Counted from the stretch's first letter, positions 1-64,000 are shown. The stretch is DNA of 64,000 bases from Sulfurimonas sp. (GCA_027063645.1 JAMORK010000014.1:47017-111016), one strand, 5' to 3'. The notes: generated by a model not told the origin, from the sequence alone. Program-made: numbers and translations.

Positions 1-181
1 ATAAAAAATAACCTAAATAATAATTTAAAATTATTGCTAAAATATTTCCACTTGAAGCACTCAAGAGTGCATTTAAAACAGGCATATCATTTGAGATTGC
101 GACAACAAATGCAGCTTCAGAAGAGAAAGGGAGGATGGTAGCTGCAAGAAACGCTGAGAGAAAAAGAGCAATTTCAGCCAT
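1..181 (-). CDS. YqaA/DedA-like membrane protein, N-terminal part (runs off the window)
   Basis: Reverse translation from ATG at 179-181 gives MAEIALFLSAFLAATILPFSSEAAFVVAISNDMPVLNALLSASSGNILAIILNYYLGYFL; resembles the YqaA family N-terminus. Not in ORF track. Confidence 0.65.
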   Translation of the reverse strand, partial: MAEIALFLSAFLAATILPFSSEAAFVVAISNDMPVLNALLSASSGNILAIILNYYLGYFL

Positions 182-187
182 TATGGC

Positions 188-1111
188 TTAGAAACTCTCT
201 TTGATATTTTGCACAACTTTAGCTATAAGTTTTTCTCTAGCTTCTAGCGATGTCCATGCTATGTGGGGTGTTAAGTAAAGTCTCTCTTTATTTTTTACAC
301 TTAAAAGTGGACTACTCTCAACAAGAGGTTCTTTTGTAAAAACATCAAGTCCAAAACTAAGATTTTTTTCATCAATAACTCTTGCGACTGCCTCTTCATT
401 GATGATACCACCGCGCCCAAGGTTTAAAACGACAGCCCCCTCTTTACAAGTTAACAACTGTTCATAGTCTAAAAGATTCTGTGTTTTCTCATTTAGTGGT
501 GCATGAATAGAGATTATGTCACAATTTTGAAGCATATCTTCAAGTGTTGTTCTTTGAAAATCTTCAGTACGATTAACGCCACTTGTGGAGTAGTAAAACA
601 CCTTTGCACCAAATGCTTTAGCTATGGTTGCAACGCCACGACCAATACTACCAAGACCAATAATACCCCATTTTTTACCCTTCACTTCAAAGAAGGGATG
701 AGAAACATCTGTAAAGAGTCCACTCTTAGAGTAGCTCTTATCTTTTGTTACTTCATCATAATAGCGAGAGTGCCCTATAAGATAAAAAAGCATAGAAAAA
801 GTGTGTTGTATCACAGAATCTGTTGAGTATCCTGCAACATTTTTCACCTCAATACCAAGCTCTTTTGCCGCTTCTAAATCAACATTATTAGTTCCCGTAG
901 CAGCTACACAGATAAGTTTTAGCTCTTTTACATTTTGCATATGCTCTTTTGTAATCACAACCTTGTTAGTAACAATAACAGTAGCGTTTGTTATGTGCTC
1001 TTGTGTTTGCTCTGGAGTTGTTGTTTGATATACTTCTATATCTCCTAGTGCATCAAATGCAGCTAAAGATGTTTCTCCAAAACTAAGAGCATCAAGTAAA
1101 ACGATCTTCAC
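188..1111 (-). CDS. D-2-hydroxyacid dehydrogenase
   Basis: GLGSIGRGVA Rossmann motif, NLGRGGIINEEAV and TPHIAW motifs of the family. Confidence 0.9.
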   Translation of the reverse strand: MKIVLLDALSFGETSLAAFDALGDIEVYQTTTPEQTQEHITNATVIVTNKVVITKEHMQNVKELKLICVAATGTNNVDLEAAKELGIEVKNVAGYSTDSVIQHTFSMLFYLIGHSRYYDEVTKDKSYSKSGLFTDVSHPFFEVKGKKWGIIGLGSIGRGVATIAKAFGAKVFYYSTSGVNRTEDFQRTTLEDMLQNCDIISIHAPLNEKTQNLLDYEQLLTCKEGAVVLNLGRGGIINEEAVARVIDEKNLSFGLDVFTKEPLVESSPLLSVKNKERLYLTPHIAWTSLEAREKLIAKVVQNIKESF

Positions 1112-2296
1112 TTATGCGTCTTTTATTTTACTAATCATTGCACGAGCTTGCTCTAATGCTTTTTGCACTGGAGCAAAAACAAGTGCTACTGCTAAACGAC
1201 GCCCTTTATGAGTTTCTGGTTTTCCAAAAATTCTCACAAATGAGTTCTCACTAAATAGTGACTCGTCTACCTCAACAACTGGTGCAAAACCATGTTCACA
1301 CTCTGATTTAAAGGCAGCAGATGCACCATCTCCATAAAAAGTAAACCCTAATGGTAATCCAAGTACTGCACGAAGATGCAATGCAAATTCTGATTGAGAT
1401 TGTGTCATAAGAGTTACCATCCCTGTATCGTGTGGACGAGGAGATACCTCTGAGAAATAAACCTCATCACCTTTAATGAAAAGCTCTACACCAAAGATAC
1501 CACGGCCACCAAGACCATCTGTAATTTTTTTCGCCATATCTTGTGCTCTTTGTTTTGCAAGAGTACTCATTTGTGCTGGTTGCCAAGAAAATACATAATC
1601 ACCATCACGTTGCTCATGCCCTATAGGTTCACAAAAAACTGTTTCACTTCCATTTCTTGCCGTAAGCATTGTAATCTCATAATCAAAATCAACAAAAGCT
1701 TCTACGATTAGCTCACTTGCATCTCCACGAGCCTCTTTAGCTATCTCCCAAGATGCAGGTATGTCGGACTCAGACTTTGCCACAGATTGACCATGACCAG
1801 AAGAGCTCATAACAGGTTTAATAACACAAGGAAAGCCCATCTTCTTTGCAGCTTCAAGCATACCCTCTTGTGTTGTTACAAATTCGTAAGCACCTGTTTT
1901 AAGTCCTAACTCCTCAGCAGCAAAAACACGAATATTTTTACGATTCATTGTTTTATTTACTGCATCTGCATTTGGAATTACATTAAAACCTTCTGCCTCT
2001 GCCTTAAAAAGTGCAGAGATAGAGATAGCTTCTACCTCCGGTAAGATATAGTCAGGTTTTTCACGACGAATCACCTCTAAAAGAGCCTCTTCATCTTGCA
2101 TATTGACAACATGAGAACGGTGTGCCACTTGATGTGCTGGAGCATTTGCATACTTATCTACGGCAATAGTTTCAAGACCTAAACGCTGTGCTTCGATAAC
2201 AACTTCACGACCTAGTTCACCAGAACCAAGTAACATCACTTTTTTTGAGTTTGATTTGAGGGGAGCAGAGAATTGCATAATGAATAATTCCTTCAT
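1112..2296 (-). CDS. purT: Formate-dependent phosphoribosylglycinamide formyltransferase (PurT); start may be the internal Met of MQFSAP
   Basis: ATP-grasp protein, [20 protein letters not shown]-terminus typical of PurT. Confidence 0.92.
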
Positions 2297-2332
2297 AAAA
2301 TATTGAAGGAATTATATCAAAATAGAGTTAAA

Positions 2333-4444
2333 TTAGTTTTTCAAACCAATTAATGTTTGAAGCATCTGATCAGATGTAGTAATTGTTTTCCCATTTGCTT
2401 GAAAACCACGTTGGATGATAATAAGCTGAGTAAGCGCACGTGAAAGGTCAACATTTGATGCCTCAAGAGCTGCAGATTGAATAAAACCACGACCAGCTGT
2501 TGCTGCAGTACCAATGATAGGATCACCTGAATTGGCAGTTTGATTATAAACATTTCCACCCTCAACAGAGAGACCTTCATTATTTGTAAATTTTGCCATA
2601 GCGATTTGAGCTAAACCAAATGAACGACCATTTGAAAATGAACCAACTAAAGTACCAGACTGATCTATACGAATCCCTACTAGATCTCCACCAGTAAAAC
2701 CATCTTGTGAGATTCCAGATGTAGCAGAGCGACTATCAAATGATGTCATCCCATCAAACTTATCAGATGTACCAAAAGAGAAGTTCACTTGTTGATCTGG
2801 AGCTGAACCGTTATTTCCAGAAAAAGAGATATTTGGTGGAGTGTAACCTTTTAATGAACCATCATTATTAAAGCTAACAGACCCTCTTTTTTCATTTGAA
2901 GGATAACTTGTATCTGTATTGATTTCAGCAGGTTTTGGAACAGTAACTACCATAGCCCATTCACTTCCTTTTGTTTTATCTAGTGATGTTTTTCTAAACT
3001 CCATTCTTAGTGTATGTTTAGAACCAAGAGAATCAAAGATATCTATTGAACTAGAATGTGTTGCAGCATTAAAGCCTTGAGAAAATGCTTTTCCTGTACT
3101 ACCTGTTGCAAGAACAGCATTCATAGCTTCCATATTTCGTGAAAAACGAACATTCTCACCAGGGCCACTAATAACTGAAGTTACTTTAATATTCAGAGCA
3201 TGATCATCAGCACCACCTCCAGGATTCGTAATTTCAAATTTACCTTGGTCATTTACAATTACATTTACATTATTATCATCAGCAGTACCATCATTGTCTA
3301 CATCTCTTGCATGTTTTTGCATTGCTTCACGTAATGATGCAATCGAATTAAACTTCTTCGTTGTATTTGATGTTGTATCTACTGTGTCTGGATCGTAAAT
3401 ATACTCATGTGCAGTTGTAACACTGTCACCTGTTACAAAACCACTACCTGCATCATCTGCAGCTATAATAATATTATGCCCACGTGATTTACTTTCGTTG
3501 GTATTCTCAAGGGAAAGCTTATTGCTTGCACTATCATATGTAGCAGTAATTCCAGTTATAGATGTTTGAGCATTGATAGCTGCTGCATATCTATTTCCTG
3601 TTCCTGCTGCATCACCTGGGATACTTGTAGCTGTAATAGGATCATAGTTAGTCCCATCATCTTTTTGGAAAATCAGATTTAGATCTGTGTTATCATCAAC
3701 GGTATTAGAGGCTGTAGCTGCTGCACTTTGAAAAGAGATCCAAACACCTTGCCCCTGTTGGAGTGCAAATGCTTCTCCCGATTCATTAAACATTACACCC
3801 AAGTTACCTGAAACCTGTGTACTTGCACCTGTTGCATCAGCCTCTACAACACCATTTTTATCTACAGCATATGCAGGAGAATAACTCTCTACCGTAGAGC
3901 CGGAATTAAGATTTGCTTTTAAAACAACCTCTTTAGTTGGACTAGCTGGAGTTGTTAATCCTGGTGGAATGTTTATATCTGTGATTGGAGCTGTTGAGTC
4001 TACTTTACCTGTTACAGGATCACGTAACCACCCTTGTGTAATAAAGCCATTGTTATCTACAAAGTTTCCACCTGCATCAAACTTAAAATCTCCAGCACGA
4101 CTATACTTATAAGTATTACCACCATCAGGAGAGATAATAAAAAAACCATCGCCTTGAATAGCAACATCTGTATTTTTATCTGAATTTTGTACTGAACCTT
4201 GAGAGAAAATTCTTGTTGCAGAACTAACAGTAGAACCTAAACCAACTTGTACTGGATTTTTACCACCAAGTTGCCCTTGAGGTGCCGTTGCAATAGCTTT
4301 TGTTTGAGATAAAAGATCTGAAAAATTTGCACGGGAGTATTTAAAACCTACAGTATTTACATTGGCAATATTATTTGATTCTATATCCATCGCCACTTGG
4401 TGCGATTGTAGTCCGGAAACCCCGGAGAAAAGTGATTTTAACAT
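2333..4444 (-). CDS. flgE: Flagellar hook protein FlgE (703 aa)
   Basis: N-term LFSGVSGLQSHQVAMDIESNNIANVNTVGFK and C-term SNVDLSRALTQLIIIQRGFQANGKTITTSDQMLQTLI. Confidence 0.92.
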   Translation of the reverse strand: MLKSLFSGVSGLQSHQVAMDIESNNIANVNTVGFKYSRANFSDLLSQTKAIATAPQGQLGGKNPVQVGLGSTVSSATRIFSQGSVQNSDKNTDVAIQGDGFFIISPDGGNTYKYSRAGDFKFDAGGNFVDNNGFITQGWLRDPVTGKVDSTAPITDINIPPGLTTPASPTKEVVLKANLNSGSTVESYSPAYAVDKNGVVEADATGASTQVSGNLGVMFNESGEAFALQQGQGVWISFQSAAATASNTVDDNTDLNLIFQKDDGTNYDPITATSIPGDAAGTGNRYAAAINAQTSITGITATYDSASNKLSLENTNESKSRGHNIIIAADDAGSGFVTGDSVTTAHEYIYDPDTVDTTSNTTKKFNSIASLREAMQKHARDVDNDGTADDNNVNVIVNDQGKFEITNPGGGADDHALNIKVTSVISGPGENVRFSRNMEAMNAVLATGSTGKAFSQGFNAATHSSSIDIFDSLGSKHTLRMEFRKTSLDKTKGSEWAMVVTVPKPAEINTDTSYPSNEKRGSVSFNNDGSLKGYTPPNISFSGNNGSAPDQQVNFSFGTSDKFDGMTSFDSRSATSGISQDGFTGGDLVGIRIDQSGTLVGSFSNGRSFGLAQIAMAKFTNNEGLSVEGGNVYNQTANSGDPIIGTAATAGRGFIQSAALEASNVDLSRALTQLIIIQRGFQANGKTITTSDQMLQTLIGLKN

Positions 4445-4525
4445 AATGAAATCCTTTAATATCTATCTAAAAAAGATAGAGTTAGTAAAGGGTATCTAGC
4501 ATAAAGTGTTCCAACTTAAAAAAGA

Positions 4526-5797
4526 TTAAGCATCCATATCTAAAGCTTTTTGTAGCATTTGATCTGCGGTTGTAACTACTTTAGAGTTTGAATCGTATGC
4601 TCGCTGAAGGATAATAAGTTCCGTTAAACCACTTGTTATATCATAATTAGAATTTTCTAATGTAAAGTTAATTACATCTGAACCATTCACACTTTTTCCA
4701 CTACTATCTGTATAAAAAAATGCTTTTCCGCTGTTAGATGTTTCTTGAAATCGAGAGCCATTAAGACGGTCAAGACCCTGATCATTTTGAAAATGAAAAA
4801 CAGCAATTTTACCAACAGAACTTTGTCTACCATTGGTAAAAGTTGCAATAACTTCTGCATTTTTATTGATAGCATAACCTTCTAAATCACCACCAATAGT
4901 CCCATCAGCTAAAGAAGATCCTGGCACTATCTCTCTATCTATAGAAACAATTCCATCATACCCTGTACCCAAATCAATAGTAACCTGTGCTCCGTTATTA
5001 TTAATTGATGTTAAGGTATTTGAAACCAATGCGCCCGATGCATCAAATTCCACTTTTCCAGTTTGAGTATCATAAACGATATTACCCTCTAAATTTTGTG
5101 TTGTTGCTACAACATCCCACTGACTTCCAGGAGGGTTTTGTACGGCACTTCTTGTAAACTCTAAACGTAAATGGTTCTTTGCATTAGTTGGGTCAATGAC
5201 GCTTGCACCAGCTGTGATAACTTCATAACCCTCTTTCCCCACTCCAAGGTTTGCAAAAAACTTTGCTTGTGTTGTTGGTTCTGGTGGATAAGTTAAAGTC
5301 TTAGGAAAGCGTAATTTCTCTTGTGTCCCTATTGCACCTAAAGGTACTTCATCCAATGTAGCAGTGAGTACATTATCTGCACTAATATTACCACCCATAG
5401 AACCAAGGATATGAAAACCATCTGCTGTTACAAGGTCATCATTTGCATCAAACTGAAATGCACCATCTCTAGTATAGATGGGGTCTTTATTTCCTTGCAC
5501 ACCAAACCATCCATCACCATTAATCGCTAAGTCAGTACTTCTGTCCGATAAAAGCAACTCCCCATTCCCTGTCATCATAGGTGTTGCTTGAATGCCAACA
5601 CCTACACCAATAGAGCTATTTACACTACTCGATGTTGTTGCAGTACTAATATAGGACTCAAACATGCTAGAAAATTCTGTTGAATACCCTCTATACCCTA
5701 CTGTATTAATATTTGCAAGGTTATCAGACACAGCATCGATACCATAAGAGTTTGATTTCAACCCCGAAAGACCTGAATAAAAAGCTTGAGTCATCAT
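4526..5797 (-). CDS. Flagellar hook-basal body protein, FlgE-type paralogue (423 aa)
   Basis: N-term SGLSGLKSNSYGIDAVSDNLANINTVGYRG and C-term LTELIILQRAYDSNSKVVTTADQMLQKAL. Confidence 0.88.
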   Translation of the reverse strand: MMTQAFYSGLSGLKSNSYGIDAVSDNLANINTVGYRGYSTEFSSMFESYISTATTSSSVNSSIGVGVGIQATPMMTGNGELLLSDRSTDLAINGDGWFGVQGNKDPIYTRDGAFQFDANDDLVTADGFHILGSMGGNISADNVLTATLDEVPLGAIGTQEKLRFPKTLTYPPEPTTQAKFFANLGVGKEGYEVITAGASVIDPTNAKNHLRLEFTRSAVQNPPGSQWDVVATTQNLEGNIVYDTQTGKVEFDASGALVSNTLTSINNNGAQVTIDLGTGYDGIVSIDREIVPGSSLADGTIGGDLEGYAINKNAEVIATFTNGRQSSVGKIAVFHFQNDQGLDRLNGSRFQETSNSGKAFFYTDSSGKSVNGSDVINFTLENSNYDITSGLTELIILQRAYDSNSKVVTTADQMLQKALDMDA

Positions 5798-5807
5798 AAC
5801 AAACTCC

Positions 5808-6479
5808 TTAATAAACCTCTTTTACATTCTCAAGTGGAACATAATTAGAACCTAGTTTTACTAATGTTGTCCCATTATCAAAACGTACAGATTCAATAGG
5901 ATATGTACCCACTCTTGTTTTTTGTGCTTCGTTATTTGTATCTATATAAGATGCTGTTATATAGTAGATGCCACCTTCTGCTTGAGCTCCTGTTGCATCT
6001 TTTCCATCCCATGTAAATTCATATACACCTGCTGGATTACTTCCAACTTCTAATGTTTGTACAACATTACCATTGACATCAAGTATCTCTACATTTCCTT
6101 GATTTATATCATTTGGAAAGTACATCTCAAAAGTTGAACTACTCCCTTTGTCTAAAGCGATTGCATTACTACCAAGGTCCGCTGTTTTACCTATGGCTGC
6201 AATGGTAGAAAAATTATTTGATGAAGCTAAAGATGCTGCTAAATCTTCTAAAGCTTTATTTGTTTTATCTGCTGCTTCAAGCGATGCAAGTTGGGATGTT
6301 TGTGTTAAAATTGCCTCAGTATCTGTAGGCTCTGTTGGATCTTGATACTGAAGTTCTGTAAGTAAGAGTGTCATAAAGTCATCATTACTTAAACTTGTTT
6401 TATCTTTTACAACATCTGCACCTGTTGTATAGTCTCCATAAACTGCACTATCTAATCCTATTGAATTAATTGCCATCAT
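5808..6479 (-). CDS. flgD: Flagellar hook assembly protein FlgD (start chosen at MMAINS, preceded by AAAGGA)
   Basis: Position in cluster; N-term LSNDDFMTLLLTELQYQDPTEPTDT; FlgD Ig-like region. Confidence 0.88.
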   Translation of the reverse strand: MMAINSIGLDSAVYGDYTTGADVVKDKTSLSNDDFMTLLLTELQYQDPTEPTDTEAILTQTSQLASLEAADKTNKALEDLAASLASSNNFSTIAAIGKTADLGSNAIALDKGSSSTFEMYFPNDINQGNVEILDVNGNVVQTLEVGSNPAGVYEFTWDGKDATGAQAEGGIYYITASYIDTNNEAQKTRVGTYPIESVRFDNGTTLVKLGSNYVPLENVKEVY

Positions 6480-6486
6480 ATATCCT

Positions 6487-7941
6487 TTATGCGTAGTTCG
6501 CAACTACAATTTCTAAAGAGCTTAAAATCTCTTCATTCTCTTCTTCTTGTGAAAAGTAGTTGTACTCTTCACCTGCTTCTCTTTGTTGATGGTGTTGGTT
6601 TTGTTGACCAGCAGAAGAGGCATCTCCACCTTGAGAGCTATTACTAAAGTTTAAGGAAGCATTATTTATTCCATTATTTTGTAATTGTACTTTCAAATCG
6701 TTTGCATTCATTGCCAAAGTATTGATAGCAACATTATTTGAACTTAAGTTTATATGTAAGTTTTTCCCACGTTGCACAATTGTTAAATCTACCTCGCCTA
6801 AATGCTTTGGATTTAATTGCACTTTCACTCTTGTAAAAGGAGATTTATAATCATCTATAGCTGTTTTTACATCTTGAGATAAATATTTTGTTAGCTGTTT
6901 GGCTTCATTGAGTTTCACTTCAAAACTATCTGCCTTAGGTGTAGAGATTGTATCTACCTTACTTGCTGTACTCATCTCCTCTTTTCCATCCCCTTTTAAA
7001 AGAGATTCTAAAGTTTTTTCTGTCTGAGTAGGTGCACTTGGAGCAATCACTTTTGCAGTGGCAACAGAAAAGTCAGCAGTAAGTCCTGTATTATCCTTTT
7101 TACTTACTTTTTCCCCTCTAAGTAAAAGTTTTAGTGTTTCATCTACTTTTTGCTTTGGATTTTTTTGCTCAATAGTTTGAAGCTTTGTTTGAACCATCTC
7201 TTGGGTGGTGTGTTCTGGCATTGTTTGGGCTTTAAAAAGTGGAGTAGTTTTCAACTCTTTGAGTGTTGTAGTCACTCTTTTATCTACCTTATTTTCCTCT
7301 TGAAGATCTACTTTTTCTAAATTTTCATCTGTAGCTTGTTGTACTTTTTTTGTGCTTTGTAGCTTTACTTCTCTCTCATCTGTATCTAGAAGAACAGGAG
7401 TTTGCTGTTTTAGAGTTTCTTTTTGCTCTTTTGGTACTGTTTTTACTTCAGCTTGTACCTCTTCTAGAGTAATCTTGGAGATATCTATGCCATATTTAGT
7501 GGCAACTTTAGCTAAACCTTTTAAAGTTTTTGGAAGCTCTTTTATCTCAGAGCGTTTAAAATCATCACTTGATATCAACTTCTCTTTTAAATATTGTTTT
7601 GCATCTTGAATAAGAGTTTTTAACTCATCTTGAGTCAATGTTTGTGTGATTTTTGGATTGAGTTCAAGAGAGATTTCATCCTCTTGTAGTGTCTCACCCT
7701 TTAAAAGAGAAAGTAAAATATCATTTTTAGTTTGTTTAGTCCCTGTAGTTTGCTCTTGAGTATCTTCTAAAGAAAGGAGAAGAGGACCCGATTCAAGTGC
7801 ATTCTTATCACCTTTTTTTGTCACTATACCTTGTAATAAGTCTGAAAAAGAGAGAGTTGATTCACCCTCCTCTTGTGGCAGGGTATTGAGTGGTAATGAT
7901 GAAGAGGTAGCTTCAGGTTTTGCATCAAATGAAATCATCAT
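6487..7941 (-). CDS. fliK: Flagellar hook-length control protein FliK
   Basis: C-terminal VQLNPKHLGEVDLTIVQRGKNLHINLSS (Flg_hook domain), charged repetitive N-terminal region, position upstream of flgD. Confidence 0.85.
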   Translation of the reverse strand: MMISFDAKPEATSSSLPLNTLPQEEGESTLSFSDLLQGIVTKKGDKNALESGPLLLSLEDTQEQTTGTKQTKNDILLSLLKGETLQEDEISLELNPKITQTLTQDELKTLIQDAKQYLKEKLISSDDFKRSEIKELPKTLKGLAKVATKYGIDISKITLEEVQAEVKTVPKEQKETLKQQTPVLLDTDEREVKLQSTKKVQQATDENLEKVDLQEENKVDKRVTTTLKELKTTPLFKAQTMPEHTTQEMVQTKLQTIEQKNPKQKVDETLKLLLRGEKVSKKDNTGLTADFSVATAKVIAPSAPTQTEKTLESLLKGDGKEEMSTASKVDTISTPKADSFEVKLNEAKQLTKYLSQDVKTAIDDYKSPFTRVKVQLNPKHLGEVDLTIVQRGKNLHINLSSNNVAINTLAMNANDLKVQLQNNGINNASLNFSNSSQGGDASSAGQQNQHHQQREAGEEYNYFSQEEENEEILSSLEIVVANYA

Positions 7942-8014
7942 CTACTCCTATAAATTCCTCTCAAAGAAGAGAGTTTTTTATAAGTTATAGCATTTATTGT
8001 TCCATTATGAAAAT

Positions 8015-8443
8015 TTATATCTTCTTTGCAAACCTATCAAGACAATGAAGATCATACTTATAAAAAGTACTCACACTATCTTGCATAAATCCAAAAATCT
8101 CTTCAGCTGTCTCACCATCAGCAGGATAGCTCAACATAAAAGAGTCTAAATATTTAGCAAAAAACTCATCAAACATCTTTTTTACAATCCCCGCTCCATA
8201 TTTATCGGTATAGGGGAGAACAAAGAAATAGTCAGATTCATAATTTACAATAGAGTCTGATGTACGCAGTATCTCCAAAAGTGAAGCATCTACAATATCT
8301 ACAGGAATCCCTGAAAAATTACAATATAAAAGGGTAAAACTCTCTGCACGATTCTCATCTAATCTATCAGAGATACCAATGTTTAATTCCATAAGTTGTT
8401 TGAAATTCTCAAAAGAGAAGTGGATTCCAGCCATATTGTGCAA
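8015..8443 (-). CDS. Small protein with possible degenerate GGDEF-like fold
   Basis: SDSIVNYESDYFFVLPYTDKYGAGIVKKMFDEFF...SYPADGETAEEIFGFMQDSVSTFYKYD resembles the C-half of a GGDEF domain without the signature. Confidence 0.5.
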   Translation of the reverse strand: MHNMAGIHFSFENFKQLMELNIGISDRLDENRAESFTLLYCNFSGIPVDIVDASLLEILRTSDSIVNYESDYFFVLPYTDKYGAGIVKKMFDEFFAKYLDSFMLSYPADGETAEEIFGFMQDSVSTFYKYDLHCLDRFAKKI

Positions 8444-8497
8444 CCTTAAATAACGTTACCCAAGTATAGCTAAAATTTTATAAAATTATGAAAATTT

Positions 8498-10162
8498 CTA
8501 TGTATCATTCATACCAACAAGCTCACCGCGTTTAAGTTTGGCAATCTTTCCACGAAATTTACGTATATAAAAAGCTTTCTCTTCAAAAGAGATATTTGAT
8601 GCGATATTCACTTTTTTTAATTCTCTCTCATAATACCTTGTCAAAAATATAATAAGTTCTGCATGAAGTGCTTCTTCACTCTTTAAAGCTCGAATACTTT
8701 CATCAACCTCTATAGCCATCAACTCAGGTAAGTTCCTCTCCCCCGCAAGAGCAGCTGCAAACTCTCTGGCATGAAATTGAAGGAGAGAGGGGTCAAGTAC
8801 ATCTAAAATCTGGTTAATCAACTCCGGTGCTTCTAAAACTGTTTTGATTAAAGAGAGCTCCCATGCATCTCTATGAGTATTTTTTTGCATAAGAGGAGCC
8901 ACTTTTTGAGAGGTTGGAGCTAGTTTTACAAGGGATGGGGAAACGCCAAGTCCACCTAAACGCGATGCAAGATAGGTACGATACTCCTCTTGAAGTATGG
9001 GAGAGAGTGTTTTTAAATAGGCCACACCCTCTGCCATACAACTCTCTTTTTCTTTTGGATTAGACAGATCATAAAGGGAGAGCAGTTCATCTAAAACAAA
9101 CTCGATAAAAGCCTGTGGAGCATGAAAGATATCACTTAACTCTTCACTCCGACCATCTTTTACCATATCGGCAGGGTCTAAACCACCCTCAAAAACAACT
9201 ACCCCGCCATTAAATCCACTAGCACTCAGTAGTTTTGAGGCTTTCAGTGCTGCAGCTCGTCCCGCTTTATCTCCATCGTATGCCATTATAACCCGTGGCG
9301 TTCCCTTTCTTAAAAGAGGAAGATGTTCCACTGTTAGGGCTGTTCCAAGTGTTGCTACTGCATTATCAAAACCCGCTTGATGCAACATAATAACATCTAA
9401 ATAACCCTCTGTTATAATTATCTCACTGCGTTTATAGATCGCCTGTTTTGCATGATGGTAGGCATAGAGTAAACGCGATTTATTAAAATAAGCAGTTTCT
9501 GGAGAGTTTACATATTTTGCCTGATGTCCACTAATAGTTCGCCCACCAAACCCTACAATACTCCCATTTGCCGCATGAATAGGAAAAGTAACACGCTCAA
9601 TAAAACGAGCATATGTTTGACGGCGTTCTGGGTTATACCCTACTACACCCATATCTATCGCTTCTTTTATGGGAAACTGCTGAGACTTTATATAGTTAAG
9701 CGTTGCTTGAGAATCTGGAGCATACCCAATACCAAACTTCTCAATAGAACTCTCATAGATACCTCTCTCTCGAACATACTCAAGAGCTGTTTTGTTTTGA
9801 CTTAAAAGAGATTGGTACCACTCATTGAGTTTCTCCATCACTTGTGAGCGTGGTTTGTTATGTTTGTTATCTGTATATGTGAGTGTAAAGTTATAATTTT
9901 GAGCGAGTTTTTCTAAGGCTTCAGGGTAGTTGAGTTTTTCATACTCCATCACAAACTTGACACTATCTCCACCTGCACCACAGCCAAAACAGTGGTATAT
10001 CTGTTTTTGAGGGCTTACAACAAAAGAGGGAGATTTTTCATCGTGAAAAGGGCAAGGGGCTTTAAAATTTCCCCCAGCTTTTTTCAGCTCTATATAGTTT
10101 CCTACAACATCAACAATATCAAGTCGAGCTTTAAGGGCTTCTATGGAGTCTTGTGCAATCAT
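8498..10162 (-). CDS. dnaG: DNA primase DnaG
   Basis: CPFHDEKSPSFVVSPQKQIYHCFGCGAGGD zinc ribbon; TOPRIM IITEGYLDVIMLHQAG, MAYDGDKAG. Confidence 0.97.
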   Translation of the reverse strand: MIAQDSIEALKARLDIVDVVGNYIELKKAGGNFKAPCPFHDEKSPSFVVSPQKQIYHCFGCGAGGDSVKFVMEYEKLNYPEALEKLAQNYNFTLTYTDNKHNKPRSQVMEKLNEWYQSLLSQNKTALEYVRERGIYESSIEKFGIGYAPDSQATLNYIKSQQFPIKEAIDMGVVGYNPERRQTYARFIERVTFPIHAANGSIVGFGGRTISGHQAKYVNSPETAYFNKSRLLYAYHHAKQAIYKRSEIIITEGYLDVIMLHQAGFDNAVATLGTALTVEHLPLLRKGTPRVIMAYDGDKAGRAAALKASKLLSASGFNGGVVVFEGGLDPADMVKDGRSEELSDIFHAPQAFIEFVLDELLSLYDLSNPKEKESCMAEGVAYLKTLSPILQEEYRTYLASRLGGLGVSPSLVKLAPTSQKVAPLMQKNTHRDAWELSLIKTVLEAPELINQILDVLDPSLLQFHAREFAAALAGERNLPELMAIEVDESIRALKSEEALHAELIIFLTRYYERELKKVNIASNISFEEKAFYIRKFRGKIAKLKRGELVGMNDT

Positions 10163-10169
10163 AAAAAGA

Positions 10170-11213
10170 TTATACAGACTCTTTGGTTAAATATCGGTTT
10201 AATACCCCTTTAGTACTATAATAAACTACAAATGCCCATAACAGCATACTAGAAGCTATACTAAAGAGACTTGCCTCCTCTTCTATATGCACTAAATTTT
10301 TTGCACTTACATCTGCTAAAATATAATCTAAACCAAGCCCAAAAAGAATACTTCCAAGTATAATACTCCCAAGATAAATATATAAGGTTCTTATTCCTAA
10401 CATTTTTTTAACAACACCAATCGTTACAGTATTTGTAGCTGGTCCTGCACTTAAAAACACAAATGCGGCTCCGGGACTGACACCTGCTAGTATAAGTCCT
10501 GCTGCAATAGGTAAAGAAGCGGTTGCACACACATACATTGGTACAGCTATAATGATGGCAATAATATAAGAGAGCCAAGAATATTCTAAAAGAATATCAC
10601 TTAAATTCTGTGGAATAAGTGTAGTAATCAATGCACCCAAAACCAAACCAAACAATAAAGGGGAAGCAATATCTTTTAAAAGTGTCTCAAAGGCATATAT
10701 AAAAACTTTTTTAAGAGAAAAACTTTCCTTTTGTGTTGCACTACAGCAACTATCTCCAGAGCAACAACTTGAAGATTCTTGGACAACTTCCTCTCCCTCT
10801 TTTTCTGAATAAATATTACTTAAAATACCTGCAACAATAGAGATAAACATAGAAGTAAGAACTCTATAAAGAGTAAAAACCCAACCAAACATACCATAGG
10901 TTGCTAAGATAGAATCTGCCCCTGTTATGGGTGTAGATATAAGAAAAGAGAGAGTGGCTCCATTGCTTGCCCCACTTTTTTTCATCCCTGCAGCAAGAGG
11001 GATTACACCGCACGAGCATACAGGTAAAGGTATTCCAAAAAGTGTTGCTTTTATCACAGCAAGAGTAGAATTATTTCCTAAATGGTTCTTAATAAGGCTC
11101 TCTGGAACCAATTCGTGTAATACCCCAGCAAACAAAAGACCAAATAAGATATAAGGTGCCATGGCATTACTTAAATCATACAGTGCCTCAAAAAACATTA
11201 CAAAAATTTCCAT
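10170..11213 (-). CDS. Permease (arsenite/SO_0444-like metal efflux permease family) with Cys-rich cytoplasmic loop
   Basis: Two permease halves (GIPLPVCSCGVIPLAAGMKKSGAS; CATASLPIAAGLILAG) and loop ESSSCCSGDSCCSATQK. Confidence 0.8.
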   Translation of the reverse strand: MEIFVMFFEALYDLSNAMAPYILFGLLFAGVLHELVPESLIKNHLGNNSTLAVIKATLFGIPLPVCSCGVIPLAAGMKKSGASNGATLSFLISTPITGADSILATYGMFGWVFTLYRVLTSMFISIVAGILSNIYSEKEGEEVVQESSSCCSGDSCCSATQKESFSLKKVFIYAFETLLKDIASPLLFGLVLGALITTLIPQNLSDILLEYSWLSYIIAIIIAVPMYVCATASLPIAAGLILAGVSPGAAFVFLSAGPATNTVTIGVVKKMLGIRTLYIYLGSIILGSILFGLGLDYILADVSAKNLVHIEEEASLFSIASSMLLWAFVVYYSTKGVLNRYLTKESV

Positions 11214-11244
11214 TATTAGATCCCTTTTTTTATGCTACAATTTC

Positions 11245-11264
11245 ATATAACGATATTGTTATAT
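11245..11264. promoter_or_regulatory. Candidate ArsR-family operator (ATATAAC-N6-GTTATAT)
   Basis: Perfect 7-bp inverted repeat in the divergent permease/arsR intergenic region. Confidence 0.55.
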
Positions 11265-11287
11265 AATAACACTTCAAAAGAGGTTAG

Positions 11288-11599
11288 ATGGAAAAACTAG
11301 TTGTTTTAGCAAAAATTTTAAGTGATATAAATAGAGTAAAAATTTTAGCACTTCTCAAACGCGATAAAAACTTATGTGTCTGTGAAATATGTGACACCCT
11401 TGAGCTTTCTCAGCCCTTAGTCTCAAGACATTTAGGACAGATGAAAAAAGCACAGCTCATAGATGTTCACAAAGAGGGAAAATGGAGTATCTACTCTTTA
11501 GTTGATCATAGTATGCTAGAATATCTTCTCCAAGAGATACAAGAGGATCTGCAAAAGATTCCTCCAACGAGACAGTGTTTCTCCAGAAATAAAAGGTAA
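11288..11599 (+). CDS. arsR: ArsR/SmtB-family transcriptional regulator
   Basis: wHTH; LCVCEICDTLELSQPLVSRHLGQMKKAQLI with the arsenic-type CVC metal-site motif. Confidence 0.88.
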   Translation: MEKLVVLAKILSDINRVKILALLKRDKNLCVCEICDTLELSQPLVSRHLGQMKKAQLIDVHKEGKWSIYSLVDHSMLEYLLQEIQEDLQKIPPTRQCFSRNKR

Positions 11600-11602
11600 A
11601 AA

Positions 11603-12214
11603 ATGCAATTAAGCGAATTTCCATTTTACAAAGAGCTAGAAGAGAACTCCTTAACATTTTTACAAAAGCACTTAAAACCTATAGAGGTTCCGCAGGGGAA
11701 TGTTCTCTTTTTTCAGGGAGAGATTTGCGATAACATCCTGTTTTTAACCCAAGGAAAGGTACGGCTCTACATTCAATCTGAAGATGCAGATGAAATCACT
11801 CTTTATGAATTACATCCAGGAGAACAATGTATTGTCAATACGGCATCTACTATTAGCCAAACAGAAGCAATAGGCTCCGCCCTTACGCTTACACCCATCA
11901 AAGGATACCTCCTTGATGTAAAAAGTGTTAAAGAACTTGCTCACTCCAGCAGTGCCTATCAATCCTTTTTATTTTCTATCTATACCTTACGGATGGGAAC
12001 TTTAGCCCAGCTTGTGAATGATATTAAATTTAAAAAACTTGATGCTAGAGTTTTTGAATGGCTTCTTGCAAAAAACTCCCCTCATATAGAAACAACACAT
12101 GAAAATATTGCCAATGAACTTGGAAGCAGTCGAGTTGTTATAAGTCGAATTCTTAAAGATTTAGAGAAGCAAGGAAAAATTGCACAAACACGGGGTAGTA
12201 TACAGATTCTCTAG
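11603..12214 (+). CDS. Crp/Fnr-family transcriptional regulator
   Basis: cNMP-binding fold N-term and HTH ENIANELGSSRVVISRILKDLEKQGKI. Confidence 0.88.
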   Translation: MQLSEFPFYKELEENSLTFLQKHLKPIEVPQGNVLFFQGEICDNILFLTQGKVRLYIQSEDADEITLYELHPGEQCIVNTASTISQTEAIGSALTLTPIKGYLLDVKSVKELAHSSSAYQSFLFSIYTLRMGTLAQLVNDIKFKKLDARVFEWLLAKNSPHIETTHENIANELGSSRVVISRILKDLEKQGKIAQTRGSIQIL

Positions 12215-12299
12215 CAATGCGATACCTTATGTAACATTAGTCACAGACAAACACTCCCCTTTTTTCATACAATACCAATACAACAAAAAAGGATTTATT

Positions 12300-12488
12300 A
12301 TGTGTTTCAATTTAGGAAAACTTGACAGAACATTAAGAGCAATCGCGGGTATTGCTCTTATAGGCTATGGGCTCATTGCTCCAAATTATATTATTGCAGC
12401 AGTGGGTGCTGTTCCACTTCTAACAGCAGTTTTTGGTTTTTGTCCATTGTATCCCCTTATCAAATTAGATACAGGGTGTAAAAAATAA
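12300..12488 (+). CDS. DUF2892 (YgaP-like) small membrane protein
   Basis: MCFNLGKLDRTLRAIAGIALIGYGLIAPNYIIAAVGAVPLLTAVFGFCPLYPLIKLDTGCKK; start moved downstream of the track's 12180. Confidence 0.85.
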   Translation: MCFNLGKLDRTLRAIAGIALIGYGLIAPNYIIAAVGAVPLLTAVFGFCPLYPLIKLDTGCKK

Positions 12489-12557
12489 AAAATTGCTAAT
12501 TAAAAAAGATTCAGGTATAATTGCATTTCAAATTTAAAAGAAAGTGGGTGATGTGAT

Positions 12558-12770
12558 ATGCCTGGTATCGTACTACGCCATGATGACAATTTTGATGCAT
12601 CTTATCGTCGTTTCAAAAAGCAGACTGACCGTAACTTAATCGTTACAGAAGCTCGTGCTCGCCGTTTCCATGAAACGGAAACTGAAAAACGTAAGAAATT
12701 CAAAATTGCATCTCGTAAGAAAATGCTTAAACGTCTTTATATGATGAGACGTTACGAATCACGCCTGTAA
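12558..12770 (+). CDS. rpsU: 30S ribosomal protein S21
   Basis: Small basic protein, [33 protein letters not shown]. Confidence 0.95.
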
Positions 12771-12775
12771 GCGTT

Positions 12776-12795
12776 AGCCCTCGGGCTGCGTTTAT
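12776..12795 (+). terminator. Possible short hairpin terminator after rpsU
   Basis: AGCC-CTCG-GGCT just after the stop, followed by gcgttt. Confidence 0.35.
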
Positions 12796-12817
12796 CTTCT
12801 CAAACAAACTTCCTAAC

Positions 12818-13984
12818 TTAAAACTCTATCCCCAAACCAAACAGTAACTGATAATCATTTTTATATGGCTCAATACCATCTGAAGCAACCTGTGGTAAAT
12901 GTGTATAATCCCAAATACCTGTAATATCAAAATCTAACCAATCTAAAAGTTCATTTTCAAGTGCTAACACCATATGATGTTTGTATTGTCCCGATTTTCT
13001 ATCTGTAAATGTCATCTTGTACTGATAGTTTATATCTGTCTTCCCTGAAAGTTCATACTCTAAGCGTGTACTTAATTCTAATGAAAAAGAGGTTGGAGCA
13101 TCATTCTCCCCTGTATTTACCGTAATATATCGCGTATGTATAGCTGCTGGACCACCTGAAACATCCCACTCTAACTCGGGTGTATCTACAATGGTATACC
13201 CAAGACCAGCTCCAAGTGTATACTGGTTTTTAATGTTTTGAAACTTATCTTGATAGTACTCACTAAACACTGGTGTCCAGAAAAAATAACGGCTTATATA
13301 AACATCATACTTTTCATTGATACGATGATCATTGGCTGTCTCTTCCCCATTACTACTAGAGATTCTTCCTAGATAATCCAGACGCAATCTTGTAGTTGCT
13401 GTTCTACGGTTGATATTTGCTTTTACATTATAATCAAACTGCTTTTTATTGCCAGCTCTTAGGTCTAAGTTGACTGTAACTTTCCCTGACCAATACTGTC
13501 TCTCTTTATCACCAGATAAAGCCAAAGAGACTATCTGATTTTTATCAAAAGTGTAGGTATTGTCACCCTGAACAATATGGATTTTCCCATCCTTATAGCG
13601 GATAATTCCTGGAATATTGGCAACACCTTCTATATTGACATCAACGATATGGTAACTTTTGATCTGTTTGATATCTTTAAATTTAAAAGTATATAAGCCT
13701 ATCTCATCACTATCAAACTCAAGCTCATCATTGTACATAGCTTTAATCTCACCCTTAAACCATTCGCCAGATTTCGTTTGTATCCAGTCATATTTTTTTG
13801 GTGTAGGGGAGAGTTTTTCCCAAGACTCTTGTTGCTTAGATGGGGAAAATTTTTTTGCTTTTTCCCGTAGTTGTTCTTCACTCAAGCCAGAGGTATCTTT
13901 CAACAACATAGGTTCAGTAGGTGCACTTTCATCTTGTGCAAAACCTAAACTTACCAAGAAACACAATAATATAAAGTATCTCAT
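12818..13984 (-). CDS. DUF481 family outer membrane protein
   Basis: Signal peptide MRYFILLCFLVSLGFAQ; C-terminal beta-strand pattern ending FGLGIEF; WSGKVTVNLDLRAGN. Confidence 0.82.
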   Translation of the reverse strand: MRYFILLCFLVSLGFAQDESAPTEPMLLKDTSGLSEEQLREKAKKFSPSKQQESWEKLSPTPKKYDWIQTKSGEWFKGEIKAMYNDELEFDSDEIGLYTFKFKDIKQIKSYHIVDVNIEGVANIPGIIRYKDGKIHIVQGDNTYTFDKNQIVSLALSGDKERQYWSGKVTVNLDLRAGNKKQFDYNVKANINRRTATTRLRLDYLGRISSSNGEETANDHRINEKYDVYISRYFFWTPVFSEYYQDKFQNIKNQYTLGAGLGYTIVDTPELEWDVSGGPAAIHTRYITVNTGENDAPTSFSLELSTRLEYELSGKTDINYQYKMTFTDRKSGQYKHHMVLALENELLDWLDFDITGIWDYTHLPQVASDGIEPYKNDYQLLFGLGIEF

Positions 13985-15055
13985 TTAAAGTTTTCCATAC
14001 ATTTCATTGTAAAAGTTGAGTGCATATCTGTCACTCATACTTGCTATATAATCTGCAATCACTCTATGTTTATTTCGTTTTGAGAGTTGCTCGTAGTAAA
14101 AGGCAGGAAGCATCTTCTCCTCCTCCATCAGACCACTATAGAGCCCTTTAATTGCTTGTGTTCCAGCATACATCTTGCGAACAATATTTTTATGTTGGTA
14201 CATCTTTTGATAAAGCAGTTTTTTAAGTTTTTTAATCTTTGTTTCTAAAGACTTGTCAAAACCCACAGGCATATCTATACTTTTATCTTCTATCTTCTCT
14301 TGTGAATACTCAAGCAATGAGTAAACAAGATGATTGATAAGGTGGGAACTAAAACGGTAACGAAACATCTCATCGTTCTCTTCACCAACACCTTCTGCAG
14401 CTACTTTTTCTAAAATCTCCACTGCCAATTCACTTGTCTTAAGATCTTCAAAACTAATAATACCAGAGTTGATACCATCATCAATATCATGACTCATATA
14501 AGCTATCTCATCAGCACGATCTACTATCATCGCTTCTACAGATGGGTGTTTATCGAGATTAAACTGCTGATGAATACTCTCAGGTAAAAAAGATTTATGG
14601 TATGGGTAAGAGTGTTTTAAAATCCCCTCTAGTGTAGCAAAAGTAAGATTTAATCCATCAAAATTTTTATAGCGTTTTTCAAGCTTAGAAACCACTCGAA
14701 AACTTTGAAAATTATGCTCAAAACCATTAGAAAAACCATCTGCTTTTAAACACTCATCTAAAGTATCACCACCCACATGGCCAAAAGGGGTATGCCCTAA
14801 ATCATGTGCAAGGGCAATCGCTTCTGCGAGAGATTCATTGAGTCCAAGTGTAGAGGTGATTGAGCGAGCAATCTGTGAGACCTCTATAGAGTGGGTCAGG
14901 CGTGTACGAAAGAAATCACCCTCATGGTTTAAGAAAACCTGTGTTTTATACTCAAGTTTTCTAAAAGAACCAGAGTGTATGATTCTATCGCGATCACGTG
15001 CATAAGGGTTACGAAAATCCTTATCTATCTTATAAAATCTCTCTTGTGGCTGCAT
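13985..15055 (-). CDS. dgt: Deoxyguanosinetriphosphate triphosphohydrolase-like protein
   Basis: FRNPYARDRDRIIHSGSFRKLEYKTQVF, HD motif ALAHDLGHTPFGHVGG. Confidence 0.93.
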   Translation of the reverse strand: MQPQERFYKIDKDFRNPYARDRDRIIHSGSFRKLEYKTQVFLNHEGDFFRTRLTHSIEVSQIARSITSTLGLNESLAEAIALAHDLGHTPFGHVGGDTLDECLKADGFSNGFEHNFQSFRVVSKLEKRYKNFDGLNLTFATLEGILKHSYPYHKSFLPESIHQQFNLDKHPSVEAMIVDRADEIAYMSHDIDDGINSGIISFEDLKTSELAVEILEKVAAEGVGEENDEMFRYRFSSHLINHLVYSLLEYSQEKIEDKSIDMPVGFDKSLETKIKKLKKLLYQKMYQHKNIVRKMYAGTQAIKGLYSGLMEEEKMLPAFYYEQLSKRNKHRVIADYIASMSDRYALNFYNEMYGKL

Positions 15056-15585
15056 TAGGCTTTTTTAATAAACTCTGTTTTGAGGTAAATTTTCGTACCA
15101 TTTACACGACCTTCAACATGATCATCCATATCGTTAGGAAGAGTTATACGAGTTACCGTTGTACCACGTTTAGCAGTAAAACCAGCACCCTTAACATCTA
15201 AATCTTTAAGTATCACGATGCTATCTCCTGCATGTAGTTCTACACCGTTTGCATCACGAAAAACAACTTTATTTGCTTCAGCATTGACTGCTTGTTCAGC
15301 AAGTTTAAGCTCATCCTCTTCTAGGTACATCATCTCAATCATATCTTGACGACCAAGTTTATTCCATAATATGTATGAGAGTACTTTTACAGCTGGAACT
15401 TCACTCCACATAGCATCATTGAGACAATTAAAGTGTGTCTCATCAAGTTCACCTGCATCGATTTGAGTTTTACAATTAGCACAAACATAAACGCTCTGCT
15501 CTTCACTACCATCACTTATAGGTAACTCCAAAACACTTACATCTTCGCTAGATCCACATAGTTCACATACTTCACTTCTTGCCAT
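15055..15585 (-). CDS. PhnA domain protein
   Basis: N-term CELCGSS...CANCKTQI zinc ribbon; C-term HAGDSIVILKDLDVKGAGFTAKRGTTVTRI. Confidence 0.88.
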   Translation of the reverse strand: MARSEVCELCGSSEDVSVLELPISDGSEEQSVYVCANCKTQIDAGELDETHFNCLNDAMWSEVPAVKVLSYILWNKLGRQDMIEMMYLEEDELKLAEQAVNAEANKVVFRDANGVELHAGDSIVILKDLDVKGAGFTAKRGTTVTRITLPNDMDDHVEGRVNGTKIYLKTEFIKKA

Positions 15586-15639
15586 TTATCTATCCTTTAT
15601 TTGTTTTTGCAATTATATCGCATCTCTCCAAGAAGTCTA

Positions 15640-15858
15640 TTAATCTTCTTGGTGAAACTCAATATCTTGATCTGAAACTTTTTTCTCTTGGACAACTTTG
15701 TCAAAAGCTTTTTTAGCTTTAGCTTCGTTGTAAACCTTACACTCTTCTGGTACTACTGCATTTGGATCTTGTGCAATCTCGTCACACATCGTTCCATTAA
15801 TGCTGAAATTAGCACATCCGCTCAGTAAAAGAGCCATTAGTATTGTTAGTTTTATCAT
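15640..15858 (-). CDS. Small putative lipoprotein
   Basis: MIKLTILMALLLSGCANFS lipobox; overlaps the thyX stop (TAATG); start shorter than the track ORF. Confidence 0.75.
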   Translation of the reverse strand: MIKLTILMALLLSGCANFSINGTMCDEIAQDPNAVVPEECKVYNEAKAKKAFDKVVQEKKVSDQDIEFHQED

Positions 15859-16691
15859 TATTTCTTCTTTATTATGAGATCGAGATATTTTTGTGGTGTT
15901 ACTTGCATCATCTCTTGAGCAAGCCAACGGATCTGAAAAAATGCCGCTCCACTGTCACGCAATGTAAAGTAGTTTTTTAAACTTCTTAGATTAAAGGTTA
16001 CAACCATATCTACTTTGACATTATCGGTGATGATATGCTTAAAAGCATCTCCAACATTACGTTTTTTCTTTCCAGCTTGTAAAGCGCCATAGAGTGCTTC
16101 AGCATCCCCCTCATACTGTTCTATAAAAGGGAGTGAACTTTTTGCTACAGATATGGAGTGAAAATCCTCTACAGCTTGAGATTGAAAATCCAACTTATCA
16201 TACATAGCACCTATCTCTAAGCGATTATAAGCCTCATCACAAGTAACAAACATATCAAACGCCATCACTTTATCGATAAAGAACTCTTTATCTCCCCCAT
16301 GCTTTGAAGCAACAAAGGCATTGATAATTCCACTCATAGTGTAGCGAGTACTTCTTACAGAGATCGCTTGGATACGATGACGTGCATGCTCTTGTAAAAC
16401 GCCACGAGAGGTGCCTCTAATAAGAAAGCTAAGGTTTGCATGCTCTAAGATAGAGTGGTGAAAATAGGTCCATGCAAGATCATCTAAAAGTTTTGAATCT
16501 TCTATAGAGTTGAGTGCATTAACCATCTCTGTATCTGGCAACTGATGCTCTATCTCTTTGACAACACTGTTTTCGCTGTTTTCAAAAGAATCATAGCATG
16601 TACGAGCTGCTGTTTCAGCCACCCCAATCCCTGTATCTTGTAGGAGTACAACCTTAGGTTTTGTATACTTAATGCCGTAGATATCTTCCAT
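15858..16691 (-). CDS. thyX: FAD-dependent thymidylate synthase ThyX
   Basis: RHRIQAISVRSTRYT (ThyX RHR-x7-S motif), LEHANLSFLIRGTSRGVLQEHARH. Confidence 0.95.
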   Translation of the reverse strand: MEDIYGIKYTKPKVVLLQDTGIGVAETAARTCYDSFENSENSVVKEIEHQLPDTEMVNALNSIEDSKLLDDLAWTYFHHSILEHANLSFLIRGTSRGVLQEHARHRIQAISVRSTRYTMSGIINAFVASKHGGDKEFFIDKVMAFDMFVTCDEAYNRLEIGAMYDKLDFQSQAVEDFHSISVAKSSLPFIEQYEGDAEALYGALQAGKKKRNVGDAFKHIITDNVKVDMVVTFNLRSLKNYFTLRDSGAAFFQIRWLAQEMMQVTPQKYLDLIIKKK

Positions 16692-16779
16692 TCGCTTTAT
16701 CCTAAATTTAAGTTTCTTATTTTACCTTGTATAAACTTAGTTACTGTTATAATCAAAAAAATTATCTAAAAGATCTCTT

Positions 16780-17586
16780 ATGAAACAACTCTTTAACACC
16801 TTTATATTGCTTCTCCTCTCAAGTGCACTTTATGCTGGCATTGGTACCCCCTTTATCTTAAGTGGTATCAAAAAAGTTTATCCTGTAGTGGAGATTAAAA
16901 CAGGCAATGTGGATCAAAAACTCAAAAAACAGATACAAAAGATACTCCTCGATAGACTCTCCTCACTTGGCATAGAGACAAAAGGGTATGACCCACGTGC
17001 CTTTGCCATACTTATAAGCAGAGCTCCTGTTGGTAGTAGCCAAAAGCTTGTTTTAAAAACAACACTTATTATGGGTGAGCAGGTAAAACGCCGTGATGGT
17101 ATGGAGGTTTTTGCTATCACTTATGAGGTGGGCGATATCTATGAACCAGATATGGATTTTTTTGAAGATAGCATCATTGAAAGTGTTGAGTATCTTCTTG
17201 ATATGTTTGAAAGCCAATACCAAGAAGAGAACAAAGTGCGCTCCCATAAAGAGTTTAGTGTAGATATGGCATATCAAACAGATTTTAGAGATGCTGTAGT
17301 ACAAGCAAAAAAACAGAAAAAAGATATACTCTTTGTGATGGTGACAAACTACTGTCCATGGTGTAGAAAACTTGAAAAACAAACACTACAAGATAAAGAG
17401 GTCAATGATTTTATCCATAAAAACTATGTGCCTTTACTTCTTAACCGTGAAAAGAGAGAGTTTCCCAAAGAGCTTTATAAGCCTATCGTTCCAGTTGTTT
17501 ATATCTTAGACTATAAAACACTTAAGCCCAAACAAACGATGCTTGGCTTTAAAAACAAAAGTGACCTACTCAAAGAGCTTCATTAG
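16780..17586 (+). CDS. Thioredoxin-fold protein with signal peptide
   Basis: N-terminal hydrophobic signal; C-term DILFVMVTNYCPWCRKLEKQTLQDKEVNDFI (CPWC). Confidence 0.82.
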   Translation: MKQLFNTFILLLLSSALYAGIGTPFILSGIKKVYPVVEIKTGNVDQKLKKQIQKILLDRLSSLGIETKGYDPRAFAILISRAPVGSSQKLVLKTTLIMGEQVKRRDGMEVFAITYEVGDIYEPDMDFFEDSIIESVEYLLDMFESQYQEENKVRSHKEFSVDMAYQTDFRDAVVQAKKQKKDILFVMVTNYCPWCRKLEKQTLQDKEVNDFIHKNYVPLLLNREKREFPKELYKPIVPVVYILDYKTLKPKQTMLGFKNKSDLLKELH

Positions 17587-18224
17587 GCTTTTTGAACCCC
17601 ATCAAGTATGGGAACAAAGTCGCAATCTTCCAGCTCCTCTTCCTCTATCTCTCCGTCACGTTTCATAAAGCGTGTAATCACCTGCTTCCCATTTTTCTCT
17701 ATAGGAGCCACTAAAATTCCATCTTCACTAAGTTGTTCAAATAGTTTTGCAGGCACCTCTTTAGCTGTAGCAGAGAAAAGGATTCTATCGTAAGGAGCAT
17801 AGGCTACCCAACCATTTTGTCCATCATCTGTTCTTGTGTGTACATTGTTGATATTGAGAGAGCGAAAACGTTTTTTTGCTTCAAGAATTAAAGGTTCAAT
17901 TCGCTCAATAGTAAAAACGCCACGAAAGAGTTGAGAGAGTACTGCTGCTTGGTAACCACTACCACAGCCAACTTCTAAAACTCTGTCTGCACCACGAGGG
18001 AAGAGATACTCTGTCATCTTTGCAACTGTTAAAGGGGAGCTTATATACTGAGCTTCCCCTATTGGCAAAGCATCAAGCTTGTAAGCATTGTGTCTAAAAC
18101 CTGTTGGTACAAAAGCTTCTCTATTTGTTTTAGCTATTGCCTCTTTTACTTCCAAAGAGAGTGGAAAATTTTTCTCAATCTCATCTGCCATTCTTGCCGT
18201 TTTTGTTGCTGTTATTCTGTCCAA
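17583..18224 (-). CDS. pcm: Protein-L-isoaspartate O-methyltransferase
   Basis: VLEVGCGSGYQAAVLSQL, PIGEAQYISSPLTVAKMTEYL. Confidence 0.92.
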   Translation of the reverse strand: MDRITATKTARMADEIEKNFPLSLEVKEAIAKTNREAFVPTGFRHNAYKLDALPIGEAQYISSPLTVAKMTEYLFPRGADRVLEVGCGSGYQAAVLSQLFRGVFTIERIEPLILEAKKRFRSLNINNVHTRTDDGQNGWVAYAPYDRILFSATAKEVPAKLFEQLSEDGILVAPIEKNGKQVITRFMKRDGEIEEEELEDCDFVPILDGVQKA

Positions 18225-18225
18225 A

Positions 18226-18966
18226 CTATTGTATCCCTACGTCCATATATCGTCTCATGAGATCGATATCTTTTCTTATATACTCTTGCTCTAAGCAAGG
18301 CTTATTCCCATTTCTATGCTCTTCACCCATAGGGCTAATCACTCCACTCATCGCTGTGCACTCTTTGTTTTGAGCATCACTTGCTACAACATAACATTGA
18401 TTGATGATAGCCAAGGATTGCGTGAGTGCACGAAAATGTTCTGTACGACTTACACCCCACCAAGCACTTACACAAATCACATCTGCACCCTCACTTTTAT
18501 GCCAAAGCTCTTTAAAACGCAACTCAAAACATATAAAAACTGCAAGTTTAATCCCATCAACACTCACTATCTCAAAATCTTCATCACTACCTTCATCAAG
18601 GTACTTATGCTCATCACCAAAACGAAAAAGCCTTGCTTTAGCTCGTTCATACACCACCTCACCATTATGAAAAACTTTTGCAAAATTAAAAACTTTCCCA
18701 TCACGTTTTTCTATGAGTGTCAGTACTATGATTTTTTCATATGAGACTTTTTTAATCTCCTCTATCGCTTTTGATGCAAATGCTATAATACTCTCAAAGT
18801 TATCGTAATCATAAGAGGTTAAACAAACCTCGGGAGCAACAATAAGTGTGTTAGGGGCTGTTTGTTTTACAAGTGTTAGTAGTGTTTGGAGGTTTTGCTC
18901 ATAATCACTCCCTGTTTCAAAAAGGAGTGAAGCGAGTTTGTAGTGTTTTTTAGAAGTCATCGTCAA
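18226..18966 (-). CDS. Carbon-nitrogen hydrolase family protein
   Basis: [15 protein letters not shown] (E), [10 protein letters not shown] (K), [10 protein letters not shown] (C) nitrilase triad. Confidence 0.87.
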
Positions 18967-19972
18967 AAGATAAAGAACCTTTTGAGTAGTTTGTTACAGT
19001 ACCTTCAAAAAAGTTTGTTTTTTGATCATTAAACTTAGCAAAATCATCTACCCATTTAATTGGATTTGTTACATTGTAAAGTTTTTCAAAACCAACTGAT
19101 GTGAGTCTATCATCTGCAAGGTACTGGATATATTGTTCTACAATATCATCTGTTAAACCAAGAATTTGCCCCTGAGTAATGTATTTACCCCAGTCTGTTT
19201 CAAGTTTTACAGCCTCTTTAAACATCTCTATAACATCTGCTTTAAGCTCATCTGTAAAAAGATCAGCTCTCTCTTTACGAAGCGTATTGATAAGATTTTG
19301 AAAAAGCACAAGGTGTGTTACTTCATCACGCTGAATAAAACGGATCATCTGAGCACTCCCTAACATTTTGCCTGAACGTGCAAGTGTATAGATATAAGTA
19401 AAACCACTGTAAAAATAGATACCCTCTAAAATCTGGTTTGCAAAACAAGCCTTCACAAAGTTTGTCTCTGTAGGATTTTTTGCAAGCTCTTGATAGACTC
19501 TCGCGATTGCATCATTTTTTCCCTTAAGCATCATATCACGACGCCATAAGTCATAGATCTCTGCAGAGTTCGTTGAGATAGAATCAACCATAACCGCATA
19601 AGACTGAGAGTGCAGTGCCTCTTCAAAAGATTGACGTACCAAAATCAGGTTTACCTCAGGAGATGTCACATAAGGATTTACATTATCGATAAGGTTATTT
19701 GTTTGGAGTGAATCCATAAAAATAAGCTGTGAAAGAGCCTTATCGTATGCTGTTTTTTCTGCCTCTGTGAGATTTTTATAATCATTCACATCACGAGTCA
19801 TATCTACCTCTTTAGGGAACCATGTGTTGTTTAACATCATCTCCCAAAGATTATATGCCCATTGGTATTTAATATTGTTGAGTTCAAAAATCCCTGTTGG
19901 ATCGCCACCAAAAATTTTTCTGTCATTGACACTTTCTGTTGAGTCTGGATTATATATCTGTTTTCTGTTCAT
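18950..19972 (-). CDS. nrdB: Ribonucleoside-diphosphate reductase beta subunit
   Basis: [37 protein letters not shown] di-iron ligand segments. Confidence 0.95.
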
Positions 19973-20001
19973 TCTTTCACCCTCAGCTTATAACTTAGTG
20001 T

Positions 20002-21129
20002 ATGATTATAGCCATCTCCTCATTAAAAAAATATTATCTCATTGCAACAAAAACTTCTAAATATTTTTCAGTATTATCTTATTTTATATTAGATAGACTA
20101 ATTTCTATATATTGTAGTTCAAAAGGATGTATAATTTCTACTTTTAAACCTGCCTCTGGTCTAAAAAACAAACATTTACAAACTATCTACTCCACAATTT
20201 TTTCAAAAGAAATTCCTCTTGATTTTGAGATTGAACATTTTACTCTCAGCGATAAAGATTTTTTGGAAGTTTACTGGCATAAAGCAAAAGAAACAGACAA
20301 AAAAAACATTTTGGTTGTACTTTTTCATGGACTTGCTGGCAACTATAAATCACCTTATATACGAGGCAATATTCGAGCACTCAATGAAGCAGGCTTCGAT
20401 ACTGTCATTATGCATTTTCGTGGCTGTGCCGAACAAGCCAATCTTCTACCACGTTCTTATCATAGTGGAGAGAGTGGAGATGCTAAAGAGTTTCTCAATC
20501 ATCTTCATAAAACAACAGAGTATTCTAAAATCTTTTGTGTGGGCTTCTCTTTGGGTGCCAATATGCTACTCAAACTCTTAGGAGAACTCCAAGAAAATAA
20601 TCTTATAGATGGGGCAGTCGCCATCTCAGCACCAATGCAGCTAGATATCTGTGCCAATGAGATAGATCAAGGGATCTCAAAATACTACCAGTATAGACTT
20701 GTCAAAGAGCTCAACAAAGCACTTGATGCAAAATACGATATACACGATATGGAAGCACTCATAGGACTCAAACGCGAGCAGATACAAGATATAAAAACAT
20801 TTTGGGAGTTTGATGATGCTTACACTGCACCGATACATGGTTTTAAATCAGCACAGGATTACTATACAAAATGTAGCTCAAGACAATTTTTAAGTAAGAT
20901 ACAAACACCTACTCTTATCATCCATGCCCAAGATGATCCTTTTATGTCCCCCTCTGTTATACCTTCTCAAGAGGAGGTCTCAGACTATGTCACACTCGAT
21001 ATACAAAAAAATGGGGGTCATGTAGGTTTTGTGGAGGGAAGTTTTCTCAAGCCACACTACTGGCTTGAGAGACGTGTGGTGGAGTATTTTAGATCTCTAC
21101 TTTATAGCCAATCCCAAACACATTCTTAA
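20002..21129 (+). CDS. Alpha/beta hydrolase, YheT-like (start uncertain, probably downstream of 20002)
   Basis: FHGLAGNYKSPYIRGN, VGFSLGANMLLKLLGE, AQDDPFMSP. Confidence 0.87.
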   Translation: MIIAISSLKKYYLIATKTSKYFSVLSYFILDRLISIYCSSKGCIISTFKPASGLKNKHLQTIYSTIFSKEIPLDFEIEHFTLSDKDFLEVYWHKAKETDKKNILVVLFHGLAGNYKSPYIRGNIRALNEAGFDTVIMHFRGCAEQANLLPRSYHSGESGDAKEFLNHLHKTTEYSKIFCVGFSLGANMLLKLLGELQENNLIDGAVAISAPMQLDICANEIDQGISKYYQYRLVKELNKALDAKYDIHDMEALIGLKREQIQDIKTFWEFDDAYTAPIHGFKSAQDYYTKCSSRQFLSKIQTPTLIIHAQDDPFMSPSVIPSQEEVSDYVTLDIQKNGGHVGFVEGSFLKPHYWLERRVVEYFRSLLYSQSQTHS

Positions 21130-21778
21130 TCATCCCCTCTGGGATCTTTCTTCGTAGCGTTTTCACTAAGGTTTTAAGTGAAGATATCTTTTGGTTGTCA
21201 TAATCGTACCAAAGTTCAAAAATAATATCTTCACTACTAAAAACTCTATGAGGATCTGAGAATAGATAGCTTAAAAGGTCTCTCTCTTTTTTTGTTAAAT
21301 CTACATCTTTGTCGTTATAATAAAGCTGTTCTCTATCACAGTCCCAGTAACAAGTTTCTGAAACACGAACAATCTTATTTGTTTGAACAGTGTAGTTTAT
21401 AATCTCTTCAACTGCTATATCTAAGGCTGACTTTAACTCATCTCTAGAGATAGGTTTTACTAGGTATTTTGTCAATTTTAACTCTGTAGCATCAAGTAAT
21501 GTTTCTATATCTGATTTTGCTGTAAGCATAATAGCTTTGACATTATAATCTTGCTCCCGAATCTCTTTAAGGAAAGTGATACCATCTTTTTGAGGAAGAT
21601 TAATATCTATAATCATAATATCAATCTTATGCTCTTTATAGATTTTTAAAGCCTCTTCAGCACTTGAAGCCTCATAAATGGTCTCAAAGTAGCGACTCAA
21701 ATAATTCACATAGTTTTTTCTTACTATCTCTTCATCTTCTAGATACAAAAGAGTGTATTCTAGTTTTGTTGTTTGCAT
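21089..21778 (-). CDS. OmpR-type response regulator
   Basis: REC (IDINLPQKDGITFLKEIR, LVKPI) plus C-terminal winged helix (TLVKTLRRKIPEGMIKNVFGIGYKV). Confidence 0.92.
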   Translation of the reverse strand: MQTTKLEYTLLYLEDEEIVRKNYVNYLSRYFETIYEASSAEEALKIYKEHKIDIMIIDINLPQKDGITFLKEIREQDYNVKAIMLTAKSDIETLLDATELKLTKYLVKPISRDELKSALDIAVEEIINYTVQTNKIVRVSETCYWDCDREQLYYNDKDVDLTKKERDLLSYLFSDPHRVFSSEDIIFELWYDYDNQKISSLKTLVKTLRRKIPEGMIKNVFGIGYKVEI

Positions 21779-21784
21779 ATCTAT

Positions 21785-22483
21785 CTATTCCTTTGGAAGT
21801 ATTATATCAAAGCAGACACCATCTGCTCTATTGTTTACATTGAGTGAACCCTTAAAAGTATTTTCTATATGCTCTTTACACATAAAAAGACCTAAACCTG
21901 TTCCCTCTGAGTCATGCTTTGTTGTGAAGTTTTTGTCAAATATCTTGTCTCTCATACTTTTTGGAATACCTCCGGCATTATCACAAATATGAATAAAAAA
22001 AGAGTTAGTATCTTCACAAACTTTTATAAAAAGCTTTGGTTTGTATACATTGCGTTCTATCAAAGCATCTTTTGCATTATTTAAAAAGATAAGCAGTACC
22101 TGTTTTAAAAGTTTGGCATCACCCGAGAAATGACTTTTTACATCTAGATTAAGCTCTAACTCTATGGCACTATCTTGAAAATTTTGTGCTACAAGTTCAA
22201 GTGTTTGAGTAAATAACTCACTCAACAACAAATCTTCCTCTTTTGTAGCTTCAATATAGTCTATCTTAAAAGCTTCAATGGTATCAGACATATATCTTGT
22301 CAACTTCTCTATCTCTAAGAGATGCTGATGCAATATCTCATCATCTAGTTGTAACTCATAAAGTCTGTTGTCCATAGCACCAACTATAGAATTAATTCCT
22401 GAGAGAGGCTGTCTCCACTGATGTGCTATAGATAAAAATAATTCTTTTGTTTTTGTGTCTAAACTACCCACTTGATGTCCCAT
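21785..22483 (-). CDS. Soluble histidine kinase without obvious sensor domain
   Basis: H-box SIAHQWRQPLSGI, N-box LLIFLNNAKDAL, G-boxes ICDNAGGIP, GTGLGLFMCK. Confidence 0.9.
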   Translation of the reverse strand: MGHQVGSLDTKTKELFLSIAHQWRQPLSGINSIVGAMDNRLYELQLDDEILHQHLLEIEKLTRYMSDTIEAFKIDYIEATKEEDLLLSELFTQTLELVAQNFQDSAIELELNLDVKSHFSGDAKLLKQVLLIFLNNAKDALIERNVYKPKLFIKVCEDTNSFFIHICDNAGGIPKSMRDKIFDKNFTTKHDSEGTGLGLFMCKEHIENTFKGSLNVNNRADGVCFDIILPKE

Positions 22484-22530
22484 ATAGAATGAATAAAAAA
22501 TATTATATCTAATGTATATTTATTTTACTA

Positions 22531-22536
22531 TATAAT
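22531..22536 (+). promoter_or_regulatory. Candidate -10 element of the GTPase operon
   Basis: TATAAT in an AT-rich divergent intergenic region ~46 bp before the start codon. Confidence 0.4.
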
Positions 22537-22581
22537 AGAAGAATTTTTTTAACTACTTATGTAGTAATACTGGAGATTTTT

Positions 22582-23151
22582 ATGTCAAAAGAGAACAAAA
22601 CAAACGAAGATATTTCACAACTTGGAAATGTTGATCAAATAAGAGAGATACTTTTTGGTTCACAATCACGTGAACTTAAAGAGAGATTTGAACAGCTTGA
22701 TGCTTCTATAAAATCTATGCACGATGAGATGAGAAAGAAAATTGAACAAACACAAAATGATTTCAATACTCGTATCGATTCAGAACTCGATGCACTCTCA
22801 AGAAAAATGAAAAATATGCTCACACAGCAACAAAATGAGTTTGCTGATGTACGCGATAGTGCACTCAAACAAGAGAAACGCCTTCAAGGAAGTATGGACA
22901 TCATGGAAGAGGAACTCAATACAAAACGTGAGCAACTTCATAAACAACAAATCGAAGGTCATGCAGCACTACGTTCAGATATGGATACACTTAAAGATGA
23001 GATGATCCATACCCTCAATGAAAAGATAGCTGAGATGAACGGTGTAAAACTTTCTCGTGATGATGCAGCCGAAATTTTCATGGAAGCTGCTATGTCCATG
23101 AAAGGGACTCAGATCAAGCAACAATTAGCACTAGCACAAGAAAAAAAATAA
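22582..23151 (+). CDS. Coiled-coil protein, first gene of the small-GTPase operon
   Basis: Highly charged heptad-rich sequence from ~residue 30 to 150; 8-bp gap to next gene. Confidence 0.8.
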   Translation: MSKENKTNEDISQLGNVDQIREILFGSQSRELKERFEQLDASIKSMHDEMRKKIEQTQNDFNTRIDSELDALSRKMKNMLTQQQNEFADVRDSALKQEKRLQGSMDIMEEELNTKREQLHKQQIEGHAALRSDMDTLKDEMIHTLNEKIAEMNGVKLSRDDAAEIFMEAAMSMKGTQIKQQLALAQEKK

Positions 23152-23159
23152 CAAGCTAA

Positions 23160-24794
23160 ATGGCCACAAACAATAAAGGTATCGATGAAAGCCAAGCACT
23201 AGAGGAAGCCTTAGAGCCCATAGTCAATAAGCTCATCGATAAAAACTTTGAAAACTCCCAAGAGAAACTTGCCACCCAAATAGCTCCACTTATAGGTGTG
23301 GCTATTAAAGAACAGATACGATCTCAAAAAGATGATATTATCGATGCACTCTATCCAGTCATGGGTAATATGATCAGTAAGTTCGTTACAAAAAGCCTTG
23401 AGGAGATGCTTCAAAAAATCAATACCCAAATTCAAAATGGTCTCTCCACAAAAGCTATTAAGCGTAAGATAAAAGCAAAAATGAAAGGTGTAAGTGAAAC
23501 AGAACTTCTTCTTCAAGAAAATAGTTCTGCACAGATTCAAAGTGTGCTCCTTATCCATAAAGAGAGTGGAATCCTCCTCGCAAAGGTAGAAAAAAGTTCC
23601 CATGGTCTTAATGAACCCGATATGCTTGCTTCTATGATGACTGCTATTCGTAGTTTTGTGAATGACTGGATAGCTAACGATGGCAACTACCAAGAGCTTG
23701 GTGAGATAGAGTATGGCGGAAACAAGATCATTATAGAAGCTAGTGGAAGTAGTTATCTTGCTGTTATTGTTGAGGGGGCTGCTTATGCAAAAACCTATGA
23801 GACCATTAACGAAGTTTTTGCAACACTTGTTAGCCGTTATGGTGATGCTATTCAAGCCTTTGATGGAGATATACAAAATATTCCACTTGATGAGATTAAA
23901 AAGCTTTTACAAACCCTGCTCTTAGAAGAAACTCAATTCCAAGAGGAGAAGAAAAAGATACATCCTTTACTGATTCTCTTACCTATCTTACTCATAGTGT
24001 GGTTTCTTTACAGCTTGTACACAAACTACCTTGATACACAACTCCAAGATGAAGTAAACAATAAGCTTGCACACACACCACAGCTGGTACTCTACAAGAT
24101 AGATGCAAAAGTTGAAGATAAAGAGCTAACACTTTCTGGAAATCTACCTTATGAGTACTATAAAAACCTTACAGAAAAAACCTTACAAGATATCGAAGGT
24201 TTAGAGTCTATAAAAAATGAGATAACTGTCGTTCCAACACTCAGTGACCCTATGCAAATAAATGCACAAATAGCCTATTATCTTGCAGGCCTTGAAGTTA
24301 ATAAACACATTAGACTTTACTATACTTTTGATTTTACTACACTCCTTATAAAAGGGAGTGTTCCAAGTCAAGAGATAAAGAAAAATATTCTTGAAGGATT
24401 GAAAAAGATTAAAGGTATCAAGCAGCTCAAAGAGGAGATTCAGATTTTACCTCCTAAAATAGATATTCTTATCTATTTTATGCGCAACTCTAGTAAACTT
24501 GATCTTGAATCTCAAGCAAAACTTATCGATCTTATAAGTACACTCAAGAGTAGTGATAGCTCCTTCACCCTAGTTTTAAAAGCTTATTCCGATAAAATTG
24601 GTTCCAAAGAAAAGAATAAACAGCTTGCAGAAATAAGACTTAAAAATATAGAAAACTTTTTACAAGAAAAGGGACAAATCAAAAATGAGATAAAAAGTGA
24701 GATCTTAGATTCATTTTTCCCAGGTACAGATCAAAATAACCCTGATCAATCACGCTGTATTCACATCTCACTTGAGAAAAAGAAGCACTCATGA
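23160..24794 (+). CDS. Membrane protein: longin/roadblock-like N-domain, one TM segment, BON-like region, OmpA-like C-terminus
   Basis: IQSVLLIHKESGILLAKVEKSSHGLNEPDMLASMMTAIRSFVNDWI; TM HPLLILLPILLIVWFLYSLYTNYL; OmpA-like LKAYSDKIGSKEKNKQLAEIRLKNIENFL. Confidence 0.72.
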   Translation: MATNNKGIDESQALEEALEPIVNKLIDKNFENSQEKLATQIAPLIGVAIKEQIRSQKDDIIDALYPVMGNMISKFVTKSLEEMLQKINTQIQNGLSTKAIKRKIKAKMKGVSETELLLQENSSAQIQSVLLIHKESGILLAKVEKSSHGLNEPDMLASMMTAIRSFVNDWIANDGNYQELGEIEYGGNKIIIEASGSSYLAVIVEGAAYAKTYETINEVFATLVSRYGDAIQAFDGDIQNIPLDEIKKLLQTLLLEETQFQEEKKKIHPLLILLPILLIVWFLYSLYTNYLDTQLQDEVNNKLAHTPQLVLYKIDAKVEDKELTLSGNLPYEYYKNLTEKTLQDIEGLESIKNEITVVPTLSDPMQINAQIAYYLAGLEVNKHIRLYYTFDFTTLLIKGSVPSQEIKKNILEGLKKIKGIKQLKEEIQILPPKIDILIYFMRNSSKLDLESQAKLIDLISTLKSSDSSFTLVLKAYSDKIGSKEKNKQLAEIRLKNIENFLQEKGQIKNEIKSEILDSFFPGTDQNNPDQSRCIHISLEKKKHS

Positions 24795-25285
24795 TAAGCT
24801 ATAAAATTGTTCTTGTTGGAAACTTTGGTGTTGGTAAGACTAGTCTTATACGCCGTTTTGTTGAAAACTCATTTAGTGAAGATTATCTAAGTACCATAGG
24901 TGTAAGTATCTCTAAAAAAACACTTCAAAATGCCACCATAATGATCTGGGATATCGAGGGGCATACAGAGTACAAACCTATCTTTAAACAGTATCTTCTT
25001 GGGGCAAAAGGGTTTATACTTGTTGCAGATCTTCTAAGAGAAACAACCATACAAGAGTTACAAAACCATCTTGCTCTATGCAATGAAGTGATCCAAGATG
25101 CACCTGTATGTATAGCACTAAATAAAAGTGATTGTCCCCATAATTTTAATGAGGAGCAGGTTAAAGAGCTTTTTGAACTCTCTAAAAATATTGTTGCCAT
25201 AGAAAAAACATCTGCTAAAGAGGGAACACAAGTAGAATCACTCTTTTTACAACTCAACAAAACCATTACAGAGTCACTTAGCTAA
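24791..25285 (+). CDS. Ras/Rab-like small GTPase
   Basis: G1 GNFGVGKTS, G2 STIG, G3 WDIEGH, G4 NKSD, G5 TSAKEG; 164 aa; ATGA overlap with preceding gene. Confidence 0.92.
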   Translation: MISYKIVLVGNFGVGKTSLIRRFVENSFSEDYLSTIGVSISKKTLQNATIMIWDIEGHTEYKPIFKQYLLGAKGFILVADLLRETTIQELQNHLALCNEVIQDAPVCIALNKSDCPHNFNEEQVKELFELSKNIVAIEKTSAKEGTQVESLFLQLNKTITESLS

Positions 25286-26101
25286 ATGTCAAACACCTCC
25301 CCCTACATCATATTTGATAAATCATTTATAATCAAACAAACAAACTACCCATCCCTAGAGACAAATACAGATATACGAGAATATTTTTATGAGATTGTTG
25401 GGATGGAGGAGGGTATTTTGTCTCTTCAAAAAGGTGAGTCCATAGAGATCCCTATGCTGCTTCGTGATGGCTTATACTACGATATTGAGATTGAACTTTT
25501 TTATGAAACACCACAAGCATATATGATAAGTATGCAACAACACTCTAACCAGATTAACAAATATACAAATGCTCTCAAAGAGATCAATAAAAAAACACTT
25601 ATTCAAGAGATTCACAAGGCTAAAAAAGAGCTCGAGTATGCAGTACAGCACGATACACTCACAGACTTACCAAACAAAAGCTCCCTTCTTAAAGAGATGA
25701 GTAACTATGCAAACAAACAAACAGATTTCTCTCTGTGTTTGTTAGATATAGACAATTTTCATCTACTCAATGATGAGTATGGAGCCCATGCCTGTGATAT
25801 GCTTTTAAAACACCTTAGTGCTCTTTTACAAAAATTTTTTAAAGAAGATATTTTTGTATCAAGAGTGTTTGGAGACTCTTTTGCTATCCTCTTAAACTCT
25901 CAACAGAAGCTAGATCTTCATACATTAGAAAAAGAGATAGAATGTAGTCCTCTTCGTTATACACAAGAAGATATCATCTCTTTTACTTGTACTCTCTGTT
26001 TTGAGCCTTATGCTCCTGAGCACAAAAATCCAAAAGTTTTTCTAGAATATTTACAAAATAAGATGAAAAAAAGAAAGATTGATAAAAAGTTAGCGGGGTA
26101 A
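25286..26101 (+). CDS. GGDEF-fold protein with degenerate signature (FGDSF)
   Basis: DTLTDLPNKSSLLKEM, LCLLDIDNFHLLNDEYG, VSRVFGDSFAILL. Confidence 0.82.
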   Translation: MSNTSPYIIFDKSFIIKQTNYPSLETNTDIREYFYEIVGMEEGILSLQKGESIEIPMLLRDGLYYDIEIELFYETPQAYMISMQQHSNQINKYTNALKEINKKTLIQEIHKAKKELEYAVQHDTLTDLPNKSSLLKEMSNYANKQTDFSLCLLDIDNFHLLNDEYGAHACDMLLKHLSALLQKFFKEDIFVSRVFGDSFAILLNSQQKLDLHTLEKEIECSPLRYTQEDIISFTCTLCFEPYAPEHKNPKVFLEYLQNKMKKRKIDKKLAG

Positions 26102-26620
26102 AATAGCCCGGATTTGATTAGGTACATAGTACTTAAACTGCTTTGGAAAGATAAAAAAGTCTATATCACCTTTCTTCTCAACAATATCAGACCAACTATC
26201 CTCTTCAAAATTCACAGCCACAATACCCATTGTAGGAATTTTAGAGATATACTCCTTAGAGAGCATATTAACCAGTTCACTTAAAAATGGATTGTGCCCC
26301 ATAATAAAAAGTGTATTAGCTTCATCATCTTGTGCTTTGAGTATCTCTATTACCTCTTCATTTGAAGAGATATAAAGCTCTTGAAAATATTCTATCTTTC
26401 CATCATACTCAATATGCTTTGCCAATGCTAAAGCACTCTCCTGAGCTCTAAGTGCACAAGAAGATAAAAATATATCAGGGGAGATACCTCTTAGTTTTAA
26501 ATAAGAGCCTATCATCTGAATATCTTTATATCCTTTCTTTTTTAAAGGACGCTCATAATCACTCTCTCCATAGGAGAAATACTTTGATTTTGCATGACGG
26601 ATAAAATAGATAGTTTTCAT
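26090..26620 (-). CDS. SixA-like phosphohistidine phosphatase
   Basis: IYFIRHAKSKY (RHG-type motif), LFIMGHNPFLSELVN. Confidence 0.88.
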   Translation of the reverse strand: MKTIYFIRHAKSKYFSYGESDYERPLKKKGYKDIQMIGSYLKLRGISPDIFLSSCALRAQESALALAKHIEYDGKIEYFQELYISSNEEVIEILKAQDDEANTLFIMGHNPFLSELVNMLSKEYISKIPTMGIVAVNFEEDSWSDIVEKKGDIDFFIFPKQFKYYVPNQIRAILPR

Positions 26621-27010
26621 TTAGATTTTTGCTAACTCTTCAGAGATCACTTTAGAAGATTTTTCAATAATCATCTTCGCTAATGCGATATTACCATCAT
26701 CTCTAAAGATACAAAAGATATCTATTTTTGAGAGATTATCATCAACATTAGCACTAGCACTTCTCATTAAAAACACATGTCCATCTTTTGTTTTTGTCTC
26801 AAATGATGCAACATCACTAAAACCGATATCTAAAGAAGCTTCATTGATTGAGCGAAATGAATCATTGAAAATTGCCGAAGCATACCCTATATCTGTTCCT
26901 GTATTTTCCTCATCTATATAAAGAGTTTCCCCTGAATAGTTCAATACTGCTGAACCTAGGTAACCGTTTACACTTGAGAGTTTTTTCATTCTTTCATCAA
27001 AATTTATCAT
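26621..27010 (-). CDS. Roadblock/LC7-like domain protein
   Basis: 129 aa single-domain protein: VNGYLGSAVLNYSGETLYID ... FCIFRDDGNIALAKMIIEK, consistent with the Roadblock/LC7 pattern. Confidence 0.68.
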   Translation of the reverse strand: MINFDERMKKLSSVNGYLGSAVLNYSGETLYIDEENTGTDIGYASAIFNDSFRSINEASLDIGFSDVASFETKTKDGHVFLMRSASANVDDNLSKIDIFCIFRDDGNIALAKMIIEKSSKVISEELAKI

Positions 27011-27021
27011 ACTATTTTTCC

Positions 27022-27543
27022 TTATTTGTTTAAATTTTTCATATATGCATTAAATGAATCTGCATTATTTATATTGTTATCGTCTAAAAATGTGTAAAAT
27101 GCTTTTTCAGAGGCTTCTTCACCCTCAGTTTTTTCAAGCTCTAAGAGAGTTTTATACAGTTCACTTATTGTTCCCTTGGCATTTTCTGTAATACACTTAC
27201 GTGTTGACATATAATTTCTAAAAGAGCCATCAGGATTTTTAGCCATCTTTACAGTGGCAAGTACCCAATAGTAACCCCCATCTGCACAAAGATTTTTTAC
27301 ATAAGCTATTACATCTTTACCCTCTTTGATATTTTTCCAAAGATATTTAAAGATCACCTTTGGCATATCGGGATGGCGTAAAATAGCATGAGGTTGCTCT
27401 AGTAGGTTAGCTTGAGAGTATCCAGATATTTTCATAAATATTGGATTTACATAAGTAATATTTCCCGCTTCATCTGATTTAGATACAATTAAATCTACAT
27501 TTTTTACTATATGTTCTGTATTATTTGCCTCTGGTTGTGTCAT
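27022..27543 (-). CDS. Stand-alone PAS domain protein (Aer-like PAS)
   Basis: SDEAGNITYVNPIFMKISGYSQANLLEQPHAILRHPDMPKVIFKYLWKNIKEG. Confidence 0.88.
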   Translation of the reverse strand: MTQPEANNTEHIVKNVDLIVSKSDEAGNITYVNPIFMKISGYSQANLLEQPHAILRHPDMPKVIFKYLWKNIKEGKDVIAYVKNLCADGGYYWVLATVKMAKNPDGSFRNYMSTRKCITENAKGTISELYKTLLELEKTEGEEASEKAFYTFLDDNNINNADSFNAYMKNLNK

Positions 27544-27558
27544 CTATAACTCCTTTAT

Positions 27559-29577
27559 TTAATGGTATAAAACTTTCTTGATATCATCTTTTTTAAATGG
27601 CTTACCTACAACAAGATTAAAGAGATCTCTATCTTGCTCATTATGTATGGCATTACCAGATGTTGATACTGCATAAATTCCTATTAGATTATTATCTTCT
27701 TCATACTCTCTTACTTTTCTAATCACCTCAATACCATTCATCATAGGCATCTCATTGTCTATATAAACGAGAGAAAATGGACTGTTATTTTTATGTGATT
27801 CAACAATCAAATCAAGTGCCTCTTTTCCATTTCTTGCAACAACAACTTCACAAAATTCATCTTCCAATATATTTTCTATAAGCAATACACTAATCTCATC
27901 ATCATCTGCCACTAAAACCTTTGGCTTTTTTTGAGTGTTGATAAACTCATAGAGTTCATCTGCTATATATTCATACTTTGAGATGACATCGCATGTTTCA
28001 CATAAGGCATCTTGATCTACAGAGAACATCTCCTCTTCAACAATAAGTATTTTTTTATGATTTTTTTCAGCTTTATGCAATTCTACATAATCAATTTTAT
28101 TTTGAAAAACGATGATATGCTCTATGAAACTATCAACACTTGTAACATCTTTATAAGGCTTGATTGATTCCTTATTGATTCCCATACGTGCCATATATCT
28201 TGCTATGTTATTTGCTGAAAAACTATTCTCTTTAGCCATTACAATTGCTACTTGTGTTGTTTCGTTTTGTATAATACTAAAGCTACTCTCTGAGTTAATT
28301 ATCTTTATAGGAAGCTCAAAACTAAACTTACTTCCCTCATCCACTGTACTACTAAGATGAAGTTTACCACCCATCTTCTCTACATACTGAGCAGATATAA
28401 AAAGTCCTAAACCTGTTCCACCATAATGAAGTGCCGTAGTATCACTTGCTTGCTTAAAGGCCTCAAATATATCTTTTTGTTTTTCTTTTGCTATACCTAT
28501 ACCTGTGTCTTCTACACTTATAGCTATCTTATTTGAAGATGGTATATAACGAACAACAAACTCTATGGTTTTATTATTTGGTGTAAATTTATAAGCATTA
28601 CCTAAAAGATTTAAAACAACCCTTTTCATCTTCAGTGTATCTATCTCTATTATTTTAGGCAGTAATGGATCTATATAGATATTAAAGCTTATATGTTTTG
28701 CATACATATTTGAAGAAAAAGATTTTCCTATTGATGAGAAGAATTTGATAGTATCTACCTCTTCTAAGAGAGACTGTGCACTCTCTTTATGATTTGAAAC
28801 AAGGTCTAGTACTGATGTTGTCATCTCATTTATAAAAGAAGCACTCTCTTTGGCATTACTTAGGTAGCTTTTAAGTCTTTTATCTTCAATTTGATCCTCT
28901 AAAAGATCTAAAAAGCCATATAGGGTATTTGCCGGTGTGCGTATATCATGCACAAAACTTGATACAAAAGTTAAAATATCATCAGCATTATCTTTTTTCT
29001 CAGCTAACTCTTCTATCTTTTGTATATTATCTACCGCTTGTGATTCTATCTGTTTTGTTTGTTTGTTTGTTTTTTGAGGAATATGCATCTTATAAAGTGC
29101 TTCTATAAGATAAGGGGAGAGTGCCTCTAAAATTTTTATATCTTCTTTATGAAATTTTTTATTTTTATTGATAGAGTTATATGCGGTTACTATCCCTACA
29201 AAAGTACCATTGTCTATTAAGGGAAGCATTATTTTTGATTTTATTTTTATAGTATCTGGGTTGTCAATAGAGGCTACATACTCTTTATCACTTGCTAAAT
29301 AATTATATACAGAGCTTTTTTGAGTCATAAAACATTTATAGATAATCCCTTTTTTTTGGGATAGATCAATCTCTCTTACATCACCCTCTTCTCTTTCTCT
29401 TTTAAGTATAAATTGATTTTCATCATAGAACCATATTGAGGAGAATTCGGCATCTAAAGAGGAGATAACAAGGTTTTGTAAGATAGTATTGAGTTCTCTA
29501 TTATTTGAAGTTGCATCTATTTTCTTTGAGATAGCAATAAATTCTGATTGTAATTGTTTACTACTAAATTTTTCCAA
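27559..29577 (-). CDS. GAF-containing hybrid histidine kinase with C-terminal REC
   Basis: GAF N-term, H-box FVHDIRTPANTLYGFLDLL, HATPase GGTGLGLFIS, REC VYIDNEMPMMNGIEVIRKVR. Confidence 0.9.
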   Translation of the reverse strand: MEKFSSKQLQSEFIAISKKIDATSNNRELNTILQNLVISSLDAEFSSIWFYDENQFILKREREEGDVREIDLSQKKGIIYKCFMTQKSSVYNYLASDKEYVASIDNPDTIKIKSKIMLPLIDNGTFVGIVTAYNSINKNKKFHKEDIKILEALSPYLIEALYKMHIPQKTNKQTKQIESQAVDNIQKIEELAEKKDNADDILTFVSSFVHDIRTPANTLYGFLDLLEDQIEDKRLKSYLSNAKESASFINEMTTSVLDLVSNHKESAQSLLEEVDTIKFFSSIGKSFSSNMYAKHISFNIYIDPLLPKIIEIDTLKMKRVVLNLLGNAYKFTPNNKTIEFVVRYIPSSNKIAISVEDTGIGIAKEKQKDIFEAFKQASDTTALHYGGTGLGLFISAQYVEKMGGKLHLSSTVDEGSKFSFELPIKIINSESSFSIIQNETTQVAIVMAKENSFSANNIARYMARMGINKESIKPYKDVTSVDSFIEHIIVFQNKIDYVELHKAEKNHKKILIVEEEMFSVDQDALCETCDVISKYEYIADELYEFINTQKKPKVLVADDDEISVLLIENILEDEFCEVVVARNGKEALDLIVESHKNNSPFSLVYIDNEMPMMNGIEVIRKVREYEEDNNLIGIYAVSTSGNAIHNEQDRDLFNLVVGKPFKKDDIKKVLYH

Positions 29578-29659
29578 TAAATACTCCTACTATAAAGATT
29601 GAAGAGAATTATATTATAAAGAAGTGATAAAGAAGTGAAAGAAGGGGGTTTAGAGGGGA

Positions 29660-29685
29660 GTAAACAACCTATTTAGGTTGTTTAC
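29660..29685 (-). terminator. 12-bp perfect hairpin overlapping the typA 3' end
   Basis: GTAAACAACCTA-TT-TAGGTTGTTTAC. Confidence 0.55.
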
Positions 29686-31480
29686 GAGAGTAACGTTTAC
29701 GCTCATTTTCTGTTAAGAATTTTTTACGAATACGGATAGATTTAGGAGTTACCTCAAGTAATTCATCATCTTCGATCCATTCTAGTGCACGCTCTAAAGA
29801 CATATTTCTAAATGGTACAAGTTTAATCGCTTCATCAGCTCCACTTGAACGTACATTTGATTGTGCTTTTCCTTTAATAGGATTTACCACAAGGTCATTT
29901 GTACGTGAATGTTCACCAATAATCATACCTTCGTATACTTCAGTTTGAACACCAACAAAAAGAACACCACGGTCTTGGATACCAAAGAGAGAAAATGCTA
30001 AAGTTGAACCAGCAGTCATAGAGATAAGAGCACCATATGAACGTGACTCAACAGAACCGCTAAATGGACGGAACTCTAAGAAAGAGTGATTCATTACACC
30101 CTCACCTTTTGTGTCTGTTAAGAACTGACCTCTAAAACCAATAAGTGCACGAGCAGGAATCTCAAACTCAATACGTTGGAAACCTTGACCCATAGGAAGC
30201 ATAGATTTCATCTCAGCCTTACGTTTACCAAGACGCTCAATAACAGAACCAGAAAGATCTTCAGGAACATCAATAACTAAATGCTCAAATGGTTCACACT
30301 TAACACCCTCAATCTCTTTAACAATAACTTCTGGTCTAGAGATACTAAACTCAAAATCTTCACGACGCATATTTTCAGCAAGAACAGTAATTTGAAGCTC
30401 ACCACGTCCTGATACTTTAAATTTACCCTCACCAACTACTTCAAGTTTCATTGCAACATTTGTATTCATCTCAAATTCAAGACGTTCACGAAGTTTGTTA
30501 GATGTTACGTGTTTTCCCTCTTTACCAGCTAAAGGAGAATCATTTACAGCAAATACAACTGTAAGAGTAGGCTCTTCAACATGCATAGGGTCAAGTGCTA
30601 CAGGATTAACAGGATCAGCAACAGTATCACCAACATCAACAGTTTCCATACCAGCAAATGCTACGATATCACCAGCTTCTGCTTGATCAATCTCCATTCT
30701 GTTAAGACCATGGAAACCGATAAGTTTAGATATCTTACCTTTTACCATTTCACCATCAGCTTTTGCAAGCATAATATTGTCACCCTTATTTACAGTACCA
30801 TTAAAGATACGGCTAATACCGATTTTACCAACATAGTTATCATAATCAAGTGTGAAAACTTGTGCTTGAAGTGGGTTACCTGCATCACCTTCTGGTTCAG
30901 GAATAGATTCTAAAATAGTATCGAAGATACATTTGAAATCACCATCAGGATCTGCCATATCAAGTTTTGCCATACCATCACGTGCTGCTGCATAGATGAT
31001 TGGGAAATCTTGTTGCTCATCAGTTGCACCCATATCTGCAAATAGGTCAAACATCTCATCAACAACACGATCTGGCTCAGCAGAAGGTTTGTCAATTTTA
31101 TTGATTACAACAATTGGTTTTTTACCAAGAGCAAGCATCTTTTTAACAACAAACTTAGTTTGAGGCATAACACCTTCATAAGCATCAACAAGTACTAAAA
31201 CGCCATCGACCATTTTAAGAACACGTTCAACTTCTCCACCGAAGTCAGCATGTCCCGGAGTATCAATAATGTTAATCTTGTGATCACCATATCTAATAGC
31301 TGTATTTTTTGAAAGAATCGTAATACCACGCTCTTTTTCGATATCGTTGCTATCCATAGCACGTTCATCGTGTTGTTCGTGAGAACCAAAAGTACCAGAT
31401 TGCTCTAGTAATCCATCAACCAATGTAGTTTTACCGTGGTCAACGTGAGCGATAACGGCAATGTTTCTAATTTTTTGCAT
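29669..31480 (-). CDS. typA: Ribosome-associated GTPase TypA/BipA
   Basis: [41 protein letters not shown]. Confidence 0.97.
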
Positions 31481-31687
31481 TAGGGTTTCCTTAAAGTGGG
31501 AAAATTTTTCGCGATTATACCCAAATAAATATAAGAAACTAGTAAATTAAATGATATACTTATATGGTTATAATTTAACATGCTCACTATATGCTCATTA
31601 TTTCTCTAAAGGTATTATAGAACTCAAAGAGATTGAAGAAAATAATAATTCTCATACTCTTATATATTTATGATGAAAAAGTAAAAA

Positions 31688-32944
31688 ATGATTGATTATC
31701 CAAATAAATTAGATATTATATTTGAAAAACTAGATAAATTTCGTATTAAACCTATTATTATAGGTGGATATATTCGAGACAAATTACTAAAAATCACATC
31801 TTCTGACATAGATATTGAACTTTATGGAGTAGATTCACTTTTTGAAGTGGAGAGAATTTTAGAAGAATTTGGCAAAGTTACTAGTGTCGGTAAAAGTTTT
31901 GGAGTGTGTAAACTCTTTTTTCAAGAGCTTGAACTCGACTTTTCTCTCCCTCGTAAAGACTCTAAAATCTCCGCAGGGCACAAAGGTATAAAAGTAGATA
32001 CCGATAAAAACCTTAGTTTTACAGCTGCAAGTAAGCGTAGAGATTTTACCATCAATGCTATAGGCTATGATGTCAAAGAGAAAAAAATATTAGACCCTTT
32101 TCATGGTCAAGAAGATTTAAAACAAAAAATACTAAGAGCTGTAGATCTAAAAAAATTTGATGAAGATCCTCTTAGAGTTTTACGTGCCCTAGTCTTTGCT
32201 TCAAGATTCCATTTTACTCTAGAGAAGCAACTTTTTTCTTTGTGTAGAGATATGATCCATCGTAGACTTTTAGAGGAGTTGCCACAAGAGCGTATATTTA
32301 ATGAGATTAAAAAACTTTTATTTAAGTCTAAAAAACCCTCCTATGGACTCTCCCTTTTAAAAGAGATCGATGGTTTTTTCTATTTTAGTGAGTTTAAATC
32401 TATAAGTGATCAAGAGTATCATAAAATTTTACTTTCTCTGGATAGGTATGCTACTTTATCAACCCATTTAGATGAATATAGTAGATTAACATCTTTCTTG
32501 GCTCTTTTAACTTACCCCTTGTCACAATGCATGAGAGAAAGCTTTTTAAAGCACCTTACACGACAAAACTCTCTTCTTAAAGATATAGATCTCTTTGTAA
32601 AGCTTGCTCATACTCTAGAGCTTAAAAAAGTAGATGATTATAGGGTGTATAAATTAGCAACTCAAATTAAAATAAAAGATTTTGTACCATTTTTAAAATC
32701 TTTCCTTCATGAGAATGAGATAGTATTAGTAGAAAAGCTGGAAAAAAGAGCTAAAGAGCTTCAAGTGTTTGAATCTAAACTTCCACCCCTTTTAGAGGGT
32801 AAAGATTTGATAAACAAGGGACTTAAACCATCAAAAAAGTTTAAAACACTTTTAGATGAGGCATATAAAGCACAACTACAACATAAGTTTTTAACAAAAC
32901 AAGAAGTTTTACACCACTTAAGAGAAAAAAAATTTCTAGACTAG
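31688..32944 (+). CDS. CCA tRNA nucleotidyltransferase / poly(A) polymerase family protein
   Basis: IIIGGYIRDKLLKITSSDIDIELYGV, KRRDFTINAIGYD, DPLRVLRALVFASRF. Confidence 0.92.
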   Translation: MIDYPNKLDIIFEKLDKFRIKPIIIGGYIRDKLLKITSSDIDIELYGVDSLFEVERILEEFGKVTSVGKSFGVCKLFFQELELDFSLPRKDSKISAGHKGIKVDTDKNLSFTAASKRRDFTINAIGYDVKEKKILDPFHGQEDLKQKILRAVDLKKFDEDPLRVLRALVFASRFHFTLEKQLFSLCRDMIHRRLLEELPQERIFNEIKKLLFKSKKPSYGLSLLKEIDGFFYFSEFKSISDQEYHKILLSLDRYATLSTHLDEYSRLTSFLALLTYPLSQCMRESFLKHLTRQNSLLKDIDLFVKLAHTLELKKVDDYRVYKLATQIKIKDFVPFLKSFLHENEIVLVEKLEKRAKELQVFESKLPPLLEGKDLINKGLKPSKKFKTLLDEAYKAQLQHKFLTKQEVLHHLREKKFLD

Positions 32945-33417
32945 TTCTCTCCTAGTATTTCCATTTTTGACTTGAGTGCTGCTATCTCTTCTATGTTATT
33001 TAGAGCAAGTTTTATAGCTGATGAGAGTTTATCTATATAGATATCTTTATGCTCTTTATCGTATTGTTTTATAAGTTCATCATACACTTCTAAAAACTTT
33101 TGCATCCCCTCAACTGTTTTAAAAGTGATTTTCTGACTTTTAGCCATTAAAAGAATAAGCTCAAATGCTTTTCTTTTTTTTGAATCCATATCATCTTTTT
33201 GAAGGTAGAATTTTTTTGTTTGTTCATTAGGCTCTATCAACTTAGAAATTATTGCGCTCAAACCATCTTCACACAAGGGTAAGTCAGCTATCTTGTTATT
33301 CACATAAGAACGCATCTCTATAAGATTCATCTTAGATATTTTGGTAATTAATTCTGTATTGTGATTATTTTCTTCAGCTGTTACATTCTTTTTTTTACCT
33401 AATATCTTTGAGAACAT
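32941..33417 (-). CDS. Hypothetical protein
   Basis: Intact 158-aa ORF directly downstream of queF. Confidence 0.7.
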   Translation of the reverse strand: MFSKILGKKKNVTAEENNHNTELITKISKMNLIEMRSYVNNKIADLPLCEDGLSAIISKLIEPNEQTKKFYLQKDDMDSKKRKAFELILLMAKSQKITFKTVEGMQKFLEVYDELIKQYDKEHKDIYIDKLSSAIKLALNNIEEIAALKSKMEILGEN

Positions 33418-33807
33418 TTAACTTTCCTTAGTTATCTTTGTACTGTCTATCTCTATAACCGTGTGAACATTACCACGTGGCTTAAAATCTGCGACAAGTT
33501 TTAAATATTTTGGTTTTATTTTATCATAAATAGTGTCAAATATCTCATTTGCTGAATTTTCATGACTAATATGTCTATACATAAAAGAGTTTATGTAGAG
33601 TTTTAATGCTTTTAACTCCACTACATATCCATCTGGAGTGTATTCTATATAGATCTCTGCAAAATCAGGGTATCCACTTCTTGGGCATAACGCCATAAAC
33701 TCTGGAAGAGTAACTTTTATCATATACTCTTTTTTATGCTCATTTGGCCAAATCTCCAAATCTTTCTCTACATCAAACTCTCTTATCTCTTTTTCACCAT
33801 ATTTCAT
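33418..33807 (-). CDS. queF: NADPH-dependent 7-cyano-7-deazaguanine reductase QueF
   Basis: PEFMALCPRSGYPDFAEIYIEYTPDGYVVELKALKLYINSFMYRHISHEN. Confidence 0.95.
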   Translation of the reverse strand: MKYGEKEIREFDVEKDLEIWPNEHKKEYMIKVTLPEFMALCPRSGYPDFAEIYIEYTPDGYVVELKALKLYINSFMYRHISHENSANEIFDTIYDKIKPKYLKLVADFKPRGNVHTVIEIDSTKITKES

Positions 33808-33822
33808 TTACTAATCTCCATT

Positions 33823-35229
33823 TTAATTTTCATATTTTTTTTCTAAATCCGAAAGGTATTTCCCTTGGACATAATCTATCTCTAATGCATCAGCTATCTC
33901 AAGTGTTTTTTGAGTTTCTATATTTTTTATCCAGGTTTTAATCCCTTTTTTCTGTGCTATAAGATTAAAACCCTCTATAACACTTTTTTGTTCTAACATC
34001 TTCTCTTGAGATGAATAATAAGAATCAAACCTAACCATAGCAACATCTAATTCTCTTAAATACAAAAAGCTTGTATGGTATGAACCTATTCTATCGATTG
34101 TTATAAAAACATTGAAAGATTTCAAAGAGTTAATAATACTATTGAACCTTCCTGTATAGGAGTAGTACTCTTGCTCACTCATAATAAATATAATTTGCTC
34201 GTAATGTTCTTTATTTTCATCTAAAAACTGTTTGATAAAAGATAAAAAAGATTCATTTCTCAAGCTACTAGTAGATATATTGATAGCAAATTTTTTAATA
34301 TGAAATTTTGAGTGATGAAGGATGATCTCCTCCACTAACATCTTTTCAAACTCTAATGTTAGTCCCAGTTTATTCATAATTTTTTTATAACGTTTTGGAT
34401 AAACAAATTTGCCATTGTTGAGTTTTAATTTTACAAAACACTCACAAAAAGCTATCTTTTTATTTTCATATACATTTTGTGATGTAATAATAATATTTCT
34501 ATTTTTGATTGCTCTAATCACTAAGGCTTCAAGCTCATTTGGATCAATTTTTTCATCATGATGGAGAGATTTTTCTTTTTTTCGTATCTCTTGTAGTTCA
34601 AAAAGATTTTCTATAAGATAATGAAGATCTTTAGAGTAGTTTGTATCGGTGATAGCACCAGAGATAGTTATCTCTATATTGTCTATATGAAATTCACTTG
34701 CTTTAATACACATCATCTCCATCAATGTGGCATATTTTTCTTTATTGCCTTGCATCCCAATAATAAAATCTCCACCTTTAAGATGCCCTATAGGGGCTTT
34801 AGTTATCCCCTCTTTAAAAAGATAATTCCCTACCCAATTTGCTACTTCATAAAGTGTTTTATCACCATTTTTAAGTCCATAAAGCTTATTAATATCATGT
34901 AAGTTTTCAATACTTACAAGTATAAGTGTGTATTCATCATTTTTTTGAATCTCTTTTTCTAAATATTTTAAAAGATATTCACGTGTAAAAGTTTTACTTA
35001 CATCATCTGTAATTTTTTCATTAAAACCATTGTAGATGATATAAAAAATAAAATAGATACTAAATGCTAAAAGAAGAATAGCTTCAAAGAAAAATGAAGT
35101 ATGGAGTGATTCATAGTTTGTTATAAGTGTAGAGGAGACTAAAAGGAGAACAAGAGCAAAGATAGGAAGACCTATTCTAAGTGCTAGCTTAAAACGGTAC
35201 TCTCTCTCTTTTTGCTCTGGAAGTAACAT
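33823..35229 (-). CDS. Two-TM protein with degenerate GGDEF and EAL-like domains
   Basis: TM pair at N-term; GGDEF fold with KGGDF; EAL-fold C-term with the EAL motif region reading FCECFVKL. Confidence 0.8.
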   Translation of the reverse strand: MLLPEQKEREYRFKLALRIGLPIFALVLLLVSSTLITNYESLHTSFFFEAILLLAFSIYFIFYIIYNGFNEKITDDVSKTFTREYLLKYLEKEIQKNDEYTLILVSIENLHDINKLYGLKNGDKTLYEVANWVGNYLFKEGITKAPIGHLKGGDFIIGMQGNKEKYATLMEMMCIKASEFHIDNIEITISGAITDTNYSKDLHYLIENLFELQEIRKKEKSLHHDEKIDPNELEALVIRAIKNRNIIITSQNVYENKKIAFCECFVKLKLNNGKFVYPKRYKKIMNKLGLTLEFEKMLVEEIILHHSKFHIKKFAINISTSSLRNESFLSFIKQFLDENKEHYEQIIFIMSEQEYYSYTGRFNSIINSLKSFNVFITIDRIGSYHTSFLYLRELDVAMVRFDSYYSSQEKMLEQKSVIEGFNLIAQKKGIKTWIKNIETQKTLEIADALEIDYVQGKYLSDLEKKYEN

Positions 35230-35235
35230 ATAAAC

Positions 35236-37593
<2,358 letters not shown>

Positions 37594-37670
37594 CTATCTA
37601 AATTTATCTAAAAATAATATTTAAAGGGAGTATAAAGTTTATTTGAGAGGGTTAAGAGCTTAAAAAGCTC

Positions 37671-38738
37671 TTAGATAACTATAGGCATAACTACAGTTTT
37701 AAAGTTGTCATCACTAAGGATAAAAGGGAGATTTCCTTCATTAAGTCCTATTGTAAACTCTGAATTATTGATAGAGTTTAAAAAATCTAATAAATAACGT
37801 GAATTGATAGCTAGAGAGAAAGGTTCACTAAAACCTGTAGAAAAACCTATCTCTGTTTTTGCTTCAATATTATCATCACTTAAACTTTCAAAAGTGATAA
37901 GTTCATTTAAAAAAGTGATCTTTACATCTGTTGAGATGGTAGTGATCTGTTTGATAGAATCAATCATTACAGCTTTTGGAAGTAAAAGAGAGTGTGCTAC
38001 CTCTTTAGGAATAATACGTGAGTATTCTGGAAACTTACCATTAATAAGTTTAGTAAAAAATGTATATTGTTCAGAATGGATAATAAGATTTGTTTCATCA
38101 TAATAAAGTTCTATATTGTCAAAGAAAAGTTTTTGAATCTCTATAATTGCTTTTTTAGGGATGATAATTGAGAGTTCACTTTCAGAATTATTTGCAATAT
38201 TTACAACAGCTAAACGACGAGTATCTGTTGAAGCAAAATTAATACTATCTGTTTTAATATCAATTAGAGCACCGTTAAGTTCAAATTTTGGATTGTTTGT
38301 ATCAATAGCAGGTGTTATCTTTTTTAATGATTCTATAAGAGTATGAGAATCAATAGAGATTCTAGCCTTACCCTCATAAGATGGAAACTCTGGAAATTCA
38401 TTATGGGAAAATGTTGGAAGTTTAAAGTTTGAATGAGCTTGAGAGATATGTAAAGTGTTATTTTTAACTTCTAAGTTAATATCTCCATCTTTAAGTATTC
38501 TAACAATATCTAAAAATTTCTTACCATTAGCAGTAATACTTCCATCTTGAGTGATATTTACTTCTGAAGAAGTTACTAAAAATCCTATCTCATAATCTGT
38601 AGCTTTAACAGTAAGAGTAGAGTTAGAAGCATTAAGGTAGATATGAGATGTAATCTGAGAAGTATCTTTCTTTTCAAGAAATGGACCTGCATGAATCAAG
38701 ATATTTTCAATGACTGATTTTGATATTGTAATTATCAT
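37671..38738 (-). CDS. dnaN: DNA polymerase III beta clamp
   Basis: Beta-clamp fold sequence, position between dnaA and gyrB, ASTDTRRLAV motif. Confidence 0.95.
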   Translation of the reverse strand: MIITISKSVIENILIHAGPFLEKKDTSQITSHIYLNASNSTLTVKATDYEIGFLVTSSEVNITQDGSITANGKKFLDIVRILKDGDINLEVKNNTLHISQAHSNFKLPTFSHNEFPEFPSYEGKARISIDSHTLIESLKKITPAIDTNNPKFELNGALIDIKTDSINFASTDTRRLAVVNIANNSESELSIIIPKKAIIEIQKLFFDNIELYYDETNLIIHSEQYTFFTKLINGKFPEYSRIIPKEVAHSLLLPKAVMIDSIKQITTISTDVKITFLNELITFESLSDDNIEAKTEIGFSTGFSEPFSLAINSRYLLDFLNSINNSEFTIGLNEGNLPFILSDDNFKTVVMPIVI

Positions 38739-38920
38739 ATGTAAATTCCCTATTATTTATATAATTTTTAGTACTAGTAGTAGGGGGAGGTGAATATGTG
38801 AAAATGTCACTTATACCCCTAAAGACTAGACTTTAAAATGCGTGATGAACCTTAAGGAGTTCATTCACGTCTATTCACTTTTACAATTATATCTTTTTTT
38901 TAGCATCTTTTGGAAGTGAA
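38739..38920. promoter_or_regulatory. Candidate oriC2-type region between dnaA and dnaN
   Basis: ATTCAC/GTGAAT cores at 38790-38797, 38862-38868, 38872-38878 and 38916-38921. Confidence 0.45.
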
Positions 38921-40228
38921 TTAATTTGAAGAGGTTATTTTGTTGGTAAGTTCTTCAATTTTTACTCTAAAATCTTCATCTTCTTTGATAAGATCGTTAA
39001 TCTTTTTAATAGTATGACTTATGGCTGTGTGATCTTTCATCCCAAAATACTGTGCAAGTTGAGGCATTGTATTTTGTGTAAGCTCACGACAGATATAGAT
39101 ACTTATACGACGAGCATAAACAATGTTTTTACTGCGTCCTTTTGATTTTATCTCACTTGGCTTGATGTTGAGATCTTTAGCAACAGTTTGTGTAATCATA
39201 TTCATATCGATATTGGCTCTATTTTCATTCATCTGATCTTTAAGAACATTTTTTGTAAATTCTAAGTCTATATCGACATGCATCAGTTGTGAGTAAGCAT
39301 GGAGTTTAGAGAGTATACCCTCTATCTCACGTACATTAGAATCTATAACAGTCGCAATGTAGTTGACTATATCTTTAGAGAGTTTTACTTTATTTATCTC
39401 ACATTTTTTTTCAATAATGGCTATTTTTGTCTCAAGTTCTGGCGGTTGAATGTCAGCTACTAGCCCCCATTCAAAACGCGATTGAAGACGTTTTTCAAGT
39501 CCACCTATCTTTTTAGGGTGTTTATCAGCTGTAAGTATGATCTGTTTTCCAGAACCTTTAAGAGCTTCAAAGGTATGGAAAAACTCCTCTTGAATCCCCT
39601 CTTTATTGGAGAGAAACTGAATATCATCTATAAGAAGTACATCACATTTACGGTATTTCTCTTGAAAACGTTCCATTGTTTTATTACGAACATGGCGTAT
39701 AAAATCATTTAGAAATTGTTCAACAGTAGTATAGATGACTATTTTGCCCTCATTTTGAAAGACATTACCAGCGGCTTGCATAAGGTGTGTTTTACCAAGT
39801 CCAACACCACCATAGATAAAAAGAGGATTGTAAACTTTACCTGCATTTTCACTAACACTTTTAACAGCAGCATAGGCAAACTGGTTTGAACCACCCACCA
39901 TAAAGTTATCAAAAGAGTGTGAGGGGTTTAAAAGGGAGTTACTTACCTTTTGCTCCACCACTTTTTTTGTTTTTCGTTTATCTACTCTATTTTTAAGAGT
40001 GATTTGTACATTTACCTTGGATCCTGTTTGTACTTCAAAGAGATGGGCTATCTTATGGGAGTATTTATTCTTAATCCAATTGATGACAATTGCATTATGT
40101 GCATAAAATATAGCTAAATCACTAGTAGACTTTTTCACATCATAATTAAGATGCTGAATATAGCGATTATACTCGAGCTCCGTTATCTCTTCTTTGAGTG
40201 CTTCTAAAACTTTTTGACCGATATTCAC
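38921..40228 (-). CDS. dnaA: Chromosomal replication initiator DnaA
   Basis: NPLFIYGGVGLGKTHLMQAAGN, LLIDDIQFLSNKEG, DHTAISHTIKKIN. Confidence 0.98.
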   Translation of the reverse strand: MNIGQKVLEALKEEITELEYNRYIQHLNYDVKKSTSDLAIFYAHNAIVINWIKNKYSHKIAHLFEVQTGSKVNVQITLKNRVDKRKTKKVVEQKVSNSLLNPSHSFDNFMVGGSNQFAYAAVKSVSENAGKVYNPLFIYGGVGLGKTHLMQAAGNVFQNEGKIVIYTTVEQFLNDFIRHVRNKTMERFQEKYRKCDVLLIDDIQFLSNKEGIQEEFFHTFEALKGSGKQIILTADKHPKKIGGLEKRLQSRFEWGLVADIQPPELETKIAIIEKKCEINKVKLSKDIVNYIATVIDSNVREIEGILSKLHAYSQLMHVDIDLEFTKNVLKDQMNENRANIDMNMITQTVAKDLNIKPSEIKSKGRSKNIVYARRISIYICRELTQNTMPQLAQYFGMKDHTAISHTIKKINDLIKEDEDFRVKIEELTNKITSSN

Positions 40229-40330
40229 ATAAAACCCTAATTTTTAAATATATTGTGAATAATAACCTCTGTTTCCATAAAATAGGGTTAAAAGAGATGT
40301 GAATAACTTTACTATTCACATTATGTAGAT
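40221..40330. promoter_or_regulatory. DnaA-box cluster / candidate oriC1 upstream of dnaA
   Basis: TGTGAATAA at 40254-40262 and 40298-40306 (perfect TTATNCACA complement); near matches CTATTCACA 40312-40320 and ATATTCACA 40221-40229. Confidence 0.65.
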
Positions 40331-40405
40331 ATTTTATAAAAGATAATACTTATCCTTTAAGTTTAAAAGGGGTAGACTGTGAAATAATAAATGAAGGAGA
40401 GTAAG

Positions 40406-41065
40406 ATGAGACAGTACGAAACATATAGATGTAATAAATGTGGTAATGTAGTTGAAGTACAAAGTGTTGGTGGTGGTGAGCTACATTGTTGTGGAACAGC
40501 GATGGAGATGGTAACACCCAATTTAACCTTAGTCAATCTTATGAAAGCTTTTGCAGGGGAGTCTCAAGCAAGAAATAAGTATGAGTATTTTGCAAAAGTA
40601 GCTCAAAAAGAGGGTTATAGAGATATAGCAGAACATTTTCAAAGAGCTGCAAATAATGAAAAAACTCATGCAAAACTTGAACTCTCTCTTTATAATAGAA
40701 TGAAAAGTGGGAGTGAAAATAATTTTGGAGATACAAAAGAGAATCTTCAACTTGCAATTGATGGTGAAAATTATGAAAATACAACAATGTATCCAGATTT
40801 TGCACAAATAGCTAAAGATGAGGGGTATAAAGAAGCAGCTACTCTTTTTAAGGGGATAGGTAAAGTTGAGATAGAACATGAAAAAATGTATAAGATGCTT
40901 TTAGAAAGACTTGAAGCAGATGCAGAGTTTGTAAGTGATAATGAAGAGGAAGCTTGGATTTGTGAAGTGTGTGGTCATATCCATTATGGAAAAAAAGCAC
41001 TCAAAGTATGTCCAGTGTGTAAACATCCTCAAGAGTATCAGTCGCGTTTAAATTCTAAGAAATAA
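40406..41065 (+). CDS. Three-domain rubrerythrin (desulforedoxin-like N-term, ferritin-like core, rubredoxin C-term), desulforubrerythrin type
   Basis: N-term [13 protein letters not shown]...LHCCG, ferritin-like core, C-term [25 protein letters not shown]; start at MRQYETY preceded by GGAG. Confidence 0.9.
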
Positions 41066-41105
41066 ACTATATAATGGTACAAATAATTTGTACCATAGGA
41101 TAGAG

Positions 41106-41591
41106 ATGATTATATTAGGGATAGATCCAGGCACAAGAAATATGGGATTTGCTCTTATAAAACTTGAAAAAGGGAAAATATCTCTTGTTGAAGCTGGTCT
41201 TATAAAGATGAAAGCGGAAGATTTACAGTTTCAAATTCCTCAAATGGTAGAGGGGCTTGATAGACTTTTTAGTAATTTTGAGATTAATGAAGTTGCTATG
41301 GAAGATATATTTTATGCTCATAACCCTGCTACAACCATAAAACTTGCACAATTTCGTGGAGCTATTATGCTTAAACTTCTTCAGGAGTTTGGGCAGTTTA
41401 GTGAATACACAGCACTTCAGGTAAAAAAAGCACTTACAGGAAAAGGTAAGGCCTCTAAAGAGCAGGTAAACTTTATGGTAAAGCGTCTTCTTGGTATAAA
41501 AAAAGAGATCAAACCCCTTGATATCTCTGATGCAATGGCAGTTGCAATCACCCATTCACAACGTATAAAATTTTCTAAGGGAAGCAAATGA
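41106..41591 (+). CDS. ruvC: Crossover junction endodeoxyribonuclease RuvC
   Basis: [18 protein letters not shown]; start moved to 41106. Confidence 0.95.
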
Positions 41592-42913
41592 GAAAAACTT
41601 TACTTCTTTTTGTATTAGTATTAAGTTTAGAAGCATCTACATCTATAGAAGATACTTGGCAAAGTATAGAGATAAAAAACAGTGGGCTTAAAGCTGCAAA
41701 AAATGATGTTTCTATAGCCCAGATGAAAAAAAATGCAGCAAAATCGATGTATCTACCCTCTGTAAGTGTTACAGGAAGTTATACACACTTAAGTGAAAAA
41801 GTAAATTTGGATACTTCTGATATATCTGCAGTGATGTCACATTTGAGTATCCCTTTCCCTTCCACTATTGACCTTTCAGAACAAGATGTGTTTTTAGCAG
41901 ATCTACAACTTTTATGGCCACTTTATGTGGGTGGTAAAATCGATGCAGCTCAAGATATCTACAAGGCAGCAGCAGATGAGGCTAAAGCACTTAAAGAGAT
42001 GAAAAAAGATAAAGAGTTTTTAAAACTTGTAAAGTGCTACTATGGTGTGGTAGTAAGTGAGCTCCTTTATAAAACGCGACTCAAATCAAAAGAGGCACTG
42101 CAGCTTCATTATGAAAATGCTAAGAAACTCAAAGAGCAGGGACAAATAGCAAAGATAGAACTCTTAAATACAAAGGTAGAACTTGATGCTGCCAAAGTAG
42201 ACCTTCTTAAGGCAAAACATAAGTTAGAGTTAGCTCACTCAGCCCTGAACTCTTTAGTTGAGCAAAATATCACACCCTCATCAAAACTTTTTATAAACTC
42301 TTTTGAAAAAGAACAAGAGTATTATGAAAGTAAAACGCGAGATGATTATGCAGGCTTGAAAATTTTTGATGCAAAAGAGAAACAGAGTAAGGCTTTTATC
42401 AGTATCAAAGAAGCATCTTACAAACCAGAAGTGATGGCTTTTGGAAACTACAACCTTTATAAAGATGAGTCTGCACTTATGGAATCTTTACCACAATGGT
42501 TCGGTGGTGTGATGGTAAAGATCAACCTTGTAGCGAGAAATGATCGCTCCGAGGAGTTAGAAGCTGCAAAACTAACAAAAACAAAGATACAAAACCTAAG
42601 AGAAGAATCTTTAAAAAATCTGGCTCTTTTAGTTGAAAAAACATACAAAGAGATGCTTGCAGCTAAAGATGAGTATATGCTTCTTGATTCAACATTGGCC
42701 TTAGCAGAGGAAAATTACAGATTAAGAACACTCTCTTTTAGAGAGGGTTTAAGTACATCTGTTGAACTTGTCGATGCACAAATGAGTCTACTTGGTGCAA
42801 AAACAAAAAGACTCAACGCAGCATACACTTATGTACAAAAGCTTTCACAACTTTGTGTTTTAAGTGGTGAGAGAGAGATATTTTTTGAGTTTATGGGTGA
42901 GGAGATAGAATGA
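41588..42913 (+). CDS. TolC-family outer membrane efflux protein
   Basis: Signal peptide, paired coiled-coil TolC repeats ([31 protein letters not shown]-like [16 protein letters not shown]). Confidence 0.9.
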
Positions 42914-43896
42914 AAAAAAGTATAGTGTTTGTTATAGTTATAGCTATGTTAGCCTTAGTTTTTTGGGTAGGTATAACATTTTATAAGGCATATGAGCCAA
43001 AGCCTTTTATACTTCAAGGTGAGATAGATGCACAAAGTTATAATATCTCATCAAAAGTTGCTGGGCGTATCCATAAGATTTATGTGAAAAAAGGGGAAGA
43101 TGTAAAAGTAGGTGATCCTATCTTTAGTATACTCTCCCGAGAACTTGATGCAAAATTTGCACAAGCTAGTGCTGCAAAAGATGCAGCAATGGCAAAGAAG
43201 ATGCAAGCAGATAGGGGAGCGAGAAAACAAGAGATACAAGCTGCTTATGAACAGTATCAAAAAGCCAAAGCAGCAGAGGAGCTTTTAAAAACTACCTATA
43301 ATAGAATAGAAAAACTTTATAAAGATGGTGTTGTCTCAGAGCAAAAACGTGATGAAGTATATACACAGTATAAGGCTGCACTTCATACATCAAATGCTGC
43401 AAAAGAGATGGCAGAGATGGCTAAAGAGGGTGCAAGAGTGGAGATGAAAAAGGCTGCTGCTGCTCAAGAGAGAGTATATGCTGCTAAACTTGATGAAGTG
43501 AGTGTTTATATGGATGATACTTCGCAGTACTCTTTTCATGATGGTGAAGTAGCACAAGTGCTTATCCACGAGGGTGAACTCTCCCCTACAGGATTTCCTG
43601 TGGTAAGTATCATAGATATGAAAGATATATGGGCGCGCTTTAGTGTAAGGGAAGATTATCTTCAATACTTTGCAAAAGGGAAAGTCCTCACAGCGAAGAT
43701 ACCTGCCATAGGTGATAAGCTTTATAAATTTAAAGTATTTTACATAGCACCTCAAGGAGATTATGCAACATGGAGAGCTACTGAGAGTGGCAAAGGTTTT
43801 GATATGAAAAGTTTTGAGGTTGAGCTTCGTCCAGTAGAAACCATAGAGTCTCTTCGTGTTGGGATGAGTATACTTGTTGAGATTCCTAAGCTATAA
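42910..43896 (+). CDS. HlyD-family membrane fusion protein
   Basis: N-term TM; ISSKVAGRIHKIYVKKGEDVKVGDPIF lipoyl half and central coiled coil. Confidence 0.92.
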   Translation: MKKSIVFVIVIAMLALVFWVGITFYKAYEPKPFILQGEIDAQSYNISSKVAGRIHKIYVKKGEDVKVGDPIFSILSRELDAKFAQASAAKDAAMAKKMQADRGARKQEIQAAYEQYQKAKAAEELLKTTYNRIEKLYKDGVVSEQKRDEVYTQYKAALHTSNAAKEMAEMAKEGARVEMKKAAAAQERVYAAKLDEVSVYMDDTSQYSFHDGEVAQVLIHEGELSPTGFPVVSIIDMKDIWARFSVREDYLQYFAKGKVLTAKIPAIGDKLYKFKVFYIAPQGDYATWRATESGKGFDMKSFEVELRPVETIESLRVGMSILVEIPKL

Positions 43897-43901
43897 ATAT
43901 T

Positions 43902-45035
43902 ATGATACTTATAGATACTTTTATAGATGAGATGAGGAGTATAAAAAACTCTTACTATAAATTATTGTTAATTAGCTTGTTTCCGCTTTTAAGTTATTTT
44001 CTCATTATAAGTATCTTTTACGATGGTGTTTTAGAAAATATGCCCATCGTTGTTGTAGACAAAGAGAAGTCCCAGCTCTCTAGGGGGCTCATTCGTAAGA
44101 TAGATGCTACAAAAACTTTAAGTGTTGCCTATAAATTAGATTCACTCAAGGATGCTTCAGCACTTGTACAAGATGCGAAAGCTTATGCTCTTGTGATTAT
44201 TCCAAAGCATTTTACAAAAGATACCTTAACACACAAGCAGCCAAAGGTAACGGCAATGGTCAATACTCAGTATATTTTGGTAGGGAAGATTATCACCTCT
44301 GCTCTTAATAGTGCCATAGCAAGCTCCGCTGGGGAGTTAGAGTTTATGAATAATCTAGTGCAGTATAAAGAGACCCATCTGAGTAAAGAAGCACTTTCAC
44401 CCATAAAACTACAAATCACCCCATTTTTTAATATGTATCAAAACTATTTTCTTTTTTTAGTATCAGCTCTTTTACCATCTATATGGCAGATTTTTATTGT
44501 GATTGTTACTATCGTAAGTTTTGGAGAGTTGGTAAAATCGCAAAAAGATAAGGAGTACTTTAGAAAAAATACTTTTGCAAAAATAGTGGGGAAAATGCTT
44601 CCCTATACACTCTTTTATATGCTTTTAGGAGTTTTATCTCTTTTTTATATCTATGGAACTTTGGGTTGGGTTTTTGAGGGTTCTTTTGCTGTAATGATTG
44701 TAGCTATATTTTTAACTGTAGTTGCATACCAAGGGATAGCTCTTTTGTTTTTGGTAAGTGGATTTGATTATGCAAGAAGTTTAAGTTTAGGAGCGGTGTA
44801 TACTGCTCCTGCATTTGCATTTTTAGGAGTAACCTTCCCTGTGTATAATATGAATGATTTTGCTTTGTTTTGGAGAGATATGCTGCCTATATCTTACTAT
44901 ATGCAACTACAAATATCTCAAGCAAACTATGGAGCTAACCCTAGTTATGAGGTAAATACACTCTTTTCTCTTTTACTCTTTTGGCTTGTTTTTATCCCTG
45001 TATATCTCCGTTTTAAACAGAGGGTTTCATCATGA
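43902..45035 (+). CDS. ABC-2 type transporter permease
   Basis: N-term TM, periplasmic VVVDKEKSQLSRGLIRKIDAT, multiple C-terminal TM segments. Confidence 0.87.
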   Translation: MILIDTFIDEMRSIKNSYYKLLLISLFPLLSYFLIISIFYDGVLENMPIVVVDKEKSQLSRGLIRKIDATKTLSVAYKLDSLKDASALVQDAKAYALVIIPKHFTKDTLTHKQPKVTAMVNTQYILVGKIITSALNSAIASSAGELEFMNNLVQYKETHLSKEALSPIKLQITPFFNMYQNYFLFLVSALLPSIWQIFIVIVTIVSFGELVKSQKDKEYFRKNTFAKIVGKMLPYTLFYMLLGVLSLFYIYGTLGWVFEGSFAVMIVAIFLTVVAYQGIALLFLVSGFDYARSLSLGAVYTAPAFAFLGVTFPVYNMNDFALFWRDMLPISYYMQLQISQANYGANPSYEVNTLFSLLLFWLVFIPVYLRFKQRVSS

Positions 45036-46174
45036 ATTTTTTACAAACATTACAACAGGAGTTTCGTACAGTTTTTAGTGATGTAGCGATTGTTCTGACC
45101 ATTTTTGGTGGTGTTATTCTTTACTCTTTTTTGTATCCTCAGCCTTATGCTCATGAGAGTGTGAGCTCTTTGCCAGTAAGTGTAGTAGATTATGATAAAA
45201 GTGATAAGTCACGAGATCTTGTCTTTAAACTCGATGCAACACCACAAATCCTTGTTAAAAGGGAAGATCTAAGTGAAGAGGATGCAAAAGCAGCACTTCT
45301 TAGAGGTGATATAAAAGCAATCATAATAATTCCAGCACACTTCAAACGCGATATTAGCTTAAAAAAATCTCCTACTATTGCACTTGGAGCTGATTCGAGT
45401 TATTTTCTTATCTTTGGTGGCGTTTTAGAAGCTGCAATGAAGTCGATTCTTACAGAATCAGCAAGTATTAAAATAGGGACAAAACTGACACAAAACATCC
45501 CTATAGAAGCAGCAAAAAAAGAGTATACACCCTATGTTTTAAAAACGATTAACCTTTTTAATAAAAATAACTCCTATACTCAGTATGTTATCCCTGCTGT
45601 GTTTGTTTTAATACTACAACAAACAATGCTCATAGGTTTAGCAATACTAGGTGGAGGAGTAAGAGAAAGAGCTTATAAACACTATAACTATAATACATCT
45701 ACTCTCAATATTATGGCCTCGCATTTTATCATCTTTTTTAGCATCTTTTTTATCCATCTTCTTTTTTATTTTGGCTTTAGTTTTGAGTATTTTGGTGTAA
45801 CACATCTAGCCCAGATGGGTGATCTGCTCAAATTTAGTTTTGCTTTTTTAGTTGCAACTGTTTTCTTTGGCATATTCTTAGGTTCTATCTTTAGTTCTCG
45901 TGAGATAGCTACCCCAGTAATTCTTTTTAGTTCGCTCCCTTTAGTCTTTAGTGCGGGGTTTGTTTGGCCACTAGAGGCTTTACCTGAGTGGCTACGAGTT
46001 ATCTCCAACTTTATCCCTTCCACACCAGCGATAGAGGGATTTTTAAAGCTCAATCAGATGGGTGCCTCTTTTGATATGATCTTAGATAATTATGTAATTT
46101 TACTTATTCAGGCTACAATATATGCAATCTTAGGATATTATTTTATAAAGAAACAAAGGAAAAATATTGGATAA
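45032..46174 (+). CDS. ABC-2 type transporter permease (paralogue of the previous)
   Basis: [24 protein letters not shown]; same architecture as preceding gene; ATGA overlap. Confidence 0.87.
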
Positions 46175-46478
46175 ATTTGAAAATGTAACAGCGATAAAAG
46201 CGGCAAATATTTACTACGACGGTAAAGTAACAAGCAGAACTTTAGAGTTTAGTGATGGTTCTATTAAGTCTTTAGGTATTATGCTTCCAGGTGAGTATAC
46301 CTTTGGTACAGACTCTGCAGAGATTATGGAGATTTTAAGTGGTGAACTTGATGTAAAACTTCCAGGTGAAGAGTGGAAAACACTTCACACACCAGAGACT
46401 TTTAATGTACCAGCGAATGCATCATTTGATCTAAAGATTAAAAAAGTAACTGACTATTGTTGTTCATACATAAAATAA
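46167..46478 (+). CDS. ppnP: Pyrimidine/purine nucleoside phosphorylase (PpnP-like cupin)
   Basis: [53 protein letters not shown]. Confidence 0.88.
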
Positions 46479-46479
46479 T

Positions 46480-47373
46480 ATGAAAACAAATAATAACTTT
46501 CATATCTTAATAGTAGACGATGAAAAGTTCAACATAGAACTTGCTAGCATTTACTTAAAAGAGGAGGGTTATAAACTCTCTTTCGCACTTAATGCAAAGG
46601 CTGCGATAGAGAGTGTTTTAAAACACAAAATAGATCTTATACTTTTAGATATAAATATGCCTGAGCATGATGGTTTTGAGGTGTGTAAGATGTTAAAATC
46701 TGATCTCAAGACAAAAGATATACCTGTTGTATTTTTAACAGCACAAACAGATATAGAGTATATCTCTAAAGCTTTTGAGGTAGGTGGAATAGATTACATC
46801 ACAAAGCCTTTTAATGGTGTAGAGCTTAAGATACGAGTACGAACCCATTTGGAGAAGCTAGCTTATCTGCAAGAGATCAAACACAAACAGTCTAAACTGG
46901 CACAATTGAGTATAACAGATCCACTAACAAAGTTATACAATGGACTTTATTTTGACTCACAACTTAAAGCTTATCAAACACAGGGGAAAGATTTTTGGTT
47001 TGTTTATATAAAAATAGATAGATTTGAAAAGGTCAACTCTTTGTATGGTTTTTCTGGAGCCAATAAAATTATAAGACTCTTCTCAAAGCTTTTACAAAAA
47101 TCATCCCCCTCCAATGCTATAGTAGCAAAACTTCATGGTGTTAGTTTTGCCATACTTTTAAAAGATTATAAGTTAAGCATGATGAAAGAGCTTTATGAAA
47201 GAGTATCTATGGGACTCTCTAAGGAGAAAAATTTGGCGAAGGCTATAAGTTTTTCTATAGCCTTTCATCATATTACAAATCACTCAGAGTCTGTACCTAT
47301 TTTGTATAAAAAGGCTCAGGCAAATATAGAGAAGATACAACACAATGGAGATAAGTACCTATTTATTAATTAA
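46480..47373 (+). CDS. Response regulator with degenerate GGDEF output domain
   Basis: REC LDINMPEHDGFEVCKMLK; ITDPLTKLYNGLYFDSQL; signature replaced (KLHGVSFAILL). Confidence 0.86.
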   Translation: MKTNNNFHILIVDDEKFNIELASIYLKEEGYKLSFALNAKAAIESVLKHKIDLILLDINMPEHDGFEVCKMLKSDLKTKDIPVVFLTAQTDIEYISKAFEVGGIDYITKPFNGVELKIRVRTHLEKLAYLQEIKHKQSKLAQLSITDPLTKLYNGLYFDSQLKAYQTQGKDFWFVYIKIDRFEKVNSLYGFSGANKIIRLFSKLLQKSSPSNAIVAKLHGVSFAILLKDYKLSMMKELYERVSMGLSKEKNLAKAISFSIAFHHITNHSESVPILYKKAQANIEKIQHNGDKYLFIN

Positions 47374-50300
47374 AGCTATCTCTTTTTGAAGATGTTCAAT
47401 ATGTTTTAAAAGCATCTCTTGAAACTCTTTAGTATCTTCTAGTCCCTCTTCAAGCTGCTTTTCTATCTCTATAGTAAGTTCATAAAGATTGTTAAAGCGT
47501 AAATTACCAGATACACCTTTAATATTATGGGCTATCTCCTTGTTTAAACCCTCCTCTTGTATCTTCTCTTGCATCTGTGTTATAGTGTTTGCAAAACTCT
47601 TTAGGAGTTTTATGATGATGGTTTCATTTGGTATAGAGAGTTGCTGTGAGAGTTTTTGTATTGATATTTGGTCAAAAGAGAGACTTTCTTGTTTTTGTTG
47701 AGAACCTTTTCTTAGATATTCTATAAGAATCTTATCTAACTCTTGGGGAATTATAGGTTTGTTGAGAGTATCATTGACCCCTGCTTCTTTAAAAGAGATG
47801 ATATCAGACTCAATAACATTAGCAGAGAGAGAAATAATAGCTCCCGTATAATTCTTTTCCCGTAAGATTTTTGTAGCACTTACTCCATCGAGTATAGGCA
47901 TGTTTATATCCATAAAAATAATGTCGTAGCTCTTAGAGAGTGCTTCATCTACAGCTTCTTGTCCATTATTTACTATAGTAAAATCGAGTCCCTTCTCCTC
48001 AAGTATAATGGAGATAAGCATCTGATTGGTTTCGTTGTCTTCTGCTACAAGGACTGAGCCTTTAAACTGTACTATTTCTGTTTTTGTTGTTGTATCTGAA
48101 GCTAATTGAGATTGTGTATTTGTAAGTGTCATAAGTTTATCAAAAAGAGAAGATCCTGTCATTGGTTGTTCTAAGAGATGAAATTTTTTATGCTCACATT
48201 GAAAACTCTCTTCAATACCCTCGACATAGATAAGTTGAAGCTTTTCGTAGTGCTCAAGAGTTTCATAACAGTGCTCAAGATCAAAAATTTTGGCACAGGT
48301 GATGAGAATATCAGTTTCTTCATCTACCATGTTGATATTATCAATCTCCTCATAAGGACATTGCCAAGCATCTAGATAAGAGGCTATGATCTCGTTGATA
48401 CCACATATTATTTTATCTTGAGAATTAAGCAATTTTACATTAATTTTATTGAGATTTTCATGGTAAGCAAAAGATTCTGTAGCATCAATAATTGGAAGTT
48501 CAAGTTCAAAGAAAAATTCACTCCCTTCCCCCTCTATACTCTGTACTTGGAGTGTAGAACCCATCATCTTTATATATTGACTGCTGATTGCTAAACCTAA
48601 GCCTGTTCCGCCAAACTCCCTACTTATTGAATTGTCTGCTTGCGAAAAGGCATTAAAGATACTCTCTTGTTTCTCTTGAGCTATCCCTATCCCACTATCT
48701 GTGACTTTAAAACTGATATATGCTTTATTCTCTTGAATCTTTTTAAGCTGAATAACAACCTGTACCATACCATGCTCAGGAGTAAATTTTATGGCATTAC
48801 TTGTGAGGTTATTCATCACCTGCTTGATTCTTTGTATATCACATTGTAGAGTTTTTGGTATCTTGGTATCTATATAAACAAAGTAGTCAATTGATTTCAT
48901 TTTTGAAGTAGATGCAAAGGTAGAAACAGAGGCTTCCATCTCCTCAAAGAGATTTGCTTCGTGTTCATATAAAGAGAGCTCTCCACTCTCAATTTTGGAA
49001 AAGTCTAAGATATCATTCACAACATTAAGAAGTGTTTCTCCACTTTTATGGATAATATCGATATAGCGTTTGGCATCCTTGTCAATATTTTTTTTTGTTA
49101 GGATGTCTGTAAAGCCTAAGATACCATTGAGAGGTGTGCGTATCTCATGTGACATATTGGCTAAGAAGGTAGATTTTGCTTGTTCTGAGAGATGTGCTTT
49201 TTTAATAGCATCTTCAAGTGATGTGATGTCATTAAGATTGATAACATACTCATCGCCAAGTTTTTTAATCACTATGTTGAAGGTATGTATTGTTCCATCT
49301 TTTGTCTTCATTTTTGCTTTTTGTAAAGAGGCTGTTCCTTCAGCAATATCGTTAAGCCAGTTTTGGTGTTTTGATGGGTAAGTATATCCATCTTCTTCTA
49401 AAAAAAGGTCACATATACAAGCATGTTTGGCTTTAAAATCTTCAAGGTTTTTATAATCAAAGTATTCAAAAAGTTTTTTATTAACACTCATCATCCCTTT
49501 TGTTTTAGAAGCATAGATAACAATGCTATCTTGATTGTCAAAGATAGCCTTGATAAGCTTTTCTTTTTCTATAACTCTATGTTTAGATTGTATTTGTTTT
49601 GTTACATCTTGCCTAATTGCTATATACTCTTCTATCTTGTCATACTTATTAAAGATAGGCATAATGGTAGCATCTACATAGTAGATAGAACCATCTTTAG
49701 CTCTGTTGGAGAGAAGTCCATGCCAAACTTTTCCATTTTCGATGGTTTGCCACATTTTTTTAAAGATAAATGTTGACATCTTTTTATCTCGAACAAGGCG
49801 ATGATTCTTACCTAAGAGCTCTTCTCTTGTGTATTGGCTAATTTTACAAAAATTATCGTTGACATAGGTTATATTTCCATTGAGGTCTGTTTTTGAGACA
49901 AGAGAGGAGAGATCAACTGCATTTTTATACTGGTTGAGTAGTTTGATATTTGAGTTGAGTTCATCTGATGTTTGTTTAATAAAGTGTGTAAGTGCAGAAA
50001 AAGTAGTGTTTTCAAGATTTTTTGCTTCTACTTTTTTTTTCTCTTTTTTCTTTTTTACTTTTTTTGCTTCAGATAAGATAAGGATGGTTGTTGTACAGTT
50101 GAGTAGAGCATTATTTGCATCAGTGCTGTAAAACTCTCCGTATGTGAAAAAACCTGCTGTTGGTGCGATTGTATCAAAGGCTTGAAACTCATGTTCTAAA
50201 ACCTTGCCAAGCAGTGTTTTTCTGGCAATGCAAGAAAAGATATAGATCGCCTCTGCAGGATTTTGACTTAGATTTGTATTGATATTTTCAGCACCTGAGA

Positions 50301-51159
50301 TCACAGCAGAAGCATTGGAAAATCCAAACTGTACCACCTGCCCTTTTTTTATAGGAGCTGCAAAAATGATTGATGAACCCTCTACCGCCATAGGTGTACG
50401 TGATACCGTAGTAGAACCCTCTTGAAAAAGAAATTGGAAGTCAGGAAGGGCTGCTGCATTATTTTGAAAAACTTGAGTACCAAGATAGCGTTTAAATATA
50501 TCAATTGCGGGCTCGTTGTCTATAGTATGAATCACATTCTTCTCTGAAGAGGTAATTGTAAACTCTTTTCCAATTGGGATCCAGTTTAGATTGTAATTAT
50601 TAGAAGCATAAAGTTTCTTCCCAGAAAAAGAGACACCAACAGCACCTTTGTTGAGAATTTCACCATTGACAATGATATATGTTTTTTCGAGCTTGAAATT
50701 ATCACCAGCTAAGCCACCAGAGATGATAAGTTGTGGATTTTTCTCTTTGATCCCCTTTATAAAAGCTTCATAGTTCTCACCTAAAAGCCCTTCACTTAAA
50801 ACTATAGCTGCTTTAGTATATTTATCAGAGATTTTTTTAGAGAGTAGTTTTCCAGATTTTTTGTTAATATCTTCAACATAAAAAGTTTTTAGTGTAGCAT
50901 CTTTGAAAAGTGAAATACTTACAATAGTGGCATCTTCATACATCTTAGCATGAGAGATTTCACCAGAAGTGGTTGCTCCTATGATGGTAGCTTTTGGAAA
51001 ACTTTTTTTGATATCCTCTACAATCTTTTGAAGTTTCTTCTTTTTTATAGGTGCTGTAAATATTTGAATAAGTGTAGAGTTATATCGCTTTTTTTTTGAT
51101 TCTTTGAGAGCTTGTTTGTATGCTTTTGTATCGTTGTATGCAAAGGTGAGATGTTTCAT
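47359..51159 (-). CDS. FIST-PAS-histidine kinase-REC-HPt hybrid sensor
   Basis: FIST N/C region, PAS, H-box FLANMSHEIRTPLNGILGF, HATPase, REC IIFMDINMPILDGVSA, C-terminal HPt EIAHNIKGVSGNL. Confidence 0.9.
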   Translation of the reverse strand: MKHLTFAYNDTKAYKQALKESKKKRYNSTLIQIFTAPIKKKKLQKIVEDIKKSFPKATIIGATTSGEISHAKMYEDATIVSISLFKDATLKTFYVEDINKKSGKLLSKKISDKYTKAAIVLSEGLLGENYEAFIKGIKEKNPQLIISGGLAGDNFKLEKTYIIVNGEILNKGAVGVSFSGKKLYASNNYNLNWIPIGKEFTITSSEKNVIHTIDNEPAIDIFKRYLGTQVFQNNAAALPDFQFLFQEGSTTVSRTPMAVEGSSIIFAAPIKKGQVVQFGFSNASAVISGAENINTNLSQNPAEAIYIFSCIARKTLLGKVLEHEFQAFDTIAPTAGFFTYGEFYSTDANNALLNCTTTILILSEAKKVKKKKEKKKVEAKNLENTTFSALTHFIKQTSDELNSNIKLLNQYKNAVDLSSLVSKTDLNGNITYVNDNFCKISQYTREELLGKNHRLVRDKKMSTFIFKKMWQTIENGKVWHGLLSNRAKDGSIYYVDATIMPIFNKYDKIEEYIAIRQDVTKQIQSKHRVIEKEKLIKAIFDNQDSIVIYASKTKGMMSVNKKLFEYFDYKNLEDFKAKHACICDLFLEEDGYTYPSKHQNWLNDIAEGTASLQKAKMKTKDGTIHTFNIVIKKLGDEYVINLNDITSLEDAIKKAHLSEQAKSTFLANMSHEIRTPLNGILGFTDILTKKNIDKDAKRYIDIIHKSGETLLNVVNDILDFSKIESGELSLYEHEANLFEEMEASVSTFASTSKMKSIDYFVYIDTKIPKTLQCDIQRIKQVMNNLTSNAIKFTPEHGMVQVVIQLKKIQENKAYISFKVTDSGIGIAQEKQESIFNAFSQADNSISREFGGTGLGLAISSQYIKMMGSTLQVQSIEGEGSEFFFELELPIIDATESFAYHENLNKINVKLLNSQDKIICGINEIIASYLDAWQCPYEEIDNINMVDEETDILITCAKIFDLEHCYETLEHYEKLQLIYVEGIEESFQCEHKKFHLLEQPMTGSSLFDKLMTLTNTQSQLASDTTTKTEIVQFKGSVLVAEDNETNQMLISIILEEKGLDFTIVNNGQEAVDEALSKSYDIIFMDINMPILDGVSATKILREKNYTGAIISLSANVIESDIISFKEAGVNDTLNKPIIPQELDKILIEYLRKGSQQKQESLSFDQISIQKLSQQLSIPNETIIIKLLKSFANTITQMQEKIQEEGLNKEIAHNIKGVSGNLRFNNLYELTIEIEKQLEEGLEDTKEFQEMLLKHIEHLQKEIALINK

Positions 51160-51161
51160 TT

Positions 51162-52379
51162 TTAGAGGAACCTTTTAAGGGAATTTTCGAGTTCATGGAT
51201 ATCGAGTGGTTTGGATATATAATGGTTAAAACCATGTTGAAGAATTTTATCTTTGTCTCGGTCTGTATTGAGTCCTGTAATAGCGATAATGGGAGATTGA
51301 AAAGATTTTTCCTCTCGTAGAAGAGTATAAAATTGATAACCATCTATTTCAGGCATTGTTATATCAGTGAGTATAAGGTCATACTTTGATATATCTGTTT
51401 CTAGGGCTGCTATGGCATTCTCTTTAGAGATAATGTGAATATTTGGAAAAAGAAGTCCTAACATCTCAGTGATGAGAATTCTGTTAAGCTCATTATCATC
51501 AACAAACAAGATAGTTAACTCTTTTTCACTTTGAATTTTTATCTCTTGGTTGAGAGGTTGGCAGTTTTCATCTTTAAAGATCTCTTTAATCTCTAAGAAC
51601 TGTTCTAAATTATCGAGAAAAAGCTTTATAAGTTCAGGATCAAAATGTGATGGTGTGTCTTTTTTCATAATATCGAGAACTGTCTCAAGAGGCATAGGGT
51701 CTTTATAGCAGCGTTTTGAGCTTAGTGCATCAAAAACATCAGCAATGGCAACTATACGTGCATAAAGGTGGATATCTGACCCTTTTTTACCATTTGGATA
51801 GCCTGTTCCATCATACTTTTCATGATGCTCCAGGGCTATGATGTGTCCCGCTTTAAGGACAGGGTATCTATCGGCTCCCTCTAGCATCAATGCACCAAGT
51901 TGAGCATGCTCTTGCATCTGTTCGTATTCATGGGGTTCAAAACGACCAGGTTTTAGGAGTATCTCATCTTTTATTGCAATTTTTCCTATATCATGAAGTG
52001 GTGCAGCATAGAGTATAAGTTCACACTCTTCATCACTGAGACCATAGAGTTTTGCAAGTAGTTTGGAATAATGACTCATCCTTTTGATATGCCCACCTGT
52101 TTCAGGATCACGAGATTCTCCTGCACGGCCAAGCCTTGTAGAGATCTCAAACTCTGTTTCTTTAGATATAGCTAAAGCTTCTTCTAGGGCTAATGTTCTC
52201 TCTTGTACCTTCTCTTCAAGGAGCATATTTTGATCTTGTACTTGTTGCGTTAAGTGGTGTAGTTGAGCATAGTTGATGGTTCTAGTACATAAGATATCGA
52301 TGTCATAAGGTTTAGAGAGAAAATCACTAGCACCTAACTTAAGAGCTTCTTTCTCTTTTTCTGTATTGGCAGTAAGCAT
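51162..52379 (-). CDS. HD-GYP phosphodiesterase with C-terminal REC; 3' part of a frameshifted REC-HD-GYP-REC gene
   Basis: HDIGKIAI, HHEKYDGTGYPNG; N-term MLTANTEKEKEALKLGASDFLSKPYD is the second half of a REC domain. Confidence 0.85.
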   Translation of the reverse strand: MLTANTEKEKEALKLGASDFLSKPYDIDILCTRTINYAQLHHLTQQVQDQNMLLEEKVQERTLALEEALAISKETEFEISTRLGRAGESRDPETGGHIKRMSHYSKLLAKLYGLSDEECELILYAAPLHDIGKIAIKDEILLKPGRFEPHEYEQMQEHAQLGALMLEGADRYPVLKAGHIIALEHHEKYDGTGYPNGKKGSDIHLYARIVAIADVFDALSSKRCYKDPMPLETVLDIMKKDTPSHFDPELIKLFLDNLEQFLEIKEIFKDENCQPLNQEIKIQSEKELTILFVDDNELNRILITEMLGLLFPNIHIISKENAIAALETDISKYDLILTDITMPEIDGYQFYTLLREEKSFQSPIIAITGLNTDRDKDKILQHGFNHYISKPLDIHELENSLKRFL

Positions 52380-52624
52380 TAAAACAGGTATGAAAAGATG
52401 TTTAGGATCTGATTTGATTTTTGAAGTACTTCAAGGCCACTCATATTTGGCATACTAATATCTAAGAGTACGACATTAAAGTTTTTTTCTTCCAAAAGAT
52501 CTAGTGCTTCTTGGCCACTTTTTGCATAGGTGATTATTATATTTGTGTGTTCACTAAAAGCAGCTTCGATAAGGTCTAAATTAAAGGGTTCGTCATCTAC
52601 AGCTAAAATATAATAATTTTGCAT
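52379..52624 (-). pseudogene. N-terminal half of a REC domain separated by a 1-nt frameshift from the downstream HD-GYP ORF
   Basis: ILAVDDEPFNLDLIEAAF...NVVLLDISMPNMSGLEVLQ then frame breaks; adding one A to the AAAAA run at 52418-52422 restores KIKSDPKHLFIPVLMLTANTEKEKE. Confidence 0.75.
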
Positions 52625-52716
52625 ATGTAGCCTTTTTTTAAGAAAATAAATAGACTACATTCTACAAAATTATTACTTAAAGTTAATATATTTTGTTAAA
52701 TGTAATGTCTTGAAAT

Positions 52717-53142
52717 CTAGTTAGTAAATTGAGAAACCATATTGCTTAAAGAGGCTTCATCAAGTGCACCGCTGATTCTATGTACCTCTTTAGCACCTTT
52801 AAAAACCATAAGTGTAGGGATACTTCTGATTCCAAATCGAGCCCCTAAGTTTTGTTCATTTTCAGTATTTACTTTTACAAAAAGTGCTTTGAGGGGAAAC
52901 TTGGTTGCAGTTTTTTCAAAAACAGGCCCCATCATCTTACATGGACCACACCATGGTGCCCAAAAGTCAACTATTACAGGAATATCGCTGTTAACTACCA
53001 CTTCATCAAAGTTTGCATCTGTCAGTTCAATAGGCTTAGTATCTAAAAGGGATTTTTTGCATTTCCCACAGTTTGCTTTTTTATAACTCTCTTTTTGAGG
53101 AACATTATTAACACTTAAACAGTGTGGACATACTACTCTCAT
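52717..53142 (-). CDS. trxC: Thioredoxin 2-type protein with N-terminal zinc finger
   Basis: CPHCLSVNNVP...CGKCKKSLL; WAPWCGPCKMMGP. Confidence 0.92.
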   Translation of the reverse strand: MRVVCPHCLSVNNVPQKESYKKANCGKCKKSLLDTKPIELTDANFDEVVVNSDIPVIVDFWAPWCGPCKMMGPVFEKTATKFPLKALFVKVNTENEQNLGARFGIRSIPTLMVFKGAKEVHRISGALDEASLSNMVSQFTN

Positions 53143-53153
53143 AATTGTCTCCT

Positions 53154-54371
53154 TTATTGTTTTTTTTCAAGTTTATAAGGCAACTCCATAAGAGTTGTTG
53201 TAGAGTTGTTTTGACTCTCAACTGTAATTTTACCATGTAAATGTTCACTAATTATTGTCTTACACATATAAAGTCCAAGTCCTGTTCCATTTTTACTCTT
53301 GGTGGAGAAGTAAGGTTCAAAGATTTTATTTAAAATTTCCTCTTCTATTCCACCCGCATTATCTTGTATGGTAATGAAGATCATATCCCCTTTTTTCTCA
53401 GCATTGATACTGATCTTTTTCTCTTTGATATCACTCTCTAAAAAGGCATCAAGAGAGTTTTTGATGATATTGATGATACATTGAAGTAGCTCATTTTTAT
53501 ATGTTTGTATAACGATGTTTGTATCAATATTTGCGTTATATTGGATATCTGACTGGGTTATCTCATTTGTTAAAAAGTACATAGATTTATTGAAAAGTTC
53601 AGAGAGGTTGACCTCTGTTATGGTTTTGTTAGGTTTAAAATAATCACGAAAATCGTTGATAGTTTCAGAAAGATAAAAAACAGTTTTCTCAACTTTTTCA
53701 AATGAGCTATGCATATTTTCTTTGGTGAGTATTTGCATCTCTTGTTTGAGTTGGAGCCCTGCAATGATGGTGTTGATGAGTGAAAGGGGTTGTCTCCATT
53801 GATGTGCAATCATACTTATCATCTCACCCATAGCAGCACTTCTTGAGTGTGCTAAGAGTTGTTTATGTTGTCTTTGTGAGTGCTCTTTCTCTTTGAGAAG
53901 TTGTGCATTAAGCTCCTCAACTTTTTTGATGTTCTCTTGTAGGAGTACATGTGTTTGTGCCATAATTGTTTGGTCTGTGAGTATAAGTGCTACCTGCTTC
54001 TTCTCATGATCAAAAGGGATGATACTAACATCTTGTTGCATATGTGTGAAGTTAGAGTTTTTAATCTGGTTAATTTTAATAGGGATCAGATACTTTGAAG
54101 TACTTGCCGTATAAAAGGTTGGTGTTCCCATCCGTAGGGCAGTTTTTATTTTTCTAAGAAGTGTTTTGGTATTTATACTTGGAAAAATATCTCCAAGTTT
54201 TTTCCCTAAGATATCTGACTCTTTAATCTTTGTTTGTAGCTCTAGCCACTTGTTATAGTGATGCACAGTGAGTTCTTCATCTACTATGAGGATACCATTG
54301 TCTATGCTAGAGACAATTTTTTTGTCTATATCAGTTGTTCTAATATTGTGTTGAGTTGTATTTTGAGCCAT
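53154..54371 (-). CDS. PAS-histidine kinase
   Basis: PAS; SMIAHQWRQPLSLINTI H-box; NGTGLGLYMCKTII. Confidence 0.9.
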   Translation of the reverse strand: MAQNTTQHNIRTTDIDKKIVSSIDNGILIVDEELTVHHYNKWLELQTKIKESDILGKKLGDIFPSINTKTLLRKIKTALRMGTPTFYTASTSKYLIPIKINQIKNSNFTHMQQDVSIIPFDHEKKQVALILTDQTIMAQTHVLLQENIKKVEELNAQLLKEKEHSQRQHKQLLAHSRSAAMGEMISMIAHQWRQPLSLINTIIAGLQLKQEMQILTKENMHSSFEKVEKTVFYLSETINDFRDYFKPNKTITEVNLSELFNKSMYFLTNEITQSDIQYNANIDTNIVIQTYKNELLQCIINIIKNSLDAFLESDIKEKKISINAEKKGDMIFITIQDNAGGIEEEILNKIFEPYFSTKSKNGTGLGLYMCKTIISEHLHGKITVESQNNSTTTLMELPYKLEKKQ

Positions 54372-54925
54372 TGTATCGATTCATCTTTTGTTAGTATAAA
54401 AATATTGCCATTGATCTTTTGATCTTGAAAATTGAGTTCAGTATCTATAACAATCACTTGAGAGTACTGTAAAAAAGTGTCGATGTTTTCTATCTCACTT
54501 AAGGGTATTTTAGAGATACTTGGAAGTGAAAAACTCACTTCTGTACTCATCTCTTGAGCCAGTTTTGTTGTAAGGGTAGAAGTAAGAACATTGGTAAGTT
54601 CTAAGATAGCATCGTCAAGATCTTCTTGTGTTTCAAGTTCAAGGTGTTTTGCAAGATTTTGTGCACTTTTTTCATTGATAAAAAAGGCACTCTCTCCGTT
54701 AAATTCACCATTAAATGCCTGTGTTGAAAAAAAGTAACTACTCTCTTTGAGTTTTTGAAATGTTTGGAGTAACTCTTTTGTGGGCATCACTTTGATGTTT
54801 GGGATACTTAAAGATGCAAAAGCATCAAGCATCTCAGCTACAACTGCTGTAGCATTTCCGTAAGCTACATTCATAAGCTCTTGGAGTACATCCTGTTCAT
54901 CTTCACTAAGTGTAAATTTTTGCAT
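54326..54925 (-). CDS. CheC/CheX-like chemotaxis phosphatase-family protein
   Basis: LQELMNVAYGNATAVVAEML and ELTNVLTSTLTTKLAQ motifs. Confidence 0.75.
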   Translation of the reverse strand: MQKFTLSEDEQDVLQELMNVAYGNATAVVAEMLDAFASLSIPNIKVMPTKELLQTFQKLKESSYFFSTQAFNGEFNGESAFFINEKSAQNLAKHLELETQEDLDDAILELTNVLTSTLTTKLAQEMSTEVSFSLPSISKIPLSEIENIDTFLQYSQVIVIDTELNFQDQKINGNIFILTKDESIQWLKIQLNTILEQLI

Positions 54926-54927
54926 GA

Positions 54928-55281
54928 TTAAAGTATATCCAGTATCTCTTGCATTTTTTCTACATTGATAGGCTTTTGCATATGAAGTTGTGCACCTAGT
55001 GCTATAACTCTCTCTTTTGCTTTTGTTTGTACATCAGCAGAGACAACAACAACTTTTGCTTTTGGGTTCATCTCAAGTAGTTTTGGAAGTGCTTCATACC
55101 CATCCATCTCTGGCATGGTAAGGTCTAAAAAAACAACATCCACTTTCTCATCTTCCATCACTTTAAGAGCCTCTAATCCATTTGTTGCTTGAAAAATAGA
55201 GACATCCCCAGCAACATTTTTAAGAGATTTTACTAAGCTTAAGCGTGCAAGTTTTGAATCATCGGTTACTAAGTATTTCAT
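54928..55281 (-). CDS. CheY-like single-domain response regulator
   Basis: TDDSKLARLSLVKSL, VVFLDLTMPEMDGYEALPKL, MQKPI. Confidence 0.93.
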   Translation of the reverse strand: MKYLVTDDSKLARLSLVKSLKNVAGDVSIFQATNGLEALKVMEDEKVDVVFLDLTMPEMDGYEALPKLLEMNPKAKVVVVSADVQTKAKERVIALGAQLHMQKPINVEKMQEILDIL

Positions 55282-55617
55282 CTAAAAACTCCCCTCTTGG
55301 TATTTGATAGTTTCACAAACAATATAAAATGTTGAAGCATTGATCTTAAATGTAAAGTTTTGTGTATAACTGAGTGATACACCTTCACTCATATCTATAA
55401 GGTGTAAGGAGTCACTGCCCTCTAGAGAAGCATCACAAACACCATGAAACTCTAACTCCATACTAATCCAGTCAAATCCTCTTGCACTATCTTGTCCAGC
55501 GAGTGTAAGTTTCATAGCGTTTGGAGAGAGAATTTCAAATGAGCGAAGTTCACCATCAATGAAGTCTCCAAATCTCTCTATGAAGTTAGAAGTTTCTTTT
55601 GGAAGTAAAGGTCTCAT
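55282..55617 (-). CDS. Hypothetical protein between nrdA and cheY-like gene
   Basis: Intact 111-aa ORF, adjacent in the operon. Confidence 0.75.
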   Translation of the reverse strand: MRPLLPKETSNFIERFGDFIDGELRSFEILSPNAMKLTLAGQDSARGFDWISMELEFHGVCDASLEGSDSLHLIDMSEGVSLSYTQNFTFKINASTFYIVCETIKYQEGSF

Positions 55618-55624
55618 CTATGGC

Positions 55625-57991
55625 CTACTGGCAACCAACACATTCCATACTTCTATCTTCTACATCACTTGCCATCTCTGGAGATTGTGAACGTAGGTAG
55701 TAAGTAGATTTAAGGCCAAGTTTCCATGCAAGCATATAGATCTCATTGAGGTAGCGTCCACTCGCTTTATCTAGTGTGATAAAGATGTTAAGTGATTGCC
55801 CTTGGTCTATCCATTTTTGACGAATTGCAGCTGCTTTTATAAGTAGTGTTTGGTTGAGCTCGTATGCTGGTGTATAGTATGCCCAAGTATCAGGAGAGAG
55901 GTTTGGAACAACAACAGGGATAAGACCAGACAAGTTTTCTTCTGACCACTTACGTTTAAATACTGGCTCGATAGCCTGTGTAGTTCCCGTAAGGATAGAG
56001 ATAGAACTTGTAGGTGCAACAGCCATAAGGTAACCATTACGCATCCCTTGTTTTTTTACTTTAGAACGCAACTCCTCCCACTCATAAGCTGAAGCAAAAA
56101 GTCCACCACGATCTACAAGGTTGATAACTTCAGCATTGGCATGATCTTGAGGGAATATACCACGGCTCCATTTACTTCCTTGGAACTCTGGGTAAGTACC
56201 TTTTTCTAAAGCTAAGTCAGAAGAAGCTGAGATAGTGTTATAACAAACAGACTCCATCACTTCGTCGATTTTATCAAAGTGTTCTTGGCTTCCCCACATA
56301 ATGCCAGCTTCTGCTAACATCTGTGCCTCACCCATAACACCAAGACCGATAGAACGGCTTCTCATGTTAGTACGTTTTACTTTTTCAACTGGGTAAAAGT
56401 TTAGGTCAATTACATTATCTAAACATCTTACAGCAGTTGGAACGATGCGTTCTATATCTTCTTTTGTGTTGACACGTGAGAGGTTGATAGATGCAAGGTT
56501 ACATACCGCAGTATCACCATTTACTTTTTCTTTTTCCACAACGAAGATTGGCATACCACCGAGTGAATCAAGTGCAGTTACTTTTTTGGCAGGTTTTGTT
56601 ATGCCACTATCGACTGTGACCATCTCCTCCTCTTCATAACTTATACTTTCACCATTTTCAAAAATAAACTTGATCTTATAATGGTTAGGGTTTGTATTTT
56701 GAAAAATCTCTGTACAAAGGTTTGAACTACGGATAACACCATAATGATCATTAGGGTTTGCACGGTTTGCATTATCTTTAAAACAAAGGAAAGGACTTCC
56801 CGTTTCAAAGTAAGATGTGAGGATTTTTTTCCATAGATCTTTTGCCTTGAGTCTCTCTTTGATGATCGATTCATCTTGTTCTAACTCTTGGTAGCGTTTG
56901 TTAAACTCATCTCCATACATAGTAGAGAGTTCACGTACATCATAAGGATCAAATAGTGTCCATATACCATCTTCTTGAACACGCTCCATAAAAAGATCGT
57001 TCAGCCACATTGCAGGGAAAAGATCATGGGCTCGACGACGCTCTTCACCAGAGTTTTTCTTTAAATCTAAGAAGTCATTGATGTCAATATGCCAAGGCTC
57101 AAGATAAACAGCGATAGCACCCTTACGAGTACCTAACTGATCAACTGCAATCGCGATATCATTTGTGATTTTAAGAAATGGTACTGTTCCACCTGCTGCA
57201 TTTTTATGCCCATCGATAAATGAACCCATTGAGCGAACCTGAGTCCAATCCCAACCAATTCCTCCACCAAATTTAGAAAGCATTGCCATCTCTTGGTAAG
57301 CATCAAAGATCCCCTCGATATTATCAGGAGTAGAACCAATATAACAAGATGAAAGTTGGTGGCGTGTTGTTCTTGCATTAGAGAGTGTTGGTGTTGCTAA
57401 CATCACCTCAAACTTACTAATCATGTTATAGAATTTGATAGCCCACTCTTGGCGATTCTCTTCACGTTGAGCTAAGAACATCGCTATTGCCATAAACATA
57501 TGTTGAGGAAGCTCCATTGGATTACCTTGACTATCTTTAATGAGATATCTGTCATAAAGTGTTTTTACACCAAGGTAGTTAAATTGAAAATCACGTTCAG
57601 GTACTAAGTGCTTTTCTAATTCATCTAAGTCATACATCTCTCTAAGACCTAAAAGGATGCGCCCCTCTTTCTCCCCTTTTTCAAAATACTTCTCTAGTTT
57701 ACAATACCCAGTAAAACCATTTACTTGGTGGTAAAGGTTAAAGATAAATAAACGCGATGCTACAAAAGTCCAGTTTGGTGCATCTATATCTATCTTGTCT
57801 ACAGCTGTCTTTATAAGTGTCTCTTGAATCTCTTTAGATGTGATCCCATCACGGAAGTGGATCTGTGCATCAACTTCTAATTCACTTTGACTTACATTGT
57901 CTAAATCTTTAACGGCCGCTGAAGTGTATTTTTGAATTTTTGAAATGTCTAGAGGTTCTGTTCTGCCATTTCTTTTAATTACTGTTATCAT
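55625..57991 (-). CDS. nrdA: Ribonucleoside-diphosphate reductase alpha subunit
   Basis: ATP-cone N-term, LSSCYIGSTPDNIEGI, NLCTEIFQNT, C-terminal SMECVGCQ. Confidence 0.96.
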   Translation of the reverse strand: MITVIKRNGRTEPLDISKIQKYTSAAVKDLDNVSQSELEVDAQIHFRDGITSKEIQETLIKTAVDKIDIDAPNWTFVASRLFIFNLYHQVNGFTGYCKLEKYFEKGEKEGRILLGLREMYDLDELEKHLVPERDFQFNYLGVKTLYDRYLIKDSQGNPMELPQHMFMAIAMFLAQREENRQEWAIKFYNMISKFEVMLATPTLSNARTTRHQLSSCYIGSTPDNIEGIFDAYQEMAMLSKFGGGIGWDWTQVRSMGSFIDGHKNAAGGTVPFLKITNDIAIAVDQLGTRKGAIAVYLEPWHIDINDFLDLKKNSGEERRRAHDLFPAMWLNDLFMERVQEDGIWTLFDPYDVRELSTMYGDEFNKRYQELEQDESIIKERLKAKDLWKKILTSYFETGSPFLCFKDNANRANPNDHYGVIRSSNLCTEIFQNTNPNHYKIKFIFENGESISYEEEEMVTVDSGITKPAKKVTALDSLGGMPIFVVEKEKVNGDTAVCNLASINLSRVNTKEDIERIVPTAVRCLDNVIDLNFYPVEKVKRTNMRSRSIGLGVMGEAQMLAEAGIMWGSQEHFDKIDEVMESVCYNTISASSDLALEKGTYPEFQGSKWSRGIFPQDHANAEVINLVDRGGLFASAYEWEELRSKVKKQGMRNGYLMAVAPTSSISILTGTTQAIEPVFKRKWSEENLSGLIPVVVPNLSPDTWAYYTPAYELNQTLLIKAAAIRQKWIDQGQSLNIFITLDKASGRYLNEIYMLAWKLGLKSTYYLRSQSPEMASDVEDRSMECVGCQ

Positions 57992-58213
57992 GTAGGTTCC
58001 CTGATATAAATATTGAGATTTTTTACATAATTTTTTTTGAAAAAAATCACATAAAAAATCGATGAAAAAGTAATTGATTTTATCGAAACTATATTGTAGA
58101 AAAGATTAAAGTAAAAGATTTTTAGAGTGAATTTTTAAACTTGTGAAGAGCTATCAATAGGAGTAATGATTAGCATAACCCAAAGGGCTATACTAGTGAT
58201 GTTTTAGTGATTG

Positions 58214-59542
58214 TTATTTAAAAACACGTTTGAAAATGTTGTCAACATTTTTGGTGTAATAATCATAATTAAAACACTCACGAATCTCTTCTTCACTGAG
58301 TTTACTTCTAAGCTCTTCATCTGCTAAAAGATGATTAAGATAAAGTGATTCACCTTTTTCATTTGTAGTTGGACGTCCATTTTGAATCTCTTCCCAAACT
58401 TTCATCGCATTTCTTTGAACAATACGGTAAGCATCTTCACGACTTACACCTTGAAGTGGAAGTTCTAGTAAAACACGTTGAGAGAAAACAAGCCCACCTG
58501 TTAGGTTTAGGTTTTTCATCATGTTCTCAGGGAAAACAGTGAGGTTTGCTATAACGTTATTCATACGGTGAAGCATAAAGTCCATAGTTATGAAAGCATC
58601 TGGTAACCAAAAACGCTCAGTTGATGAGTGGCTAATATCACGCTCATGCCATAGTGCTACATTTTCCATTGCTGGATTAGCATAGGCTCTAATCATACGT
58701 GCAAGACCTGTAATGTTTTCAGTAAGAATTGGGTTACGTTTGTGAGGCATAGCAGAAGAACCTTTTTGCCCTTTTGCAAAGAACTCTTCAGCTTCATACA
58801 CTTCTGTACGCTGTAGGTGTCTTACTTGAACTGCAAATTTTTCTACTGAAGAAGCAAGAAGTGCTAATGCAGTTGCAAGTCTTGCATAACGATCACGATG
58901 TATAACTTGGTTAGAACAAGGCTCTGGTTTAAGACCTAACTCTTCCATCGCATACTCTTCTAGTTCAAGTGGTGCATGTGCAAAGTTACCCATAGCTCCA
59001 GAGATTTGACCAACAGCAATAACTTCCATAGTTTGCTCAAGGTTTAAAAGGTGACGAGCAACTTCATCATACCAAACAGCGAGTGTAAGACCAAAAGTGA
59101 TAGGCTCACCATGAATACCATGTGAACGTCCAACCATAAGAGTCATTTTATGCTCATATGCACGCTTCTTGATAGACTCCATAAGCATCTTTACATCATC
59201 TATAATAATATTAAGTGAGTCTCTCATCTGAAGAGCTACACCAGTATCTACTGCATCAGAAGATGTCATACCATAATGGAACCAACGAGATTCCTCTCCA
59301 AGGCTTTCAGATACACTTGTATTAAATGCTATAAGGTCATGTTTTGTTACCGCTTCTATCTCTTCTATACGCTCAACTGAGAAACTTGCATTTTTAACAA
59401 TCTTATCTGCATCCTCTTGAGGAATCTTGCCAAGTCTTGCCCAAGCTTTAACAGCTGCTTTTTCTACTTCAAGCCATGCTGCATATCTTGCATGTTGTGT
59501 CCATTTTTCTGCCATCTCTGGGCGTGAATATCTTTCTACCAT
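58214..59542 (-). CDS. purB: Adenylosuccinate lyase
   Basis: MVERYSRPEMAEKW; KGSSAMPHKRNPI signature. Confidence 0.97.
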   Translation of the reverse strand: MVERYSRPEMAEKWTQHARYAAWLEVEKAAVKAWARLGKIPQEDADKIVKNASFSVERIEEIEAVTKHDLIAFNTSVSESLGEESRWFHYGMTSSDAVDTGVALQMRDSLNIIIDDVKMLMESIKKRAYEHKMTLMVGRSHGIHGEPITFGLTLAVWYDEVARHLLNLEQTMEVIAVGQISGAMGNFAHAPLELEEYAMEELGLKPEPCSNQVIHRDRYARLATALALLASSVEKFAVQVRHLQRTEVYEAEEFFAKGQKGSSAMPHKRNPILTENITGLARMIRAYANPAMENVALWHERDISHSSTERFWLPDAFITMDFMLHRMNNVIANLTVFPENMMKNLNLTGGLVFSQRVLLELPLQGVSREDAYRIVQRNAMKVWEEIQNGRPTTNEKGESLYLNHLLADEELRSKLSEEEIRECFNYDYYTKNVDNIFKRVFK

Positions 59543-59651
59543 TGTTTACCTTTTTGTAGGGAGTTTATTGTGCTAAAATTCGCAATATAATATAGGGAGT
59601 ATTTTACTTGATTAATGATGAAAAAGTAATTAAACCCACAAAGGATTTTAA

Positions 59652-60563
59652 GTGCCATTTGTAATAAAAAAGATATTCGCTAAAGAGAAGACAAAAGCTT
59701 TTTTGTTTTTAATGAAAGAGTTGGGTTACTCTCAACGTGAAGCACAGCGTTTTATATCTAAGGGTAGAATCTTAGTTGATGGTGAGAAGATGGTGAAAAC
59801 TGCCGGAGAGATAGAGGGTGCATTTGAGTTCATAATGTTTGAACCAATCACTAAAGGTTTAGAGCCAACTTATGTAGAAAAGGAGTTCGTTGTTTTTGAT
59901 AAGCCGAGTGGCGTTTTAATACATCCACAAACAAAAGCAACACCCTACTCTCTTATAGATGAGTTGAAGTATCAGTTTGGTCGTGATGCAAATATAGCAC
60001 ATCGTATAGATAAAGAGACAAGTGGTCTTGTCCTCTGTGCTACAAACAAAGTAAGTGAGAGAGATATCAAGATGATGTTTCAAGAACGCGACATGCAAAA
60101 AAAATACCTTGCACTTGTTCATGGTGAGTTTAAAGAGTCGATGGTTGTAGAGGCTCCCCTTTTACGTGCTCAAGATGAGAGTGCTGTTGTTAGAATGATA
60201 GTTAAGGTAGATGAGAGTGGAAAAGCATCTAAGACTAGCTTTAAGCCTTTAAAGTATTATCGGGATTTAGATATGACACTTATAGAGTGTGCACCACATA
60301 CTGGACGCCAACATCAAATACGTGTTCATCTGTTTCACGTGAAACATCCAATAGTTGGTGATCCTATCTATGGGCAAACGAAAGAAAATTTTATTCGCTA
60401 CCTTGATAAAGAGATAGATCCAAAAGAGAGAGTACAACTAAGTGGTGCAACGAGACTGCTACTTCATGCGAATGAATTAGAGTTTGAATTGTACGAAAAA
60501 AAATATAATATAAAAAGTAAAGTTGATTTTGAGAATATAGCTTTAAAGAGCTTAAGTGTTTAG
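59652..60563 (+). CDS. RluA-family pseudouridine synthase with S4 domain
   Basis: S4 region GYSQREAQRFISKGRILVDG; AHRIDKETSGLVLCAT; GRQHQIRVHL. Confidence 0.93.
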   Translation: MPFVIKKIFAKEKTKAFLFLMKELGYSQREAQRFISKGRILVDGEKMVKTAGEIEGAFEFIMFEPITKGLEPTYVEKEFVVFDKPSGVLIHPQTKATPYSLIDELKYQFGRDANIAHRIDKETSGLVLCATNKVSERDIKMMFQERDMQKKYLALVHGEFKESMVVEAPLLRAQDESAVVRMIVKVDESGKASKTSFKPLKYYRDLDMTLIECAPHTGRQHQIRVHLFHVKHPIVGDPIYGQTKENFIRYLDKEIDPKERVQLSGATRLLLHANELEFELYEKKYNIKSKVDFENIALKSLSV

Positions 60564-60587
60564 TTTTTTCCCATTATAAACAAGAGA

Positions 60588-60807
60588 TGTGAATAACTTT
60601 TTTCCTCTATAAAGATATTAGTCACATTATGTGATTAATTTTTATGCAAAAACTATGAAACTCCTATGTTTAGGGAGTTTCAGCCCATTTTAATACACAT
60701 TTAAGTTAGTATTTATATAAAACATATCTTAAAAAGTGAGCAAATTGTAAGATTTAGTTCACTTAATTTTTACATTTTATTCACAACTTAGAACACTGTG
60801 TGAATAT
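60588..60807. promoter_or_regulatory. Second DnaA-box cluster in a non-coding intergenic region
   Basis: TGTGAATAA 60588-60596, TTATTCACA 60777-60785, TGTGAATAT 60799-60807. Confidence 0.5.
60657..60681. terminator. Perfect 8-bp hairpin downstream of the pseudouridine synthase gene
   Basis: GAAACTCC-tatgtttag-GGAGTTTC. Confidence 0.4.
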
Positions 60808-60958
60808 TGAACACTTTAGGTAAAATTTAATAGTTTTGTAAGAAATATAATTTTATTTAAGAGAAAAAAGTAGTTTTTGATTGATTTTTTATTTGTGGAG
60901 TTATTTAGAGTGTCTTGCTTAGATTTATATAAGAAAAGTAGGGTATCATTACACTCAT

Positions 60959-60987
60959 AAACGACCTCCCTGGTGTGTTGGTCGTTT
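60959..60987. terminator. Perfect 8-bp hairpin between convergent positions (terminator or small RNA stem)
   Basis: AAACGACC-tccctggtgtgtt-GGTCGTTT. Confidence 0.45.
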
Positions 60988-61002
60988 ACTTACATTTGGC
61001 TA

Positions 61003-61239
61003 TTAAACGCCGTTATATCTTTTTATAATTTTTTTCACACGATCACGCAATTTTCTTAAGGCATCTGTACTTGATTTTCCATCTGCTGTTAAATTTTCAA
61101 AATCATCACCAAGTTGTGCTTTTGCCATCCAACCAATTTTGTTATGGTACTTGATACCTACAAAACGAACATCACCAAAGTGACCTTTACAAAGTTTATA
61201 TATCTCTCTGATTCTATCACTATCCATTTTCTCAGCCAT
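61003..61239 (-). CDS. Small conserved-looking hypothetical protein (78 aa)
   Basis: Intact ORF with SD-like sequence (ggagc) before ATG. Confidence 0.75.
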   Translation of the reverse strand: MAEKMDSDRIREIYKLCKGHFGDVRFVGIKYHNKIGWMAKAQLGDDFENLTADGKSSTDALRKLRDRVKKIIKRYNGV

Positions 61240-61302
61240 TGTAGCTCCTTCTAGTTTATAAGTACAATATTATCATATTGTTGGTTGCAAAAAGATTACA
61301 GA

Positions 61303-61350
61303 GCTAAAGAAAGACTAATCGTCTTTGCTAAAGAAAAACTAATCGTCTTT
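61303..61350. repeat. 24-bp tandem duplication (2 copies, one mismatch)
   Basis: gctaaagaaagactaatcgtcttt / gctaaagaaaaactaatcgtcttt. Confidence 0.9.
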
Positions 61351-61443
61351 TGTGGCAGCATAGATAAATCCACCTACACCAACTGCGAACACTACAACAA
61401 GGAGTATAACTTCTGCTATATCTACACCTGTAAAATCACCCAT
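61339..61443 (-). CDS. 34-aa single-TM micro-protein, overlapping the rlmN stop
   Basis: MGDFTGVDIAEVILLVVVFAVGVGGFIYAATKDD; AGGGAG SD 6-10 nt before ATG; not in ORF track. Confidence 0.7.
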   Translation of the reverse strand: MGDFTGVDIAEVILLVVVFAVGVGGFIYAATKDD

Positions 61444-62518
61444 TGAGTTCTCCCTCTGTTTTTTCTTTTAGTTGTCCACAAGCAGCACTGATATCGATCC
61501 CTTTTGAGTCTCGAATCGTACAGAGTAGACCATGATTGACTAAATACTCCTGAAACGCCACCATATCTTTTCTCTCTGGCCTTTTGTAGTCAGTTCCTGG
61601 GTATGGATTGAAGAAGATGAGATTAACTTTTGCTTTAATGCCTGTGAGTAGTTTTACTAACTTCTTTGCAGAGCCTAAGTCATCATTTTTTTCTTTTATA
61701 ACAAGGTATTCAAACATAACACGTTTGCGAGTGTCTATAGGGAAACGTTTGACCGCTTCTATGATGGAGTTGATGTTATGAGCTTTATTCATAGGAATAA
61801 GCTCACTTCTAAGCTTATCATCAACTGCATGGAGTGAGATTGCTATATGAACACCTAAGTCCATCTCTCCAAGTTTATCTATCTTGGTACTGAGTCCACT
61901 TGTACTCACTGTTTGGCGTTTACCACCAATGCAGAGTCCATCATCCTCTTTAAAAACCTCTATCGCTTTTGCTAGGTTTGTTAGGTTATCAAGAGGTTCA
62001 CCCATTCCCATATAGACAATATTGAGCTTACGGTTATGCTTATGGGAATTATCACGCTTTAAAGTAACTACTTGGGCAACAATCTCTCCAGCACTTAAAT
62101 CTCTTGTAAATCCACCCTTAGCTGTCAAACAAAAGGTACACCCTACTTTACATCCAACTTGAGTAGAAACACAGATAGTATACTTTGCTTCTTGTGTAAT
62201 CTCCCCATCATCACCACGTTGCTCCTCTTTCATCTTAAGCCAAACAGCTTCCATAGTTTTGCCATCTTGAAGCTCTAAAAGGTACTTAATTGTACCATCG
62301 CTAGACTCTTCTTTGTTAACAATTTTAAGAGGGTTGACCAGGTACTCTTTCTCAAGCTTCTCTTTCATAGCCTTGGGGATATTTTTCATCTCTTCATAAT
62401 TAGAGGCATATTGGTGGTAAAGCCAACCGTAGATCTGTTTTGCACGAAATGATGGTTTGACTATCTCTTGTAGCTCTTTGAGGGTAAAGTCCATAAGTGA
62501 TGGTTTGAGTTGATTCAT
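61436..62518 (-). CDS. rlmN: 23S rRNA (adenine-C2) methyltransferase RlmN
   Basis: Radical SAM CxxxCxxC: GCKVGCTFCLTAKGG; SLHAVDDKLRSELIPMN. Confidence 0.96.
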   Translation of the reverse strand: MNQLKPSLMDFTLKELQEIVKPSFRAKQIYGWLYHQYASNYEEMKNIPKAMKEKLEKEYLVNPLKIVNKEESSDGTIKYLLELQDGKTMEAVWLKMKEEQRGDDGEITQEAKYTICVSTQVGCKVGCTFCLTAKGGFTRDLSAGEIVAQVVTLKRDNSHKHNRKLNIVYMGMGEPLDNLTNLAKAIEVFKEDDGLCIGGKRQTVSTSGLSTKIDKLGEMDLGVHIAISLHAVDDKLRSELIPMNKAHNINSIIEAVKRFPIDTRKRVMFEYLVIKEKNDDLGSAKKLVKLLTGIKAKVNLIFFNPYPGTDYKRPERKDMVAFQEYLVNHGLLCTIRDSKGIDISAACGQLKEKTEGELNG

Positions 62519-63057
62519 TTTTTTGTAAGCTCCTCTATACGCTTTTTGACATGTTCACTGAGTAGTTCTTTCGCTTTTTCATGATTTTTTAGAAAATCTT
62601 CATGAGCACTTTCGTTAGTATAGTTTGTTATACAAAAGACACCACCGGCTGGAATATTAAACTCTTTTGCTATTTGAAGTACTGCAAAAAACTCCATATT
62701 TTCAGCACCTACACCAAACTTTAAAAAGTTTTTTGTGAGTGTGGCGTTTGTACTGATGTAGTTTGAAGAGTTGATTACTATATCTTTTTTGTTAGTAGTG
62801 TTAGTTGTGACTACATTGTCTAAGGGAGTGTAAGCATCATTACTTAAAAAGGCTAACTCAATATTAGAGGCAGTTTTACTCTCGACTATCTCAAATATAT
62901 CTAAGTCTCCATAACTTCCAGCGCTTCCAACAAAGAGGAGAAACTCTGGTTTATCAAACAGACAAAGACGAGTAAGATTCATAGCAGTTTGTATAAGCCC
63001 TACTCCCATAGGTTGAGCAAAGTTAAATGTTTCGTTGTTTCCAGCACATATAATCAT
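62515..63057 (-). CDS. Purine-nucleoside phosphorylase / nucleosidase-like protein
   Basis: PEFLLFVGSAGSYGDLDIFEIVES; GVGAENMEFFAVLQIAKEF. Confidence 0.82.
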   Translation of the reverse strand: MIICAGNNETFNFAQPMGVGLIQTAMNLTRLCLFDKPEFLLFVGSAGSYGDLDIFEIVESKTASNIELAFLSNDAYTPLDNVVTTNTTNKKDIVINSSNYISTNATLTKNFLKFGVGAENMEFFAVLQIAKEFNIPAGGVFCITNYTNESAHEDFLKNHEKAKELLSEHVKKRIEELTKK

Positions 63058-63816
63058 CTACAGGCGCACCGGAATATTTTGTTCATGTAAGTAATGTTTC
63101 AAATCCATAATATCTATCTCTTTAAAGTGAAAAATACTTGCAGCAAGTGCAGCATCTGCACCAGCATCAAAAGCCTCTTTTATATGTTGCATACTCCCAG
63201 CTCCACCACTAGCAATGACGGGCACATTGACTGCACGGCTAATCTGTTCTGTGATGTTAAGCTCAAAACCAGCCTTAGTGCCATCTGCATCCATTGATGT
63301 GAGAAGTATCTCTCCACAACCACGATCAACAACCTCTTTGGCCCACTCTACTGCATTGATGCCTGTGTCCACTCGACCACCATTAAGGTAGACATTATAA
63401 ACATCGCCAGTTTTTTTCACATCTATCGCAGTAACGATACACTGCGAACCAAAACGTTTGGCTCCCTCATCTATGAGTTCTGGGCGTTTAATTGCTGCAG
63501 AGTTGACACTCACTTTGTCACAACCTACATTGAGAAGTTTGTAGATATCATCAAGTTTACGAATACCTCCACCAACTGTTAAGGGGATGAAAATTTCACG
63601 AGCAACCTGTGCCACTACATCTACTATGGTGTCTCTATTATCAGAAGATGCTGTAATATCTAAAAATGTAAGTTCATCTGCACCCTCTTCATTGTAACGT
63701 CTTGCAACTTCTACAGGATCACCTGCATCTTTAAGACCAACAAAGTTGACACCTTTAACAACACGACCATCTTTTACATCTAAACATGGGATGATTCTTT
63801 TTGCAAAATAATTCAT
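63058..63816 (-). CDS. hisF: Imidazole glycerol phosphate synthase subunit HisF
   Basis: [47 protein letters not shown]. Confidence 0.97.
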
Positions 63817-63904
63817 AATAATTTGAAGCCTCTTATATAGTGATGCAATTATACCCCTTTTGGCTTATATTTAGTTTTTAGATCTATTGTACTTATTGTT
63901 GCTA

Positions 63905-64000
63905 AGTCCTCGCCACTCCTTCGGAGATCGTCTGTGGTTCCAACACTCTTGTCGGTTAGTCCTCGCCGGTCCTTCGGACATCGTCTGTGGTTCCAACACT
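63905..64000. repeat. 53-bp imperfect tandem repeat (second copy truncated by window end)
   Basis: agtcctcgccNNtccttcggaNatcgtctgtggttccaacact at 63905 and 63958; 3 differences over 43 nt. Confidence 0.92.

Follow-up and report, generated by a model that had tools for sequence, protein, structure and literature searches.

Gene content of the locus

The window analysed here, a stretch of 64 kb, lies on contig C14 of a Campylobacterota genome (G000, 54% complete) with close relatives assigned to Sulfurimonas. Four of its genes, referred to below as A, B, C and D, form a tight plus-strand operon at positions 22582-26101, in which A and B are separated by 8 bp, B and C share a 4-bp ATGA overlap, and the stop codon of C abuts the start of D. 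This operon meets a minus-strand operon tail to tail, the last 12 bp of D being shared with the gene at 26090-26620. Both the packed operon (coiled-coil protein, membrane protein with an OmpA-like part, small GTPase, and GGDEF-fold protein) and its end-on meeting with the minus-strand genes had been described in an earlier note on this DNA, and the gene coordinates and Pfam matches bear this description out. The features are:

21089-21778, minus strand: OmpR-type response regulator (receiver and Trans_reg_C), divergent to the Rup operon; accompanies the module in the Sulfurimonas clade
21785-22483, minus strand: soluble histidine kinase, 232 aa (HATPase_c, E 4e-15), divergent to the operon
22582-23151, plus strand: gene A, 189-aa coiled-coil protein; conserved as the opening gene of the module
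23160-24794, plus strand: gene B, membrane protein, 544 aa, with a cytosolic helical region, a predicted longin/roadblock-like domain, a transmembrane helix, BON and OmpA
23496-23864, plus strand: longin/roadblock-like domain of B, residues 113-235, from an AlphaFold2 model and Foldseek matches
23958-24023, plus strand: transmembrane helix of B, residues about 267-288 (19-residue hydropathy of 2.33 at residue 270)
24474-24701, plus strand: OmpA-like peptidoglycan-binding domain of B, residues 439-514, with D478 and R493 (Pfam)
24791-25285, plus strand: gene C, Rup (Ras/Rab-like) small GTPase, 164 aa, with DIEGH as G3
25286-26101, plus strand: gene D, output protein, 271 aa, with an N-terminal partner domain and a degenerate GGDEF (FGDSF), the central PAS lost
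26090-26620, minus strand: SixA-like phosphohistidine phosphatase of the neighbouring module (TIGR00249, E 1e-16, below the TIGR00249 cut-off)
26621-27010, minus strand: roadblock-like protein of the neighbouring module, 129 aa; low-confidence model matching mostly roadblock structures
27022-27543, minus strand: PAS protein of the neighbouring module, 173 aa (PAS_3, E 1.9e-13)
27559-29577, minus strand: hybrid kinase of the neighbouring module, GAF-HisKA-HATPase-receiver

Gene A matched no Pfam family above the cut-off, a suspected N-terminal motif shared by A and B was not significant, and the junction between D and the minus-strand operon gave no significant RNA structure (z –1.0).

The small GTPase and its gene neighbourhood

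By its sequence, C is a member of the Ras family (Pfam E 1.6e-26), with Rabs as its nearest matches in the PDB. The five G motifs reported in the earlier note were all located (G1 GNFGVGKT, G2 T35, G3 DIEGH, G4 NKSD, G5 SAK), with the correction that the glutamine of G3 is replaced by histidine; relatives mostly carry H, R, K, A or E at this position, and glutamine occurs in two. The bacterial GTPases nearest to Rab and Ras form the Rup family (PMC4316618, PMC4915359), for which Wuichet and Sogaard-Andersen described in 2014 a Group 1 lacking the G3 glutamine and encoded beside a coiled-coil gene, a domain-TM-OmpA gene, and an output gene, the domain of the B-type protein being left as a conserved domain of unknown function (PMC4316618). 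At that time, none of 121 Rup proteins was coupled to MglB and none had been characterised (PMC4316618); in the literature searched, we found no later experimental work on the family. The window operon has this same neighbourhood, and C, with 164 aa, lies within the 150-240 aa of Group 1 and, unlike MglA, carries the G3 Asp. Since the genes present, the motifs of the GTPase, and its lack of the glutamine (DIEGH) all match, the four-gene set, judged from its sequence, belongs to Group 1 Rup, an already described kind; the earlier note, which did not recognise the set, is corrected by the 2014 description of this neighbourhood (PMC4316618).

When 60 relatives of the order were searched for B, nine besides the window genome had it, and its neighbours stood in the same order everywhere but at one locus, which lacked a called A. 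In a wider sample of Campylobacterota, B was present in 17 of 398 genomes and A, B and C were adjacent in 15 of the 16 other than the window's, so that the neighbourhood, for which conservation across this phylum had been at issue, is mostly kept where B occurs. Genome-wide scans yielded A-B-C-kinase loci in Bacteroidetes and, in spirochaetes, C-B loci with a convergently oriented gene for an HD-GYP protein. Going by these sequences, the order of the operon is kept much more often than chance would give: almost all related loci examined have A, B and C side by side. The patchy distribution fits a module subject to frequent loss or transfer. Arcobacter-type loci (L047-L049, L077-L081) harbor, upstream of A, a conserved protein of 236-240 aa (MGRAFEYRKAAKMKRWGNMS...).

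Rup GTPases also occur apart from the full operon. The window genome encodes a second one on contig C35 (L148, 6666-8318, minus strand; 170 aa, DIEGH), directly followed by an HD-GYP-type D protein and with neither A nor B alongside, and genome G009 carries a second one (L157, 1489-2049) alone between a chemoreceptor-like (methyl-accepting) gene and a hybrid kinase gene. One B could serve several GTPase/output pairs.

Divergent to the operon lies the kinase/response-regulator pair. HATPase_c is the sole Pfam domain of the 232-aa kinase, which has no recognisable sensor, and the kinase gene is found upstream of A in all 13 Sulfurimonas-clade loci with enough flank. The pair stays with the module even where this sits elsewhere on the chromosome (L022, with differing flanks; genome G009). 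Being confined to one clade, the pair cannot be a core part of the module; yet a soluble kinase in which only the ATPase domain is recognised needs an external input, which suggests that it acts as an output here. We therefore regard the pair as the most likely signal recipient in the window copy.

The membrane protein and the output protein

Pfam assigns to B a BON domain (residues 292-359, E 2.5e-9) and an OmpA domain (residues 439-514, E 6.8e-8). The OmpA domain retains D478 and R493, 15 residues apart, with the Asp kept in nine and the Arg in all of ten homologues; in OmpA-like domains, these are the residues that bind peptidoglycan. Conservation is highest in the cytosolic part of B (0.71 and 0.63, versus 0.45 in BON and OmpA), which a region that binds a partner would be expected to show.

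To this cytosolic part we assign, from a predicted model, a longin/roadblock-type fold. Longin, roadblock, profilin, and PAS folds resemble one another. The AlphaFold2 model, built from an alignment of 33 cytosolic regions from three phyla, has a pLDDT mostly of 68-85 over residues 111-240 (50 in the loop at 171-180), with an overall mean of 67 and a pTM of 0.52. Its elements follow the order alpha-beta-beta-alpha-beta-beta-beta-alpha-alpha, which is the longin order with a leading helix; the predicted elements are strands at 125-133 and 139-144, a helix at 153-173, strands at 181-185, 188-194, and 198-205, and helices at 210-232 and 243-262. In a Foldseek search of the PDB, nearly all of the first 50 matches were longin or roadblock folds, among them AP sigma subunits, VAMP7, Sec22b, Ykt6, coatomer zeta, dynein roadblocks, MglB, and GATOR, Rag and Ragulator chains, with E-values from 1.5e-4 and TM-scores to the target of up to 0.68 (AP-1 sigma3 0.68, Sec22b 0.67, VAMP7 0.54-0.62; E 1.9e-4 to 1.5e-3). 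The order of elements in the model is also close to the roadblock order, which a circular permutation relates to that of longins (PMC3521125). Searched as a profile against the PDB, the B domain gave no match, its profile showed no similarity to Campylobacterota Robl_LC7 proteins, and the domain and the 129-aa minus-strand protein did not match each other; the assignment is therefore one of fold rather than proof of homology, and we name the domain longin/roadblock-like instead of placing it in a family. A literature search for longin together with OmpA or peptidoglycan returned nothing relevant. With such a fold in B, the GTPase would have a built-in, wall-anchored candidate partner. The earlier idea of a GTPase anchored through the OmpA-like protein thus gains from co-encoding, from the preserved Asp and Arg, and from a longin/roadblock-like fold predicted at 23160-24794, but with the fold residing inside B itself.

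D is recognised by the Pfam GGDEF family (E 6.6e-19). In relatives, its N-terminal domain, for which a PAS assignment is unsupported (best PAS match E 0.54), is followed by PAS-GGDEF, HD-GYP, or a kinase. The window copy has 271 aa, compared with about 397 in sister species, having lost the central PAS, and its motif reads FGDSF in place of the GG[DE]EF expected of an active diguanylate cyclase. Short, without PAS, and with this motif, it is, on sequence grounds, unlikely to make c-di-GMP and probably serves as a non-catalytic adaptor. Several sister species (L033, L036, L037, L038, L041, and L045) also have non-canonical GGDEF motifs in a D of full length, which suggests a non-catalytic role and not decay. 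That the window module is decaying, its operon a mere remnant, is accordingly very improbable in our view: the shortening of D and the loss of its GGDEF motif would fit, but all reading frames are intact and overlapping, and G1 to G5 as well as the peptidoglycan-binding residues have been kept.

Candidate partners of the GTPase and a model of the module

The earlier note had labelled the minus-strand gene at 26621-27010 Roadblock/LC7-like and proposed its product as the partner of C. The label is plausible from model matches: Foldseek hits to the low-confidence model of the 129-aa protein (pLDDT 54) are dominated by roadblock structures, so that it is probably roadblock-like. It matches, however, no Pfam or NCBIfam family, Robl_LC7 included, and its profile shows no similarity to Campylobacterota Robl_LC7 proteins; hence we call it roadblock-like only. 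By phmmer, its matches included CyanoP (E 7e-4) and a dynein roadblock (E 0.77); kinship to CyanoP was discarded, as this match did not recur with a profile. Paralogues of the protein, about 33% identical, occur in tandem or in close pairs (L031, 2850-3723; L111; L117). True Robl_LC7 proteins are present in only four of 299 Campylobacterota genomes (L072, L073, L075), adjoined in two by a second small protein.

An MglA/MglB-like pair, with the 129-aa protein as GAP or regulator of C, would be in keeping with its likely roadblock-like fold and with the position of its gene, which adjoins the Rup module in six of the 11 clade loci with enough flank (the window and five others). The protein and Rup B also occur together in five genomes where 0.8 would be expected among 398 (Fisher p 5e-4, uncorrected for kinship), but four of these five belong to one family and have the two at separate loci; outside the window clade, the two modules lie apart wherever both occur. 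Moreover, the gene is missing beside the module in L022, L023, L036, L041, and L045, and belongs to a conserved gene set of its own (26090-29577, minus strand), comprising hybrid kinase, PAS protein, 129-aa protein, and SixA-like phosphatase, which recurs in many Campylobacterota genomes without Rup (L093, L094, L103, L107, and others). Among the 18 genomes of the 398-genome sample that encode the 129-aa protein, 13 have no Rup B, and none of these 13 has a stand-alone small Ras-like GTPase, all their Ras-family matches falling in open frames longer than 300 aa, like those of translation factors and Der. Its own gene set, the 13 of 18 genomes without Rup B, and a presence of six in 11 loci against 13 in 13 for the kinase separate the two operons: as far as sequence can tell, the minus-strand operon is a distinct module that adjoins Rup in only part of one Sulfurimonas clade. 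We thus consider the proposed partnership quite improbable. The set of hybrid kinase, PAS protein, roadblock-like protein, and SixA may form a phosphorelay of a kind not yet described, with the roadblock-like protein as one of its components.

A different assignment of roles starts from the published speculation that the output protein acts as a GAP, giving the catalytic glutamine from an invariant Gln in its N-terminal region (PMC4316618); D would then provide in trans what C lacks, and B would be a mere anchor. The N-terminal domain of D has a Q-x-x-N motif kept across phyla, probably the published invariant Gln, and the Q is present in nearly all loci with a known non-His G3 (exceptions: L027 and L049). 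Replacement of the Q by K or R is almost restricted to loci with a G3 His (10 of 12), where His could replace Gln in cis; in the window D, Lys stands at the best-matching column (assigned here and not from the published logo), where most relatives outside the clade have Gln, and the residue also differs between systems that are clearly sisters. Yet the change lies within one clade and is thus close to a single event, L049 has K with a G3 Lys, two His loci keep the Q, and the second GTPase of the window genome (C35) combines a G3 His with a Q-type D. In addition, the Asn of the motif varies less than the Gln (Asn in 32 of 33), and the motif would sit where the coiled-coil linker from PAS to output is expected. 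With one clade and exceptions, the exchange of a cis-His for a trans-Gln is suggestive only, and we consider this explanation unlikely.

The reading we favour, and judge on balance probable, takes 22582-26101 as a Group 1 Rup module in which a wall-anchored B docks and regulates C, and C acts on D, with the kinase pair as the likely output. The gene set, its conservation, the domains, and the degenerate GGDEF can be read from the sequence. B would span the inner membrane, tied to peptidoglycan through its OmpA domain, and present to C a docking and regulatory site formed by the longin/roadblock-like domain and the preceding conserved helical segment, probably together with coiled-coil A. Changes of envelope state, sensed by the BON-OmpA part, would alter the nucleotide state or the release of C, and C-GTP would then engage the N-terminal domain of D. 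In relatives, the outputs are either histidine kinases or enzymes of c-di-GMP turnover (GGDEF or HD-GYP); in the window copy, D would be a probably non-catalytic adaptor, with the signal most likely passing to the divergent kinase/response-regulator pair. The B-C and C-D contacts are proposed by guilt by association, and we infer which way the signal runs and what it acts on, as well as any role in polarity, which the earlier note had raised.

The module shares with Group 1 Rup as published a small Ras/Rab-like GTPase without G3 Gln, a coiled-coil gene, a gene for an unknown domain followed by TM and OmpA, and an output gene; in contrast to that description, the B domain here looks longin/roadblock-like, the outputs include HD-GYP alone and degenerate GGDEF, and the Sulfurimonas clade adds a kinase/regulator pair. 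With MglA/MglB it has in common a Ras-like GTPase and a protein of the roadblock/longin fold group, whereas C, with its G3 Asp, has motifs of the Rab-like and not of the MglA type, and the candidate partner is part of a protein with its own membrane and wall anchor; an MglB-type Robl_LC7 protein was not detected in the 54% of the window genome available. The actinobacterial conservon (CvnA-D) is likewise a four-gene GTPase module tied to a signalling kinase, although by analogy only, since the present operon has no HAMP sensor kinase, no separate roadblock gene, and a GTPase of another family. Eukaryotic longin-Rab and SR-beta pairs also place a longin-type fold beside a Rab-like GTPase, a likeness at the level of fold that derives from a predicted model.

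New here are the fold assignment for B, the separation of the minus-strand operon, the clade's kinase/regulator pair, and the degenerate, shortened D. In eukaryotes, longin/roadblock-type folds regulate Rab- and Ras-like GTPases. A Group 1 Rup with a dedicated longin-type partner that is linked across the membrane to the cell wall is a reading we advance tentatively; the predicted fold would make B a concrete candidate regulator for Rup GTPases, for which no regulator was known before, and the module would link envelope state to a G protein and a c-di-GMP or kinase output. The fold also bears on the origin of the longin-GTPase pairing: if the reading is true, envelope-to-cytoplasm signalling in bacteria, with exchangeable outputs (GGDEF, HD-GYP, or kinase), would offer a counterpart to the longin-Rab pairs of membrane traffic in eukaryotes.
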